Shown: positions 1-64,000 of the stretch, in pieces
How the letters are laid out: the number at the start of each line of letters is the position of its first letter
Position numbering within the stretch: the first letter of the stretch is position 1
NCBI RefSeq assembly: GCF_000012485.1
Contig: NC_007512.1
Coordinates: 1 to 64,000 of the forward strand
DNA length: 64,000 nt
From: Pelodictyon luteolum DSM 273
GTDB taxonomy: Bacteria; Bacteroidota; Chlorobiia; Chlorobiales; Chlorobiaceae
Direction: 5' to 3'
Position numbers and translations under genes: made by a program
The notes under the pieces: generated by a model
Databases searched by the model: none
Told to the model about the DNA's origin: nothing
What the model saw: only the letters and a program-made list of their open reading frames with translations

Positions 1-283
1 CCTCCCCTGATTGAAGACGTTGACAATATGTTGACGTCCTGTTGGCGGAATATGGATAAGGACAAGGCTATCAACATATTCTTGAAGCACCCGAAACCAT
101 CAACAAACAGTAAACACCCGGAACAGTAACGCACCAACAGGTTATCAACATGAAATGGGCGCTGCTGAAGAACAGTAAAAAGTTAAAAAGTATAAAGTTA
201 CAGGTTCAAGAAGAAGAGTTATCAAGATATCAACACCCTCTACAGCAACAACAGTCTTCCTTTTAAAAAATTTCAAACAGTAA
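1..283. other. Intergenic region with DnaA-box-like repeats, possible part of oriC
   Basis: AT-rich non-coding stretch directly upstream of dnaN. It carries several near-matches to the DnaA box TTATCCACA: TATGGATAA at 51-59 (complement strand, one mismatch), CTATCAACA at 68-76, TTATCAACA at 142-150, TTATCAAGA at 219-227 and TATCAACA at 228-235. In many bacteria the dnaA-dnaN intergenic region contains the origin; dnaA would lie just left of the window, which is an inference. No gene is visible here. A GC-skew switch point would decide whether this is the origin. Confidence 0.4.
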
Positions 284-1420
284 ATGTTGGACCAGATGAA
301 ATTGACCTCCTCAATCCGGCAGCTGCAGGATGCAGTCAGTAAAGTTGCCCAGGCTATTCCTGCAAAATCGATCGATCAGCGCTTCGAGAACATCAACCTC
401 TCCTTAGAACCCGGTGAGCTCACGCTGTTTGCTTCGGACGGAGAAGTTTCAATTACCGCAAAAAGCGGAGTCGAATCCTCTGACAGCGGCAATATCGGCA
501 TCCGTGCCAGGACGCTGCAGGATTTTCTCAGAAGCATGTACGACACCTCAGTCATGTTTTCGATCGAACGCCAGGAGATCAGCGATCACGGAACTGTAAG
601 TATTTCGACCGACAAAGGCCGTTACCGCATTCCCTGCCTTTTCCAGAGCAAGCCTGAAAAACAGGACAAGCAATATGATATCTCCATTGAGATGGAGACA
701 TCTGAAATGCTCGATCTGATACAGAAAACCACCTTTGCCTGCAGTGTGGACGGCATGCGTCCTGCAATGATGGGTGTTCTGTTCGAACTTGAAGGAAGCA
801 TCATCACTGCCGTTGCAACTGACGGTCACCGCCTTGTGCGATGCCGCAAGGCCTCATCTGTCGATCTGAGCGAGAAAAACAAGGTGGTTGTTCCTGCACG
901 GGTACTTTCCATCCTCCAGAAACTTGCCCAGACCGATTCTGTCACCATGCAATTCGACAGTGAAAGGAAGTTTGTCCGCTTCATCTGTGGAAGCATTGTG
1001 CTCGATGCCGCCCTCATTGTCGAACCCTACCCGAATTATGAGGCTGTCATCCCGGTTGAACACGACCGGAACCTCATCATCAACCGTTCAATGATCTATG
1101 ATTCTGTCCGACGGGTCGGCAGGTTTTCGAGCATAGGCGATGTCAAGGTCGTTCTAGAGGGTCAGATGATGAAGATTATGGCCGAGAATACCAATGAGGG
1201 TGAGTCGGCGCAGGAGGAACTGGCATGTGAGTTCAGTGGTGAGGATATGGCCATCGGATTCAATTCACGTTTCATCGAAGCTGCTCTAGCCCATCTTGAT
1301 GAAAACGAGATACGCATCGAATTGAAAAGCCCCACGACCGCAGTTATTTTCCGCCCTCATGGAGAAGAAGAGAATGACAACCTGATCATTCTTGTCATGC
1401 CTGTCCGCATAAACAACTGA
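284..1420 (+). CDS. dnaN: DNA polymerase III beta subunit (sliding clamp)
   Basis: Ring-shaped processivity clamp that tethers the replicative polymerase to DNA. The 378-residue product has the usual clamp length. It starts with the typical N-terminal helix pattern and ends in a short hydrophobic segment (residues about 367-378, ending MPVRINN) of the kind clamps use for partner binding. A second in-frame ATG at 296 would give a start MKLTSS, closer to family N-termini, so the start is uncertain by four codons. It is followed by a hairpin terminator and then recF, the classic dnaN-recF arrangement near the origin. Identification is secure. Confidence 0.96.
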
Positions 1421-1431
1421 GCCTGACTCTG

Positions 1432-1463
1432 AAAGCCGTCAGCACTGCGCAGTCGGCTTTTTT
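1432..1463 (+). terminator. Rho-independent terminator after dnaN
   Basis: The stem AAAGCCG (1432-1438) pairs with CGGCTTT (1454-1460) and runs into a T tract that continues to 1463. It lies 12 bases after the dnaN stop, so recF is probably transcribed at least partly from its own start. Confidence 0.7.
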
Positions 1464-1554
1464 CTTCCCTGCATCTGCTGATCCTGCAAACAATGATGAG
1501 TGGCATCCTGAAAAGCGCCGATTTTCGACGAGTGCCTAAAATGAGGTACTCTCC

Positions 1555-2664
1555 TTGAGGCTCAAAAACATACAGGTTGAGAATTTCAGGAACCATCACT
1601 CACTTGCCTTCCAGCCTGAAGAGGGTATTACGGTGCTGTATGGTCCCAATGGATCCGGAAAAACTTCGGTGCTTGAAGCCATCCATTACTGTGCGCTTAC
1701 AAAAAGCCTTCTGGGCGCGCCGGAATCCGAGTGTCTTGCGTTCTCAGAAGAGTATTTTATCATTTCCGGTGAGTTCGTTAGTACGCGTGGCACGTCGCTC
1801 AGTGTAAAGGTATCATACGGAAAAGACAGAGGGAAGCTGGTACAGCTGAACCAGAGTGAGGTTAAACCGTTTTCACAGCACGTCGGCACCATTCCCTGTA
1901 TAACCTTTTCTCCTTCTGAAATAGCCATTGTCAACGGCTCACCGGGGGAACGAAGGCGCTTCCTTGACAATGCACTCAGTCAATCGGACCGGCGTTACCT
2001 TGACGAGCTGCTTGACTACCGCAGGGTGCTGCAGCAGCGCAATGCCCTTCTTCTGCAGCTCGCTTCTTCAAGCGGTGGATCACGAGAGATGCTTGATCTC
2101 TGGACTGAGAACCTGGCCGATCTTGCTGCCGGAGTTACCCTCAGGCGCATCAGCTTCCTTGGTGAGCTTTCGGTTTATTTCGAGCCACTGCAGACCAGTC
2201 TTGCCGGAAAGGGATCCCATCTGGTCACGTATCGTTCTTCATTCGGGACTATCGATTCAGGCCTTTCTCGTGATGAACTTCGGGACCGTTACATAAAACG
2301 CTTCAAAGAGACTCAGCGGCAGGAGCTACTTCGCACTCAGACAATGTCCGGGCCGCATCGTGATGATCTGCTGTTTCTTTCAAACGGCAGGGAAATTAAA
2401 AAATACGGTTCACAGGGTCAGCAGCGCGCTTTCCTCATAAGCTTGAAGCTTGCCCTCTTCCGCTACTTCAGCCATCGGCTTCCCGAAAGCCCAATATGCC
2501 TGTTCGACGATATGTTCAGTGAACTTGATGCAGAAAGGACATCCGAAATTTTCAATATCCTTGAGGATTGCGGCCAGACTATTCTAACCACGACGGATGG
2601 AAGCCTTCACCCGGCATCTCAGGCTGTCAGCGTTACAGCACTTCCGGGATACAGAGGGGGCTGA
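1555..2664 (+). CDS. recF: DNA replication and repair protein RecF
   Basis: SMC-like ATPase that, with RecO and RecR, loads RecA at gaps in single-stranded DNA. The 369-residue product has a Walker A motif GPNGSGKT at residues 30-37, an ABC-type signature region around SGPHRDDL near residue 263, and a Walker B region CLFDDMFSELD near residue 313. The start is TTG, supported by a GAGG ribosome binding site at 1543-1546 eight bases upstream. The stop codon lies two bases before the next gene's ATG, indicating co-translation with the DciA-like gene. Confidence 0.95.
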   Translation: MRLKNIQVENFRNHHSLAFQPEEGITVLYGPNGSGKTSVLEAIHYCALTKSLLGAPESECLAFSEEYFIISGEFVSTRGTSLSVKVSYGKDRGKLVQLNQSEVKPFSQHVGTIPCITFSPSEIAIVNGSPGERRRFLDNALSQSDRRYLDELLDYRRVLQQRNALLLQLASSSGGSREMLDLWTENLADLAAGVTLRRISFLGELSVYFEPLQTSLAGKGSHLVTYRSSFGTIDSGLSRDELRDRYIKRFKETQRQELLRTQTMSGPHRDDLLFLSNGREIKKYGSQGQQRAFLISLKLALFRYFSHRLPESPICLFDDMFSELDAERTSEIFNILEDCGQTILTTTDGSLHPASQAVSVTALPGYRGG

Positions 2665-2666
2665 AG

Positions 2667-2960
2667 ATGGCAAGAACTCGCAATCCTAAACCGTTCTCTG
2701 CTATTGCAGGGGAAATGTACCAGACGCTTGGCATGCGGGAGGCGTTCCTGCAGTTCAAGGCGCTTGAGGCCTGGGGCGGGGTTGTCGGTCCTGCAATTGC
2801 TCGTGCAACCACAGTAGAGCGGTTTTCGGACGGCCAGTTGTTCGTCAGGGTCCGCAACTCCTCATGGCGGATGGAGTTGAACTACCGCAAGGTGGATATT
2901 GTCCGGCAACTCAACGCAGTTCTTGAAAAACCAATGGTAAAGGAAATCATTTTTCGCTGA
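2667..2960 (+). CDS. DciA-like protein (DUF721)
   Basis: A 97-residue protein of the DUF721 family, which includes DciA, the ancestral operator of the replicative helicase DnaB in bacteria that lack DnaC or DnaI. The conserved core runs from about residue 20 (alternating helices, then the segment with W-GGVVGPAIARAT) to residue 75 (the motif LFVRVRNSSWRMEL). The ATG at 2667 is preceded by a GAGGGGG ribosome binding site at 2654-2660 and follows the recF stop by two bases. The position next to dnaN and recF fits a role in replication. The helicase-operator function is inferred from the family. Confidence 0.8.
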   Translation: MARTRNPKPFSAIAGEMYQTLGMREAFLQFKALEAWGGVVGPAIARATTVERFSDGQLFVRVRNSSWRMELNYRKVDIVRQLNAVLEKPMVKEIIFR

Positions 2961-2969
2961 TTTGCCGCG

Positions 2970-2990
2970 CCCCCTTCGGGGGTTCTTTTC
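2970..2990 (+). terminator. Terminator after recF-dciA
   Basis: CCCCC (2970-2974), a TTC loop and GGGGG (2978-2982), followed by TTCTTTTC. It starts ten bases after the stop codon of the DciA-like gene. Confidence 0.6.
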
Positions 2991-3026
2991 TGCATCTTTG
3001 GCTGCTACGAGGCTTATCTGAAGCCG

Positions 3027-3064
3027 AAAACCCTCCTTCGCATGTAGCAGCGGGGGAGGGTTTT
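3027..3064. terminator. Bidirectional terminator between convergent genes
   Basis: Perfect inverted repeat AAAACCCTCC (3027-3036) and GGAGGGTTTT (3055-3064) with an 18-base loop. The A and T flanks give a T tract on either strand, so it can end transcription from the left (dciA) and from the right (flavodiiron protein). Confidence 0.7.
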
Positions 3065-3097
3065 CTATTGAAGCAAGCCGTCTTATGGCCGTTCTGT

Positions 3098-4321
3098 TCA
3101 GATGTTGCAGCTAAGGCGGTACATTTCAATCATTTTCTCAGCGTAGGCTTTCCCAAAGTCGATGCACTCTTTGAACGCCTCTTCGTGTGGCTTGAACTTC
3201 ACCATCATGTTGCGCTCGAATACCTTCAACTTGAGCATAGTGAAATTACCCTCAATCATTTTTGACGCCTCCCCGCTCCAGCCATACGACCCGAATGCAG
3301 CTCCAAGCTTGCCCTTGTCCCTGATGGGATTGATTGCACCGAAGAATCCGTAGATCTGCGGCAGAATGTTTTGATTGATGGTGGGAGAGCCGAGGATGAT
3401 GCCTGATGCATGGGCAATCTTCTCTTCAAGCTTTGAGAAATGCATATGCTCGATATCGCACACGTCAATGGTGAAGTCGCAGGAACTCTTCAATCCTTCG
3501 GCAATTTTATTTGCCAGAAGCATCGTGTTCTCATAGGCCGAAACATAAGCAATGAGGATGTTCTTTTCGTTCGGCAGTGCGATGGCTCCCATTGCATAAC
3601 GCTGCGACATGTCGACATACTTTTTCCAGTCGCTGCGCAGAATTGGACCGTGCCCGGGACAGATGACTGAAATGTCCAGGGGTTTTATCTTTTCGATCGC
3701 CTGTATCATGTATTTGCTGAACGGTCGTAGAATCGCGTCGAAATAGTATGTGAATGCGTCGTCGAAGTCCCCTACTTCATCATCGTACATTTTTTCATTG
3801 CAGAAATGTGAACCGAACGAGTCGCAAGTAAAGAGTACGCGCTCCTCCTCAAGCCAGGTGTAGATCGTATCGGGCCAGTGGAGATTCGGGGCATTTATGA
3901 AATGAAGTGTTTTGTTTCCGAGGTCAAGCGTGTCGCCGGTTTTCACAGCGATCGAGCGGAAGTCGTGGCCGGTCTGGTCGCGAAGAAATTTCAGCGCGTT
4001 GCCGCTGCCGACAACAGTGGCATTCGGCGCAATCTTGAGCAGGTTGGCAACGTTTCCGGAATGGTCTGGCTCGGTATGGTCTACTATGATGTATTCAATC
4101 TCTGCCGGATCGGTAACCTGTTTTATCTTGGCGAGATATTCAGGCCAGAACTTCTCTTTGGTCGTTTCTACGATGGCCTTCTTCTCAGCATTGATGAAAT
4201 AGGAGTTGTAGGTCGTACCGTATTTAGTCTCCATGACGATGTCAAAGGTGATAAGTCCGGGATCAAGTACGCCGATCCAGGTCACGCTTGGGCTTACCGG
4301 GAGGATGTTCTTGTCTGTCAT
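3098..4321 (-). CDS. Flavodiiron protein (A-type flavoprotein, O2 or NO reductase)
   Basis: A 407-residue two-domain enzyme: an N-terminal metallo-beta-lactamase-like domain holding a non-haem diiron site and a C-terminal flavodoxin-like FMN domain. All expected iron ligands are visible: H82, E84, D86 and H87 in the HxExDH motif, H148, D167 and H224. The flavodoxin part begins near residue 255 ([12 protein letters not shown]). Such enzymes reduce O2 to water or NO to N2O in the cytoplasm of anaerobes with electrons from rubredoxin or a related donor. No extra C-terminal rubredoxin or flavin-reductase domain is present, so a separate donor is needed. O2 protection is the likely role in a strict anaerobe. 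Confidence 0.9.
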
Positions 4322-4401
4322 ATTGATGTTCCGTGGGTTTGATGTTGATTCTTCAGATACCTTTACTACGCTTATACTTACAGTTATCGTTCCCTCCTGG
4401 C

Positions 4402-6780
4402 TTAATCCCCTTCTCCGGGCGAAAGGATCAGTTCCTGAAGCTCAATGCCTTCTGGAGAAAATGAGAACAGGGTGTCATCTGAAAATATAGAGCTGTAATC
4501 CTGCGGTTTAAAGAAAGGTATGAATTTCTGGCAGTATTCATCCAGCCGTTTCAGATAGAAGGAGGTATTTTCATCCGGTTTATCCCTGCTCCATTCCGCA
4601 GCTGGTTTCCCTCGGTCGCTCGCTGCTCCGCCCTGTCCAGTTCCTGCGATGTAGTAGGTGATCCGGTCGCCTTTCGTTACCATGATGGCGGAGCGGATGG
4701 CGGTTTCGTACGTGATCGATTTTGAGCGTTTTCCTGATGCTACATCTTCCCGGTACTGCTCAAGAGAACTCTTCATGCTCTCGGTGCGTGAAAAATCAGT
4801 AATATCCAGTCCGTGGTTCAGGATCTTGTTTCTGTACTCACGGTAGAGGTCGTGAAGTCCCGTGATATCCTCGGCAAGGAGCTGTTCAAATCCCCTTCTT
4901 ATGAAATCCCTTCCAAACTTCTCACCACTACGGCTGGTCAGTGAAGAACCTTTCATTTTCATTATGCCGTTATAGTCCAGCAACGCATAGTTTTTTTTCA
5001 GGTAGGAAATCATTTTTCGGAACCGACCGTCAAAACCGATGTTGATGCCATCGGGCATCAGTTCAGAGACATCCTGAACCAGGGCCCGTTCTTCTGCCTC
5101 ACTCTTGACGGAGTCGGGAGGAATGAAGAGAATTCCGTCAGTATCGACTTCGATGATCCTGCATCCTCTCGATTCGAATTCACGGATCATTTTCTTTGCG
5201 ATGGACTGTCCGGTGGACGTCACCCTGTCGGCCTCATCAAAATCGTTGAACAGGCCGCCGCTGAATCCGAGATACCCGTACATTGCGTTGATGAGGATCT
5301 TGAACGATCCCTGCATGGCATCGTAATTTGCAGCCAGCGAAGTATTGCCCATTCTCTTTTCTTCACCGGCAAGGGCCTTGGCTTTCAGCCTGAGTTCTCG
5401 CAGGTCACCCAGTACGCCCGGAAAGACTTTCAAACTGTCACTTTTGGGGCAGACTCCGTACGAGAGCATAATCGACGGGTATAGCGACTCCACGTCAGCA
5501 TAGACGATCGGCCCCAGCACCCCTTTCCTGAACACCTCGGTATAGCCTCCCGCATGCTGCTGACCAAGTGTCGGACGGGGGACGGAATGTTTGAGGCGGA
5601 GATATTCCCTGATGAACAGAGCTTCGATTTTTGCCGCCTGTCCGATTCTTGCAGTCATTGCATAGGTGTAGGGGAGCATCTGTGAGAGGTAAAAGCTGCT
5701 TCCGGAAAGAAGGGTGGAGAGTTCCCTGGTCTCACGAACGTCATCCAGAGCATAGGCCAGGAGTCTGTCGTCCCTCGTCCGCCACATTTCGGCAATATCG
5801 CTGTACTCCACATAGGTCCTGTTTTCCGAAGCAAATCCGAAGTGCCTGGCAACAGCTTTCAGTCCATAACTCTGCATCGAACGTTTTGTAATATCATAGC
5901 TTTGGACAAGGAAGAGCGTGTCGATGACGTGGCGTCCCGGAATGTCATAAAAAGGGTAATCAATGCTGCGTTCGGCAAAGCGGATGCTTGCGGGGTAGGA
6001 TTTCGGCAAGGTGCCATTCCTTCCTATGGCGAAAGGAACGCGGTGTAGTTCACAACGAGCCTGTATATAGGGTAGATCGAAACTGAAGATGTTGTGTCCT
6101 TCAATCACGTCTGGATCTTTCTCTGTGATGATTCTGACCATCTCCCGAAGAAGCTCTTTCTCGCTACGGTCACGCGAGTGGATGGCCATCTCCCATCCGC
6201 GATTGTCTGACATCGAAATGATGATGATCTCATCTTCACCGATTCCGCGACCCTTCTTTGGCGGTTTGGCCGGATCATACAGGGTTTCTATGTCAAGCTG
6301 CATCCTGTAGAGCTCGTCGAATATCATTCCTTTGAAGAATGTCTTTCCGGTCTGCATCATGTACTGGGTAACCCCATCTCCCCGACTGTATACATTCTGA
6401 ATGACTTCCAGTCCTCCTTCACCGGCGTCTATCCCTCTATTATCTTGTGCATCAGGCTTCTTTCCTGCAAGATGATCCAATGCTCCGCGAGAGCTTTTCA
6501 GGTTTCTGAATATCGCCAGGCTGCGATAATGGTTATCCCCGTCAAGCTTGATCAGCCAATATTTGCTCCCGTCCACAGGGATATAGCCTTCAAGAAGGAT
6601 TGCGTCGGTCAAGAAAAAAAATGGATAGAGCGGTTCGTCATGCGATGTGACGCCTTCATTCGTGCGATTGAACAGCCGGATATGCGTATCTGAGATCGGG
6701 TATGCACCGACTATCCGCTCCTCTTTGTCTTTGCCGAAGAGCAGTTCATTTTTCAGAATGTCACTGATAATTGTATCCAT
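4402..6780 (-). CDS. Family B DNA polymerase with 3'-5' exonuclease
   Basis: A 792-residue polymerase of family B, the fold of E. coli Pol II and archaeal replicases. Exonuclease motifs: Exo I DIET (D163, E165), Exo II around residues 224-236 ([14 protein letters not shown]) and Exo III YALDD at 343-347. Polymerase motifs: motif A DVESLYPS at 429-436, motif B K494 to YG at 501-502, and motif C VDTDG with D546 and D548. Motif C reads DTDG rather than the usual DTDS, which keeps both catalytic aspartates. All catalytic residues are intact, so it should be active, probably in repair or translesion synthesis. It does not look recently acquired by base usage. Confidence 0.9.
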
Positions 6781-6886
6781 AGTTAACGTTCGTCTTCTTC
6801 TGCCGCAGGGCCTCTTTCCCCGGACCTATAGGGTGATGTCTGGTGTTGCTGCGCCAAGATGTTCCACGTGAAACATCTGGCGTCAT

Positions 6887-8752
6887 TTACCGGCCGATAT
6901 GAACCATCAGCACCGAGATATCTGAGGGGGAGACTCCGGAAATCCGGGAGGCTTGGCCGAGGGTCTCCGGGCGGTGGCTGATCAGTTTTTCCACTCCCTC
7001 TGAAGAGAGCCCCTTGATGCAACTGTAGTTGTATTCAGAGGGAATCTGGAGGGCATCAAGGCGCGCAATTTTATCGGCAGTAAGTAGTTCTCGTTTAAGG
7101 TATCCTTCGTACTTCAAGTCAATCTCAACCTGTTGATGGGCCTCCTTGTCCGTGCTGATGGAGAGTAGGGCCTCCCTGAAGGGCGGTAGCGAGTTCATCA
7201 GGATTTCAAGGCTCATGCCGGGACGCTTGATTGCAGCGGATATCTTCTGTCCGCTTGCGGCATGTGGCTGGCCTTGCTTCGAAATCAAGGAGTCAAGAAC
7301 TTCTGCGGGAATTGCTGTTTTTTCTGTAAGTGCCTTGATCTCCCCTATGGCCCGCATTTTTGTTCGGCATCGTTCCATTGCCGCATCACTGACAAGACCT
7401 GACTGGTGCCCGAAATGCATGAGGCGGATATCGGCATTGTCATGACGGAGCATCAGGCGGTGCTCAGCCGAGGACGTGAACATCCGGTATGGCTCCTTCA
7501 TCTCTTTTGTGACCAGGTCATCAACAAGAACGCCTATGTATGCATCCGAACGCTTCAGGCGAAGGGCAGGTCTCTTCAGAATGTCTGCGGCGGCATTAAT
7601 CCCCGCTAGAAGTCCCTGTGCGGCCGCTTCCTCATAGCCCGAGGTTCCGTTGATCTGCCCTGCAAAGTAGAGGTTTCTGATCCTTTTCGTTTCAAGGGTG
7701 CTGTGTATCTGGTACGGAGGAAAATAGTCATATTCAATGGCATACCCGGCCCTGATCAACTTTACCTCCTCCAGTCCCTTCATTGAACGCAGGCCGTCTA
7801 TCTGGATATCTTCGGGCAGGGAAGTCGAAAAACCGTTTACGTACATCTCATTGGTCTCGAACCCTTCGGGTTCAAGGAAGATATGGTGCCCTGGCCTGTC
7901 GGGAAACCTGAAGATCTTGTCTTCAATCGACGGGCAGTAGCGTGGGCCGATACCCTGTACTTTTCCCGTAAAAAGTGGAGAGCGGTCGAATCCTGTCTTC
8001 AGGATCTCATGGGTCCGTTCAGACGAATGTGTAACATAGCAGGAGAGCTGAGCCCTGCCCTTGAGGGTGGGGGTGCTGAATGAGAACGGGGGCGGGTTCT
8101 CATCTCCCTTCTGCTCCTCCACTCTGGAGTAGTCGACGCTTCTCCTGTCGATTCTCGGCGGGGTGCCTGTTTTAAGTCTTCCGGCTTCAAAACCCGCCAG
8201 TATGAGGTTCTCTGTCAGTCCCGTCACCGGGGGCTCAGCTATAGTGCGCCCCCCGGGGTAGTGGTCCATGCCGATATGGATCAGTCCGTTCAGAAATGTT
8301 CCGCAAGTCAGGATTGCGGCCCTTCCGGTGACAAGCCGTCCCGAGAGGAGCCGGACTCCGCGCAGTATTCCTTCGCGCTGTTCAATGCCAGTGACGGTAT
8401 CCTGCAGAAGGTCAAGGTTGACCTCCTCCTCAAGAGCGCGCTTCATATAGGCCGTGTAAGCCACCCTGTCTGCCTGGGCTCTTGGCGAATGCATCGCAGG
8501 ACCTTTACTCAGGTTGAGCATCCTGAACTGGATCCCTGTCGAATCTATCGCTTTGGCCATTTCTCCGCCTAGCGCATCGATCTCCCGGGTAATCTGCCCC
8601 TTGGCAACACCGCCGATTGCGGGATTGCATGACATCCTTGCCACGGCGTTCAGGTCCGTTGTTACGAGCAGGCATGAGAGGCCCGACCTCGACACGGCAA
8701 GCGCCGCTTCTGTGCCTGCATGTCCTGCTCCTGCAACTATGACATCATACAT
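6887..8752 (-). CDS. mnmG: tRNA uridine-34 carboxymethylaminomethyl modification enzyme MnmG
   Basis: FAD-dependent enzyme (older name GidA) that works with the GTPase MnmE to modify U34 in the wobble position of several tRNAs. The N-terminus shows the dinucleotide-binding motif [12 protein letters not shown] and the family signature [22 protein letters not shown]. Total length is about 621 residues, normal for the family. In-frame ATG codons at 8770, 8758 and 8752 are possible; 8752 ([10 protein letters not shown]) fits family N-termini best. The C-terminal segment rich in helices, ending in the [11 protein letters not shown] region, is complete. Confidence 0.95.
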
Positions 8753-8770
8753 GGCCATCGCTCTCTGCAT

Positions 8771-8985
8771 TCAATCAGGTTATTGCGTAAATAATTCGCA
8801 TTCTTCTTGGCTTGAGTATAAAGATACGAATAAATGGAGCCATTATTCATCCGGAGCCCGCCGCGGTAAAGCTTCCCCGCCTTTGGCTGGAGGCCGCTAT
8901 GCCGCCCTCCCTGCGGCGTGATTGTTAGTTAATCACTGCCCTGTTTCATATATTGGCTGATCCGTCCATTTGCTGGTAAAAGACT
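8771..8985. other. Divergent intergenic region between mnmG and secD
   Basis: About 215 bases between two divergent genes. It should hold both promoters, but I see no clear -35/-10 pair. Two structures stand out: GCCGC (8901-8905) pairing with GCGGC (8913-8917), and directly next to it a perfect inverted repeat GTGATT (8918-8923) and AATCAC (8931-8936) with a seven-base spacer, which could be an operator. Confidence 0.35.
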
Positions 8986-10773
8986 ATGTCATCAATGAAA
9001 AACAAACGATTCAATCTGCTTCTGATCGCTGTAGTTACGCTGGTCGCCCTCTGGTCTCTCTGGCCGACCTGGCGGGACTATTCATTTTCACGCCAGCTAT
9101 CCTCGCTTTCCTCACAGCAGGACAGCCTGAACTACACACTCAGCCACCGGAACGAAATTGAGGACGCCCGGCAGAAAAGCCTGAAACTCGGACTCGACCT
9201 GAAAGGGGGCATGCATCTCGTCATGGAAGTCGACCAGGTTGACCTGTTCAGCGAGAAGGCATGGAACCGTGATGCCCGGTTTGACTCTCTCATGGCAGCG
9301 GTCGCTCAAGAGGCCCGGACCAGTGATGCTGATGTGGTCGACCTGCTCACGGCTGCATTCAAAAAAGACAATATCAGGTTGAGCCGCTACTTTTACGATA
9401 TCCGCAACACTGATAGCGAAATACAGGGCAAGCTCCGGAATGAGGCTGGCGATGCACTGGTGCGGGCCCGCGAAATCATCAGAAACCGCATCGACCAGTA
9501 TGGCGTGGCTGAGCCGATGATCACCACGCAGGGAAACCGTAAGATCATCATCGAACTTCCGGGCGTCTCCGATGAGAACCGGATGCGCAACCTCCTGAAA
9601 GGAACCGCCAAACTTGAGTTCAGGCTCCTGCGCGAACCCGATGCCCTCATCAGGACTCTGGACCGGATCAACAGCGCCATGGCTGCGGGTACCATAGCTG
9701 CCGCTTCAACAGGAAAGCAGTCGATTTCACCTCTCTATGATCTTGTCAGTGTTTCTCCTGGTGGAAGCGCTGTCATCGATGCCCGCAACCGCGACCTTGT
9801 TTCCGCACTGCTTCGCGATGCTGCAGTCCGCGATCTTCTGCCTCCCGACAGCGAGATGCTGATTTCGGCCAGGCCCGAAACGGGCAACGACGCCCTCAGC
9901 TACCACGATCTTTATCTCGTCAAGAAGACCCCTGAACTTACCGGCGGAGTCATCACCGAAGCCAAAGCAACTTTCGGATCGCAGGGTGTGCAGCCAGAGG
10001 TGCTCATGTCGATGAATTCCGAGGGGACCTCGAAATGGGCACGCATTACCGGTGCAAATATTGGTAAACGCGTTGCCATCGTGCTTGACGGAGCAGTTTA
10101 CAGCGCACCTGTCGTGCAGTCGAAAATCCCGAACGGCAACTCCGTCATCAATGGCATTCAGAGCCTCGAAGAGGCAAAGGACCTTGAAATCGTCCTGAAA
10201 GCAGGAGCACTTCCCGCTCCAGTGCGGATTATCGAGGAACGTACCGTCGGCCCCTCTCTCGGCGCTGATTACATCCGCGCAGGGTTCCAGTCGATGATCT
10301 GGGGTTTTTCGGCGGTTGTCATCTTCATGATCATCTACTACCGGACAGCTGGACTTGCAGCAGATACCGCACTTGTCCTGAACGTTCTTATCGTTCTCTC
10401 GGTCCTTGCCGGATTCAATGCCTCGCTTTCCCTACCGGGTATCGCCGGCATCGTGCTTACAATGGGTATGGCTGTGGACGCCAACGTACTGATCTATGAG
10501 CGCATCCGCGAGGAGATCGCTGATGGCCGAACGGTTACGGCCGCCGTTACGCAGGGCTATGACAGGGCATTTTCCTCCATCCTGGATTCCCATGTCACCA
10601 CGCTCGCCGCAGCTTTCCTGCTCTATACTTACGGCATCGGTCCGATTCAGGGTTTCGCCGTCACCTTGATGATCGGTACGGCGGCAAGTCTTTTCACCTC
10701 CATCGTCGTCACCCGCGAGATATTCCAGTTCCTGCTTTCACGGAACAAGATGACAGCTAAAAGCTTCGGTTAA
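8986..10773 (+). CDS. secD: Protein translocase subunit SecD
   Basis: Membrane component that helps the SecYEG channel complete protein export using the proton gradient. The 595-residue product has an N-terminal membrane segment (residues about 8-25), a long periplasmic region with the [15 protein letters not shown] motif and the [11 protein letters not shown] motif, and a C-terminal block of five membrane helices containing [18 protein letters not shown] second ATG three codons downstream (8995) is equally plausible as start. secF follows after 22 bases, the standard secDF order. Confidence 0.95.
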
Positions 10774-10795
10774 TTTTTTCAATACGCACGAACCC

Positions 10796-11731
10796 ATGAG
10801 GATTTTCAATTCAACCAGCATCAATTTTCTCCGCTATCGGAAGATCGCTTACGGAGTCTCTCTTGCGATTCTTCTTGCCGGTTTCGTTTCCCTTGCGGTG
10901 AAGGGACTCAATTACGGCATTGACTTCAGGGGCGGTTCCGAGGTGGTCATCCGCTTTGAGAAAGACGTTCCTGTCGGCGAGGTCCGCTCCGTACTCCGCG
11001 ATGCCGGGGTTTCGGGAACCTTGAAGCAGTACGGCCTTGACCGCTCATTCCTTCTCAGCACGGTATTCAGCGGCGAGACCAATGATCTCAAGTTGCTGAT
11101 TACCAGCGCACTGAATGCACGCATGAAGGATGCTCCGCATGAGATTGTCCGTATTGACGCCGTCGGCCCTAGTATCGCATCCGACCTCAAGTGGTCTGCT
11201 GTTAAAGCCATGGTTGCAGCGCTACTGGCCATCCTGCTCTATGTCGGCATCAGGTTTGAGCTGAAGTTCGCAGCCGCCGGCGTGGTTGCCATCTTTCATG
11301 ACGTGCTGATTGTACTCGGGCTTTTCAGCCTTCTTGGCGGCGTCTTTGACGTCATGCCGCTTGAGATGGACCAGAGCATCATTGCTGCATTCCTGACCAT
11401 TGCCGGTTACTCGATTACCGATACTGTCGTGGTGTATGACCGGATCAGGGAAAGGATCCGCAACCAGAAGCCATCTGAGTATGAGCGGATTTTCAACGAG
11501 AGCATGAACCAGACCCTCAGCAGGACCATCATAACTTCGGGCACCACCCTTCTGACGGTGTTCGTCCTTTTCCTCTTTGCCGGTCCAGCCATCCGGGGGT
11601 TTGCCTTCGCCGTCTTCGCCGGTATTCTGATTGGAACCTACTCGTCGATTTTCGTCGCGGCTCCGCTTGTTTTTGACTGGCTAAGGCTCTCGAAGACTCC
11701 CGTCAGGCTCAGGGGCAGCAGCAAATCTTGA
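10796..11731 (+). CDS. secF: Protein translocase subunit SecF
   Basis: Partner of SecD in the accessory Sec complex. The 311-residue product has one N-terminal membrane helix (residues about 14-32), the short periplasmic domain beginning with [12 protein letters not shown], and five C-terminal helices including [16 protein letters not shown]. Length is normal. It shares an operon with secD and runs straight into the gene for a periplasmic isomerase, so export and folding functions are grouped. Confidence 0.95.
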
Positions 11732-11784
11732 GGCGATTCATTCCCCCTTACGCCCTCATCATTTCATCACGAACAGCCAAGGTT

Positions 11785-13104
11785 ATGAAAAAAGCATTGC
11801 ACTCAGTTTTCGCAGTAATAGCAGTACTCCTGATCATGCCGCCCACTCTTTCTGCTGCCGTGGTGGCCGACAAGGTTGTGGCAGTGGTCGGCAGCGAAGT
11901 CATATTCAAGTCTGAGCTTGACAGTCGTGAGCTTATGACCCGTATGCAGTATCCCGGGCTTAAGGATGAGGCTTCCCTGCGCAGCACCATTCTCGACAAT
12001 ATCATCGACCAGAAGATCATTCTCACCAAGGCCAAGATCGACAGCGTTTCCATTGACGAGAACGCCGTGACATCGATGGCTGTCGACAGGTTCCGGCAGC
12101 TCAGCGGGCGGTTCACTTCGAAAGAGGATATGGAGCGGCGGCTAGGCCGAAGTGTTGATGCTATCCGGAGGGATCTTGCAGACGAACTCCGCGGGCAACA
12201 GATGATCGAAACCCTGAAGCGGAAAAAGTTCTCTTCGGTGACGATCGGTTATGGAGAGGTTATGTCCTTCTACAGGAGCAACCAGGCCTCCATGCCGAAT
12301 CTTCCTGAGGAGGTATCGGTATCACAGATCCTGAAGTTTCCCGGCGTGAACTCTGCGTCAAAGGCCGAGGCACTTAAAAAAATACAGGAGATCCAGAAAA
12401 AGCAGGGGTCAGGATTCCTCAGTTTCGAGGAACTGGCCCGTCGCTACTCAATGGACCCGGGTTCGGCTCCGCTTGGAGGCGATCTGGGTTTTGTGCAGCG
12501 CGGTGAGCTGGTCAAGCCGTTCGAGGATGCCGCCTATGCACTTAAGGACGGTCATGTGTCCGGGATTGTCGAGACGCGCTACGGCTACCACATCATCCAG
12601 CGCCTCGGTCGTGAAGGGAGTTCCATCCATGTGCGGCATATCCTTGTGGCTTTTGAGCGTTCCGGTAGTGATGACGGCGAGGCCGCAGCGTTTCTTGACG
12701 CCATCCGCTCAAAGGTGCTGGCCGGAAAGGTTGACTTTGCGACAATGGCCGGAAGCTATTCCGATGACCCGGTGTCTGCGAGCCTTGGCGGGCTGGTTCT
12801 TGCCTCGGGGACTGCCGGAAAGTATCTTGATCCCTCCATGCTCCGACCTCAGCTTCGCGACATTGTCAATGCGCTTCGCACACCGGGCGACATCAGCAGG
12901 CCGACGAAAATCACTCCGCCGAAAGGCGATCCGTTTTTCGGTATTTTCCGTCTGAATGACCGTATCGTGCCGCATGTGCTTGATCCCGAGAAAGACTATC
13001 CTCTGCTTGAGCAGCTTGCCCTTGACAACAAGAAGCAGGAGCTGTTCGATGCCTGGGTGAAGGGCCTGCATAAAGAAGTGTACATGCGTCGTACGGACCG
13101 CTGA
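11785..13104 (+). CDS. SurA-like periplasmic peptidyl-prolyl isomerase with two parvulin domains
   Basis: Periplasmic folding factor, likely for outer membrane proteins. I chose the ATG at 11785 because a signal peptide starts there (KK, a hydrophobic core, then cleavage near SAAVVA); an upstream TTG overlapping the secF stop is less likely. The 439-residue product has a SurA-type N-terminal helical domain (about 25-165) and two parvulin domains. The first carries [20 protein letters not shown] and GYHIIQRL, the second VRHILV and [12 protein letters not shown]. This is the SurA architecture, but the sequence is divergent, so I leave the symbol empty. Confidence 0.88.
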
Positions 13105-13163
13105 CTGCCAGCCAGTTCCCGGCACCGGCGTCAGCCAAAGAGTTGCGGAAGCGGTTAGAAATT

Positions 13164-13217
13164 AAAACACCAGACCCCCGAAAAACATGTGTTATCATGT
13201 CGGGGGTCTGGTGTTTT
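13164..13217. terminator. Long bidirectional terminator between surA-like gene and gyrB
   Basis: A perfect 17-base stem: 13164-13180 pairs with 13201-13217 (core CACCAGACCCCCG with CGGGGGTCTGGTG), flanked by AAAA and TTTT. The loop itself can extend the stem with ACATG (13185-13189) and CATGT (13196-13200). It sits between two convergent genes and gives a T tract in both directions. Confidence 0.88.
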
Positions 13218-13262
13218 GTTTTGTCGCAGTCTGATTCTCAGAGCGGGCCGGCTTTCGGGCGG

Positions 13263-15233
<1,971 letters not shown>

Positions 15234-15316
15234 TCAAGATAAGAAAAAAGACGCTATTATGCTTGCTTTTCAGGGCCGGGGGGCAGTCCCACAGCCCTGA
15301 TTCCTCTGCGCGTCCT

Positions 15317-15943
15317 TTACTTCTCACCAAGCTGCCGGAGGCGGAAGCTTGTTCTGTGGATTGGTGAGCGGCCGTGACGCCGTATGGCCTCCACATGCTC
15401 CCGCGTCCCATAGCCGGCATTGCGCTCAAAGCCGTATTCGGGGTAGCGTTCTGCGTACTCCTCCATCATGCGGTCCCGTTCTGTTTTGGCCAGCACAGAG
15501 GCGGCGGCGATCGAAAAGACCAGTGCATCGCCCCCGACGATTGTCTGGTAGGGGACCGGGATATTCGGGGTGAACCGGTTTCCGTCGATAAGCAGCAGGT
15601 CGGGTTGCCGGGGAAGGGATTCCGCCGCGCGGTTCATGGCGAGCATGGTGGCCCGGAGGATGTTGATGCGGTCAATGGTTTCGTGGTCGACAGCCTCTAC
15701 CGCCCAGCACTCCGCTTCCTCCCGGATGGCGGGGGCAAGCTCCCTGCGGAGTGATGGGGTGAGCTTTTTTGAATCGTTCAGTCTCCTCAGGATGCCTTCA
15801 TCCGGACTGAACCAGCGGGGGAAAACCACCGCAGCGGCGACTACCGGTCCGGCCAGGGGGCCCCGGCCCGCTTCGTCAATGCCGCATACCCGCAGGAAGT
15901 CGTTCCAGAGCAGGTATTCTCGTACTGTATCCATAGGCATCAT
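15317..15943 (-). CDS. rnhB: Ribonuclease HII
   Basis: Removes ribonucleotides from DNA and the RNA strand of hybrids. The 208-residue product contains the signature [19 protein letters not shown] (catalytic D and E around residues 22-23), DSKKLTP, the segment LLIDGNRF with the third acidic residue, and [13 protein letters not shown]. Length is normal. The ATG at 15934 (MDTVREYL) is an alternative start. It is divergent from the RNase E/G gene. Confidence 0.93.
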
Positions 15944-16194
15944 GTTCTCTCAATGTTTTAAGGGCCCCTATAATTTCTTATCTTGACGATTGGCTTGCAA
16001 GCCCTGTTTTCATTCCTCCGTCCGCGCTGATTCCCGGCTACTCGAACGAGAAGGGTCCGTCCCCCGCCGATGTGGCAAGGGGGGACGCATGAAGGGGTTC
16101 CGCCCATGACGGCGGCGATACGTGCAGGTTCTATGAATATGGCGGGGCCGTTTCCAGGCCCCCGACAGAATAACCAAGGTAAATGTTCTGACGT
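15944..16194. other. Divergent intergenic region rnhB / RNase E-G gene with leader hairpin
   Basis: About 250 bases without a gene. It should carry the two divergent promoters, though no convincing -35/-10 pair is seen. Near the right end GGGGCC (16144-16149) pairs with GGCCCC (16157-16162). RNase E/G mRNAs in other bacteria are often controlled through structured leaders, so this hairpin may take part in autoregulation (inference). Confidence 0.35.
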
Positions 16195-17907
16195 ATGAAA
16201 AAGAGTGTTAAAAAACAGTTGCTGATGAACAAGACCGGCGACGAGATACAGGTTGCGCTGGTTGAGGACGGCAGGCTTGCTGAGCTGATCATCGAACGGC
16301 CTGAAAGCCGCCGCAGCATCGGTGATATCTATCTCGGCAGGGTTCACAAGGTCATCGAAGGCCTCAAGGCCGCCTTTGTGGACATCGGGCAGAAGTCGGA
16401 CGGCTTCCTGCATTTTTCCGATGTCGGCACTACAACCGAGGATTACCGGGCTCTCATCGAGGACGATGATGACGACGACGAGACCGCAGCAGACGAGACC
16501 GGTACGGCAGAAGACGGCGCCGATGAAGAAGAGGCCCCCGTTGCCGCCGGGGCTCCCCAGGAGCAGCAGGGTTCGCGGCAGTCTTCACGGAGCGGCGGGC
16601 GCAAGCCCCAGCCCCAGCAGCGCAAAGAGGACGGTGCGGAAAAACGACAGTCCTACACCCAGCTGATTGCCGGCAAGCTCAAGGCCAACGACTCGATTCT
16701 TGTCCAGGTCATCAAGGAGCCCATCAGCACGAAGGGGTCGCGCCTGACTTCAGATATCACCATCGCCGGCCGGTTCATGGTGCTCCTGCCCTTCGGAGGG
16801 GGGCAGGTGGCTGTCTCACGCCGGGTCGTTTCCCGCAAGGAGCGGGCCAGGCTGAAAAAGCTTGTCCGCTCTATGCTGCCTGAAGGGTTCGGTGCGATCA
16901 TCCGCACGGTTGCCGAGATGCAGGAGGAGACGCTGCTCAAGCAGGATCTCGAAAAGCTACTGGCCAAGTGGACGCAGATCGAGGAAAAACTCAAGGATGC
17001 CGCACCTCCGCAGCTCATTTTCAAGGAGGACACCATCATTTCGAGCGTGCTTCGCGACTCGCTGACCTCCGATGTGACTGAAATCGTCGCCAACTCTCCC
17101 TCCATCCACAAGGAGACCCTCAACTACATTGAGTGGGCCGCTCCCGAAATGGTGAAGAACGTGTCGCTCTATCAGGGCAAGCTGCCCCTATTCGAGGGTT
17201 ACGGCATCGCCAAGGACGTTGAGTCAATTTTCTCGCGCAAGGTCTGGCTGAAATCCGGCGGCTACATCATCATCGAGCATACTGAAGCTATGGTAGTGGT
17301 CGACGTCAACAGCGGACGCTACGCTGCCAAACGGGAGCAGGAGGAGAACTCGCTGCGCACCAACATGGAGGCCGCCCGTGAGGTGGTCCGCCAGCTCCGC
17401 CTCCGCGACATCGGAGGCATCATCGTGGTCGACTTCATCGACATGATGGACGCGCGGAACTCAAAGAAGGTATACGATTCGATGAAGGGTGAGCTGCGCA
17501 ATGACCGTGCAAAGTCGAACATCCTCCCGATGTCGGATTTCGGCATCATGCAGATCACCCGCGAACGCATCCGCCCGAGCCTCATGCAGCGAATGGGAGA
17601 CCAGTGCCCCGCATGCGGTGGATCGGGTGTCGTGCAGGCCCGCTTCACCACGATCAACCAGATTGAACGCTGGCTGCGCAAGTACGCGCTGCAGCATGCC
17701 ATGAAGTTCCAGCAGCTCGACCTCTACGTGAGTCCCACTGTGGCTGAACCACTGAAAAACAGCGACATGAACACTGAACTGAAGTGGTTTCTCCAGCATA
17801 TGCTTTTCGTCCGGGTCAAACAGGACGAAAGCCTGCGGAGCGACGACTTCCGATTCTACACCAGAAAAGACAGCAGAGACATAACCGCCGAATACGGCGA
17901 CCTTTAA
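16195..17907 (+). CDS. Ribonuclease E/G family endoribonuclease with acidic insertion
   Basis: Single-strand endoribonuclease of the RNase G (CafA) type for rRNA maturation and mRNA decay. The 570-residue product has an S1 RNA-binding domain (about 38-190), the catalytic DNase-I-like region with VVDVNSGRY and [10 protein letters not shown] (metal-binding aspartates), and the Zn-link-like CPACGGSG. Odd feature: residues about 89-152 form a low-complexity insertion inside the S1 domain, first almost purely acidic (E-D7-E), then Gln/Ser/Arg/Pro-rich. It has no long C-terminal degradosome scaffold. It is followed after 16 bases by dapD. Confidence 0.92.
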
Positions 17908-17923
17908 GGGAGGAGAAAATACG

Positions 17924-18787
17924 ATGGGGGCATACGACGCATTGAGAGAGGAGATTCTGGGATTTTCAGCACTGGGGGCCCAAGCTCTGCAGGAGATGGC
18001 TGCTGCACGGGAAGCGTTCCTGCGCTTCAAGGCGCTCCTCAACGACGGTTCGATCCGGGCCGCTGAAAAGGGCGCTTCAGGCTGGACGGTCAACACATGG
18101 GTGAAGCAGGGCATCCTGCTCGGCATGAAACTTGGCCGCCTTGAGGCGGGCCGGGTCGAGACCGGTGTTCCCGGCTCTTCATTTTCGTTCATCGACAAGG
18201 ATACATGGCCGCTGAAGTCCTTCACGCTGGAGAGCGGCGTGCGCATTGTGCCCGGCGGATCGTCCGTACGCGACGGCTCCTACCTCGCCCCTTCCGTGGT
18301 GATGATGCCTCCCGCCTATGTGAACGTCGGCGCCTATGTCGACGAGGGCACCATGATTGACTCCCACGCGCTCGTCGGAAGCTGCGCTCAGGTGGGGCGG
18401 CGCGTCCATCTTTCCGCCGGGGTTCAGGTCGGTGGCGTACTTGAGCCCATCGGCGCAGTGCCGGTCATCATCGAGGACGATGTTATGGTCGGCGGCAACT
18501 GCGGTATCTACGAAGGGACCATCGTCAAGGAACGGGCAGTAATCGGCACAGGCGTCATCATCAACGGTTCCACGCCGGTCTATGATCTCGCCCGGGGCAC
18601 CGTCCACCGAAAAACGGCGGATTCGCCGCTGGTCATCCCGGAAGGAGCTGTGGTCGTTGCCGGCTCAAGAGGCCTCAAGGGTGACTTCGCCGAAGAGCAC
18701 GGCCTGTCAATCTACACGCCTGTGATCATCAAGTACCGCGACACGAAGACCGATGCGGCAACTGCACTCGAAGACGCCCTCCGCTGA
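17924..18787 (+). CDS. dapD: 2,3,4,5-tetrahydropyridine-2,6-dicarboxylate N-succinyltransferase
   Basis: Third-to-last branch of lysine and meso-diaminopimelate synthesis by the succinylase route: transfers succinyl from succinyl-CoA to tetrahydrodipicolinate. The 287-residue product has the N-terminal helical part (residues 1-90, with DGSIRAAEK and [17 protein letters not shown]) and a left-handed beta-helix of hexapeptide repeats (about 95-255) containing [32 protein letters not shown]. The ribosome binding site GGGAGGAG lies just upstream of the ATG. It is probably cotranscribed with the RNase gene and the following protease. Confidence 0.95.
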
Positions 18788-18791
18788 GCGC

Positions 18792-20486
18792 ATGGGAACG
18801 GCGCCCTTTGGTTCCCTGAAGGCAGTTGCGTTCATTGCAGCAGGCCTTTTCGCTCTGGGGGCCGCTGCCCCCGGTGCGGCATCCACGCGTGACGACCGGT
18901 ACTTTGAAACTGCCCGCAGCATTGATCTCATGGGCGATGTCACCCGTCAGGTTGCAGAGAGTTATGTCGACACGGTCGACATCAGCCGGATGCTGTATTC
19001 CGGCATTGACGGCATGCTCGAAACCCTTGACCCCTACTCAGTCTTTCTCGACAGCGAAGAGTCCCGGGAACTCGGGGACCTCACCAGCAACCAGTATGCC
19101 GGCATCGGCGTCACCATCGCCGCTCTGGACGGCAGCATCTATGTCACTTCGGTCGAGAAGGGCTGGCCGGCCGAAACGGCCGGCCTAAGGACGGGAGACC
19201 GTCTCACCGCCATCAACGGCGTCCTCCTAGCCGGCAAATCCCTTGATGCCGTGCGCGAGCTGATCCGGGGTAATGTCGGCTCACCCGTCACCCTGCGGGT
19301 TCAGCGGCATGGAACTGAACCCTTCACATGCCGGCTCGTTCGCGAAGAGGTTCGGCTGAGCACTGTCGGGCATGCAGCTTTCCTCGACGGGAATGGAGGG
19401 ATTGCCTACATTTCACTGACCAGTTTTGCCGACCGGTCAGGTGTGGATCTCAAAAGCGCGCTCGGACAGCTGCAGCGGGAGGCGGTGAGCCGCGCCATCC
19501 CGATGCAGGGCATCATCCTCGATCTCAGGGAAAACCCCGGAGGCCTGCTTGACGCCGCAGTCGACGTTACCGGATCGTTTGTTGCAAAAGGAAGCCCGGT
19601 GGTATCCATCCGCGGACGTTCCGCCGCGGCATCCCGTTCCTATGCAACCTCCGGCCCGCCTTTCGATGCATCCCTTCCCCTGGCAGTTCTCATCAATGCC
19701 CGCAGTGCCTCGGCAGCTGAAATCGTCGCAGGAGCTGTGCAGGATCTCGACCGCGGCGTCATAATCGGTGAGCGTTCCTTCGGCAAAGGGCTCGTGCAGT
19801 CGGTCATCCGCCTGCCCTATGAAAATGCCCTCAAGCTGACCACCGCCAAGTACTATACCCCGTCGGGCCGCCTCATCCAGAAAGAGGCTGGAGATGCGCA
19901 CGGCTCACGTGATGTCCTGCCCAGAAAAAAAGCCGGGGAAGGGTCGGCTGAGGTGTTCAGAACCGCAAGCAACCGGAAGGTGTTCGGTGGTGGCGGAATC
20001 CTTCCCGACATCATTGCCACAGATCCCGAACCGTCCCCATACCTTGAATCGCTTGAGAGGAAAGGACTGCTGTTCCTGCATGCAGCTCTGTGGCGTGCAT
20101 CGCATCCCCAGCCGCCGGCCCCTGCCGACAGTGCGGCGCTTGTTCAGAGCTTCAGCGGGTTCCTTGAGACGCAGGAGTTCACGTACCGTTCTCTCGCCGA
20201 CAGGAAGCTGGAGGAACTGAAGAAGCTTCTTGCCGGGGAAAAAACGGATGCAGCCAAACAGGCGATGGCAGTGTACCGTACAATGGAGGTTGAGATTGCT
20301 GCCGGGCGGGAGCGCGAGATCGGCCGTGCGTCAGGAGAGGTTTACACTGCCCTTAGGGAGGAGGTTCTTCGCCATTACGACGAACGGCTTGCCGCCATGG
20401 AGGGGCTCCGTCACGATCCCGTGGTGCGGAAGGCCAGCGAGATCATCGCCAGGTCGCGCACCTACCGCAAACTGCTCAGCCGCTGA
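18792..20486 (+). CDS. Carboxy-terminal processing protease (S41 family)
   Basis: Periplasmic serine protease of the CtpA/Prc type. The ATG at 18792 is followed by a signal peptide (hydrophobic stretch, then AAAPGAAS). An upstream ATG at 18753 overlapping dapD is the alternative; neither has a strong ribosome binding site. From 18792 the protein has 564 residues: a helical N-terminal part, a PDZ domain (about 80-165) and the S41 catalytic domain with ILDLRENPGGLL. The Ser-Lys dyad is visible as S307 (in SASAAE) and K332 (in SFGKGLVQ), 25 residues apart as in Prc. The 3' end overlaps the convergent gene by 11 bases. Confidence 0.92.
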   Translation: MGTAPFGSLKAVAFIAAGLFALGAAAPGAASTRDDRYFETARSIDLMGDVTRQVAESYVDTVDISRMLYSGIDGMLETLDPYSVFLDSEESRELGDLTSNQYAGIGVTIAALDGSIYVTSVEKGWPAETAGLRTGDRLTAINGVLLAGKSLDAVRELIRGNVGSPVTLRVQRHGTEPFTCRLVREEVRLSTVGHAAFLDGNGGIAYISLTSFADRSGVDLKSALGQLQREAVSRAIPMQGIILDLRENPGGLLDAAVDVTGSFVAKGSPVVSIRGRSAAASRSYATSGPPFDASLPLAVLINARSASAAEIVAGAVQDLDRGVIIGERSFGKGLVQSVIRLPYENALKLTTAKYYTPSGRLIQKEAGDAHGSRDVLPRKKAGEGSAEVFRTASNRKVFGGGGILPDIIATDPEPSPYLESLERKGLLFLHAALWRASHPQPPAPADSAALVQSFSGFLETQEFTYRSLADRKLEELKKLLAGEKTDAAKQAMAVYRTMEVEIAAGREREIGRASGEVYTALREEVLRHYDERLAAMEGLRHDPVVRKASEIIARSRTYRKLLSR

Positions 20487-21171
20487 GAGGACGGCCCGTC
20501 CGCTTCAGCCGGTCCTGTGTGATGCTTTTCTGCGCCCCGATGGCGATCAGGAGGTTGCTGATGCTCAGGAGGCTTTCTGCCGCCCCGTGCAGAAGGTCAT
20601 CGTGCGAGAGGGTCGGGTACCCTCTTATCCCGGTTGCCACATACATGCATCCGACTGTCACCAGGATGAAGACAAGCACGAACCAGAACCCTCCGACCGT
20701 TACTCCCGAAAACACCGTCCGATCCCGTTTCCATACCATCACGAGCAGTACGAGAAACGTCAGGTAGACGACGCTTGAGAGCTGCAGGATAAGGTCGAAC
20801 ACATCCTCCCCCATCCATGATTGCGGCCGTCCGGCGATGAGCATCGTGCCGATGAACACGGAGGCGGTTATTCCGCTCTCAGCGGGTTTCGGCAGACGCC
20901 TCAGAATGTTCATGGTCGCCAGAAGAAGGGCGATGCTTCCAAACAGGTTGATGACCTCCGACATATCGAGCATGAAGGGGATGGCGTCACCGGTGGCATG
21001 GTATCCGAGCACGAAAAAACTTCCAACCCAGTGCGGAAGCATGGACAGGCCGAAGATTCTGAGGGCAGGCCTTCCCGACAGGGACCCATGGCGGAACAGG
21101 AGAAATGCGGCACCCCCCCATTCCAGCGATGAGAAAACGTGGATGATCCAGTTCGGCAGGGATAGCAGCAT
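20476..21171 (-). CDS. Multi-pass membrane protein, Ycf49/DUF2499-like
   Basis: A 231-residue protein with about six membrane helices. The N-terminus (SLPNWIIHVFSSLEWGGAAFLLFRHG) resembles the DUF2499/Ycf49-like family found mainly in cyanobacteria and plastids; the C-terminal half, ending in HGAAESLLSISNLLIAIG, may correspond to the separate partner family DUF3593 of cyanobacteria, which would make this a fusion. I assign these from memory of the motif pattern, not from a search. Its ATG directly follows the bchP stop codon, so the two are translated together, suggesting a role near chlorophyll or photosystem assembly. The function is unknown. Confidence 0.6.
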   Translation of the reverse strand: MLLSLPNWIIHVFSSLEWGGAAFLLFRHGSLSGRPALRIFGLSMLPHWVGSFFVLGYHATGDAIPFMLDMSEVINLFGSIALLLATMNILRRLPKPAESGITASVFIGTMLIAGRPQSWMGEDVFDLILQLSSVVYLTFLVLLVMVWKRDRTVFSGVTVGGFWFVLVFILVTVGCMYVATGIRGYPTLSHDDLLHGAAESLLSISNLLIAIGAQKSITQDRLKRTGRPLSG

Positions 21172-22338
21172 TCAGCGTCCTTTCAGGAGGTGGTAGATAT
21201 TCTTCGAGAAGATCTTCATCTGAACCGACCATGGTGCCGGCACCATTTTCTTGTAAAGATAAGAGTCGAAGGTGATCCGCTGCACGTCATCGTCAGCGCA
21301 AATCGCCACAAAGCTTTCCCTGAGGCGGTCGTTGCGGTAGTAAATGGCCTGCAGGGCTTCGAGTCCGAAGAATATCGGCTGGTAGAGCTTCCGGAACTCC
21401 TGCTCATAGGCGCTGAGCGGTGCGCCGGACTTGATGTGGCGAACCATTGCCTCGGCACCGAGCTTTCCCGAACGCATTGCGAAAAATATGCCCTCACCGT
21501 TGGCCGGCGTCACAAGTCCGGCCGCATCACCGACGAGGATGTTCTTTTCAGCGGCGAACATCTTTCGGGGCTTCATGGGGATTTTTGCGGCCTCGTCGAG
21601 GTACGACTCCGTCTTAATGCCGATTTTCTCCACAAACCGCTTCTGCAGGGCCTTGATGCTGTGCTTGCGGTCCTCGGTGCCGGTGCCGATGGCAAGATGG
21701 TCCGCTTTCGGGAAGATCCATCCATAGAAGTCGGGGGAGACCTCTCCGTCAAACCAGATTTCGACGATGTCGCGGAATTTTTCGATTTCCGGGGTGTAGT
21801 GGAACCGCTGCTGCATGGCGATGACCTTCAGCTCGTTCGGCGGGAACCCAAGTTCGTCGGCGGTTTTCGAGTTGGCTCCGTCGGCACCGATGATGTGCGT
21901 TGCCTCGAACGGCTCGACTTTGTTTCCGAGCGTGGATATGAGCCACCCTTCACCGGTCGGCATGAGGCTGTCCATCAGGCCTTCCATGACGACGGCGCCA
22001 GCCTTCTCGGCTTCGCTGCGCAGCCATCGGTCGAATTTCTCGCGGCGAACCATTCCCACATATCCGTTCGGCATGTGCATTTCGATCGTGCGCCCTTTCG
22101 GGGAGCGGGCGCGCATGTGCGAGAGCTTCTTTTCAACCAGTTCCGGCGGAATGGAGAACTCTTCGATGAGCCCAAGCGGTATGGCTCCGCCGCAGGGTTT
22201 CACATTCTCGAGGTTCCGCTCGAGCAGGATGGTCGAAAGCCCCGCCTTAGCCAGAACTGCTGCGGCAACGGCCCCGGAAGGACCTCCGCCTATCACTGCG
22301 ACATCGTAACGCATGGTGGTGGGTTTGGGGTGGTTCAA
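21172..22338 (-). CDS. bchP: Geranylgeranyl bacteriochlorophyll reductase
   Basis: FAD-containing reductase that saturates three double bonds of the geranylgeranyl tail of (bacterio)chlorophyll a, using NADPH, to give phytyl. The 388-residue product starts with the FAD-binding motif [21 protein letters not shown] and has the second FAD contact [23 protein letters not shown] near residue 265, both typical of the BchP/ChlP family. The start ATG overlaps the glyS stop (ATGA), which supports 22338 over an internal ATG at 22314. Green sulfur bacteria have more than one BchP-like paralogue, so a carotenoid or other isoprenoid substrate cannot be ruled out. Confidence 0.85.
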
Positions 22339-23804
22339 GCCATCTTCGCCGTGATGAACGCCGCTGTCTGCGACATGTCGATGCGTTCCTGCTGGGCAGT
22401 GTCGCGGAAGCGGACCGTCACGGTTCCGTCCTCAATCGACTGGTGATCAACCGTGATGCAGAACGGGGTGCCGATCTCGTCCTGACGGCGGTAGCGTTTG
22501 CCGATGGAGGCCGCATCGTCATACTGCACGGGGAAGGATTCAGCCAGTTCATCGCGGAGTTTCATGGCAGCTTCGCCCATGCCTCCTTTCTTCATCAGCG
22601 GCAGCACTGCCGCTTTTACCGGAGCGACCTTCGGGGCCAGTTTCAGCACCACGCGCTCTTCGCCGTCTACCACGTCTTCAGAATAGGCATCGGAGAGGAT
22701 GGCCAGGAACAGGCGGTCGCATCCTGCGGAAGTTTCCACCACGTATGGGATAAAGCGCTCGTTGGTGACCTGGTCGACATACTCCATGTTCTTTCCGGAG
22801 TACTCCTGGTGGCGGCTGAGGTCGAAATCGGTCCGCGAGTGGATCCCCTCGATCTCCTCAATGCCGAAGGGAAACTCGAACTTGATGTCGTAGGCAAGAT
22901 CGGCGTAGTGTGCGAGTTTGTCGTGTTTGTACCAGTGCAGCTTTTCAGGCCGGATGCCGAGCTGGCGGGTGTACCACTGGTATCGTTCTTCTCTCCACGC
23001 TTCAAATGCCTCTGCCTGAGTGCCGGGCTTGACGAAGTACTGCATTTCCATCTGTTCGAACTCGACCATGCGGAAGATGAAGTTGCCCTTGACGATCTCG
23101 TTGCGGAATGCCTTGCCGATCTGGGCGATGCCGAAGGGGACTTTCATTCGGGAAGACTCGCGCACGTTGTGGAAGTTCACAAAGATGCCCTGGGCGGTTT
23201 CCGGACGGAGATATACCACGCCGGAGCTGTCGGCCACTGCGCCCATATTGCACTGGAACATGAGGTTGAACTGGCGCACCTCGGTCCAGTCGCCCGAGCC
23301 GGTGTCGGGGGCCTTGATGCCCTCGTCGATGATCAGCTCGTAGAGCGCGCGGTTCGGTTCTTCACTTGCTCCGCAAGCTTCGTAGGTCATCTGTACCCGC
23401 AGGGCATCAGCATCCTTCCCATCACGGCGGAGCTTTTCAATGTGGTTCTCTATCAGGTGGTCGGCCCGGTAGCGCCGCTTCGTCGTGCGGTCGTCGATCA
23501 TCGGATCGTTGAAGCTGGCTACATGGCCGGAAGCTTCCCAGACTGTCGGGTTCATCATGATCGAGGCGTCGATGCCCACGATGTTCTGGTGTCGGCGCGT
23601 CATGGCGTTCCACCAGAGCTCCTTGATGTTGCGTTTCATCTCGCTGCCGAGGGGGCCGTAGTCGAAGCAGGAGGAGAGACCGCCGTAGATTTCCGAAGAG
23701 GGGAAGATGAACCCCCTGCGTTTGGCGAGGGAAACCAGTTTATGCATCACTTTGTCCGGCGACAGGCTGGTGCCCTGCACACGGGTGGTATCAGGTGTGG
23801 TCAT
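22335..23804 (-). CDS. glyS: Glycyl-tRNA synthetase (homodimeric type)
   Basis: Class II aminoacyl-tRNA synthetase charging tRNA-Gly. The 489-residue single-chain form corresponds to the alpha2 type, not the alpha2beta2 bacterial type. Motif 1 region: [23 protein letters not shown]; motif 2 region: [10 protein letters not shown] and [10 protein letters not shown]; motif 3 region: [10 protein letters not shown], followed by the C-terminal anticodon-binding domain ([18 protein letters not shown] onward). The stop overlaps the bchP start by four bases. Translational coupling of a tRNA synthetase with a pigment gene is notable, though glycine-derived metabolism is not obviously involved. Confidence 0.95.
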
Positions 23805-23864
23805 GGCGTCAATAAGGTGTTTCGGGAAAAGCTTTTCTCGTGTGAATATATAACAAAGCGCCGG

Positions 23865-24194
23865 TCATACCGACTGGATTTCAGTTTTCAGGGCTATCTC
23901 CTCAAGAACCGCGCTGACCCGGATGCATCGCTCGATGAGGCCGCTGAACACAATAGCGCGCCCACTGTTGTGCACCTCCATGGTGAGTTGCTGGGCTTTC
24001 TGGCGGCTGCAGCGCACAGCAAGGATGATCTGGAAGATGACTTCGTCAAATGAGTGCTCCTCATCGTTGAACAGCACGACCCTGTATGCATCGCCGGTGT
24101 CGGTGCCCGGAGTTGCGGGGCTTTCAAGGGTTTCGTGTTTCGTTCCGGGATCGATGCAGGTGTACATATCTCTGGAGATGCGGAGTGGTTTCAT
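23865..24194 (-). CDS. clpS: ATP-dependent Clp protease adaptor ClpS
   Basis: Small adaptor that delivers N-degron substrates to ClpAP or ClpCP. The core [20 protein letters not shown] and the segment [23 protein letters not shown] are clear ClpS signatures, including the N-degron-binding residues N and D in FNDEEH. From the ATG at 24194 the product has 109 residues; a TTG further up (24239) and an ATG at 24167 are alternatives. It lies 55 bases after the LD-carboxypeptidase stop on the same strand and 60 bases before glyS. Confidence 0.88.
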
Positions 24195-24248
24195 GATGCG
24201 CTTCAGGGGTAAAATACGGCAGATGGCGCCGCGACGCAACTTCTGCGC

Positions 24249-25199
24249 TCAGGCCGTGATGACTGGCGCCGTTGCCCCTAGTGAAAATGCTCCGCTCCCG
24301 CTTACCTCCACACGACAGTGCGCCCCGACGGGCAGTGTCATAAGGTCTGCGACATGACCGTAGGAGAGCCCTGTCACCACAGGCCCGAGGTTCCTGCATC
24401 GGTCGGCATAGTAGTTGAAGATCCGAAGCAGCCGGTCCTCTTCCTCCTGCTGCACGCCTCCGTTGCTGAACTGGCCGAAGAGTATGGCGCGGCAACCCTC
24501 GAGCTGGCCGGCATTCAGGAGCTGAGCGAGCATCCTGTCGATGCGGTAGGACGCTTCGTTGACATCTTCGAGGAACAGCAGCGCGCCGTCGAGTGAAGGG
24601 AGAAAAGGCGTTCCGACCATCGAACTGAGCATGGTGAGGTTGCCGCCGATGAGGGGGCCTTCCGCTGTTCCGGGCCGAAGGACTGAAATCCTGTGAGCCG
24701 GGCAGTTCCGGATGGAGAGCGCAAAAAGGGGAGAGGTGAGCATGCCCCAGAAATGCTCTTCGGTGCAGGGGGTGGGGTCGTGCAGCTCTGTTGCGAGCAT
24801 CGGCCCTGAAAAGTTGACGAGCCCCGTTTTGGCTAGAATGGCAAGCGAAAGGGCTGTGATATCAGAATAGCCGATGAAGATCTTCGGGTGTTTCCTGATG
24901 AGTTCGTAGTCGATGGAGCCGAGGAGGCGGGACGCGCCTGCTCCGCCGCGCAGGCAGATGACGGCACGTACTGCCGGGTCCTGGAACATGGCGTGCAGGT
25001 CGTAGAGCTTTTCGCGGTCTGCGACTTCGGGATCGGTACTGATGCGGTTGAGATGTCGGGAGGGTTTGACCCTGTAGCCGTTCTTTTCAAGATAGGATAC
25101 AGCCTGCTCGATCCTCTCCGGGCGGGTGGAGTGGGATGAGGGGGAGATGAGGCCGATGGTCTCTCCCGGTGCAAGTGCATGTGGCAGGAGTTGCGTCAT
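24249..25199 (-). CDS. LD-carboxypeptidase (S66 family)
   Basis: Cleaves the L,D-peptide bond that removes the terminal D-alanine from murein tetrapeptides, for cell-wall recycling. The 316-residue product has the S66 nucleophile motif GYSDITAL with S112, the conserved VICLRGGAGASRLL upstream, and later the acidic FLEDVNEASYRIDRML and YGHVADLMTLPVG segments carrying the Glu and His of the triad. There is no signal peptide, so the protein is cytoplasmic like LdcA. It is first in a compact run with clpS, glyS, bchP and the Ycf49-like gene. Confidence 0.9.
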   Translation of the reverse strand: MTQLLPHALAPGETIGLISPSSHSTRPERIEQAVSYLEKNGYRVKPSRHLNRISTDPEVADREKLYDLHAMFQDPAVRAVICLRGGAGASRLLGSIDYELIRKHPKIFIGYSDITALSLAILAKTGLVNFSGPMLATELHDPTPCTEEHFWGMLTSPLFALSIRNCPAHRISVLRPGTAEGPLIGGNLTMLSSMVGTPFLPSLDGALLFLEDVNEASYRIDRMLAQLLNAGQLEGCRAILFGQFSNGGVQQEEEDRLLRIFNYYADRCRNLGPVVTGLSYGHVADLMTLPVGAHCRVEVSGSGAFSLGATAPVITA

Positions 25200-25205
25200 A
25201 AGTCC

Positions 25206-25242
25206 AAAAAAAAACCCGGCATTCCATTGCGTGGAGGCCGGG
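25206..25242 (-). terminator. Terminator of the atpD-atpC unit
   Basis: On the minus strand CCCGGC (25242-25237) pairs with GCCGGG (25220-25215) and is followed by an uninterrupted run of nine T (complement of 25206-25214). A textbook intrinsic terminator 24 bases after the atpC stop. Confidence 0.88.
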
Positions 25243-25265
25243 CTTATCGATTCAATGACATGGAA

Positions 25266-25532
25266 TCAGGAAACGCTTTCGGTCAAAAGGATCGCCTTGT
25301 TTGCGCTGACTTCAAAAAAACCGTCAGAAATTGTGAAGGTCTTTTCGGTTTTGTCTGCGAGTGAAAGCCTGACCTTTCCGCCTTTGAGGGCGGAAAGGAG
25401 GGGGGCATGATTCTTCATGACCTGGAAAAGTCCGTCCTGTCCCGGTGCGATGACGCTCACCACCTCTCCGGAGAAGTGAAGCTTCTGGGGAGTGACGATG
25501 TCTACATCAAAACCTTTGTCGGATTTTGCCAT
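25266..25532 (-). CDS. atpC: ATP synthase F1 epsilon subunit (short form)
   Basis: Part of the central stalk of F1F0-ATP synthase. The ATG at 25532 gives 88 residues ([25 protein letters not shown] start). This is only the N-terminal beta-sandwich domain: the C-terminal helical hairpin that inhibits ATP hydrolysis in most bacteria, which brings them to about 130-140 residues, is absent. A short epsilon is known in green sulfur bacteria. It follows atpD by 13 bases, forming the separate two-gene atpDC unit of Chlorobi; the other subunits lie outside the window. Confidence 0.93.
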
Positions 25533-25545
25533 GGTGCGCTCTTGA

Positions 25546-27078
<1,533 letters not shown>

Positions 27079-27263
27079 CTATAGCATTCGTCTGATTCCC
27101 TGAAAAAATCAAGCCCAAATATAATTTTTTTGTCAAAGATTCGCAAAGATTAATAAGGGGCGCTTTGGGGGTGTTTAAAAAAAGGAGAATTCCTATATTT
27201 AGAAAGATGCAGACCCGCACTTTTTTTCTTGGAACCCCGCCCCCGGAACCGTATATGTAGATT

Positions 27264-27791
27264 ATGAAGATGATTCGACGCACTGTTTTCCTGCTCACCG
27301 CTGCACTTTTGCTGGTCGTCCGACCCGCAGCAACACTTTCTGCCGAGCCTTCCACCGCTCAAGGCGTCAAGGCGCCCGTGTTTTCCGGCATCACCCTTGA
27401 GGGCAAGCGCATCAGTTCGGCATCTCTCGCCGGGAAGCCCTACATCGTCAACTTTTTTGCATCCTGGTGTCCGCCATGCCGGCATGAAATCCCCGACATG
27501 GTCGCACTCCAGAAGGTCTATGGTCCCAAAGGTTTCACCTTCATCGGTGTTGCGGTCAGCGACAGCGAACCGGCCATCCGGGCGTTTGTCTCTAAAGCAG
27601 GAATAACCTATCCCGTCATGATGGGTGACGAGAAGATAGTAGGAGCGTTCAGCGGCCAGGTACGCGGGGGAATGCGTTCCATTCCGACCTCCTTCGTCAT
27701 CAACTCCTCGGGTCGCATCACGGAGGTCATCACAGGCGCCAGGAGCCGGGACGAGTTTGAGAAGAAGATTCTTCAGTCTTTCAAAAAGTGA
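27264..27791 (+). CDS. TlpA-like periplasmic thiol-disulfide oxidoreductase
   Basis: Thioredoxin-fold protein of the TlpA/ResA type, 175 residues. It has an N-terminal signal peptide or anchor (MKMIRRTVFLLTAALLLVV), a redox centre WCPPC at residues 68-72, and the cis-proline region SIPTSFVI. Proteins of this type keep thiols reduced in the periplasm, often for cytochrome c maturation; here several c-type cytochromes and sulfur proteins could be clients (inference). No close ribosome binding site is seen at 27264; an ATG two codons later is an alternative. Confidence 0.87.
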   Translation: MKMIRRTVFLLTAALLLVVRPAATLSAEPSTAQGVKAPVFSGITLEGKRISSASLAGKPYIVNFFASWCPPCRHEIPDMVALQKVYGPKGFTFIGVAVSDSEPAIRAFVSKAGITYPVMMGDEKIVGAFSGQVRGGMRSIPTSFVINSSGRITEVITGARSRDEFEKKILQSFKK

Positions 27792-27875
27792 AGCAGGGGG
27801 CCATGCATCCCGGGATATTACATCAGGTGCAATCCTGCGGGCGGTCACCTGCCCAATAAACAGTTTTCTCCGCAT

Positions 27876-27910
27876 CCGCAGCCGCTGTTGAAGGCTGCGG
27901 TTGCTTTTTT
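27876..27910 (+). terminator. Terminator after tlpA-like gene
   Basis: CCGCAGCC (27876-27883) pairs with GGCTGCGG (27893-27900), followed by TTGCTTTTTT. It ends 31 bases before the pckG start. Confidence 0.75.
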
Positions 27911-27940
27911 TAACCGGCAGTCAAACGCAAACGAACAATC

Positions 27941-29806
27941 ATGAGCGCAACGCAGATCAATGCCCCGGATTTTGTGACCAACAAGAAACTGCTCCAGTGG
28001 GTGCAGGAAACCGCGGACATGTGCTGTCCTGACAACGTCTACTGGTGCGATGGATCACAGGAGGAGTATGACTCCCTCTGCCAGCAGATGGTTGAGAGCG
28101 GCACTTTCATCAAGCTTTCCGAAGAAAAACGACCGAACAGCTATCTCTGCCGTTCCGATCCGAGCGACGTGGCAAGGGTCGAGGACCGCACTTACATCTG
28201 CAGCATCCGTCGTCAGGATGCCGGCCCGACCAACAACTGGGTTGCCCCGAAAGAGATGAAGGAGACCCTCCGCGGCCTCTATACCGGCTGCATGAAGGGC
28301 CGTACGATGTATGTCATTCCGTTCAGCATGGGTCCGCTCGGTTCCCACATCGCCCATATCGGCGTCGAAATCACCGATTCTCCCTATGTTGTAACCAACA
28401 TGCGCATCATGACCCGCATGGGCCGCAAGGTGCTTGATCTCATCGGATCGGACAGCGAGTTCGTGCCCTGCCTCCACTCCGTCGGCGCTCCGCTTGAGCC
28501 CGGACAGGCCGATGTTCCGTGGCCCTGCAGCGACACCAAGTACATCGTCCACTTCCCCGAGGAACGTGCCATCATGTCCTTCGGCAGCGGCTACGGCGGC
28601 AACGCCCTGCTCGGCAAGAAGTGCTTTGCGCTCCGCATCGCTTCAAGCATGGCCCGCGACGAAGGGTGGCTCGCAGAGCATATGCTCATTCTCGGTGTCG
28701 AGTCTCCTGAAGGAGAGAAGACCTATGTCGGTGCGGCTTTCCCGAGCGCCTGCGGAAAGACCAACTTCGCCATGCTCATTCCGCCGCAAGCCTACGATGG
28801 CTGGAAAGTGACCACCATCGGCGATGATATCGCATGGATCAAGCCCGGTGAAGACGGACGCCTGCACGCCATCAACCCCGAGTACGGATTCTTCGGCGTT
28901 GCTCCCGGTACCTCCATGAAGTCGAACCCGAACGCCATGGCTTCACTCAGCCGTGACACCATTTTCACCAACGTAGCCATGACGCTCGACGGCGATATCT
29001 GGTGGGAAGATATGACTGATGAGCCGCCGGCTGAACTCATTGACTGGCAGGGTAAACCGTGGACCCCGGGTTGCGGCAGGCCGTCCTCGCACCCGAACGC
29101 CCGCTTCACCTCCATGGCAAGCAACTGCCCCTCGATCGATCCCGACTGGGAGAACCCGAAGGGCGTGCCGATCAGTGCATTCATCTTTGGCGGACGCCGC
29201 CGCGATACCGTGCCGCTCGTCTACCAGTCTGCAAACTGGAACTTCGGCGTCTACCTTGCAGCAACCATGGGTTCCGAAATGACCGCCGCCGCCGCCGGAA
29301 CCATCGGCCAGGTCCGCCGCGATCCCTTCGCCATGCTTCCGTTCTGCGGTTACCATATGGGCGACTACTTCAACCATTGGCTCCATGTCGGCCGCACCAT
29401 CCAGGATCCGCCGCGCATCTTCGGTGTCAACTGGTTCCGCAAGGACGAGAACGGCAAGTTCCTCTGGCCGGGATTCGGTGAGAACATGCGTGTCTTGCAG
29501 TGGATCGTCGGTCGCGTCCGCGGACGTGCTACAGCGGTGGAAAGCCCGCTTGGCTGGATGCCGAAGTACGACGCCCTCAACTGGTCCGGGCTGGACGCCA
29601 TGACCCCGGAGAAGTTCTCCAAGTTGATGGAGGTCGACAGCGAGGCCTGGAAGAAAGAGCTGCTCTCGCATGAGGAGCTGTTCGAGAAGATCTACGATCG
29701 CCTTCCGAAGGAGTTCCCGCACATCCGCGAGCTCATGCTCTCGACGCTCTGGCTCTCCCCGGCACATTGGGCGATGGCTCCTGAGCGCTTTTCGGGCGAA
29801 AACTGA
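27941..29806 (+). CDS. pckG: Phosphoenolpyruvate carboxykinase (GTP)
   Basis: Interconverts oxaloacetate and phosphoenolpyruvate with GTP/GDP. The 621-residue length and the P-loop [12 protein letters not shown] near residue 267 mark the GTP-dependent class. Further family segments: [22 protein letters not shown] and GDDIAWI in the metal site region, and the C-terminal [15 protein letters not shown]. In an autotroph with the reverse TCA cycle it links oxaloacetate to sugar synthesis or refills C4 acids. It stands between two terminators, so it is probably monocistronic. Confidence 0.96.
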
Positions 29807-29825
29807 TAAGCCTATGCTTTTCCTT

Positions 29826-29868
29826 CAGCCGGTGCAGGGGATTCGTCCCCGCACCGGCTGTTTTTTTT
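29826..29868 (+). terminator. Strong terminator after pckG
   Basis: CAGCCGGTGC (29826-29835) pairs with GCACCGGCTG (29851-29860); the inner GGGG (29837-29840) and CCCC (29847-29850) extend the stem, and eight T follow (29861-29868). It separates pckG from the sulfur island. Confidence 0.92.
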
Positions 29869-29877
29869 GTGCTTGGA

Positions 29878-29893
29878 ATTAACGATTGTTAAT
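29878..29893. promoter_or_regulatory. Palindrome ATTAAC-N4-GTTAAT upstream of the FadL-like gene
   Basis: A perfect 6-4-6 inverted repeat, ATTAAC (29878-29883) and GTTAAT (29888-29893), 14 bases before operator copy A. The half-site resembles the arm of the 20-bp motif. It could be a second binding site for the same or another regulator. Confidence 0.4.
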
Positions 29894-29906
29894 ATTATAT
29901 ATCACC

Positions 29907-29926
29907 ATATCGCTATATCGTTAAAA
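29907..29926. promoter_or_regulatory. Candidate sulfur-island operator, copy A
   Basis: Matches the best copy (41025-41044) at 15 of 20 positions and is the weakest of the five; the core CTATAT and GTTA are kept. It lies 34 bases upstream of the FadL-like start codon, in the expected promoter or leader position. Confidence 0.5.
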
Positions 29927-29960
29927 GAGCAACCACAATCACAACCACAACCAGAGCATT

Positions 29961-31346
29961 ATGTTCAGAAAATCATTTGCAGGTGCGGCCATCGCGCTTT
30001 CAGTCTGCTGTACCTCGACGGCGATGGCAACCAACGGCATGAACCTCGAAGGGTACGGCGCCAAATCACACGCCATGGGCGGTGCCGGCATGGCGTTTGA
30101 TACCGGTAACTCAGCAGTCATGAACAACCCGGCAACGCTGGGCTACATGAAAGATGGCGTCAGCGAGATCGGTATTGGTATCAGGGGCCTGCACCCGAAT
30201 GTAGACCTTAATTATAGCGGGATGACAGATGAGTCCGGAGCAACAGGATTTTACATGCCGTCGCTCTCGTATATGCAAAAAGATGGAAATATCACCTGGG
30301 GTGCTGCTGTGCTCAGTCAGGGTGGAATGGGTACCGACTATGGGAACGATTCGCCGCTCTATCAAGGTGGATATAGTGACGCTAGTGACGCTAATGATCC
30401 AATCCTTCTAAGCGGTAAGGATATCCGCTCTGAAGTCGGCGTTGGCCGTGTCATGTTCCCGATTGCCTACAACCTGACCGAAAACACCACCATCGGCGTA
30501 TCGGCCGACTTCGTCTGGGCCAGCATGGATCTGCAGATGGATATGGACGGTATGCACTTCGGAATGATGGAGACCGGCGGCTCAATGCTCCCGACGGTGA
30601 CTGAAGGGACACTCAACTACGTCCGATACGACTTCTCTAATGGAACTCCGTTCATCGGCAGTGCGGTCGGCTACGGTACGGGCTTCAAGCTCGGATTCAC
30701 CCATAAGCTCAGCAAGCTGCTCACCATCGGCGGAACATACCACTCGCAGACGATGATGTCTGATCTGGAGTCGAGCAATGCAAAGCTTACAGTCGTCAAT
30801 ACCGTCGACAATACCGCTAGAACGCAGGAGGTGTCTGGAAAAATAAAGGTCAATGACTTCGAGTGGCCGGCAACCTTCGCTGCAGGCGTTGCCCTCCACC
30901 CCACAAACCGCCTGATGATTGCCGGCGACATAAAGTACGTCGACTGGTCGAGCGTGATGGATAAATTCTCCACCACCTTTGTTGCCGACAACACCACGGC
31001 AAACGGCGCCTATGCAGGCAAGACCCTTGACATGAGCATGAAACAGGACTGGCGCGACCAGACCGTCTACTCAATTGGCGTGGAATATAAGGCCACTAAG
31101 AGGCTCGCACTTCGCGGAGGAGCCAGTTTGTCTACCAACCCGGTGCCTGATGCCTACCTCAACCCCATGTTCCCCGCCATCACCAAGGATCATTATACCT
31201 GCGGTTTCGGTTACCGCGTGACTGACGATACCAAGGTCGGGGCAGCATTCAGCTATGCTCCCAAGGTCACTGAAACGAACGGCGAGGGTATGGTCATCTC
31301 CCACAGCCAGGCGAACTGGTCCTTCAACCTCGTCCATAATCTTTGA
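29961..31346 (+). CDS. OmpP1/FadL/TodX-family outer membrane transporter
   Basis: A 461-residue outer membrane beta-barrel with a signal peptide (MFRKSFAGAAIALSVCCTSTAMA) and the FadL-type N-terminal hatch, NGMNLEGYGAKSHAMGGAGMAFDTGNSAVMNNPATL. It ends in an amphipathic strand ANWSFNLVHNL. FadL channels carry hydrophobic compounds across the outer membrane. It stands at the edge of the dsr island and shares the island's putative operator, so uptake or export of a hydrophobic sulfur species is an attractive inference, but fatty acids or other lipophilic molecules are equally possible. Confidence 0.85.
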   Translation: MFRKSFAGAAIALSVCCTSTAMATNGMNLEGYGAKSHAMGGAGMAFDTGNSAVMNNPATLGYMKDGVSEIGIGIRGLHPNVDLNYSGMTDESGATGFYMPSLSYMQKDGNITWGAAVLSQGGMGTDYGNDSPLYQGGYSDASDANDPILLSGKDIRSEVGVGRVMFPIAYNLTENTTIGVSADFVWASMDLQMDMDGMHFGMMETGGSMLPTVTEGTLNYVRYDFSNGTPFIGSAVGYGTGFKLGFTHKLSKLLTIGGTYHSQTMMSDLESSNAKLTVVNTVDNTARTQEVSGKIKVNDFEWPATFAAGVALHPTNRLMIAGDIKYVDWSSVMDKFSTTFVADNTTANGAYAGKTLDMSMKQDWRDQTVYSIGVEYKATKRLALRGGASLSTNPVPDAYLNPMFPAITKDHYTCGFGYRVTDDTKVGAAFSYAPKVTETNGEGMVISHSQANWSFNLVHNL

Positions 31347-31397
31347 TTGAGTGCGGGCAGGATTGATATCCTTGGATCAGCTGAGGATCTGAATGCA

Positions 31398-31421
31398 GAA
31401 GGGCGCCCTATGGCGCCCTTC
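31398..31421. terminator. Hairpin between FadL-like and dodecin genes
   Basis: GAAGGGCGCC (31398-31407) and GGCGCCCTTC (31412-31421) with a CTAT loop form a perfect ten-base stem between two convergent genes. There is no T tract on either side, so it may act as an mRNA 3' end stabiliser rather than as an intrinsic terminator. Confidence 0.5.
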
Positions 31422-31449
31422 ATGCGTAATGGATGAACGGTTCAGGTGC

Positions 31450-31656
31450 TCAGTCGAGGGTGAAGCCGATCTTGCAGGTCACCTGGAAGTACGCGACCTT
31501 CTGGTCTTCGACATGGCAGCGGGTCTCCAGGACTTCCACCCAGCGGATGTTGCGGACTGATTCAGCGGCCTTGGCCACTGCGTTGTTGATGGCTTCCTCG
31601 ATGCTGGTGGCGGAGGATCCTACGATCTCAATTTTCTTATAGACGTGTGCGCTCAT
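31450..31656 (-). CDS. Dodecin (flavin-binding)
   Basis: A 68-residue protein starting MSAHVYKKIEIVGSSATSIE, with the helix AINNAVAKAAESVRNIRWVEV and the strands CHVEDQKVAYFQVTCKIGF. This is the compact beta-alpha-beta-beta fold of dodecins, which form hollow dodecamers storing flavin (FMN, riboflavin). The key flavin-stacking Trp is the W in IRWVEV. The ATG at 31656 fits family N-termini; upstream codons have no support. It is transcribed towards the FadL-like gene. Confidence 0.88.
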   Translation of the reverse strand: MSAHVYKKIEIVGSSATSIEEAINNAVAKAAESVRNIRWVEVLETRCHVEDQKVAYFQVTCKIGFTLD

Positions 31657-31995
31657 TGGTGCAAGGGATTTGATTGATTGAAAAAAGTCGTGGTTGCGGG
31701 ATGGGCATGATGCCCGGCCAGCCCGCATATTAGCAAAACGGGAGTAATGTTCAAAAAATGAACCCCGCCAATCCTCATTTCCGAAGGGGACGCTGCCGGG
31801 TGCGGGCGAATCTTGAGAAAAAGTACGCCTTTCCTCCGAATATTCTTTGGAGAATGGCTCTCTTATGTTATTATATATCTATTCGGTTATATAGTGATAC
31901 GACGAAGAGGTTGATCTCCCGTGTTCCGTCTTTGCCGGGCGCATGCCTGAGGCAAGGGCGCATGGCCCTTCATAATACTTAGAACAAACCAGTTC
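31657..31995. other. Divergent intergenic region, dodecin / polysulfide-reductase-like operon
   Basis: About 340 bases with no convincing gene; a short open frame on the plus strand runs through the operator and lacks a ribosome binding site. It holds operator copy B at 31873-31892 and should hold the promoters of both flanking units. Confidence 0.5.
31873..31892. promoter_or_regulatory. Candidate sulfur-island operator, copy B
   Basis: ATATATCTATTCGGTTATAT, 17 of 20 matches to the best copy, with arms ATATATC and GTTATAT (six of seven pairs). It lies 103 bases upstream of the polysulfide-reductase-like operon. Confidence 0.65.
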
Positions 31996-33567
31996 ATGAA
32001 TTACGGTTTTGTCATTGACGCCCGCAAGTGCATCGGATGCCATGCATGCTCCGTTGCCTGCAAATCAGAAAACCAGGTTCCGCTAGGCGTGAACAGGACC
32101 TGGGTGAAGTATGTGGAGAAGGGGACCTTCCCTGATACCCGCCGCTACTTTACCGTGCTGCGCTGCAACCACTGCGAGGAACCCCCCTGCGTGGATATCT
32201 GCCCTGTCGAAGCACTGCATAAGCGGCCTGACGGGATTGTGGATTTCGACTCCCGCCGCTGCATCGGCTGCAAGGCCTGTGCTCAGGCATGCCCCTACAA
32301 CTCCGTGTACATCGATCCCGAGACTCAGACCACGGCCAAGTGCAGCTACTGCTCGCACAGGGTCGAGATTGGCCTGAAGCCCGCCTGTACTGTGATCTGC
32401 CCTCAGCAGGCGATCATTTCGGGAGATCTTGATGACCCTCAGAGTGAAATCTCCAAACTGGTGGCAAACGAGCGCACTGTTGTCCGCAAGCCGGAAAAAG
32501 GGACAGGCCCGAATGTCTTCTACATCAACGGCGACGGCGCTTCGCTTGATCCGTTCCAGGCACCCGAAGAGGACGCCTATATGTGGAGCGCCCAGTCGCG
32601 CGGCGTCGGCCACTTCGCCAAGCATGCGGTGCACGGTGAAGGCCACGGTGTTCCCGATCGGTCTGCAGTCGGTTCGCACGGCGCGAAACCGAAAGCCGGA
32701 GCTCCCCGCAGGGTATACGATGCTCCCTCAAAGGGCTCCGTCTGGGGCTGGGAGGTTCCTGCATATGTATGGTCGAAGGCCGTGTCTGCAGGTGCATTCC
32801 TTCTTCTTTTTGCCTTCGCTCTCATGCCGGACGCTGCGCTTTCTCCCGCCATGCAGTGGGGGCTCTGGGCGATCTCGCTAGTGTTCCTCGCCCTGACCGG
32901 CGCCTTCCTCGTGAAGGATCTCGACCGTCCTGACCGCTTTACCTCGGTCATGCTCCGCCCTCAGTTCGGTTCGTGGCTCGTCCGGGGCGGCCTCACCATC
33001 ACCGGCTACGGAGCATTCCTCGCCCTCTGGGGAGCCGGCACCTGGCTTGCGCTTCCGATGCTTGCTTCTGCTGGTCTCTGGGGCGGTGCCGCCATGGCGC
33101 TGCTGACTGCGGTATATACTGCATTCCTCTTTGGATCTGCCAAGGGCCGCGACTTCTGGCAGAGCCCGATGCTGTCGTTGCACATGCTCCTGAACTCGGT
33201 GATTGCCGGAGGCGCAGCCATGGCGCTTCTCTCTCTCTTCACCGGGATCGATGAGGGTGCTGCCGGGCAGCTCAGAATGGTGCTCACCGGCGCCTTCGTT
33301 CTTCATCTCCTCGTTATGGCAACGGAGCTTTACGGCCGCCACCCGTCCGTCGGTGCCGAACGTGCCGCCGAGGCGATCAGGAGCGGAAGCCTGAAGAACG
33401 ATTTCTGGTTCGGAAGTGTCCTGTTGGGCAACCTGCTGCCTCTTCTCGCAGTCCTTGTGCCGACCGGCTCACTGACCCTCGCCGTGGCTTCCATCTTCGC
33501 CCTCGCCGGCGTTTTCTACACCGAAAAAGTATGGGTCAAGGCCCCGCAGACAATCTCATTAAGTTAA
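31996..33567 (+). CDS. Fused FeS/NrfD-type membrane subunit of a polysulfide-reductase-like complex
   Basis: A 523-residue fusion of the electron-transfer (PsrB-like) and membrane (PsrC/NrfD-like) subunits. Residues 1-180 hold sixteen cysteines in four ferredoxin-type groups (starting C12, C15, C18, C22; then CNHC, CIGCKACAQAC, CSYC and the closing CTVIC), enough for four 4Fe-4S clusters. A linker rich in Gly, His and Pro leads to about eight membrane helices (residues about 255-520). There is no signal peptide, so the FeS domain faces the cytoplasm. It would pass electrons between the molybdopterin subunit encoded next and the quinone pool. The start follows operator copy B. Confidence 0.85.
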   Translation: MNYGFVIDARKCIGCHACSVACKSENQVPLGVNRTWVKYVEKGTFPDTRRYFTVLRCNHCEEPPCVDICPVEALHKRPDGIVDFDSRRCIGCKACAQACPYNSVYIDPETQTTAKCSYCSHRVEIGLKPACTVICPQQAIISGDLDDPQSEISKLVANERTVVRKPEKGTGPNVFYINGDGASLDPFQAPEEDAYMWSAQSRGVGHFAKHAVHGEGHGVPDRSAVGSHGAKPKAGAPRRVYDAPSKGSVWGWEVPAYVWSKAVSAGAFLLLFAFALMPDAALSPAMQWGLWAISLVFLALTGAFLVKDLDRPDRFTSVMLRPQFGSWLVRGGLTITGYGAFLALWGAGTWLALPMLASAGLWGGAAMALLTAVYTAFLFGSAKGRDFWQSPMLSLHMLLNSVIAGGAAMALLSLFTGIDEGAAGQLRMVLTGAFVLHLLVMATELYGRHPSVGAERAAEAIRSGSLKNDFWFGSVLLGNLLPLLAVLVPTGSLTLAVASIFALAGVFYTEKVWVKAPQTISLS

Positions 33568-33586
33568 CCCCGGAGCAGCGACAAGC

Positions 33587-36454
33587 ATGAGTTACAAGCA
33601 TAAACCAACCGTCATAGAGACCCTTGCCGAAAAGGTCGGCATTATTGCTGACCTGCACAGCGATACCGCGACCGGCGCAGTCCCGATGCCCATCGAAGGC
33701 CCTCCAGTAGCGTGCCCTCCCCCTGAAAAATGGGACAACTGGGTGGAGTATGATTCGAAAAGCTGGCCTGAGCGGAAGTCGAACGAGTACATGCTCATCC
33801 CTACTGCCTGCTTCAACTGCGAGGCGGGCTGCGGACTGCTTGCCTATGTGGACAAGAAGGACATGAAGATCCGCAAGCTGGTCGGCAACCCCTACCACCC
33901 TGCGAGCCGCGGGCGCAACTGCGCCAAAGGCCCCGCCACCCTCAACCAGGTCGAAGACCAGGATCGGGTGCTCTACCCGATGAAACGGGTCGGTAAGCGG
34001 GGCGCAGGCAAGTGGGAGCGGGTCAGCTGGGACAGTGTGCTCGACGACATCGCCGGCCGCATGCGCAAAGCCATCATGGAAGGCCGTAACAACGAAATCT
34101 CCTACCATGTCGGCCGTCCAGGCCACGACGGGTTCATGGAGTGGGTATTCCGTGCCTGGAATGTCGATGGCCACAACAGCCACACCAATGTATGCTCCTC
34201 GGGCGCCCGGTTCGGGTACGCCATCTGGGAGGGGTTCGACCGTCCTTCGCCGGACCATGCCAACGCCAAGTTCATTCTGCTCGTGAGCGCCCACCTCGAG
34301 TCGGGCCATTACTTCAACCCTCACGCACAGCGCATCGTTGAAGCCCGCATGAAAGGTGCCAAGCTCGCAGTCCTCGACCCTCGCCTCTCCAACACTGCAA
34401 GCATGTCCGACTACTGGATGCCGACCTACCCCGGCACCGAACCGGCTGTGATGCTCGCCATGGCGAAGGTGATCATCGAAGAGGGCCTCTACAACCGCGA
34501 CTACCTGGAAAACTGGGTGAACTGGAAAGAGTACCTTGCCAACGAATATCCCGGCTCACAGGTTTCGTTTGAGGCGTTTATCGAGGCCCTTGCCAAAGAG
34601 TACGCAAAGTACACTCCGGAGTATGCCGAGAAAGAGAGCGGCGTTCCTGCCGCCACGATCATCGACGTCGCCCGCCAGATTGGCGCGGCCGGTACGCAGT
34701 TCTCCACCCATGTATGGCGCAGTGCCAGCAGTGGCAACCTCGGCGGGTGGGCCGTGTCGCGAACCCTCCATTTCCTCAATGTTCTTACCGGCAGCGTCGG
34801 CACCGTCGGTGGCACGGCACCGAGCGCATGGAACAAGTTCAAGCCGACGGTGCCAGCCAGCCCGAAGCCCCAGACCCACTGGAACGAGCTGCACCTTCCG
34901 AACGAGTACCCGCTTGCTCATTTTGAAATGAGCTTCCTGCTTCCGCACTTCCTCAAGGAGGGCCGCGGAAAGCTCGACGTATACTTCACAAGGGTGTTCA
35001 ACCCCGTATGGACCTATCCCGACGGCTTTTCCTGGATCGAGGCGCTTGAGGATGAATCGAAGATCGGCATGCACGCGGCCCTCACCCCGACCTGGAGCGA
35101 GACCGCATACTTTGCCGACTACGTACTGCCGATGGGCCACTCGCCCGAACGCCACGACATCATCAGCTATGAAACCCATGCAGGTAAGTGGATTGCGTTC
35201 CGTCAGCCGGTGCTGAGGGTCGCAAGCGAGAAGATGGGCAAGCCGGTTACCTTCACCTGGGAGGCGAACCCCGGCGAGGTATGGGAAGAGGACGAGTTCT
35301 GGATCGAGCTCACCTGGCGCATCGACCCCGACGGAAGCCTCGGTATCCGAGAGCATGTGACCTCTCCCTACCGTCCCGGAGAGAAGATTACGATCGGTGA
35401 GTACTACCGCTACATCTTCGAGCACACACCCGGCCTCACCGAGGCTGCAGCAAAAGAGGGGCTCGGAGCTTTCGAGTATATGCAGAAGTTCGGTGCATTC
35501 GAGATTGAGAACAAGGTCTATGACGTGAACCGGAAATCCCCTTCACCAACTGAGCTGCAGGGCGCCGAAGTCAATCCCGAGAGCGGCCTCATCACCAGTA
35601 ACGGCAAGGCTGTCGGCGTGGAAGTAAAAGGCGAAGCCTGCACCGGGTTCCCTACCCCTTCGCGCAAGCAGGAGTTCTACTCCCAGACCATGGTCGACTG
35701 GAAATGGCCCGAATACCGGCTTCCCGGCTACATCAAGAGCCATATCCATGAGGAGAAGATGGACCACAGCAAAGGCGAGTTCGTGCTTGTACCGACTTTC
35801 CGCCTGCCGGTGCTCATCCACTCGCGGTCCGGCAACGCCAAGTGGCTTGCTGAAATCGCCCACCGAAATCCTGTCTGGGTGAACGCCACCGATGCCGCAA
35901 TGCTCGGACTGGAAAACGGCCAGCTGATCAGGGTCAACACGGACATAGGGTTTTTCATCAACCGCGCCCTTGTGACTGAAGGCATACGCCCCGGCGTGCT
36001 TGCCTGTTCTCACCACATAGGCCGCTGGCGGCGTGAAGAGGATGCTTCATGCAACCGTTGGGCGGCCAATACCGTGAAAATCACCAAGGAGGGTGGCTCG
36101 AAGTGGAAGATGCGGGTTGAGAAGGATGTGCAGGCGCACGAGAGCGCCGATGCCGATACATCGAGGATCTTCTGGAGCGACGGCGGTGTTCATCAGAATA
36201 TCACTTTCCCCGTGCACCCCGATCCGATCAGCGGCATGCACTGCTGGCACCAGAAGGTCCGCATCGAGCCCGCGCATGAAGGTGATGAGTACGGAGATGT
36301 GTTCGTCGACACCGACCGCTCACAGGCCGTCTATCGCGAGTGGCTCGCCATGACGAGGCCGGCCCCGGGACCCGGCGGCCTCCGCCGTCCGCTCTGGCTG
36401 AACCGTCCGTTCCGTCCCGAGGAAAAGACCTTCTACCTGAACGAGGGGAAATAA
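33587..36454 (+). CDS. Molybdopterin oxidoreductase, PsrA-like catalytic subunit without Tat signal
   Basis: A 955-residue enzyme of the DMSO-reductase superfamily. The N-terminal 4Fe-4S motif is C75, C78, C82 and C112. A candidate molybdenum ligand is C203 in HTNVCSSGARFG. The C-terminal cofactor domain begins around residue 740 (FRLPVLIHSRSGNAKWLAEI). Unlike PsrA and PhsA it has no twin-arginine leader, which places it in the cytoplasm together with the FeS domain of its partner. Comparable complexes are known in green sulfur bacteria. With the dsr genes beside it, oxidation of a reduced or zero-valent sulfur compound or of sulfite is likely; the substrate cannot be told from sequence. Confidence 0.85.
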   Translation: MSYKHKPTVIETLAEKVGIIADLHSDTATGAVPMPIEGPPVACPPPEKWDNWVEYDSKSWPERKSNEYMLIPTACFNCEAGCGLLAYVDKKDMKIRKLVGNPYHPASRGRNCAKGPATLNQVEDQDRVLYPMKRVGKRGAGKWERVSWDSVLDDIAGRMRKAIMEGRNNEISYHVGRPGHDGFMEWVFRAWNVDGHNSHTNVCSSGARFGYAIWEGFDRPSPDHANAKFILLVSAHLESGHYFNPHAQRIVEARMKGAKLAVLDPRLSNTASMSDYWMPTYPGTEPAVMLAMAKVIIEEGLYNRDYLENWVNWKEYLANEYPGSQVSFEAFIEALAKEYAKYTPEYAEKESGVPAATIIDVARQIGAAGTQFSTHVWRSASSGNLGGWAVSRTLHFLNVLTGSVGTVGGTAPSAWNKFKPTVPASPKPQTHWNELHLPNEYPLAHFEMSFLLPHFLKEGRGKLDVYFTRVFNPVWTYPDGFSWIEALEDESKIGMHAALTPTWSETAYFADYVLPMGHSPERHDIISYETHAGKWIAFRQPVLRVASEKMGKPVTFTWEANPGEVWEEDEFWIELTWRIDPDGSLGIREHVTSPYRPGEKITIGEYYRYIFEHTPGLTEAAAKEGLGAFEYMQKFGAFEIENKVYDVNRKSPSPTELQGAEVNPESGLITSNGKAVGVEVKGEACTGFPTPSRKQEFYSQTMVDWKWPEYRLPGYIKSHIHEEKMDHSKGEFVLVPTFRLPVLIHSRSGNAKWLAEIAHRNPVWVNATDAAMLGLENGQLIRVNTDIGFFINRALVTEGIRPGVLACSHHIGRWRREEDASCNRWAANTVKITKEGGSKWKMRVEKDVQAHESADADTSRIFWSDGGVHQNITFPVHPDPISGMHCWHQKVRIEPAHEGDEYGDVFVDTDRSQAVYREWLAMTRPAPGPGGLRRPLWLNRPFRPEEKTFYLNEGK

Positions 36455-36551
36455 CCCCCGAAATGCAGCGGCTGGTCTCCCCTCCTGCCGCTGCCCCTCC
36501 AGGGGGGCCTCGAGCTAACGTATTTTTTCATCGACTACAGGAGTTTCAGTT

Positions 36552-37509
36552 ATGCCGGTACCGACCAGGACTCTTTCCGTGGCCGCAGGCGCCGCAGCCG
36601 CATTTGCGCTGCTGCTTCTTTTAATTCCCTCCACGCTGCTGGCTGCTGGGCCGGAAGCGGCCTTTGAGGCCGCATGGTGGGTATGGGTGCTTCTGCTCTT
36701 CGTTTTTTCATTTGTCCTCGGCATTTTCGCTGTGCTTGCGGGTGTCGGCGGCGGGGTGCTCTTTGTCCCCATCGTCAGCAGCTTCTTTCCTTTTCATCTC
36801 GACTATGTGAGAGGGGCGGGTTTGATGGTCGCGCTTTCAGGCGCCATCTCTGCAGGCGCGCCTCTGATGCGCAAGGGGCTGGCTGACCTGAAGCTCGGCC
36901 TCCCCATGGCTCTCGTCGGTTCGGTGAGCTCGATTGCCGGTGCCATGGTTGGCCTCTCGCTTCCGGCAGAGACGGTACAGCTGCTGCTCGGCATCGTCAT
37001 CGTCGCCATCGCTACCATCATGGTTCCTCTCCGGGAAGTCCGGCTACCCCGAAGTGAAGGTGCCTGATGCCCTCTCAAAAGCCCTGCACATTTCTGGCAT
37101 CTATTATGAAGAGTCGATAAAGGAAGAGATCTCCTGGCAGGTGCACCGCACGCCGCTGAGTCTCGTCTTTTTTCTCATGATCGGCTTCATCGGCGGGATG
37201 TTCGGCCTTGGTGCCGGTTTTGCCAACGTGCCGGTCTTCAACCTCCTCATGGGAGTGCCCCTCAAGGTGTCAGTAGCCACGAGCGGCCTGGTGCTCTCGA
37301 TCAACGGGGCGGCGGCCGCCTGGGTCTACATGTTCAAGGGCGCCATGCTTCCGCTGATCGCCGTCCCCTCAATCGGCGGCATGATGCTCGGTTCAAAAAT
37401 CGGAGCGAAGCTCCTGACGAAAGTCAACACCGGGTCGGTCCGCGTCATCGTGGTCACAATGCTTGCGGTGGCCGGAATTCGTTCACTCTTAAAGGGATTC
37501 GGGATATGA
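36552..37509 (+). pseudogene. TauE/SafE-type sulfite exporter, split by a frameshift
   Basis: Two overlapping reading frames together make one TauE/SafE (TSUP) permease of about 318 residues. The first frame starts at 36552 (ribosome binding site ACAGGAG), carries a signal-like first helix and the repeat motif GVGGGVLFVPIV, and runs into a stop at 37067. The second carries the other half, with GLGAGFANVPVFN, and reads sensibly from about 37024 (SGKSGYPEVKVPDAL). The switch is a +1 shift at about 37018-37032. Either the gene is broken, the base is a sequencing error, or the ribosome shifts. The family exports sulfite or organosulfonates, which fits the reverse sulfite reductase nearby. Confidence 0.7.
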
Positions 37510-37934
37510 AACAGGATACACTGGGAAAGCCGCCGGTCCAGAACGAGCAGCTTGCATACGCCGGCGTGCTCGACAAAATGTCGCACTTCGGGATGCTCTT
37601 CCTCGGAGGCAGCTATGCCGCCTATGTTTTTCTTCTGCTTCCTCAAGAGGTCACGATTTCGGACATGGCCGCCAACTGGCACCTGAAGGCATCGGTCATG
37701 CAGGCAAAGCTCAACGCCCCTGTCGGATGGTCGTTCATGGCAAGCCCGGAGAGCTTTCTGCGAGGGGAGGCTTTGAGTTATCTGGCCATCATCATGATCT
37801 GCATGATCCCGGTCGTCTGTCTGCTGGTAACCGCACCCGCCTTTTTCCGGGAAAAACGCCCGATCTTCGGCGTCATCGCTCTTCTCCAGGTGCTTATCCT
37901 GCTCGTTGCAGCTACAGGCATGCTCGTGCGGTAA
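37506..37934 (+). CDS. Small membrane protein of the sulfur island, unknown function
   Basis: A 142-residue protein with three predicted membrane helices (about 27-46, 89-108, 119-139) separated by an extracytoplasmic loop with the segment DMAANWHLKASVMQAKLNAPVGWSF. Its ATG overlaps the end of the exporter frame (ATGA), so translation is coupled with the TauE/SafE half and it is a likely partner of that permease. I do not recognise the family. Confidence 0.65.
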   Translation: MKQDTLGKPPVQNEQLAYAGVLDKMSHFGMLFLGGSYAAYVFLLLPQEVTISDMAANWHLKASVMQAKLNAPVGWSFMASPESFLRGEALSYLAIIMICMIPVVCLLVTAPAFFREKRPIFGVIALLQVLILLVAATGMLVR

Positions 37935-37997
37935 GTGGCCGCCCCCTTAAAAAAGCCACCTTTTTTTTGGTGGTTACCTGCGCTTTTATTATCATCT

Positions 37998-38017
37998 ATA
38001 TAATTACTCGGTTATAT
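37998..38017. promoter_or_regulatory. Candidate sulfur-island operator, copy C
   Basis: ATATAATTACTCGGTTATAT, 16 of 20 matches to the best copy; the right arm GTTATAT is intact. It lies 75 bases upstream of dsrE2 and after a small hairpin (CCACC-T8-GGTGG, 37966-37983), so a new transcription unit probably starts here. Confidence 0.62.
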
Positions 38018-38092
38018 AGTTATTATTGGGGAGCGGTGGGTTATGCCCTCCCTCCGCAACAACCCAACCACGTTCAACACTGGAGGACCACC

Positions 38093-38602
38093 ATGGCTGA
38101 AACAAAAAAACTGGCGATCATCGCTTCACAGGGAACCCTTGACTGGGCCTACCCTCCCTTCATCCTCGCATCGACGGCCGCGGCTATGGATATGGAAGCA
38201 GTGGTATTCTTCACCTTTTACGGTCTGCCGCTTCTCAAAAAGGAGATTGACGCCAAGGTGGCTCCGCACACCAACCCTGCCATGCCGATGAAGATGCCGT
38301 TCGGCAGCAAGGATTTCCAGTCCATCAACTGGCCGGTGCCGAACATCATTTCCGGCAATATCCCGGGCTTTGACAGCATGGCCACCTCACTCATGAAGGA
38401 GACCTTCAAGAAGAAAGGTGTGGCCACCGTCGAGCAGCTCCGTGAGATGTGCCAGGAGGCCGGCGTGCGTTTCATAGCCTGCCAGATGACCATGGAGGTT
38501 TTCGGGTTCTCGAAAGAAGAATTCATCGACGGTGTTGAGTACGGCGGTGCAGCCACCTTCCTCGAATATGCAGCCGATGCCGACATCTCGCTCTTTATCT
38601 GA
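38093..38602 (+). CDS. dsrE2: DsrE2-type sulfurtransferase
   Basis: A 169-residue protein of the DsrE/DsrF-like family in its DsrE2 form, which often has membrane-associated hydrophobic segments. Visible features: KLAIIASQGTLDWAYPPFILASTAAAMDMEAVVFFTFYGL in part as the Rossmann-like core, and the segment GVRFIACQMTMEVFGFSKEEF with the likely sulfur-carrying Cys. The ATG at 38093 has a good ribosome binding site (TGGAGG). It is followed by rhd and tusA, the trio that passes persulfide sulfur towards DsrEFH and DsrC in sulfur oxidisers. Confidence 0.85.
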   Translation: MAETKKLAIIASQGTLDWAYPPFILASTAAAMDMEAVVFFTFYGLPLLKKEIDAKVAPHTNPAMPMKMPFGSKDFQSINWPVPNIISGNIPGFDSMATSLMKETFKKKGVATVEQLREMCQEAGVRFIACQMTMEVFGFSKEEFIDGVEYGGAATFLEYAADADISLFI

Positions 38603-38625
38603 GGGCCACTTCACAACTGAACCCT

Positions 38626-39099
38626 ATGACAACCCTTTCTGAACTGGTCGAAGAGTGTCTTCCAGATGTGCAGGAGATCATGCCCTGGCATCTCGTTGAG
38701 CGGATGGCCGGGGTCCCCGGCCTCCTCATCGTCGACGTGCGGGAGCCCTATGAGTTTGAGGCCATGCACATCGAGGGTTCCGTGTGTGTCCCGAGGGGGA
38801 TACTTGAGGCTGCCTGTGAATGGGGGTACGAGGATACGCTGCCGGAACTGGCGGCAGGCCGTGACCGGGAAATCGTTGTGGTGTGCCGTTCCGGAAGACG
38901 GAGCGTGCTTGCCGCATATGCCATGCAGCGGCTCGGATTCCTGAATGTCCGCTCTCTTCGCACCGGACTCCGGGGATGGAACGACTATGACGAGCCGCTC
39001 GTCGACGCCGATGGCGCGGTGGTGGGGACAAACGACGCTGACAGCTTTTTTCTTAGCCGCCTAAGACCGGACCAGATGCCGCCGAAAGCCGGGAACTGA
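38626..39099 (+). CDS. rhd: Rhodanese-like sulfurtransferase
   Basis: A single-domain rhodanese of 157 residues. The substrate-binding entry VDVREPYEFEAMHIEGSVCVPRG is followed by the active-site loop VVVCRSGRRS, where the Cys takes up sulfane sulfur as a persulfide. An extra 30-residue tail follows the domain. There is no signal peptide, so it is cytoplasmic. It lies between dsrE2 and tusA and is the likely entry point of the relay, receiving sulfur from low-molecular-weight persulfides. Confidence 0.9.
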   Translation: MTTLSELVEECLPDVQEIMPWHLVERMAGVPGLLIVDVREPYEFEAMHIEGSVCVPRGILEAACEWGYEDTLPELAAGRDREIVVVCRSGRRSVLAAYAMQRLGFLNVRSLRTGLRGWNDYDEPLVDADGAVVGTNDADSFFLSRLRPDQMPPKAGN

Positions 39100-39147
39100 A
39101 GATTTACTAGTGCTGACATCAATAACAACAAACAAGGAGAAACTCTC

Positions 39148-39384
39148 ATGAGCGCAATCGCTGCCGCAACAGAACTGGACTGCAAGGGTCTCAATTGCCC
39201 CCTTCCGATCCTCAAGACGAAAAAAGCCATCGACGCGCTCCAGAGCGGTGAGGTGCTGAAGATGATGGCCACCGATCCCGGCTCCGTGAACGACATGGCT
39301 TCCTGGGCCAACCGTACGGGCAACGAGGTCGTCGAACATACCGAGGACGGTGGAACCCACACGTTCTTCATCCGCAAAAAATAA
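39148..39384 (+). CDS. tusA: Sulfur carrier protein TusA
   Basis: A 78-residue IF3-C-fold protein. The sulfur-binding CPxP motif is visible as NCPLPILK near residue 16, followed by the LQSGEVLKMMATDPGSVNDMASW segment typical of the family. A ribosome binding site AAGGAG precedes the ATG. In oxidative sulfur metabolism TusA takes persulfide from rhodanese and hands it to DsrEFH. It ends three bases before dsrN. Confidence 0.93.
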   Translation: MSAIAAATELDCKGLNCPLPILKTKKAIDALQSGEVLKMMATDPGSVNDMASWANRTGNEVVEHTEDGGTHTFFIRKK

Positions 39385-39387
39385 GAG

Positions 39388-40824
39388 ATGCCCGTGAAGA
39401 AAAATGAAGCAGTGATCGGGAGGCTTATGGTGTCGGCGCCCGGAAAGAGTTCCGGCAAGACCACCATTACGCTTGCTCTGACGCACGCCCTTTCCGCTGC
39501 GGGCGACAGGGTCATGTGCTTCAAGAAGGGGCCCGACTACATCGATCCGGCATGGCACCGCCTGGCCGGTGCAGAGGAATCGCACAACCTTGATCCCTGG
39601 ATGATGGGCGAGGACGGCTGCTTGCAGTCGTTTTCGCGTTACGCCCTCCGGGGTTCGGCGGCCCTCAACCTCATCGAGGGCAACCATGGCCTCCACGATG
39701 GCATTTCTCTTGACGGATCTGACAGTAGTGCTGGTCTGGCTTCAATGCTCAAGGCACCGGTACTGCTCGTCGTCGACGCATTGAGTGCCGGGCGCGGCAT
39801 TGCCGCAATCGTCATGGGCATGCAGCAGATGGAGCCGCATGCCGACATCAGGGGCGTGGTGCTCAACCGGGTCCGCACAAAGCGTCAGGGCGAAAAACAG
39901 CGACTTGCAATCGAGCGTTACTGCAAGGTGCCGGTGCTCGGCGCCATCCCGGTCGATGAACGTCTTGTCATTCCGGAGCGCCATCTCGGTCTTACGACGG
40001 TTGACGAAAGCGGTGAGGGTGCTGAAGCTGCCATCCGAGGTGCATCGGAAACCGTTGCCGCTCATTGCGATATGGAGGCCATCCGAAACATCTTTTTTTC
40101 CGCTTCACCCGTTCCTCTCGAAGATATGCCTGAAGCGGAAGCAGGGATTCCGCTCTCCGGACGTGCTCGAATCGGAGTGTTCCGTGACAAAGCATTCTGC
40201 TTCTATTATCCCGAAAACCTCGAAGCCCTCCGGGATCGTGGAGCAGAGCTTGTTTTCATCGACTCAATGAAGGACAAGAAGCTCCCGGCGCTCGATGGCC
40301 TCTATCTTGGCGGAGGATTTCCGGAATCATTTATTGATGAAATCGCAGCCAACCGCACCCTCTGCGACAGCGTCCGCCATGCTGTGGAATCAGGCATGCC
40401 GCTTTACGCGGAGTGCGGCGGCCTCATTTATCTTTCATCAGGAGCCACCTGGAACGGGAAACGGCATCAGCTTGCCGGTGTTCTCCCTTTGGAAATTGAC
40501 TTCCAGAAGCATCCTGCAGGTCATGGCTACCTGGAGCTCAAAAGTCTTCATTGCTCGCCGTGGTTCAGCGAAAGCGAGCGGGTTCGTGCCCACGAATTCC
40601 ATTACTCAAAGGCTGTTGCCATCAACGGACGTCCCCAATGGCAGTTCGATGTGGTCCGTGGGACCGGCATCAGCGGGGATTATGACGGGATTCTCCAGGG
40701 GAACCTGCTTGCCTCATACGCTCACATCCATGCTGTTGCGACTCCCGGATGGGCGGAAACGTTCGTGTCCCTCTCCGCCCTGTTTCGATCTTCCAGCCGT
40801 TCCTGCACGACCACATCTGCCTGA
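39388..40824 (+). CDS. dsrN: Siroheme amidase DsrN (CbiA-like)
   Basis: A 478-residue ATP-dependent amidotransferase related to cobyrinate a,c-diamide synthase. The N-terminal ATPase domain has the P-loop SAPGKSSGKTTITLAL (residues about 15-30) and the family segment CFKKGPDYIDPAWH; the C-terminal class I glutaminase domain has YAECGGLIYLS with the nucleophile Cys and ends near SYAHIHA. Encoded beside dsrAB it amidates siroheme to the siroamide prosthetic group of DsrAB. It is cotranscribed with tusA and lies ahead of the dsrC promoter region. Confidence 0.9.
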   Translation: MPVKKNEAVIGRLMVSAPGKSSGKTTITLALTHALSAAGDRVMCFKKGPDYIDPAWHRLAGAEESHNLDPWMMGEDGCLQSFSRYALRGSAALNLIEGNHGLHDGISLDGSDSSAGLASMLKAPVLLVVDALSAGRGIAAIVMGMQQMEPHADIRGVVLNRVRTKRQGEKQRLAIERYCKVPVLGAIPVDERLVIPERHLGLTTVDESGEGAEAAIRGASETVAAHCDMEAIRNIFFSASPVPLEDMPEAEAGIPLSGRARIGVFRDKAFCFYYPENLEALRDRGAELVFIDSMKDKKLPALDGLYLGGGFPESFIDEIAANRTLCDSVRHAVESGMPLYAECGGLIYLSSGATWNGKRHQLAGVLPLEIDFQKHPAGHGYLELKSLHCSPWFSESERVRAHEFHYSKAVAINGRPQWQFDVVRGTGISGDYDGILQGNLLASYAHIHAVATPGWAETFVSLSALFRSSSRSCTTTSA

Positions 40825-40930
40825 AAACGGGCTCCCTCCGTATGTCGGTAGTGTTCCTGCTGAATTTTTTTCACGGTAGGGATAAAAAAATCCTTAGAGA
40901 GCTTGTAAATCACCTCCCGTTTTGCTAACT

Positions 40931-40950
40931 ATATTACTGAATAGTTATAT
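40931..40950. promoter_or_regulatory. Candidate sulfur-island operator, copy D
   Basis: ATATTACTGAATAGTTATAT, 16 of 20 matches to copy E. It also contains an overlapping inverted repeat AACTAT (40927-40932) and ATAGTT (40941-40946). Confidence 0.55.
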
Positions 40951-41024
40951 TTGTCTTTGGTTAAGCAGGTCCGGATAGAAAAAATGCAGCCCGGATTTGG
41001 AAAATCGATTCCCCTTGCTTAATT

Positions 41025-41044
41025 ATATAACTATATGGTTATAT
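41025..41044. promoter_or_regulatory. Candidate sulfur-island operator, copy E (best copy)
   Basis: ATATAACTATATGGTTATAT: perfect seven-base arms ATATAAC and GTTATAT around a six-base centre. It lies 59 bases upstream of dsrC and overlaps a plausible -10 element. Size and symmetry fit a dimeric winged-helix repressor of the ArsR/SmtB kind (inference). Confidence 0.7.
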
Positions 41045-41103
41045 TAATGAGTTCGAAACTCTAGTCATTCTTTTCAAACAAACATTATCACAAGGAGAGG
41101 ACC

Positions 41104-41439
41104 ATGGGCATCACCATCAACGGAGTCACCGTAGAAACTGACGAGAACGGCTACCTCGTCAATCTTGAAGATTGGACCGAGGAGATCGCCGGCAAACTCG
41201 CCGAAGGCGAAGAGATCGATATGAAAGACGAGCACTGGGCGCTCGTGAAGTTCCTCAGGAACTATTATGACGAGTACCAGATCGCTCCTGCCGTCAAAGT
41301 GCTCACCAAGGCCATCGCTGCTGAACAGGGTATCGACAAGAAAGAAGCCAGCGAGTTCCTCTACGGACTCTTCCCGAAAGGACCTGCACTGCAGGCCTGT
41401 AAGGTAGCAGGGCTTCCGAAGCCGACCGGCTGCGTGTAA
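41104..41439 (+). CDS. dsrC: DsrC, sulfur-carrying partner of sulfite reductase
   Basis: A 111-residue protein whose flexible C-terminal arm carries two redox cysteines. Both are present: C110, the penultimate residue, and C99, eleven residues earlier (in ACKVAGLPKPTGCV). It is therefore a true DsrC and not a TusE-only form. DsrC carries sulfur from DsrEFH to DsrAB, where it is oxidised to sulfite, and the resulting species is turned over by DsrMKJOP. The gene opens the main operon and has a strong ribosome binding site (AAGGAGAGG). Confidence 0.96.
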   Translation: MGITINGVTVETDENGYLVNLEDWTEEIAGKLAEGEEIDMKDEHWALVKFLRNYYDEYQIAPAVKVLTKAIAAEQGIDKKEASEFLYGLFPKGPALQACKVAGLPKPTGCV

Positions 41440-41497
41440 ACAACAGCAAAAACGGCCATCGGCCTCAATCTACAGAGACATTAAAGGAGGAGAAAAA

Positions 41498-42751
41498 ATG
41501 GAAGAAGCGAAAGGTGCGGGTTCATGCGGATCGCATCAGTGCGGACACTCCGGCGGCGGGTGCGGTGACAAGTTCCTGAACCCCACGCCGATGCTTGATG
41601 AACTCGAAAACGGCCCCTGGCCGAGTTTCGTCGGCGGCTTCAAGGAGCTTGCGGAGCGGACGAAAAAGCCGATGCTCCGCGGCGTGATGGACCAGCTTGA
41701 GTATTCCTACAATACCAAGATGGGATACTGGAAAGGCGGACTGGTGACTGTCGACGGTTACGGAGCCGGCGTCATCACGCGGTACTCGATGATCAAGGAC
41801 AAGATCCCCGAGGCATCAGAGTTCCACACCATGCGCATTCAGCCCGCTCCGGGGCTTCACTACAACACCGAGATGCTCCGCGAACTCTGCGACATCTGGG
41901 AGGAGTACGGTAGCGGCATCATCACCCTGCACGGCCAGACCGGTGACATCATGCTCCAGGGCATCGAGCAGGACAAGGTGCAGGAGTGCTTCGACAGGCT
42001 CAACGAAAAAGGCTGGGATCTCGGCGGCGCCGGCGCCGGCATGCGGACCGCAGTATCGTGCGCGGGACCTGCCCGCTGTGAACAGGCCTGTTACGACAAC
42101 CTCGAGCTCCATCTGCATGCGCTGCGCCACTTTGTAAGCCAGCTGCATCGTCCGGAATGGAACTACAAGATCAAATTCAAGTTCTCGGCCTGTCCGAACG
42201 ACTGCACCAACGCCATCATGCGCTCCGACCTTGCCGTCATCGGCACCTGGAAGGATGCCATTCAGGTTGAGGAGCCTGCAGTCAAGGAATGGATCGAGAA
42301 GAACGGCGTCGACGCACTGGTCAACCAGGTCATCAACCTCTGTCCGACCCGGGCCATTTCGCTTGAGAACGGCGGCATGAAGATCGAGTCCCGCGACTGC
42401 GTGCGCTGCATGCACTGCCTGAACGTCATGCCGAAGGCGCTGTCTCCTGGAAAAGAGCGCGGCATTTCGCTGCTCATGGGCGGAAAAAACACCCTCAAGG
42501 TCGGCGTGAACATGGGCTCGCTCATCATTCCCTTCATGAAAATGGAGACGGAAGAGGATCGCGAAGCTTTCATGGAGCTGGTCGAGGAGATCATCGACTG
42601 GTGGGATGACAACGGGCTCGACCACGAGCGCATCGGTGAAAGCATCGAGCGTGTCGGGCTGAAGCAGTTCCTCGAAGGTGTCGGTATCGACGTCGACATC
42701 AACCAGGTTGCCCGTCCCCGCGATAACCCCTATTTCAAGGCGAAATACTAA
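41498..42751 (+). CDS. dsrA: Reverse dissimilatory sulfite reductase subunit alpha
   Basis: Catalytic subunit of the siroheme enzyme that oxidises DsrC-bound sulfur to sulfite. In the 417-residue product the siroheme/4Fe-4S ligands appear as C188, C194, C232 and C236 (motifs SCAGPARCEQAC and ACPNDC), and the inserted ferredoxin domain as C282, C301, C304 and C307. The N-terminus is unusual: residues 8-23 read like a Cys/His-rich tail (C10, H13, C15, H17, C22) not found in proteobacterial DsrA. A perfect ribosome binding site AAAGGAGG lies at 41483-41490. Confidence 0.97.
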   Translation: MEEAKGAGSCGSHQCGHSGGGCGDKFLNPTPMLDELENGPWPSFVGGFKELAERTKKPMLRGVMDQLEYSYNTKMGYWKGGLVTVDGYGAGVITRYSMIKDKIPEASEFHTMRIQPAPGLHYNTEMLRELCDIWEEYGSGIITLHGQTGDIMLQGIEQDKVQECFDRLNEKGWDLGGAGAGMRTAVSCAGPARCEQACYDNLELHLHALRHFVSQLHRPEWNYKIKFKFSACPNDCTNAIMRSDLAVIGTWKDAIQVEEPAVKEWIEKNGVDALVNQVINLCPTRAISLENGGMKIESRDCVRCMHCLNVMPKALSPGKERGISLLMGGKNTLKVGVNMGSLIIPFMKMETEEDREAFMELVEEIIDWWDDNGLDHERIGESIERVGLKQFLEGVGIDVDINQVARPRDNPYFKAKY

Positions 42752-42791
42752 GAGGGGCCCTAAACAGTCAATTAAGCCAACAACCAAGAGG

Positions 42792-42865
42792 CGGCCGCAC
42801 CCCCGGGGCCCCGTCCCGTCCCCTTCCGGGGGGCGGGCGGAGCGAGGGCATGAGTCCGGCGGCCG
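42792..42865 (+). other. GC-rich hairpin between dsrA and dsrB
   Basis: A nine-base stem, 42815-42823 (CCCGTCCCC) with 42829-42837, lies inside an outer pairing CGGCCGC (42792-42798) with GCGGCCG (42859-42865). No T tract follows, so it is not a simple terminator. It may stabilise or process the mRNA between the two subunit genes. Confidence 0.45.
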
Positions 42866-42892
42866 ACAGGCAAAACAAGAACGGAAATCAAC

Positions 42893-43972
42893 ATGAGCAG
42901 TCCTGAAAGAACCTGGAAGACCATAGAGTCAGGCCCCCATACCTACCAGGAGGCCCTTCACCCTGTGGTGAGAAAAAACTACGGCAAGTGGAAGTACCAT
43001 GAAATCCCCCGTCCCGGCGTGCTCAAGCACGTGGCCGAAAGCGGAGACGCCATCTACACCGTCCGTGCGGGGACCCCGCGCCAGGATACGGTCGATATGG
43101 TCCGCAGGCTCTGCGAAATCGCTGACCGGTTCAGTGACGGCCATCTGCGCTTCACGGTCCGTAACAACGTGGAGTTCCTGACCCCGAATCCGGACAATGT
43201 AGAGCCGATGATCAAGGAGCTCGAGTCGATGGGCTTCCCTGTCGGCGGAGCGGGCAACTGCGTCTCCTCGGTGTCGCACACCCAGGGATGGCTGCACTGC
43301 GACATCCCGGCGACCGACGCCTCCGGCGTTGTGAAGTCGATGATGGACACCCTTTACCACGAGTTCAAGCACATGGAGATGCCAAACAAAGTGCGCCTCT
43401 CCACCTCCTGCTGCTCGATCAACTGCGGAGGCCAGGCCGATATCGCAGTTGTCGTCAAACATACCCGTCCGCCGCGCATCAACCATGAGCATCTGTCGAT
43501 GGTCTGTGAGCTGCCCAAAGCGGTCGCCCGCTGCCCGGTCGCCGCCATCCGTCCGACCGTGGTCGACGGGAAGCGCTCGCTGATGGTCGATGAGGCCAAG
43601 TGCATCTGCTGCGGAGCCTGCTTCGGCGCCTGCCCGGCAATGGAAATCAACCACCCCGAGCACTCGAAGTTCGCCATCTGGGTCGGTGGCAAGAACAGCA
43701 ACGCCCGTTCGAAACCCTCGACGATGAGCATCGTCGCCCACAATCTTCCCAACAATCCGCCCCGCTGGCCCGAGGTCACCGATGCAGTCGGCAGGATCCT
43801 CACCGCATACAAGGCAGGCGGCCGCCCCTGGGAGCGCGTCGGCGAATGGATCAACCGCATCGGATGGAAGCGGTTCTTCGAAGAGACGGGCCTCACCTTT
43901 GATGAGGACATGATCGACAGCTACCGTCACGCGAGAACCACCTTCAACCAGTCGGCCCATGTCCGCTTTTAG
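42893..43972 (+). CDS. dsrB: Reverse dissimilatory sulfite reductase subunit beta
   Basis: Second subunit of DsrAB, 359 residues. The siroheme-cluster ligands fit the DsrB pattern C136, C173, C174 and C178 (STSCCSINCGG), and the ferredoxin domain has C214, C237, C240, C243 and C247 (CICCGACFGACP). Length is normal. The ATG is 141 bases after the dsrA stop, an unusually long gap for this pair, filled by a GC-rich hairpin. Confidence 0.96.
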   Translation: MSSPERTWKTIESGPHTYQEALHPVVRKNYGKWKYHEIPRPGVLKHVAESGDAIYTVRAGTPRQDTVDMVRRLCEIADRFSDGHLRFTVRNNVEFLTPNPDNVEPMIKELESMGFPVGGAGNCVSSVSHTQGWLHCDIPATDASGVVKSMMDTLYHEFKHMEMPNKVRLSTSCCSINCGGQADIAVVVKHTRPPRINHEHLSMVCELPKAVARCPVAAIRPTVVDGKRSLMVDEAKCICCGACFGACPAMEINHPEHSKFAIWVGGKNSNARSKPSTMSIVAHNLPNNPPRWPEVTDAVGRILTAYKAGGRPWERVGEWINRIGWKRFFEETGLTFDEDMIDSYRHARTTFNQSAHVRF

Positions 43973-43989
43973 CCAAAGGAGATACTTTC

Positions 43990-45726
43990 ATGCAGGTAGA
44001 ATCAAATCCAATTCTTGACTTCGCGACGAACTGGAAGTTTCCCGCCTACAGCGAGCTGACAGGTGAGGATAAGATCGTTGCGTTCGGGGATCACAGCCAC
44101 AAGTGCCCGGTGTATGTGCGTCAGACGCCGCCCTGTTCGGCCGAGTGCCCTGCGGGCGAGGACATCAGGGGCATCAATCGGCTCCTGAACGGTGTTGACC
44201 CTTCAGATGATCCGATGAAGGCGGCCTGGCAAAGGGCTGTCGACACCAACCCCTTCCCTGCGGTCATGGGCAGGATCTGCCCGCACCCGTGTCAGGGGGG
44301 CTGCAACCGCCAGTACCATGACGGAAGCGTCTCCATCAACGCGGTCGAGCAGGCAATCGGCAACTACGGCATCGAAAAAGGGCTCCAGCTGCCCGCTCCG
44401 GGACCTGATTCCGGAAAGCGCGTTGCTGTGGTCGGCGGCGGCCCTGCAGGGCTCTCTGCCGCCTACCAGCTACGCCGCATGGGACACGCAGTCACCATTT
44501 ACGACGCCAACCAGAAACTCGGCGGCATGGTGCTCTACGGCATCATGGGCTACCGGGTCGACAGGAAGGTTCTTGAAACTGAAATCGGCCGCATCACCGC
44601 CCTCGGCATCGAGACGAAGATGGGGGTGAGGGTCGGACGTGACATCACGCAGGCCGAGCTTGAAAAAGAGTATGACGCCGTGTTTCTCGGCATCGGCGCC
44701 CAGGTCGGCCGCTCACTTCCCGTTCCGGGATTCGAGGGCAGCCTGTCGGCCACAAACGCTATCGAGTTCCTCCGCAACTACGAGGTGATGGGTGATGACG
44801 TGCCGGTAGGAAAGAAGGTGGTCGTCATCGGTGACGGCAACGTGGCCATGGACGTGGCCCGCCTCGCCCTCCGCCTCGGCTCGGAAGCCATCCTTGTCTC
44901 GGGCGTTCCCCGCGAGGAGATGGCCTGCTTTGACAACGAGTTTCTCGACGCAGTCCGTGAAGGCACGACGGTCCACTATATGAGCGGTACCGTCGAGGTT
45001 CTGCGCGACGGCGAGGCTGTCCGTGGACTCCGCTGCTCGAAGATGGTGAAGAAGGAGAAGGGTGAAGAGGGGTGGAACTCCCCGATCCCGTTCCTCCGCT
45101 ACAAGAGCACCGGCGAGACCTTCGATATCGATGCCGATATGGTGGTTGCCGCCATCGGCCAGGGAACCGACTTCAGCGGCCTTGACGGCGTGATTGGCTC
45201 CGGTCCCTGGATGAAGGTCGACCGCCACTTCCGCATCCCCGGCCGTGAAAACGTGTTCGGCGGTGGAGATGCCCTGAAAGTGGATCTCATCACGACGGCA
45301 GTCGGCCACGGCCGCAAAGCCGCCGAGTCTATCGATGCCTTCCTGAAAGGCGAACCGCTTCCCGAGCCGGTGCGCCGCGAGGTGACGAAGGCCCAGAAGC
45401 AGGATCTTCTCTACTTCCTGCCGGTAGCTCCCGCCACACGGGTGAACCGCGAGCTGGACGTTGTCGTGGGCAATCATGACGAACTGCTCGAGGCGCTTTC
45501 TCCCGAGCAGGTGAAGGCCGAGTCGGAGCGCTGCATGAGCTGCGGTCTCTGTTTCGACTGCAAGCAGTGCGTTTCGTTCTGCCCGCAGGAAGCTGTGCTC
45601 CGCCACCGCGACAACCCCTCGGGGGAGAAGGTGGAAACCGACTATGTGAAATGTGTAGGCTGCCACCTCTGCTCGCTGGTCTGCCCCTCCGGGTATATCC
45701 AGATGGGCATGGGTGATGGTCTGTAA
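43990..45726 (+). CDS. dsrL: DsrL, NAD(P)H:acceptor oxidoreductase partner of DsrAB
   Basis: A 578-residue iron-sulfur flavoprotein related to the small subunit of glutamate synthase. The N-terminal cysteine-rich domain (CSAECPAGEDI; ICPHPCQGGCNRQY) is followed by FAD-binding VAVVGGGPAGLSAAYQLRRMG near residue 142, NAD(P)-binding VVVIGDGNVAMDVARLAL near residue 278, and a C-terminal ferredoxin domain with CMSCGLCFDCKQC and CVGCHLCSLVCPSGYI. DsrL accepts the electrons released by DsrAB during sulfur oxidation and reduces NAD(P)+. It lies 18 bases after dsrB. Confidence 0.94.
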   Translation: MQVESNPILDFATNWKFPAYSELTGEDKIVAFGDHSHKCPVYVRQTPPCSAECPAGEDIRGINRLLNGVDPSDDPMKAAWQRAVDTNPFPAVMGRICPHPCQGGCNRQYHDGSVSINAVEQAIGNYGIEKGLQLPAPGPDSGKRVAVVGGGPAGLSAAYQLRRMGHAVTIYDANQKLGGMVLYGIMGYRVDRKVLETEIGRITALGIETKMGVRVGRDITQAELEKEYDAVFLGIGAQVGRSLPVPGFEGSLSATNAIEFLRNYEVMGDDVPVGKKVVVIGDGNVAMDVARLALRLGSEAILVSGVPREEMACFDNEFLDAVREGTTVHYMSGTVEVLRDGEAVRGLRCSKMVKKEKGEEGWNSPIPFLRYKSTGETFDIDADMVVAAIGQGTDFSGLDGVIGSGPWMKVDRHFRIPGRENVFGGGDALKVDLITTAVGHGRKAAESIDAFLKGEPLPEPVRREVTKAQKQDLLYFLPVAPATRVNRELDVVVGNHDELLEALSPEQVKAESERCMSCGLCFDCKQCVSFCPQEAVLRHRDNPSGEKVETDYVKCVGCHLCSLVCPSGYIQMGMGDGL

Positions 45727-45784
45727 CCCTCAACACCCGATCCCGCCGCCCTCATTGCGGCGGGATATGGACAACAGGAAAACC

Positions 45785-46156
45785 ATGTACGAAGAACTCA
45801 TAGCCCGGATCACCCGGGCCGTGGACGCCTCGGAAAAGTGGGCGGAAAACGGATGGGCGGTCACGTTCGGCCCGCGCGGCGAAGAGGTACTGAACCTCAA
45901 GTCTGCCGAAGCCCTCGGTCGCGCCATTTCGTTCAGGCGCGAGGCCATCAATTATTGGAAGCAGGCCCAGCTTACAGGCCAGGATGCAGCCGCATCCGGG
46001 CGGAAGGCGCTCCGGGCTCTCGAGGCTGGCGACGAACCGGCAGCAATGAATGCGCTGTACTTCTGCCGCTACATCGAGGCGCCGTTTGCTCAGCAGGCAA
46101 ACACCTGGAGCCCTCTCTACGACAGTCTTTCGGCCAAAACTGCCTGCTGCTGTTGA
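45785..46156 (+). CDS. dsrU: DsrU, uncharacterised protein of the Chlorobi dsr cluster
   Basis: A 123-residue soluble protein between dsrL and dsrE, the position of dsrU in Chlorobaculum tepidum. The ATG at 45785 follows an AGGAAA ribosome binding site; upstream in-frame ATGs are less likely. The product is helical and ends in TACCC, that is three adjacent cysteines at the very C-terminus. No known domain is recognised. Co-occurrence with DsrL and DsrEFH suggests a part in sulfur relay, but the function is unknown. Confidence 0.78.
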   Translation: MYEELIARITRAVDASEKWAENGWAVTFGPRGEEVLNLKSAEALGRAISFRREAINYWKQAQLTGQDAAASGRKALRALEAGDEPAAMNALYFCRYIEAPFAQQANTWSPLYDSLSAKTACCC

Positions 46157-46202
46157 ACGCATCAGGGTCGGGCATCGACAACAATCAAAACAGAGGAATA
46201 AG

Positions 46203-46562
46203 GTGAACATAGGAATTCTTCTCAAGGAAGGGCCATACAACCATCAGGCGTCCGACACGGCGTACAAGTTCGCCGAAGCGGCCATCCGGAAAGGCCACAG
46301 GATCGACGCCGTCTTCCTGTACAACGACGGTGTCATCAATGCAACCAAACTCGGCGACCCGCCGCAGGACGACCGCAACATCGCCGAGCGCTGGAGCGCT
46401 CTTGCGACCGAGCACGGTTTTGAAGTGCTGGCATGCATTGCCGCCTCCAAGAGGCGCGGCATCACTGACGAACTGATGATCAAGGGCGGCTCCATAACGG
46501 GGCTCGGCACCCTTACCGACATCGCCATCCGCAACGACAGACTGTTAACCTTCGGAGACTGA
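46203..46562 (+). CDS. dsrE: Sulfurtransferase subunit DsrE
   Basis: A 119-residue subunit of the DsrE2F2H2 hexamer. The active-site cysteine is C78 in EVLACIAASKRRGI, the same position as the persulfide-carrying Cys of the Allochromatium protein. The start is GTG at 46203 with a GAGGAATAAG ribosome binding site; a longer frame upstream is not supported. DsrE accepts persulfide from TusA and passes it to DsrC. Confidence 0.94.
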   Translation: MNIGILLKEGPYNHQASDTAYKFAEAAIRKGHRIDAVFLYNDGVINATKLGDPPQDDRNIAERWSALATEHGFEVLACIAASKRRGITDELMIKGGSITGLGTLTDIAIRNDRLLTFGD

Positions 46563-46568
46563 ACCATC

Positions 46569-46937
46569 ATGGAAGAGAACATCAAAAAGATCATGCACGT
46601 GATGCGCCGTGCCCCCCACGGTTCGATCTACACCTATGAGGGGCTCGAGATGATCCTCATCATGGCTGCCTATGAACAGGACCTTTCGGTCGCCTTCATC
46701 GGCGATGGGGTCTACGCCCTGAAAAAAGGGCAGGAGACAGAGGGCATTTCCATGAAAGGATTCGCGAAAACCTTCATGGCCCTCGATGGCTATGATGTGG
46801 AAAAGCTCTATGTCGACCGTACCTCGCTTGAAGAGCGCGGCCTCACCGAAGAGGATCTGCTTGTCGACGTGGAGGTGCTCGACTCGGCCGAAATCGGCCG
46901 GAGGATGAACGAACAGGATGTCGTCATCCACCACTGA
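46569..46937 (+). CDS. dsrF: Sulfurtransferase subunit DsrF (TusC-like)
   Basis: A 122-residue DsrE-fold protein, with the RAPHGSIYTYEGLEMILIMAAYEQDLSVAFIGDGVYAL core in part typical of TusC/DsrF. It has no cysteine, in line with a structural role in the DsrEFH hexamer. Its ATG is six bases after the dsrE stop. Confidence 0.92.
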   Translation: MEENIKKIMHVMRRAPHGSIYTYEGLEMILIMAAYEQDLSVAFIGDGVYALKKGQETEGISMKGFAKTFMALDGYDVEKLYVDRTSLEERGLTEEDLLVDVEVLDSAEIGRRMNEQDVVIHH

Positions 46938-46994
46938 AGGTCGCTTCCCCTGGGGCGAGCCTGAACAGCAACCATTGAACCTGAACTGTCTATC

Positions 46995-47288
46995 ATGCTG
47001 CACACCATCAACAAATCACCCTTTGAAAGCCCGTCGATGCAGGAGTGCATCCGCTTTGCGGCTCCCGGCGATCCCGTGCTCTTCATCGAGAACGGCGTCT
47101 ATGCCGTCCAGTCCTCGGGCCGTTATGCATCCGACATCGCAGCCCTCCTGACTACCAACCCGGTCTATGCTCTTCAGCCGGATCTTGAGGCACGCGCCGT
47201 CGGATCCCTCGTCGAAGGCGTGGAAAGGGTTGGCTACGACGGGTTCGTGGACCTCGTCGAAGCTCACCGGGTCAACAGCTGGCTCTGA
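46995..47288 (+). CDS. dsrH: Sulfurtransferase subunit DsrH (TusB-like)
   Basis: A 97-residue small subunit of DsrEFH. Family features: MLHTINKSPFESPSMQEC at the N-terminus with the conserved Cys at position 18, LFIENGVYAV in the middle and the closing VNSWL. It completes the DsrEFH set needed for cytoplasmic sulfur transfer in sulfur oxidisers. Confidence 0.92.
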   Translation: MLHTINKSPFESPSMQECIRFAAPGDPVLFIENGVYAVQSSGRYASDIAALLTTNPVYALQPDLEARAVGSLVEGVERVGYDGFVDLVEAHRVNSWL

Positions 47289-47314
47289 ACTCACTTTACT
47301 TACCGTACCGAATT

Positions 47315-47758
47315 ATGATGAACAACTGGATGCAGGCGGCCTCCCGGAACCGGTCCGCGCTGCTCGACCGCTGGATCAGTGCAGGACTCGGGATGTTCCC
47401 TGAACATATGTCTCAGGCAACCCCGGCCGGCGAGGCGCTCGCCGATGCCATGGGGACGGTGCTTGACAATATCGGCGGCGGAGACGACTGCCGGGAGGGG
47501 ATCGAGCGCCTCACCCGCATCTTTGCCGTCCAGCCTCTCCCCCCGTCGAAGTCCCTCGCCCTCTTCGGTGCACTTTGCGACCTCATACAGGAGCTCATCC
47601 CGGAGGATGCCGGGCGCGAGGCATGCCGCCGCCGTATGGACGAGATGACGCTCGAAGCGTTCGACTGTTTCATGGAAAACCGTGAGAACATCTACCGCCT
47701 GAAGGTCGATGAGGCGCGCAGCCAGATGCACATGCTGCTGAGGAGGGCCGTTTCATGA
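47315..47758 (+). CDS. dsrT: DsrT, RsbRD-like helical domain protein
   Basis: A 147-residue, mostly helical protein between dsrH and dsrM, matching dsrT of green sulfur bacteria and sulfate reducers. The pattern SRNRSALLDRWISAGLGMFPEHM followed by a long helical bundle resembles the RsbRD N-terminal domain found on stress-sensor proteins (assigned from memory). It overlaps dsrM by four bases (ATGA), so the two are translated together. A sensory or assembly role for DsrMKJOP is possible; the function is unproven. Confidence 0.78.
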   Translation: MMNNWMQAASRNRSALLDRWISAGLGMFPEHMSQATPAGEALADAMGTVLDNIGGGDDCREGIERLTRIFAVQPLPPSKSLALFGALCDLIQELIPEDAGREACRRRMDEMTLEAFDCFMENRENIYRLKVDEARSQMHMLLRRAVS

Positions 47759-48750
47759 AAAAAGTGTTCATGCCCCTTGTGATGGTTGCCGTCCTTTCCT
47801 GTATCCCATACATCGGGGTGGCCCATTTCGGCATGGGCTACCTGTTCGGCGTCATCATCCCTTATCTTGCAGTCCTGCTTTTTGTGGCGGGATTCGCCTG
47901 GAGGATGTACGACTGGCTGAGCCGTCCGGTGCCCTTCTGCATCACCACCACATGCGGCCAGGAGAAATCGCTTGACTGGATAAAGCACCAGAAGCTTGAA
48001 AGCCCCGCGACGAAGTGGCAGGCAACCCTGCGCGTGCTGATGGAGGTCTTTTTCTTCCGCTCGCTGTTCCGCAACACGAAAGCCGAGCTCCATACGGGTC
48101 CGCAGCTGGCCTACGCTTCGAGCAAATGGCTATGGATGGGAGGGCTTGCCTTCCACTGGTCGCTGCTTCTCATCGGCCTGCGCCACGCACGGTTCTTTTT
48201 CATTGAGCCGCCGCTGTTCGTTCAGCTCATTGAGCGTACCGACCGCTTTTTCGAGCTCACGCTGCCGGCATTCTACATGACGGACGCCATCGTGCTTGCG
48301 GCCATCACCTACCTTGTCGCCAGACGCCTGCGCGATGCGAAGATGCGGATCATTTCTCTGCAGACTGATTTCTTCCCGCTCTTCCTCATCGGCGGCATCG
48401 TCATTTTCGGCATGTCGATGCGCTACGTTGCCAAGGTCGACGTGCTCGCCATCAAGGCGCTGATGCTGAACCTCGCCTCCTTCAGTTTCGATGCGCCCGG
48501 CGCAATCAGTCCACTCTTCTACATCCACCTGTTCCTTGCTTCGGTGCTGGCGGCCTACTTCCCCTTCAGCAAGCTGATGCATGCCGGAGCGATCTTCCTC
48601 AGCCCTACGCGCAATCTGGCGAACAACAGTCGCGAAAAGCGGCATATCAACCCCTGGAACAAGAAAATCAAGTTCCGTACCTACAGCGAGTACGAGGATG
48701 ACTACCGGGATAAGATGAAAAAAGCCGGACTTCCGGTCGAAAAGGACTGA
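47755..48750 (+). CDS. dsrM: DsrM, haem b membrane subunit
   Basis: Membrane cytochrome b of the DsrMKJOP complex, NarI-like, 331 residues. Two N-terminal helices (about 5-25, 29-50) and four or more further ones (about 127-145, 170-195, 212-230, 250-275), with conserved His residues, for example H135 region AFHWSLLLIGLRHARF and H257 region FYIHLFLA, to bind haem. It exchanges electrons with menaquinone. It is followed after two bases by dsrK. Confidence 0.92.
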   Translation: MKKVFMPLVMVAVLSCIPYIGVAHFGMGYLFGVIIPYLAVLLFVAGFAWRMYDWLSRPVPFCITTTCGQEKSLDWIKHQKLESPATKWQATLRVLMEVFFFRSLFRNTKAELHTGPQLAYASSKWLWMGGLAFHWSLLLIGLRHARFFFIEPPLFVQLIERTDRFFELTLPAFYMTDAIVLAAITYLVARRLRDAKMRIISLQTDFFPLFLIGGIVIFGMSMRYVAKVDVLAIKALMLNLASFSFDAPGAISPLFYIHLFLASVLAAYFPFSKLMHAGAIFLSPTRNLANNSREKRHINPWNKKIKFRTYSEYEDDYRDKMKKAGLPVEKD

Positions 48751-48752
48751 CC

Positions 48753-50402
48753 ATGTCAAAATACGCACCCAAAAAAAACCAGCTCACCCGCGAGTTTCTG
48801 GAAAAACCCACCCCCCTGAAAGGCGACTTTGCCCGCGAGGAGTGGTGGGATATGCCGGTAGAGTTCCGCGACGGGAACTGGTGCCACTCCGCCAAGCCGG
48901 AAGTGCTCGGTGAGATCGGTTTTCCGAACCCCCGCAAATGGGCGGCTCCCGATGAGGACTGGCAGCTTCCTGAAGGGTGGGAGAAGACCATCCACGAGGG
49001 GTTGAAGGAGCGCCTTAAGAAGTTCCGCTCACTGAAGCTCTACCTCGACGCCTGCGTGCGCTGCGGGGCCTGCGCCGACAAGTGCCATTTCTTCCTTGGC
49101 ACCGGCGACCCGAAGAACATGCCGGTCATCCGTGCCGAGCTGCTCCGCTCCGTCTACCGGAACGACTTCCCGATGGTGGAGAAGATCCTGAAAGGGTTCT
49201 CCGGATCGCGGAAGCTGACGAAGGAGGTCATCAAGGAGTGGCACATGTACTTCTACCAGTGCACCGAGTGCCGCCGCTGCTCCGTATTCTGCCCGCTCGG
49301 CATTGATACGGCCGAGATTACCATGGTGGCCCGCGAGCTGTTGAATCTGATCGGCGTCAACAACAACTGGATCCTTGCCCCGGTTGCCAACTGCAACCGT
49401 ACCGGCAACCATCTCGGCATCGAGCCGCACACGTTCGTCCAGAACATCGAATCGCTGGTCGACGACATCGAGGACCTTACCGGCGTGACGGTGAACCCCA
49501 CCTTCAACCGGAAGGGGGCCGAAGTGCTCTTCATCACCCCGTCAGGCGACGTGTTCGGCGACCCCGGCGTTTATACCATGATGGGTTACATGATGCTCTT
49601 CGAGCATATCGGCCTCGACTACACCATCAGCACCTACGCCTCGGAGGGCGGCAACTTCGGCCTCTTCACCACGAACGACATGATGAAGAAGCTGAACGCG
49701 AAAATGTACCATGAGGCCGAGCGGCTGAAGGTGAAATGGATCCTCGGCGGCGAGTGCGGCCACATGTGGCGCGTTGTCCACCAGTACATGAATACGATGA
49801 ACGGCCCTGCCGGCTTCCTTGAGCAGCCGGTCTCTCCGGTCACCGGCACGAAGTTCCAGAACGCGGCCGCCACCAAGATGGTGCATATTGCCGAGTTCAC
49901 GGCCGACCTGATACACAACAACAAACTGAAGCTGGACCCTCGCCGCAACGACCATCTCCGCACCACCTTCCACGATTCCTGCAACGTGGCTCGCGGCATG
50001 GGCATGTTCGAAGAGCCTCGTTACGTACTCAACAACGTCTGCAACTCGTTCAACGAGATGCCGGAAGACACCATCCGCGAGCGGACGTTCTGCTGCGGCT
50101 CGGGCAGCGGCATCAATGCCGAAGAGTTCATGGAGATGCGTATGCGCGGCGGATTCCCCCGCGCCAACGCAGTGCGGAGCGTCAAGAAATCGCACCGGGT
50201 GAACTCGCTGGTGACCATCTGCGCCATCGACCGTGCGACCCTGCCTTCCCTCATGCGCTACTGGAACCCCGGCGTTACCGTCTACGGTCTGCACGAGCTG
50301 GTGGGCAACGCGCTGGTGATGCAGGGCGAGAAAAAGAGAACCGTGGATTTGAGGGAGAATCCGATGGCCGGAACCGGCGAGGGGGAGAGCGATGCTCAAT
50401 AA
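48753..50402 (+). CDS. dsrK: DsrK, heterodisulfide-reductase-like FeS subunit
   Basis: A 549-residue cytoplasmic subunit related to HdrD. Two 4Fe-4S motifs, CVRCGACADKC and CTECRRCSVFCPLG, precede two CCG-type segments, FHDSCNVARGMG and TFCCGSGSGINAEE, that bind the special cluster acting on disulfides or trisulfides. DsrK is the proposed site where DsrC is oxidised or reduced. The end overlaps dsrJ by 11 bases. Confidence 0.94.
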   Translation: MSKYAPKKNQLTREFLEKPTPLKGDFAREEWWDMPVEFRDGNWCHSAKPEVLGEIGFPNPRKWAAPDEDWQLPEGWEKTIHEGLKERLKKFRSLKLYLDACVRCGACADKCHFFLGTGDPKNMPVIRAELLRSVYRNDFPMVEKILKGFSGSRKLTKEVIKEWHMYFYQCTECRRCSVFCPLGIDTAEITMVARELLNLIGVNNNWILAPVANCNRTGNHLGIEPHTFVQNIESLVDDIEDLTGVTVNPTFNRKGAEVLFITPSGDVFGDPGVYTMMGYMMLFEHIGLDYTISTYASEGGNFGLFTTNDMMKKLNAKMYHEAERLKVKWILGGECGHMWRVVHQYMNTMNGPAGFLEQPVSPVTGTKFQNAAATKMVHIAEFTADLIHNNKLKLDPRRNDHLRTTFHDSCNVARGMGMFEEPRYVLNNVCNSFNEMPEDTIRERTFCCGSGSGINAEEFMEMRMRGGFPRANAVRSVKKSHRVNSLVTICAIDRATLPSLMRYWNPGVTVYGLHELVGNALVMQGEKKRTVDLRENPMAGTGEGESDAQ

Positions 50403-50772
50403 GAACACACTCATAGGCCTGGTCATCGTGGCCATGCTGGCCGCAGCTGCATACCTTGCCACGGGCGCCGAAATAAATGACGCTGTCCCTGCCGCTGATC
50501 CGGGCACAGCGGACAGCACTGGCTGCATCTACCCGAAAGAGTACATGCAGACCCATCACATGCAGGTGCTGGCGGACTGGAAAGAACATGCAGCCCATGA
50601 AGGGCCCGATGCCGTTATGACGACGCCCGATGGCCGGCGGTTCCAGAAAGATCTCGCCACCTGCCTTGGTTGCCACGACAACAACCGCTTTTTCTGCTTC
50701 AGCTGCCACAACTACGCGAACGTGAAGCCGAACTGCTGGAACTGCCACATATCTCCACAAGATCTACCGTGA
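50392..50772 (+). CDS. dsrJ: DsrJ, periplasmic triheme cytochrome c
   Basis: A 126-residue protein with an N-terminal signal anchor ([21 protein letters not shown]) and three CxxCH haem motifs: CLGCH, CFSCH and CWNCH. It is the periplasmic part of DsrMKJOP. It overlaps dsrK by 11 bases and shares its last base with the ATG of dsrO, showing tight translational coupling. Confidence 0.94.
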
Positions 50773-51527
50773 TGAACGAAGAGAGAAGGACATTCATGAG
50801 GAAAGCGGGCCTCGGCCTCATCGCCGGGCTGGGAGCCGCTTCGGGTATCATCGGCAACCCGCTCTTTGAGCGCGTATCGGCTTCCGCGTGGGCTTCCTCC
50901 CCCAAACAGCCGGGCCGGCGCTGGGGCATGCTGATCGACACGCGCCTTTGCCCTGCAGGCTGCACTGCCTGCGTCGACGCATGCCGTCTCACCCACAACG
51001 TCCCCACATTCAGCGACCCCCGCCGGAGGGTGGAGTGGATCCATAAGGAAGAGGGGCGCGCGCTCCTCGGTACCGCATGCGCCACGAAGCAGACGATGCC
51101 GGCTCTCTGCAACCACTGTGCCGAGCCGAGTTGCGTGCGTGCATGCCCTACGGACTCCATTTTCCGGAGAAAGGACGGCATCGTTGCCATCGACTACCAC
51201 CGCTGCATCGGTTGCCGTTCATGCATGCTTGCCTGCCCGTACGGGGAGGTCAGCTTCAACTGGAGCGATCCCCGTCCGGCCATCAAGGAACCGACCCCTG
51301 ACTACCCGACGAGGCAGCAGGGTGTCGTCGAGAAGTGCAACTTCTGCTCCGACCGCCTGAAAAAAGGACTTGAGCCGTCATGCTCCAGCCGGTGTCCGGA
51401 AGGGGCGATGACATTTGGTGACCTCAACGACCCGAAATCCGCCATACGCCGGCTGCTTCAGGCAAACGAGACCATGCGGCGCAAGGCAGAGCTCGGCACC
51501 GAACCGTCGGTATTCTACATCATTTAA
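50772..51527 (+). CDS. dsrO: DsrO, periplasmic FeS subunit with Tat signal
   Basis: A 251-residue ferredoxin-type protein. It starts with a twin-arginine-like leader ([23 protein letters not shown]) and then has four cysteine groups, among them [32 protein letters not shown] and CNFC, for up to four 4Fe-4S clusters. It passes electrons between DsrJ and DsrP on the periplasmic side. The start codon overlaps the dsrJ stop. Confidence 0.94.
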
Positions 51528-51560
51528 GGAACACAAGACAGGAATCAGGGGAAATCAGCC

Positions 51561-52736
51561 ATGTTCGAAAAAGCACTCAAAGGGAACGCCGCATACTGGT
51601 CCTGGATCGGATTTCTTGCCATTCTGGCAGGAGCCGGCATCCATGGATACCGGGTTCAGGGCGATGAAGGACTCGCTGCAACCGGCATGGGCGTCGGTGC
51701 GGTATGGGGCATTTACAACGCACAGCTGCCCTTTCTCGCAGGCCTTGCCGCTTCGGCCCTTTTCATCCTTGTGCCCGAACGTCTCCTGAAGCAGACGGAG
51801 CTGTCTGCGGCAGCCCCTCTTTCGGCGTTCCTCGCCGCCGTCGCTTCTGCCATGAGCCTGCTCTTCATCGCAGCCGGGCTCGGCATGCCTTCGCGCATCC
51901 CGACCCTATTGATGAACATGTCACCCTCTTCACCAGCCTCATGGCATGCTCCGGCCCTCATGGCCTACCTCGTCCTTTCTCTCGGTGCAGGGTGGGCGCT
52001 CCTTGCCTCACGAAGGAAAGGCACTACCCCGCCACGCTGGCTTCGTCCGCTCGTCATGCTTGCCCTACCTGTCGGGCTCGCACTCCCGGTCATCGCCGCC
52101 TTCATGCTCGCCGTCATGCCGACCTACGGACTATGGACGAGCGCCATGCTTGCACCGAGGATCCTGGTTTCCGGACTTGCCGCCGGCATGGGGCTCCTGC
52201 TTTTCATGGTGGTCGCATTGCGCCGCTCGGCGGGACCCGATGAAGGTAAAGAGCTGGTGGAGCGCCTTGCCGGCTATACAGCCCTTGCCGGCCTGGCCTC
52301 GCTGATCTTCATCGGCCTTGATGCCGGCACCGCGTTTCTCGGCAATCTTCCTTCGGAAACCTACGCTCTCCGGCTGCTCTACAGTGACATGGCTCGCCAG
52401 GCCCTGCCTCCGGCATATGCGCCGTTTGCTTCGCTGCCCTCCGTGCTGCTGGCGGCCGGGGCGGTCTCGGTTGTCCTGCTCCTCGTGCCGGCGGTCCAGA
52501 GGAAAGGCGGCATGCTTCCTGCCGCGGCAGGACTCCTTATCGCCATTTCGGCATGGTTCGACCGCGGACCCGGATTGATTCTTGCCGGGCAGGCTTCTCC
52601 GGACGGCGGAACGGTCTATGCGCCCGCAATGCCGGACATGCAGGTCACCATCGGAATCTGGGCCGGCGGCGCACTCCTTCTTACGGCTTTACTCAAGGTC
52701 ACCATATCCGTCCGCAGGTCAAGGGAGGCGCTGTGA
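51561..52736 (+). CDS. dsrP: DsrP, NrfD-type membrane subunit
   Basis: A 391-residue integral membrane protein of the NrfD/PsrC family with about ten helices; it interacts with the quinone pool as partner of DsrO. The sequence starts MFEKALKGNAAYWSWIGFL and has conserved aromatic and acidic positions in helix 1, typical for the family. Its stop overlaps the GTG start of dsrV. Confidence 0.92.
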   Translation: MFEKALKGNAAYWSWIGFLAILAGAGIHGYRVQGDEGLAATGMGVGAVWGIYNAQLPFLAGLAASALFILVPERLLKQTELSAAAPLSAFLAAVASAMSLLFIAAGLGMPSRIPTLLMNMSPSSPASWHAPALMAYLVLSLGAGWALLASRRKGTTPPRWLRPLVMLALPVGLALPVIAAFMLAVMPTYGLWTSAMLAPRILVSGLAAGMGLLLFMVVALRRSAGPDEGKELVERLAGYTALAGLASLIFIGLDAGTAFLGNLPSETYALRLLYSDMARQALPPAYAPFASLPSVLLAAGAVSVVLLLVPAVQRKGGMLPAAAGLLIAISAWFDRGPGLILAGQASPDGGTVYAPAMPDMQVTIGIWAGGALLLTALLKVTISVRRSREAL

Positions 52737-53200
52737 GCACCTTCATTCCTCTCAACATCCGCATCGACGGGCGACGGATTCTTTTCGTCGGCGGCGGTGC
52801 GCTTGTCATGCATAAACTGCAGTCGGTCCGGCTGTTCACCGGCGACATAACCGTCCTTGCGCCCGACATAAGTCCGGAGGTTTCGGCCACGGATGTACAC
52901 CAGCTCCGGAAATCATACGCCACCTCTGATCTCGACGGATTTTTTCTCATATACGCATGCTCCGAGGACGACCGTCTCAACCGCCGGGTGCTCGCCGATG
53001 CGCAAGAGAAGGGTATTCTCTGCAACATCGTCGACAACCGCATGGACTCTGATTTCATCTCCCCAGCACTGTTCCGTCACGACGGGATGACGGTCGCGGT
53101 CTCCTCCGACGGCCGGAATGCCCGCCGTTCGGTCGAGTGGCGCAATGCCATCAGGGCTCTCTTTCTCGGCACAGAATGTCACCCAGCAAGCAACCTCTGA
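52733..53200 (+). CDS. dsrV: DsrV, precorrin-2 dehydrogenase-like protein
   Basis: A 155-residue protein like the N-terminal part of CysG or Met8. It has the NAD-binding [25 protein letters not shown] start, the acidic loop [13 protein letters not shown], and CNIVDN followed by [22 protein letters not shown]. It should oxidise precorrin-2 to sirohydrochlorin, which then needs iron insertion to give siroheme. The start is GTG at 52733 with GGGAGG upstream, overlapping dsrP. With DsrW and DsrN it supplies the DsrAB cofactor locally. Confidence 0.9.
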
Positions 53201-53211
53201 AGTACCCCGAT

Positions 53212-54579
53212 ATGAAAAAGAAAGACCAGCAGACGAAGGGATATGTCTACATCATCGGCGCCGGTCCCGGCGACCCCGATCTCCTCACCCTCAAGGCCGA
53301 ACGCGCACTCCAGGCGTCCGACGTGATCCTCTATGACGATCTGGTCACGAGCGCACTCGTCGATCGGTTCGAGGGGCTGAAGATCTATACCGGCAAGCGC
53401 AAGGACAGCCACCACTTCGAGCAGGACGCCATCAACGAGGAGATTGTCCGCCACGCTCTGCGCGGCAAGACCGTCGCCCGTCTTAAGGGAGGCGATCCGT
53501 TTGTTTTCGGGCGCGGGGGCGAGGAGATCGACGTTCTCCGCCAGCACCGCATCGACTATGAGATCATCCCCGGCATCACGGCCGCGCACGGGGCGAGTTC
53601 CTACAGCGAAATCCCGCTCACCATGCGGAAGGTATCCTCGTCGGTCGCGTTCTGTACCGGCCATCCCATCAACAAGATCCAGGCGCCAGATGCCGACACG
53701 CTGGTCTACTACATGGTGGCATCGTCCGTTCATGCAGTGCTCGAGGCCGTTCTGAAAAAAGGGCGAAGCGAGTCAACGAAGGTGGCCATCGTCCAGAACG
53801 CCACCCGATACAACCAGCAGGTCTTTACTGGTACCATCGGTGAGTTCCTGCGGCGCGACAGGGTTGCATATTCTCCTGCCCTGCTCATCATCGGTGAGAA
53901 CATCAACCACTTCATAGAGGAAAACTGGTACTCACGCAAGAAGAAGGTGCTTACGGTCGGCGGCGAGCCCGCCCAATTCAGCAGTCGGGAATATGTGCGG
54001 GTCAACTTCCCCTGCCGGAGGGAAGAGGCTGCCGAGCGCAGCGTGCTCGAGGAGTGTTTCCATGGCATCGGCGACTGGCCGGTCGTGTTCTTCCCGAACC
54101 GCTTTGCCGTCAAGTATTTCTTCGGCTACCTGATGGAGTTCGGTCGCGACGTACGTCACCTTGCGGGCGCCCGCATCTGCACCCTCGGCCGTCCGGCGGC
54201 CACGGAGCTTCAGAAGTACGGAGTCCTCAGCGACCTCGTACTTGAGCCCGAAAGCCCGTCGGCCATCGCCGGCATGCTGAGGGACGGGGGTATCTGCAAC
54301 GATCGGGTGCTTCTTCCCGGCTCGAACCTCGTTGACAGCTACCTCGTCAACGCCCTTGAGGAAGAGGGCAATACGGTCACTCCGCTGTCGGTCTACCTGC
54401 ACGGCAAGCATGAGCAGGAGGAGAGCATCGACCTGGACTTCATCGATGAAATCTGGTTTTCCTCGCCCTCATGCGTGAAAAACTTCAGCGCCCTCTACCG
54501 GAGCATCCCGGAGAACATCACGGTGACGACGGCTGACGTGGAAACCGCAGCGGAATACGCCCGCCTGTTTGGCAGCTGA
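53212..54579 (+). CDS. dsrW: DsrW, fused uroporphyrinogen-III methyltransferase and uroporphyrinogen-III synthase-like protein
   Basis: A 455-residue fusion. Residues about 8-250 are a SUMT/CobA methyltransferase ([62 protein letters not shown]). The C-terminal half (about 255-455) looks like uroporphyrinogen-III synthase HemD, with [15 protein letters not shown] and the closing [11 protein letters not shown]. It makes precorrin-2 for DsrV. In-frame ATGs at 53137 and 53176 are alternatives; 53212 fits the domain start. Last known gene of the dsr cluster. Confidence 0.9.
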
Positions 54580-54965
54580 ACCTGTACACCAAAACAGAAC
54601 AAAGGATCCCTTCCCGATGGCACCTGAACACGCTTCAGCACTCTTTTACCGATGCAGCCTCAACCGTTCTGAGGAAGCGGGTAGGGAGCCTGCCGCGGGC
54701 CGCGAGGGTGAGCCTTCGGTCCCCGACTCCTGCATCGGTGATGGATGCCGCTCCTGCGATACGGCCGGCAGGGAGCGGGGGCAGGGCTTTGTGGATGAGT
54801 GCGGCCGGGGGACAGAGGCCGAAGCGTATTAGCCGCCCCCGGCATGCGTTTTCCAGCTAAAACGCGTATATTCTCCCTGTCAGCGGGGCGCACCGTGCCC
54901 TTTCCTATCAAGCTGCAGGGGAAGTGACCTCCTCCGCATTCTCTTCGAACACAACGTTTTGCACT
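54580..54965. other. Non-coding stretch after the dsr cluster
   Basis: About 385 bases between dsrW and the kinase gene. Apart from the doubtful small open frame (54617-54832) there is a perfect hairpin, GCGTTTT (54846-54852) with AAAACGC (54859-54865), loop CCAGCT. It is followed by GTATATTCTCC rather than a T tract; it may still mark the end of the dsr transcript. Confidence 0.45.
54617..54832 (+). CDS. Possible small Cys-rich protein downstream of dsrW
   Basis: A 71-residue open frame with a cysteine cluster CIGDGCRSC at about residues 40-48 and two further Cys. A weak AAAGGA lies well upstream (54600-54607). It shares the dsr strand and lies 37 bases after dsrW. It may be a small sulfur- or metal-binding protein, or simply an open frame in non-coding DNA; the composition is Gly/Glu/Arg-rich and no family is recognised. 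Confidence 0.3.
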   Translation: MAPEHASALFYRCSLNRSEEAGREPAAGREGEPSVPDSCIGDGCRSCDTAGRERGQGFVDECGRGTEAEAY

Positions 54966-55667
54966 ATGCTGGGTGATGTCCTCCTTATACGCGAACATCA
55001 TGTCGCGGCCGCCGAAGTCATTGCAAGGCGGGTCCTTGCCGATATCCAGAAGCTCCGCCATGAACATCCCGGGCACAAGTACATCGTGGCCATTTCAGGA
55101 GAGTCCGGCAGCGGCAAGAGCGAGCTCTCGCATGCCCTCGCACAGGACCTCAAGAAGGCCGGAGAGCAGCCCAAAATCCTCCATACCGACAACTATTACC
55201 GGGTGGCGCCTTCCGAGCGTCTCGCCCTCCGCATTGCCGATAATTTCAAGCATGTCGGAGTCGGCGAGTACGACTGGGATCTCCTGAAAAGCAACATCGG
55301 GGACTTCCGCTCCGGACGCATGTCGCTCATGCCCTGCATCGACATCGTCAGCGGCCAGCTCGACCGGCTCATCACCGACTTCAGCAAGGTTGACGTGCTC
55401 GTCGTTGACGGTCTCTACGCCCTCGGCATCAAGGATGCCGACCTCTGCGTCTATATTGACCTTACCTGGCGTGAAACCCGCAAGAACCAGGCCCTTCGCG
55501 GCAAGGAGAGCGACGACCTGTACCGTCTCAGGGTCCTTGAAAAAGAGCATGAAGATGTGCTCGCCTTCCGGTACCGTGCCGATCTCATCATTGATCACGA
55601 CTACCTTGTGCATGAAGCCCCGGATCCCGACGACGCTGCGGCAGAGGGTGACTATGCAGGGTTCTAA
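54966..55667 (+). CDS. P-loop kinase of the uridine kinase/phosphoribulokinase family
   Basis: A 233-residue protein. The ATG at 54966 (MLGDVLLIREHH) precedes a helical lead-in and the P-loop AISGESGSGKSELSHAL near residue 38; ILHTDNYYRV and VLVVDGLYALGIKDAD are the other landmarks of the uridine kinase/PRK fold, and RVLEKEHEDV is the lid region. The substrate is not evident; a nucleoside or sugar phosphate is likely. Green sulfur bacteria fix CO2 by the reverse TCA cycle, so phosphoribulokinase itself is improbable. The 3' end overlaps the MFS gene by 14 bases. Confidence 0.78.
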   Translation: MLGDVLLIREHHVAAAEVIARRVLADIQKLRHEHPGHKYIVAISGESGSGKSELSHALAQDLKKAGEQPKILHTDNYYRVAPSERLALRIADNFKHVGVGEYDWDLLKSNIGDFRSGRMSLMPCIDIVSGQLDRLITDFSKVDVLVVDGLYALGIKDADLCVYIDLTWRETRKNQALRGKESDDLYRLRVLEKEHEDVLAFRYRADLIIDHDYLVHEAPDPDDAAAEGDYAGF

Positions 55668-56949
55668 CGATCCCCTTCGGACCGATGGGGCGCGCTCCAT
55701 CAAAGCATCCCTTCTCTCGGCGTTCCCCGCCTTTCAGAGCCCGAACTTCCGCAGATACTTTCCCGGCCAGGTGGTCTCCATGGTCGGTACGTGGATCCAG
55801 ATGGTCGCCCAGGGCTGGCTGGTGCTTGAACTTACCGGTTCAGCTTTCGACGTGGGTCTTGCTGCTGCTGCCTCGACTCTTCCAACGCTCTTTTTATCCC
55901 TTATCGGCGGCGTCATCGTCGATCGCTACCCGCGCCGTACAATCCTGTTCTGGACCCAGTCCTCGGCGATGGTGCTTGCGTTCATTCTCGGCATCTTCGC
56001 CCTCACCGGCACCGTCACGATGCCCATCATCCTCCTGCTCTCCTTTCTTCTCGGCTGCGTCAACGCCATCAACGTGCCAGCACTCCAGTCGTTCCTCAGC
56101 GAAATGGTCGAGCGGGAGCATCTCTCCTCGGCCATTGCGCTCAACTCCGCCATCTATAACGGCTCGAGGGTCATCGGCCCGGCCATAGCGGGGGTGCTCA
56201 TCGCTGCGGCCGGAACCGGCACGGCCTTCATGCTCAACGGATTCAGCTTCTTTGCCGTACTGCTTTCTCTCTTCATGATCAAAGCCGGCCAGCGCAATCC
56301 CTCCGGAACAGAACCCGTTCACCCCGTTCGTGCCATCACGGACGGACTTCGCTACTCATGGCGCCATCCACTCATCCGGACCATCGTCATCTTCATTGCC
56401 ATCATCTCCATTTTCGGCTGGTCGTATGTCACCATGCTGCCGGTTGTGGCAAAGCGTTCATTCAATATGGACGCCACCGGTCTCGGCTACCTATACGGTG
56501 TCTCCGGCATAGGATCCGTCATCGGCACCGTACTCATCTCCATGTACTCCGGTCGGGTGGATCGACTGGTGTTTATCGCAGGGGGAACCATCCTCTTCGC
56601 ACTCTCCCTCATAGGATTTACCTATACGCTGTGGCTCCCCCTCGCGTTGTTCTTCCTCTTTCTCTGCGGATTCGGCCTTGTGGCCGCCGTGGCCACAATG
56701 AGCGCTACCATTCAGGGCACGGTAGAGGACCGGTACCGCGGAAGGGTTATGAGCCTCTATATGATGGTTTTCATGGGGTTCATGCCGATAGGCAACCTCC
56801 AGGTGGGGTGGCTCTCGGAGCAGTTTGGTACCGGTCCTGCCATCCGGTTCGGATGTCTTGTAACGCTCTTTGCCGCAGTTGTCATAATCTTCTACAGTCG
56901 TCGCGTCCGCAGTGATTACCAGCGCTACAGGGAAGAGTTGAAGTTGTGA
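55654..56949 (+). CDS. MFS transporter, DHA3/EntS-like exporter
   Basis: A 431-residue permease with 12 membrane helices. The segment PNFRRYFPGQVVSMVGTWIQMVAQGWLVLELTGSAF and the loop VDRYPRRTILFWTQ are typical of the EntS/DHA3 group of exporters. The ATG at 55654 has an AGAGG ribosome binding site and lies within the end of the kinase gene, implying coupled translation. Substrate unknown (siderophore-like or drug-like compounds are exported by relatives). Confidence 0.85.
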   Translation: MQGSNDPLRTDGARSIKASLLSAFPAFQSPNFRRYFPGQVVSMVGTWIQMVAQGWLVLELTGSAFDVGLAAAASTLPTLFLSLIGGVIVDRYPRRTILFWTQSSAMVLAFILGIFALTGTVTMPIILLLSFLLGCVNAINVPALQSFLSEMVEREHLSSAIALNSAIYNGSRVIGPAIAGVLIAAAGTGTAFMLNGFSFFAVLLSLFMIKAGQRNPSGTEPVHPVRAITDGLRYSWRHPLIRTIVIFIAIISIFGWSYVTMLPVVAKRSFNMDATGLGYLYGVSGIGSVIGTVLISMYSGRVDRLVFIAGGTILFALSLIGFTYTLWLPLALFFLFLCGFGLVAAVATMSATIQGTVEDRYRGRVMSLYMMVFMGFMPIGNLQVGWLSEQFGTGPAIRFGCLVTLFAAVVIIFYSRRVRSDYQRYREELKL

Positions 56950-56992
56950 GGGTTCTGGATGTTTGCCCTGTTTGCCGGACCCTTCTGCATTT

Positions 56993-58612
56993 TCAGTGAG
57001 CTTCCGGGGCATGTCCCTGGTCACCCTTTTTCTCCCTGATGAAGAGCAGGAGGGGTAGACTGCAGAGGAACAAAACGGCTATCAGCATGAAGGCATCCAT
57101 GTAGGCAAGGTGGTAGCTCTGGGCCATCACGGTGCCCTCAAGCGCACGGTTGGCAAGGTTCTCGGCATCGGCAGGGGAGAGAGCTGCCCGTGCTCCGGCT
57201 GCCTGTTTAATGGCCTCCAGGCGTTCAAGCGCAGCGGAATCATACGCTGACATGTGGCCTGCGAGTTCCACCCGGTGTGCGGCGACCCGCTGTGCCACAT
57301 AGGTGTTGGTAATGGCGATGCCGAATGACCCTCCGAGCTGGCGGACCATGTTGTTCAGTCCGGTCGCCTGTCCGATGTCGCGCCCGTGCAGGCCGGTGAC
57401 GGCGAGCATGGTGACTGGAATGAAGATGAATCCGAGCGCCAGGCCGCGCAGCAACAGCACAGCGAAAAAGTTCTCCGCTCCCGATTGCAGGGTCTGTTGT
57501 CCAAGTTCCCAGGAGAACACCATGAAGGCCGCCATGCCGAAAGCCATCATCAGTTTCGCAGATGCGCCTTTCTGCAGGGCAATGCCGAGCGGGAGCGATA
57601 TGGCGCCTGTCAGCATGGCGCTTGGGAACAGCACGAGCCCTGTCAGCACCGCGGTGAACCCGAGCAGGCGCTGCACGAACACCGGAAAGACGAACAGCGA
57701 GCCGTAGAGGCCGTAGCCTACAATGAAGGTGAGTACGGCGGCGATTGCGAGGTTCTTGCTGCGTGATAGCACACTGAGGTCGACTGCCGGGTGCTCAGTA
57801 TGCAGCTCCCACCAGACGAATGCCACGAGCGAGGTGAGGGCGATGAGGGTGAACCAGGTGATGTATGGGGTATCGAACCAGTCCTTCGACTGGCCGCGTT
57901 CAAGAATGAACTGCAGCGAACCGATGCCGGCGGCGAGCAGCCCGATGCCGGTCCAGTCGATCTTCTGTACCTTGTGGCGGACCTTCGGTTCCCGGATGAA
58001 TGTGAATGCCGACCATGCGGCAAGAAGGCCTACCGGGATGTTGACGAAAAAGCACCATTCCCAGCTGAAGTAGTCCACGAGGTAGCCTCCGAGCAGCGGG
58101 CCGATGGTGGGGCCGAGTACGAGGCCCATGGAGAAGATGCCGGTCGCCGCGCCCCGTTCCTCTGGTCGGAAGGTTTCATAGAGGATCGCCTGGGAGGTCG
58201 GCAGGAGGGCACCGCCGCCGATGCCCTGCAGGAAGCGGAAAAAGACCAGCGTCCAGATGTTGTCGGCGAGGCCGCAGAGCAGCGAAGCCAGAGTGAAGAG
58301 CAGGATGGATCCGATGAAATAGGCTCTCCGGCCGAGCAGATTGCCAAGGAACCCCGAGAGCGGGATGACGATCACGTTGGCGATGGCGTAGCTCGTCACC
58401 ACCCATGAGACATCCTCGATGCTTGCGCCGAGGTTGCCGCTGATATGGTTGATTGCCACATTGACGATGGTGGTGTCGATCAATTCCAGCATGGCCGCCA
58501 CAATCACCGTCAAGGTGATGATGGTACGGCGTACGCCGGTTTCATAGGCATGCGCCTCTGAGCCGTTCGCGACGGAGGGCATGCTGGACGGGTGTGCTGC
58601 TGCGCTTTTCAT
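56993..58612 (-). CDS. DHA2-family MFS drug exporter, EmrB-like
   Basis: A 539-residue permease with 14 predicted helices. Motifs: MLELIDTTIVNVAINHISGNLGASIEDVSWVVTSY in part (motif D1), GRRAYFIGS (motif A), and VLGPTIGPLLGGYL (motif C, antiporter). It is the inner membrane pump of an EmrAB-TolC-type tripartite system with the genes just upstream on the same strand; the gap to the emrA-like gene is 12 bases. Confidence 0.92.
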   Translation of the reverse strand: MKSAAAHPSSMPSVANGSEAHAYETGVRRTIITLTVIVAAMLELIDTTIVNVAINHISGNLGASIEDVSWVVTSYAIANVIVIPLSGFLGNLLGRRAYFIGSILLFTLASLLCGLADNIWTLVFFRFLQGIGGGALLPTSQAILYETFRPEERGAATGIFSMGLVLGPTIGPLLGGYLVDYFSWEWCFFVNIPVGLLAAWSAFTFIREPKVRHKVQKIDWTGIGLLAAGIGSLQFILERGQSKDWFDTPYITWFTLIALTSLVAFVWWELHTEHPAVDLSVLSRSKNLAIAAVLTFIVGYGLYGSLFVFPVFVQRLLGFTAVLTGLVLFPSAMLTGAISLPLGIALQKGASAKLMMAFGMAAFMVFSWELGQQTLQSGAENFFAVLLLRGLALGFIFIPVTMLAVTGLHGRDIGQATGLNNMVRQLGGSFGIAITNTYVAQRVAAHRVELAGHMSAYDSAALERLEAIKQAAGARAALSPADAENLANRALEGTVMAQSYHLAYMDAFMLIAVLFLCSLPLLLFIREKKGDQGHAPEAH

Positions 58613-58624
58613 CTGCCGGGTCCT

Positions 58625-59623
58625 TTAGTCTACCCGTACGTCGACCACCACATTCATCCCTGTCGAAAGGTGGCGCTCGGGTTTCCGGTCGAAGACGATC
58701 TTCACCGGTACCCGCTGAGCCACCTTCACAAAGTTGCCGCTGGCGTTATCGGGCGGAAGAAGGGAAAACTTCGCGCCTGTTCCTGCTGAAATGGATTCAA
58801 TCGTTCCCTCATACTCTTCGTCCGGGAATGCGTCTACCCTGATCAACACGTTCTGTCCAGGGCGGATCTTTTCCATCTGGGTTTCCTTGAAGTTTGCCAC
58901 AACCCACAGCCGGCCGCTTCCGACCAGCGCGATGAGCTGCTGGCCCGGCTGCACGAACTGCCCCGCATGGACATTCTTTCTGGAGATATGCCCGTTGGCG
59001 GGCGCCTTGATGGAGGTGTAGGAAAGCTGGAGCTCGGCGTTTCTGAGTTCCGCCTGGCGGAGCTCAACCTGAGCGAGGGTCGACCGGTACCGGCTTTCTG
59101 CTTCTTCATGCCCTGCCGATGCTCCCAGCGCAGCTGCGTTCACGCCGTCAAGCTCAGCCTTTGAAATCACGTCCTGCCGGTGAAGATTCCGGCTCCTCAT
59201 GAGGTCGGCCTGAAGTTTCATTTCGTTGGCAGAAGCAGCCGAAATCGACGCTCTTGCCCCTGCTGCCGCCGCCTCCGCATTTTTCAGGACGGCCCTGGCT
59301 TCGTCGCGGCGGACCACGAAGTCGAGAGAGTCGAGCGCGATGAGCCTCTCACCCTTTTTGACCAGCCGGTTGTCCTCGGCTGTGACCTCAAGCACCTTGC
59401 CCGGCACCCTTGATATCACCGGATAGATGTCACCCTCTATCTGTGCATTGTCGGTCTCTTCGTACAGTAATGAATGGTGGATCATCTGTCCTGCCCAGAT
59501 AAGGCCTATGGATGCAAGTACCCCGAGGACTGCCATTTTGACGAGACTGACGGGGCCCTTTTTTCCTGATCCTGCTTTCGGCGCTTCCGGTGCAGCCTGC
59601 TGCTGCCGTTCTGGTGTTTCCAT
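58625..59623 (-). CDS. Membrane fusion protein, EmrA/HlyD-like
   Basis: A 332-residue periplasmic adaptor with one N-terminal membrane anchor (about 27-48), the lipoyl half-motifs (YEETDNAQIEGDIYPVISRVPGKV and SIKAPANGHISRKNVHAGQFVQPGQ), a coiled-coil hairpin between them (about 100-195) and a C-terminal beta-barrel. It links the EmrB-like pump to the TolC-like channel. It follows the usp gene by seven bases. Confidence 0.92.
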   Translation of the reverse strand: METPERQQQAAPEAPKAGSGKKGPVSLVKMAVLGVLASIGLIWAGQMIHHSLLYEETDNAQIEGDIYPVISRVPGKVLEVTAEDNRLVKKGERLIALDSLDFVVRRDEARAVLKNAEAAAAGARASISAASANEMKLQADLMRSRNLHRQDVISKAELDGVNAAALGASAGHEEAESRYRSTLAQVELRQAELRNAELQLSYTSIKAPANGHISRKNVHAGQFVQPGQQLIALVGSGRLWVVANFKETQMEKIRPGQNVLIRVDAFPDEEYEGTIESISAGTGAKFSLLPPDNASGNFVKVAQRVPVKIVFDRKPERHLSTGMNVVVDVRVD

Positions 59624-59630
59624 GTTGGGT

Positions 59631-60104
59631 TCAGGCGTTGGCTGTTTGTGATAGAAACTCCCGGAACTCGCTGCCTGCCATGGGTTCAGCCGCGATTTCC
59701 GGCATCCTTAGTATCGATACGGGGCAGTGCGCCTGGCGGAGGACTGTTTCAGCAGTGCTTCCGACAAGGAGCCTGGGCATGCGGTTCCTCCCGTGCGAAC
59801 CCATCAGGATGAGCCCCGCTCCGTGCTTCCGTGCAAAGTCGACGATGACGTCGGCAGGGGTGCCGTATTCAACGGCGAATCGCACTTCCCAGCCCGAGCC
59901 CGCAAGGAGCTCGGAATATGCGGAGAACTGCATAAGGTGCTTTCTCAGAAGCGTCTCGCGGTCAGTTCCGTTGTCTTCGGCCACGTGCAGGATGAAGAGC
60001 TTTCCTTGTTCGGGATGCTGTCCTGCAAGGTACTGCAGGGTATTGTCTGAATCAGCGGAAAAATCCACTGGGCAGAGAACGGTGCTGTTACAGTGTCGAT
60101 TCAT
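59631..60104 (-). CDS. Universal stress protein (UspA family)
   Basis: A 157-residue cytoplasmic protein with the UspA fold: LCPVDFSADSDNTLQYL at the N-terminus and the ATP-binding signature GSHGRNRMPRLLVGSTAETVL (G-x2-G-x9-G-S/T type) near residue 106, so it probably binds ATP. Its ATG overlaps the stop codon of the tolC-like gene (ATGA). A stress protein inside an efflux operon suggests that the operon answers to an envelope or toxic stress. Confidence 0.9.
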   Translation of the reverse strand: MNRHCNSTVLCPVDFSADSDNTLQYLAGQHPEQGKLFILHVAEDNGTDRETLLRKHLMQFSAYSELLAGSGWEVRFAVEYGTPADVIVDFARKHGAGLILMGSHGRNRMPRLLVGSTAETVLRQAHCPVSILRMPEIAAEPMAGSEFREFLSQTANA

Positions 60105-61432
60105 TTGGCTTGGATTGATGGTTCCTGCATCAAAGGCATTCCTGAAGCCTTTCTGAATGCATACGTGTTCATGACAAAAGCGTAGCGCGCCTGAAGGTTG
60201 CCGAGTTCGGCCCCGGCGAGCGAGGCTTCCGTGTCGAGCAGATCGAGCGTTGTCGCCAGTCCGTTCATGTGGCGGATTCTGGCGTTTTCAGCCGCAAGCC
60301 GGGCCTGCTCGACCTGCAGCGCCGTGGTGGTGATCTTTTCGCGGCTGGTTTTCAGTGCCCTCGAAGTCTGGCGTACCTCGGCACGGACCCGCTGCTCTGC
60401 TTCAATCCGGTCCTGTTCGGCGGCCCGCTGCATGGCCAGCGCTTCACGCCGTCCCGCCGCAGTTCTGAAGCCTGTGAAGAGCGGCAGCTCGAGCTGCAGG
60501 CCCGCGGTGGTGCTTGTCCGCATGGTACCGAGATCCGGATCGGAATCGGGGAGCCAGCCGTTGCTGCTGCCCCAGGAGACGCTGCCGGTTATTTTCGGAA
60601 GGCCCTGTCTGCCTGCCAGCGATTTTTTCTCTCTGGCGGCACGGGCATGTTCCGTTGCCAGCTTTACTTCCAGTCTGTTCTGGAGCGCCTCGCTTTCGGG
60701 TGCCGGGGCCAGGCTCGGTTCCTCTGCCATGCTGAACGATCCCTTGAGTTCAAGTGGCTCGCCATCGGCAATGGCTGCCAAGCGGCGGAGAGAGATCTCC
60801 TGGTTGGCCAGTTCTGTTTCAAGGTCGAGTTTCCGGTTTTTTGCCGAGGCCAGGCGTACCTCGGTGCTGAGGAGGTCGAAGCGGGTTGCAACGCCTTCGC
60901 GGTAGCGCTTCATGGTGACGTCGAGGTTCTTTTCAAGTGCCGTGATCTCTTTCTCCTGTACCCCGATGGCCTCCCGAAGGAAGAGCATGTCGTAAAAAAT
61001 CTGGATGGTCGCCCAGGAGAGATCCCGCTGGGTCAGGGCCAGCCGGTAGCCGGCTGCATTGCGGCCCGAAGTTGCGATCGTAACGCTCTTGGCGGTCCTG
61101 CCGAAATCAAAGAGCATCATCGAGGCGGAGATGCGGGCATCGTAGCTGTCGTTCGGCATGAACTGCATGCCGTCGAATTGCGAGACTCTGTCGTGGTAGC
61201 CGTAGGTCGCCGTTGCGGCGATCTCGGGAAACCATCCGCTCCGTTTGGCCTCTACCCCCGCGTCTGCTGCATTCACCCCTTCCCGGGCGCTCCGCAATGC
61301 GGGGCTGGTTTCATCCATCCGGGAGAGCGCAGCGTCCAGTGTCAGCTCCATGGCCCGTGCCCCGGTGCTGAGCGGCAATCCCGCGGTGGTGGCGGCAAGG
61401 AGGATGAGGGCTGAAGCGAAGGTCCTGTTCAT
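60101..61432 (-). CDS. TolC-like outer membrane efflux protein
   Basis: A 443-residue outer membrane channel. The ATG at 61432 starts a signal peptide (MNRTFASALILLAATTAGLPLSTGARA) and then the OEP repeat ELTLDAALSRMDETSPALRSAREGVNAADAGVEAKRSGWFPEI in part; the second repeat carries TAGLQLELPLFTGFRTAAGRREA. First gene of the operon tolC-usp-emrA-emrB on the minus strand. A sigma-54-type promoter lies 40-54 bases upstream. Longer in-frame starts would overlap this promoter and are rejected. Confidence 0.92.
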   Translation of the reverse strand: MNRTFASALILLAATTAGLPLSTGARAMELTLDAALSRMDETSPALRSAREGVNAADAGVEAKRSGWFPEIAATATYGYHDRVSQFDGMQFMPNDSYDARISASMMLFDFGRTAKSVTIATSGRNAAGYRLALTQRDLSWATIQIFYDMLFLREAIGVQEKEITALEKNLDVTMKRYREGVATRFDLLSTEVRLASAKNRKLDLETELANQEISLRRLAAIADGEPLELKGSFSMAEEPSLAPAPESEALQNRLEVKLATEHARAAREKKSLAGRQGLPKITGSVSWGSSNGWLPDSDPDLGTMRTSTTAGLQLELPLFTGFRTAAGRREALAMQRAAEQDRIEAEQRVRAEVRQTSRALKTSREKITTTALQVEQARLAAENARIRHMNGLATTLDLLDTEASLAGAELGNLQARYAFVMNTYAFRKASGMPLMQEPSIQAK

Positions 61433-61471
61433 GGTCGGTGGTGTTTTTTGTTGTAATGCAGTATATCCTGT

Positions 61472-61486
61472 GCAATTTCTATGCCA
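61472..61486 (-). promoter_or_regulatory. Sigma-54 promoter of the tolC-usp-emrAB operon
   Basis: Minus strand reads TTGGCATAGAAATTGCA (61487 to 61471): TGGC and TTGC are separated by seven bases, exactly the -24/-12 arrangement of sigma-54 promoters (consensus TGGCAC-N5-TTGCA). The predicted transcript starts near 61460, 28 bases before the tolC-like ATG. The divergent neighbour encodes a sigma-54 activator. Confidence 0.75.
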
Positions 61487-61504
61487 AGGCGGCATTTGGT
61501 AGAA

Positions 61505-61520
61505 ATGTGTCATAAGACAT
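61505..61520. promoter_or_regulatory. Possible activator-binding inverted repeat near the tolC promoter
   Basis: TGTC (61508-61511) and GACA (61516-61519) within ATGTGTCATAAGACAT (61505-61520), 19 bases upstream of the -24 element. It is closer than usual for an enhancer site, so it may be an additional or repressor site. Confidence 0.35.
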
Positions 61521-61573
61521 TGCTTTTAAATGGCTTGTGTTTATGGTTCGCCTGCTCTGGATTTGGATAATTC

Positions 61574-61594
61574 CTGAAAATTCAGAATATTCTG
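61574..61594. promoter_or_regulatory. Overlapping palindromes, candidate enhancer site
   Basis: CTGAA-AA-TTCAG (61574-61585) overlaps the perfect 12-base palindrome CAGAATATTCTG (61583-61594). They lie about 90-110 bases upstream of the -24 element of the tolC promoter, the usual distance for a sigma-54 enhancer, and beside the start of the activator gene, so the protein could also control its own transcription. Confidence 0.5.
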
Positions 61595-61642
61595 GAAAGA
61601 GTGTTCCGGACTTTTCAGAATTATGGGATTTTCCTCCACCGT

Positions 61643-63742
61643 ATGAGTGCTGAAATCCATCAGGAATCCCTCCGGCTGATGCAGTACATCAGCGACGCCG
61701 TGGGTACGCTCCGCGATCCGCGTGAGCTCTTCCATACTCTTACAGACAAACTCCGCCTGATCTTCGAGTTCGACTCGGCAGTCATCATCACCCTCGACAA
61801 GGACCGCCGCCATGTCAGCGTCTTTTTTGAGATGCTTCGTTTTGAGCTTCCCGAAGGGGTGACACGGGAAAAACGACTGATTGCGGGTTCGTGGTTCGAG
61901 CCGTTTCTGGCCGATCCGGCTGTCACCGTATTCAGTATCGAGCGTGAGCTTCAGGCGCATGGTGACGAAGCCTTTCCGGTCCTGAAGATCCTCCATGGCC
62001 TCGGTATGCGCCAGATTGTGCTCTCGCCGCTGCGCAGCGGAGGCAGAGTGATCGGATTCCTGAACTTCGTCTCCCGCGAGGAGAACGTCTGGAGCGCTGC
62101 CGATCGGGAACTGCTTGCCGGAGTATCCTCTCCCATCGCCATGGCGGTCAGTAATGCCATGGCCTACGAAGAGCTGCGCGAGAGGGAGGCTCAGACGGCG
62201 ATGCAGCTGGCGGTAAACAACGCCCTCATGACCATCCGCGACCGGAGGAAAATGCTGCTTGCCGTCTGTGAGCAGATCAACAAGCTCGTTCCTGCGGCCT
62301 TTCTCGGCATCAGGGTCTTCGGCGATGACGGCCGGGCGCGCCTGTTCGACAACTTCATGAAGGATGAGCATCACCGGTTCATGCCCGTGTCGGTCGAAGA
62401 GCGCCTTGAGCTCGTTGAGCCGGAGGTGGCGGTGCGGGAAAGCCTTGAGCTCATAGGCCGCCCCGGCGTTTACTCAGGGGGAGTCTTCAGCCGCCTTGCC
62501 GAAGAGTACAGCCTTGTTGCCGAAGTGCGCGACAAATACCGGATCAGTACCCTCATCAGCGCACCGCTCTGGGATCTGCCAGGCAGCCGTGCGGGGGTCA
62601 TCATCTCCGGCAGCGAAAGCCCATTCGGCGAGGAGGATCTGGCGACCGTGGGGCTCATTTTACCCCAGCTCTCACTAGCCCTGCAGAACTGGCTCGCGTT
62701 CGAGGAGATCGACAAGCTTCGCCGCAAACTCGAAGGCGAGCGCACTTACCTCGTCGAAGAGATCAGCGCCGCACACAACTTTGAGGAGATCATCGGCCAG
62801 AGCCCGGCGCTTGCAGCCGTGCAGCGCCGGGTAAGCCAGGTTGCGCCGACCGACGCAACCGTGCTGATCGAAGGAGAGACCGGTACAGGCAAGGAGCTCT
62901 TTGCCCGCGCCATTCATACTCTCTCTCCCCGCCGCAACAGCGTGCTGGTGAAGGTCAACTGCGCGGCCCTTCCCGCCACCCTCATCGAGTCCGAGCTCTT
63001 CGGTCATGAAAAAGGCAGCTTCACCGGAGCCGGCGCTCGCCGTATCGGCAAGTTCGAACTTGCTGACGGTGGCACCATTTTCCTTGATGAGATCGGAGAG
63101 CTCTCCCTTGAACTGCAGGCAAAGATGCTGCGGGTTCTTCAGGAGCGCGAACTCGAGCGGATCGGCGGAACAAGGGTCATTCCTGTCGACGTCCGTGTCA
63201 TAGCCGCGACCAACCGCGACCTGCAGCGGGAGGTCGACGAGGGCCGGTTCCGCGAAGATCTCTTTTTCCGCCTGAATGCATTTCCCATTGCGCTCCCGCC
63301 GCTCCGGGAGCGGCACGGCGATATTCCGATGCTTGTCATGCACTTCGCTTCGAAATTCGCACGCGAGTTCGGCCGCCCTGCACGAGCCATCCGGGAGAAC
63401 GACATGCACGACCTCGGTGGCCGGAGATGGAAAGGTAACATCCGCGAACTTGCCCATGTCGTCGAGCAGGCCGTCATCGTCAGCGAAGGCTCCACCCTTG
63501 ATTTCTCCGCCGTGCTCAGCCAGCCGGTCGGCATCTCCCCCTCCGCCTCCGGGGAGATGCCGACCATGGAGGGGTTCGAGGAAGAGGTGCGCAGGATGCA
63601 GCGACAGCTCATCCTCGAAGCCCTCAAGAGTTCCAACGGGCGGGTCAGCGGCAGAGGCGGGGCAGCAGAACGCCTCGATATGCACCCGAAAACCCTCTAC
63701 ACCCGCATTGAAAAACTCGGTATACAGAAACACCACGTCTGA
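61643..63742 (+). CDS. GAF-domain sigma-54-dependent transcriptional activator
   Basis: About 699 residues from the ATG at 61643 (a GTG at 61601 would add 14). Two N-terminal GAF-like sensor domains (about 30-170 and 185-355) precede an AAA+ domain with Walker A GETGTGKE near residue 411, the sigma-54 contact loop GSFTGA near 457 (Ser replaces Ala in GAFTGA) and Walker [14 protein letters not shown] Fis-type HTH ends the protein ([28 protein letters not shown]). The FhlA/NorR-like layout implies control by a small molecule or redox ligand. Divergent from the efflux operon and followed by a second -24/-12 element. Confidence 0.93.
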
Positions 63743-63761
63743 GACTCGAACAGTAGTGACG

Positions 63762-63777
63762 TGGCTGATGATTTGCT
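63762..63777 (+). promoter_or_regulatory. Candidate sigma-54 promoter upstream of the lipoprotein gene
   Basis: TGGC (63762-63765), seven bases, TTGC (63773-63776), then T. The GG-GC spacing is right; the bases after TGGC (TG) depart from the consensus AC. It begins 20 bases after the activator's stop codon. Predicted transcript start near 63788, 61 bases before the next ATG. Confidence 0.5.
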
Positions 63778-63848
63778 TACATTTGAACAGATGACGCCGT
63801 TGCAGTGCTTTCCCCCATGACCAAGGCAGCGATTTTTAGGGAACAATA

Positions 63849-64000
63849 ATGCACACCGCCATGAAACAAGCCGTCCGCCTGCTCGTGTTCTCCCTTTTTT
63901 TCATTCTCCTCTTTTCTGCCTGCAAAGGCCAGAACTCCCCGGATGAGACTGTTCTGTACTCCGGTTCCGCTCAGCCGTTTGAGGGAGTGCTGACCATGAA
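63849..64000 (+). CDS. Lipoprotein, 5' part only (runs off the window)
   Basis: The first 50 residues of a protein that continues beyond the window. A hydrophobic leader ends in the lipobox LFSAC (Cys at position 25), so the mature protein is probably lipid-anchored. An AGGGAA ribosome binding site lies just upstream. What follows (KGQNSPDETVLYSGSAQPFEGVL) does not identify a family. Its place behind the sigma-54 activator and promoter suggests a link with the efflux or envelope-stress module. Confidence 0.7.
   Translation, partial: MHTAMKQAVRLLVFSLFFILLFSACKGQNSPDETVLYSGSAQPFEGVLTM

Follow-up and report, generated by a model that had tools for sequence, protein, structure and literature searches.

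The window, by which we mean the whole 64-kb stretch of DNA analysed, comprises the first 64 kb of a genome that consists of a single contig of 2,364,842 bp. Towards its end lies a four-gene efflux operon on the minus strand, divergent from a gene for a σ54 activator. The first operon gene (60101–61432) codes for a TolC-family outer membrane efflux protein of 443 aa. It is followed by genes for a 157-aa universal stress protein (Usp; 59631–60104), a 332-aa EmrA-type periplasmic adaptor (58625–59623), and a 539-aa EmrB-type DHA2 MFS permease (56993–58612). The order tolC-usp-emrA-emrB, proposed in a preliminary description of this DNA, is borne out by the reading frames and by profile matches. 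The permease scored 410 against the TIGR00711 cut-off of 230. The adaptor matched EmrA-family models, yet stayed below the TIGR00998 cut-off (211 of 391). With an EmrB-type permease, an EmrA-like adaptor, and a TolC channel, the products make up a tripartite pump of the EmrAB type, which probably expels unwanted small molecules; drugs or toxins may be among its cargo, with an inducer sensed by the GAF domains of the activator. The stress protein carries an intact ATP-binding motif, G-2X-G-9X-GS, and in almost every orthologous operon its gene, with the motif intact, separates tolC from emrA. Since no usp match was present in five loci, the gene is accessory.

The divergent gene (61643–63742, plus strand) codes for an enhancer-binding protein of 699 aa, counted from ATG 61643. 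This start is more likely than GTG 61601, because the latter falls inside a conserved array of putative binding sites (see below). Pfam detected one GAF domain, a σ54-type AAA+ domain, and a Fis-type helix-turn-helix (HTH) domain, while a second GAF domain was visible in the predicted structure. In a fold comparison, residues 7–363 of the predicted structure matched the tandem GAF domains of PDE5A. GAF2 alone matched none of the solved GAF structures by sequence, and the second domain therefore rests on the predicted fold and on the PDE5A match. The AAA+ domain has a Walker A motif, and its GxFTGA loop reads GSFTGA in every family orthologue. The GAF-GAF-AAA+-Fis architecture with a GSFTGA loop that had been read from the letters is thus upheld by Pfam, the predicted fold, and the orthologues. 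The best NCBIfam alignments of the protein were to FhlA (NF011958) and NorR (NF003451), yet with 420 of 830 and 367 of 476 bits, respectively, it fell below both equivalog cut-offs. GAF1 was 66% identical (Z 26.5) to PDB 3K2N, a GAF domain from a σ54-dependent regulator of Chlorobium tepidum TLS, to which the activator is orthologous and of which only the GAF domain has been solved. The closest named relative of the activator, at 92% identity, is from Pelodictyon (Chlorobium) luteolum, which marks the host as a green sulfur bacterium. The genome also encodes σ54 itself (rpoN), and of its seven strong σ54 activator domains, the one in the window had the top score.

The −24/−12 element ahead of tolC

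The pattern TGGCAN6TTGCA has a single exact match in the window, TGGCATAGAAATTGCA, on the minus strand at 61486–61471. The match has the form of a σ54 promoter core (TGGCAY-N5-TTGCW) with its fixed spacing and its GG and GC doublets. A minus-strand −24/−12 element had been noted here in the preliminary description, which placed it 28 bases from the operon leader; the core proved to be perfect, and the distance from the −12 element had to be corrected to 38 nt, because tolC starts at ATG 61432. Transcription is predicted to start near 61460, about 11 nt downstream of the −12 element. In the whole genome, exact TGGCAN6TTGCW occurred at 19 sites, compared to 5 for the reversed pattern. A match such as TGGCATAGAAATTGCA is thus not improbable in itself, and the proof has to come from conservation.

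For each of 65 orthologous loci, the best −24/−12 site within 300 bp ahead of the activator gene was scored, with dinucleotide shuffles serving as a control. The alignment of orthologous intergenic regions had been put forward earlier as the check on the element, with its non-conservation counting as refutation. A site scoring at least 12.5 of 15 was kept, in the same place, at about 60 of the 65 loci, while only 4.6% of the shuffles reached this score. The GG, CA, and TTG columns were invariant or nearly so across orthologues, and most flanking columns held less than 0.5 bit, so that conservation of the element goes beyond that of its surroundings. Information content was taken at the best-scoring positions, which flatters the motif columns somewhat; the shuffle control is free of this fault, and the genomes compared are related and hence not independent. 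In some orthologues the −12 element is weakened (e.g., to TTGAT or TTGTA). In one genome (G015; L114 9030–9351) the stretch ahead of tolC, which runs to the contig end, has no −24/−12 element; a rearrangement or a mobile element may be the cause.

The motif could have been conserved as a by-product of coding sequence if tolC started upstream, since its frame is open up to 61513 (470 aa). In relatives, distances between the motif and the tolC start cluster at about 27–49 nt without differing by multiples of three, so that conservation of coding sequence is excluded; the flanks of the motif are unconserved, and the first residues of the frame from 61432 look like a signal peptide. We give this explanation a negligible probability. 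A σ70 promoter overlapping the element (TTGGCA-16-TATACT, 61487–61460; 10 of 12 positions in our scan) might instead transcribe the operon, with the activator acting elsewhere. An in-register match of this kind was present in just 2 of 65 orthologues, and its second hexamer shows no conserved columns, whereas the GG, CA, and TTG of the σ54 element are kept. Moreover, the region holds fewer σ70-like sites than shuffled sequences do (1 vs 1.8). Transcription from this σ70-like match is very unlikely. Control of the operon by σ54 is very likely, as the locus combines the site and its spacing with a dedicated activator, and the genome has rpoN.

Elsewhere in the genome, perfect −24/−12 elements were found in three tandem 226-bp repeats (1700132–1700599), just ahead of small RNAs of the Chlorobi-1 family (Rfam RF01696). 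The three tandem RNA genes (C1:1700054–1700599; L117 2555–3101; minus strand) each follow a perfect element. In the family, an element scoring at least 12.5 accompanied 41 of 44 Chlorobi-1 copies, compared to 1 of 87 control stretches. The element usually ends 9–11 nt before the RNA, which puts the first base of the RNA at or next to the expected σ54 start. By this measure, the Chlorobi-1 RNAs look like σ54-dependent small RNAs. The word sigma is not used in the paper describing the Chlorobi-1 motif (PMC2864571).

Paired sites between the divergent genes

Two overlapping palindromes had been noticed at 61574–61594, and both are exact: CTGAAAATTCAG at 61574–61585 and CAGAATATTCTG at 61583–61594. 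Comparison with orthologues indicates that they form the proximal half of a conserved array of two sites, composed of TTCTGA-N5-TCAGAA, a CAGAA half-site, and a second TTCTGA-N5-TCAGAA, with the centres of the full sites exactly 33 bp apart. In the window, the proximal candidate site for the activator (61571–61587) reads TTCTGAATTTTCAGGAA on the minus strand and is centred 93 bp upstream of the −24 box; the distal candidate (61604–61620), 33 bp away centre to centre, reads TTCTGAAAAGTCCGGAA on that strand. The central palindrome CAGAATATTCTG overlaps the proximal site and contains the conserved CAGAA half-site. Repeated upstream sites of this kind, here recognised as sequence arrays, are a feature of enhancer-binding protein targets.

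The 33-bp spacing is kept in nearly all orthologues. Distances from the proximal site to the −24 box fall into clusters of 61–63, 73–74, 81–85, and 92–97 bp, with most orthologues at 81–85 or 92–97 bp. The clusters sit about one helical turn apart, as expected if the face of the helix is kept. A test of helical phasing on unique distances gave p = 0.003, a value that ignores phylogeny and takes in two outlying distances, and that we do not rely on alone. The exact double site occurred 20 times in 86 genomes, compared to none for a reversed control, and by coordinate comparison an activator orthologue lay no more than about 110 bp away in 19 of these 20 occurrences.

The array sits just 22–72 bp ahead of the likely activator start, ATG 61643. 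Its sites could therefore serve mainly to regulate the activator's own gene, with the protein controlling other genes in trans. Such an arrangement is highly improbable: the paired sites keep to certain distances from the −24 box, spaced about one turn of the helix apart, and no other paired site stands clearly above chance in the genome. With one mismatch allowed, the double site was matched at the efflux locus only; with two, at three further places, compared to one for the reversed control.

Taken together, these observations make it highly probable that the EmrAB-TolC-type efflux operon is transcribed through its −24/−12 element by σ54 and switched by the divergent GAF-GAF-AAA+-Fis activator acting at the paired sites. 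The earlier proposal that a σ54 activator drives the neighbouring efflux operon thereby gains support from conservation of the promoter and the array and from the presence of rpoN. The switch would work as follows. Dimers of the activator would bind the two TTCTGA-N5-TCAGAA palindromes, whose centres lie 33 bp apart just ahead of the activator gene, and a signal received at the GAF region would cause the activator to oligomerise. The oligomer would then contact the promoter by looping, always from one face of the helix, and ATP hydrolysis would remodel the closed complex there, allowing RNA polymerase with σ54 to transcribe tolC-usp-emrA-emrB from the element at 61486–61471. Because the array abuts the activator's own start at ATG 61643, the bound protein possibly also limits its own transcription.

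The module in the family and among known systems

Full-length activator orthologues (identity of at least 58%) were found in most of the 86 family genomes. All four genes, tolC, usp, emrA, and emrB, were divergent from the activator in 62 of 82 loci examined (59 in the family and 3 outside it). Where the contig is long enough, a divergent tolC-(usp)-emrA-emrB operon always adjoins the activator orthologue in the family. In five genomes emrB lacked a full activator, and in all of them the contig ends before or within the activator gene. In the three loci outside the family (L096, L097, and L098), an activator that is 44–46% identical again has a divergent TolC-Usp-EmrA-EmrB operon next to it. 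There, two TTCCT-type palindromes lie about 31–33 bp apart and a TGGCAC −24 box is present; no canonical −12 element was found in these three relatives.

A few genomes contain paralogous activators (58–66% identical) beside genes for TolC, Usp, HlyD-like, and ABC-type proteins (L065, L092, and L093), these neighbours having been assigned from translated frames rather than by profile search. Remnants of paralogous loci were also seen (L094, L095, and L104), and some paralogous loci have a similar site array and −24/−12 promoter. Since paralogous activators adjoin other pump-type genes, this type of activator may serve more than one pump.

FhlA- and NorR-type systems have in common with the one described here a GAF input domain, a σ54 AAA+ domain, a Fis HTH, a divergent −24/−12 target, and paired upstream sites. 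They differ in their targets, which belong to formate or NO metabolism; here, the target is an efflux pump, and the sites have the sequence TTCTGA-N5-TCAGAA and a spacing of 33 bp. EmrAB-TolC pumps are usually under MarR- or TetR-type repressors. The operon shares with EmrAB-TolC operons an EmrA-type adaptor, an EmrB-type permease (TIGR00711), and a TolC-family channel; unlike in those operons, tolC is part of the operon, a usp gene lies in between, and control appears to be by a σ54 activator. A 2025 survey predicted, from promoter matrices, σ54 control of ABC antimicrobial and multidrug exporters in Bacteroidia (PMC12316311). It thus places pumps of the same phylum under predicted σ54 control, in that case ABC and FtsX-like systems identified by class-wide enrichment; a TolC or EmrAB-type pump was not found in its text, and Chlorobiia are named there just for nitrogen genes. 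No σ54-controlled EmrAB-type operon was found in our literature search, which took in few subscription papers, and the titles and abstracts seen contained no case of a σ54 activator combined with EmrAB. The search also returned nothing on σ54 or rpoN in Chlorobium, on σ54 and efflux in green sulfur bacteria, or on the function of the PDB 3K2N regulator. Enhancer-binding control of a pump was not found in PMC10433810, and the word efflux is not used in PMC3162934. What appears to be new is therefore the application of enhancer-binding protein control, family-wide, to an EmrAB-type pump. With a DNA switch conserved across nearly the whole family, the prediction is strong but not exotic.

An EmrAB-type pump would thus be under obligately activator-dependent σ54 control across a bacterial family, and a regulator with a solved GAF domain (3K2N) gains a concrete target and a predicted binding site. 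Because the module is nearly universal and apparently vertically kept, it suggests a constitutive need of green sulfur bacteria rather than an acquired resistance. A more tentative idea, which we hold to be possible though doubtful, is that the activator uses its tandem GAF domains to gauge an internal metabolite and, by way of σ54, turns on the export of this metabolite together with an ATP-binding stress protein, so that the family-wide module would serve metabolite homeostasis and not drug defence. With one activator, one target, and a fixed geometry, the locus offers a clean system in which to find out, in an anaerobic phototroph, what induces the pump and what it exports.
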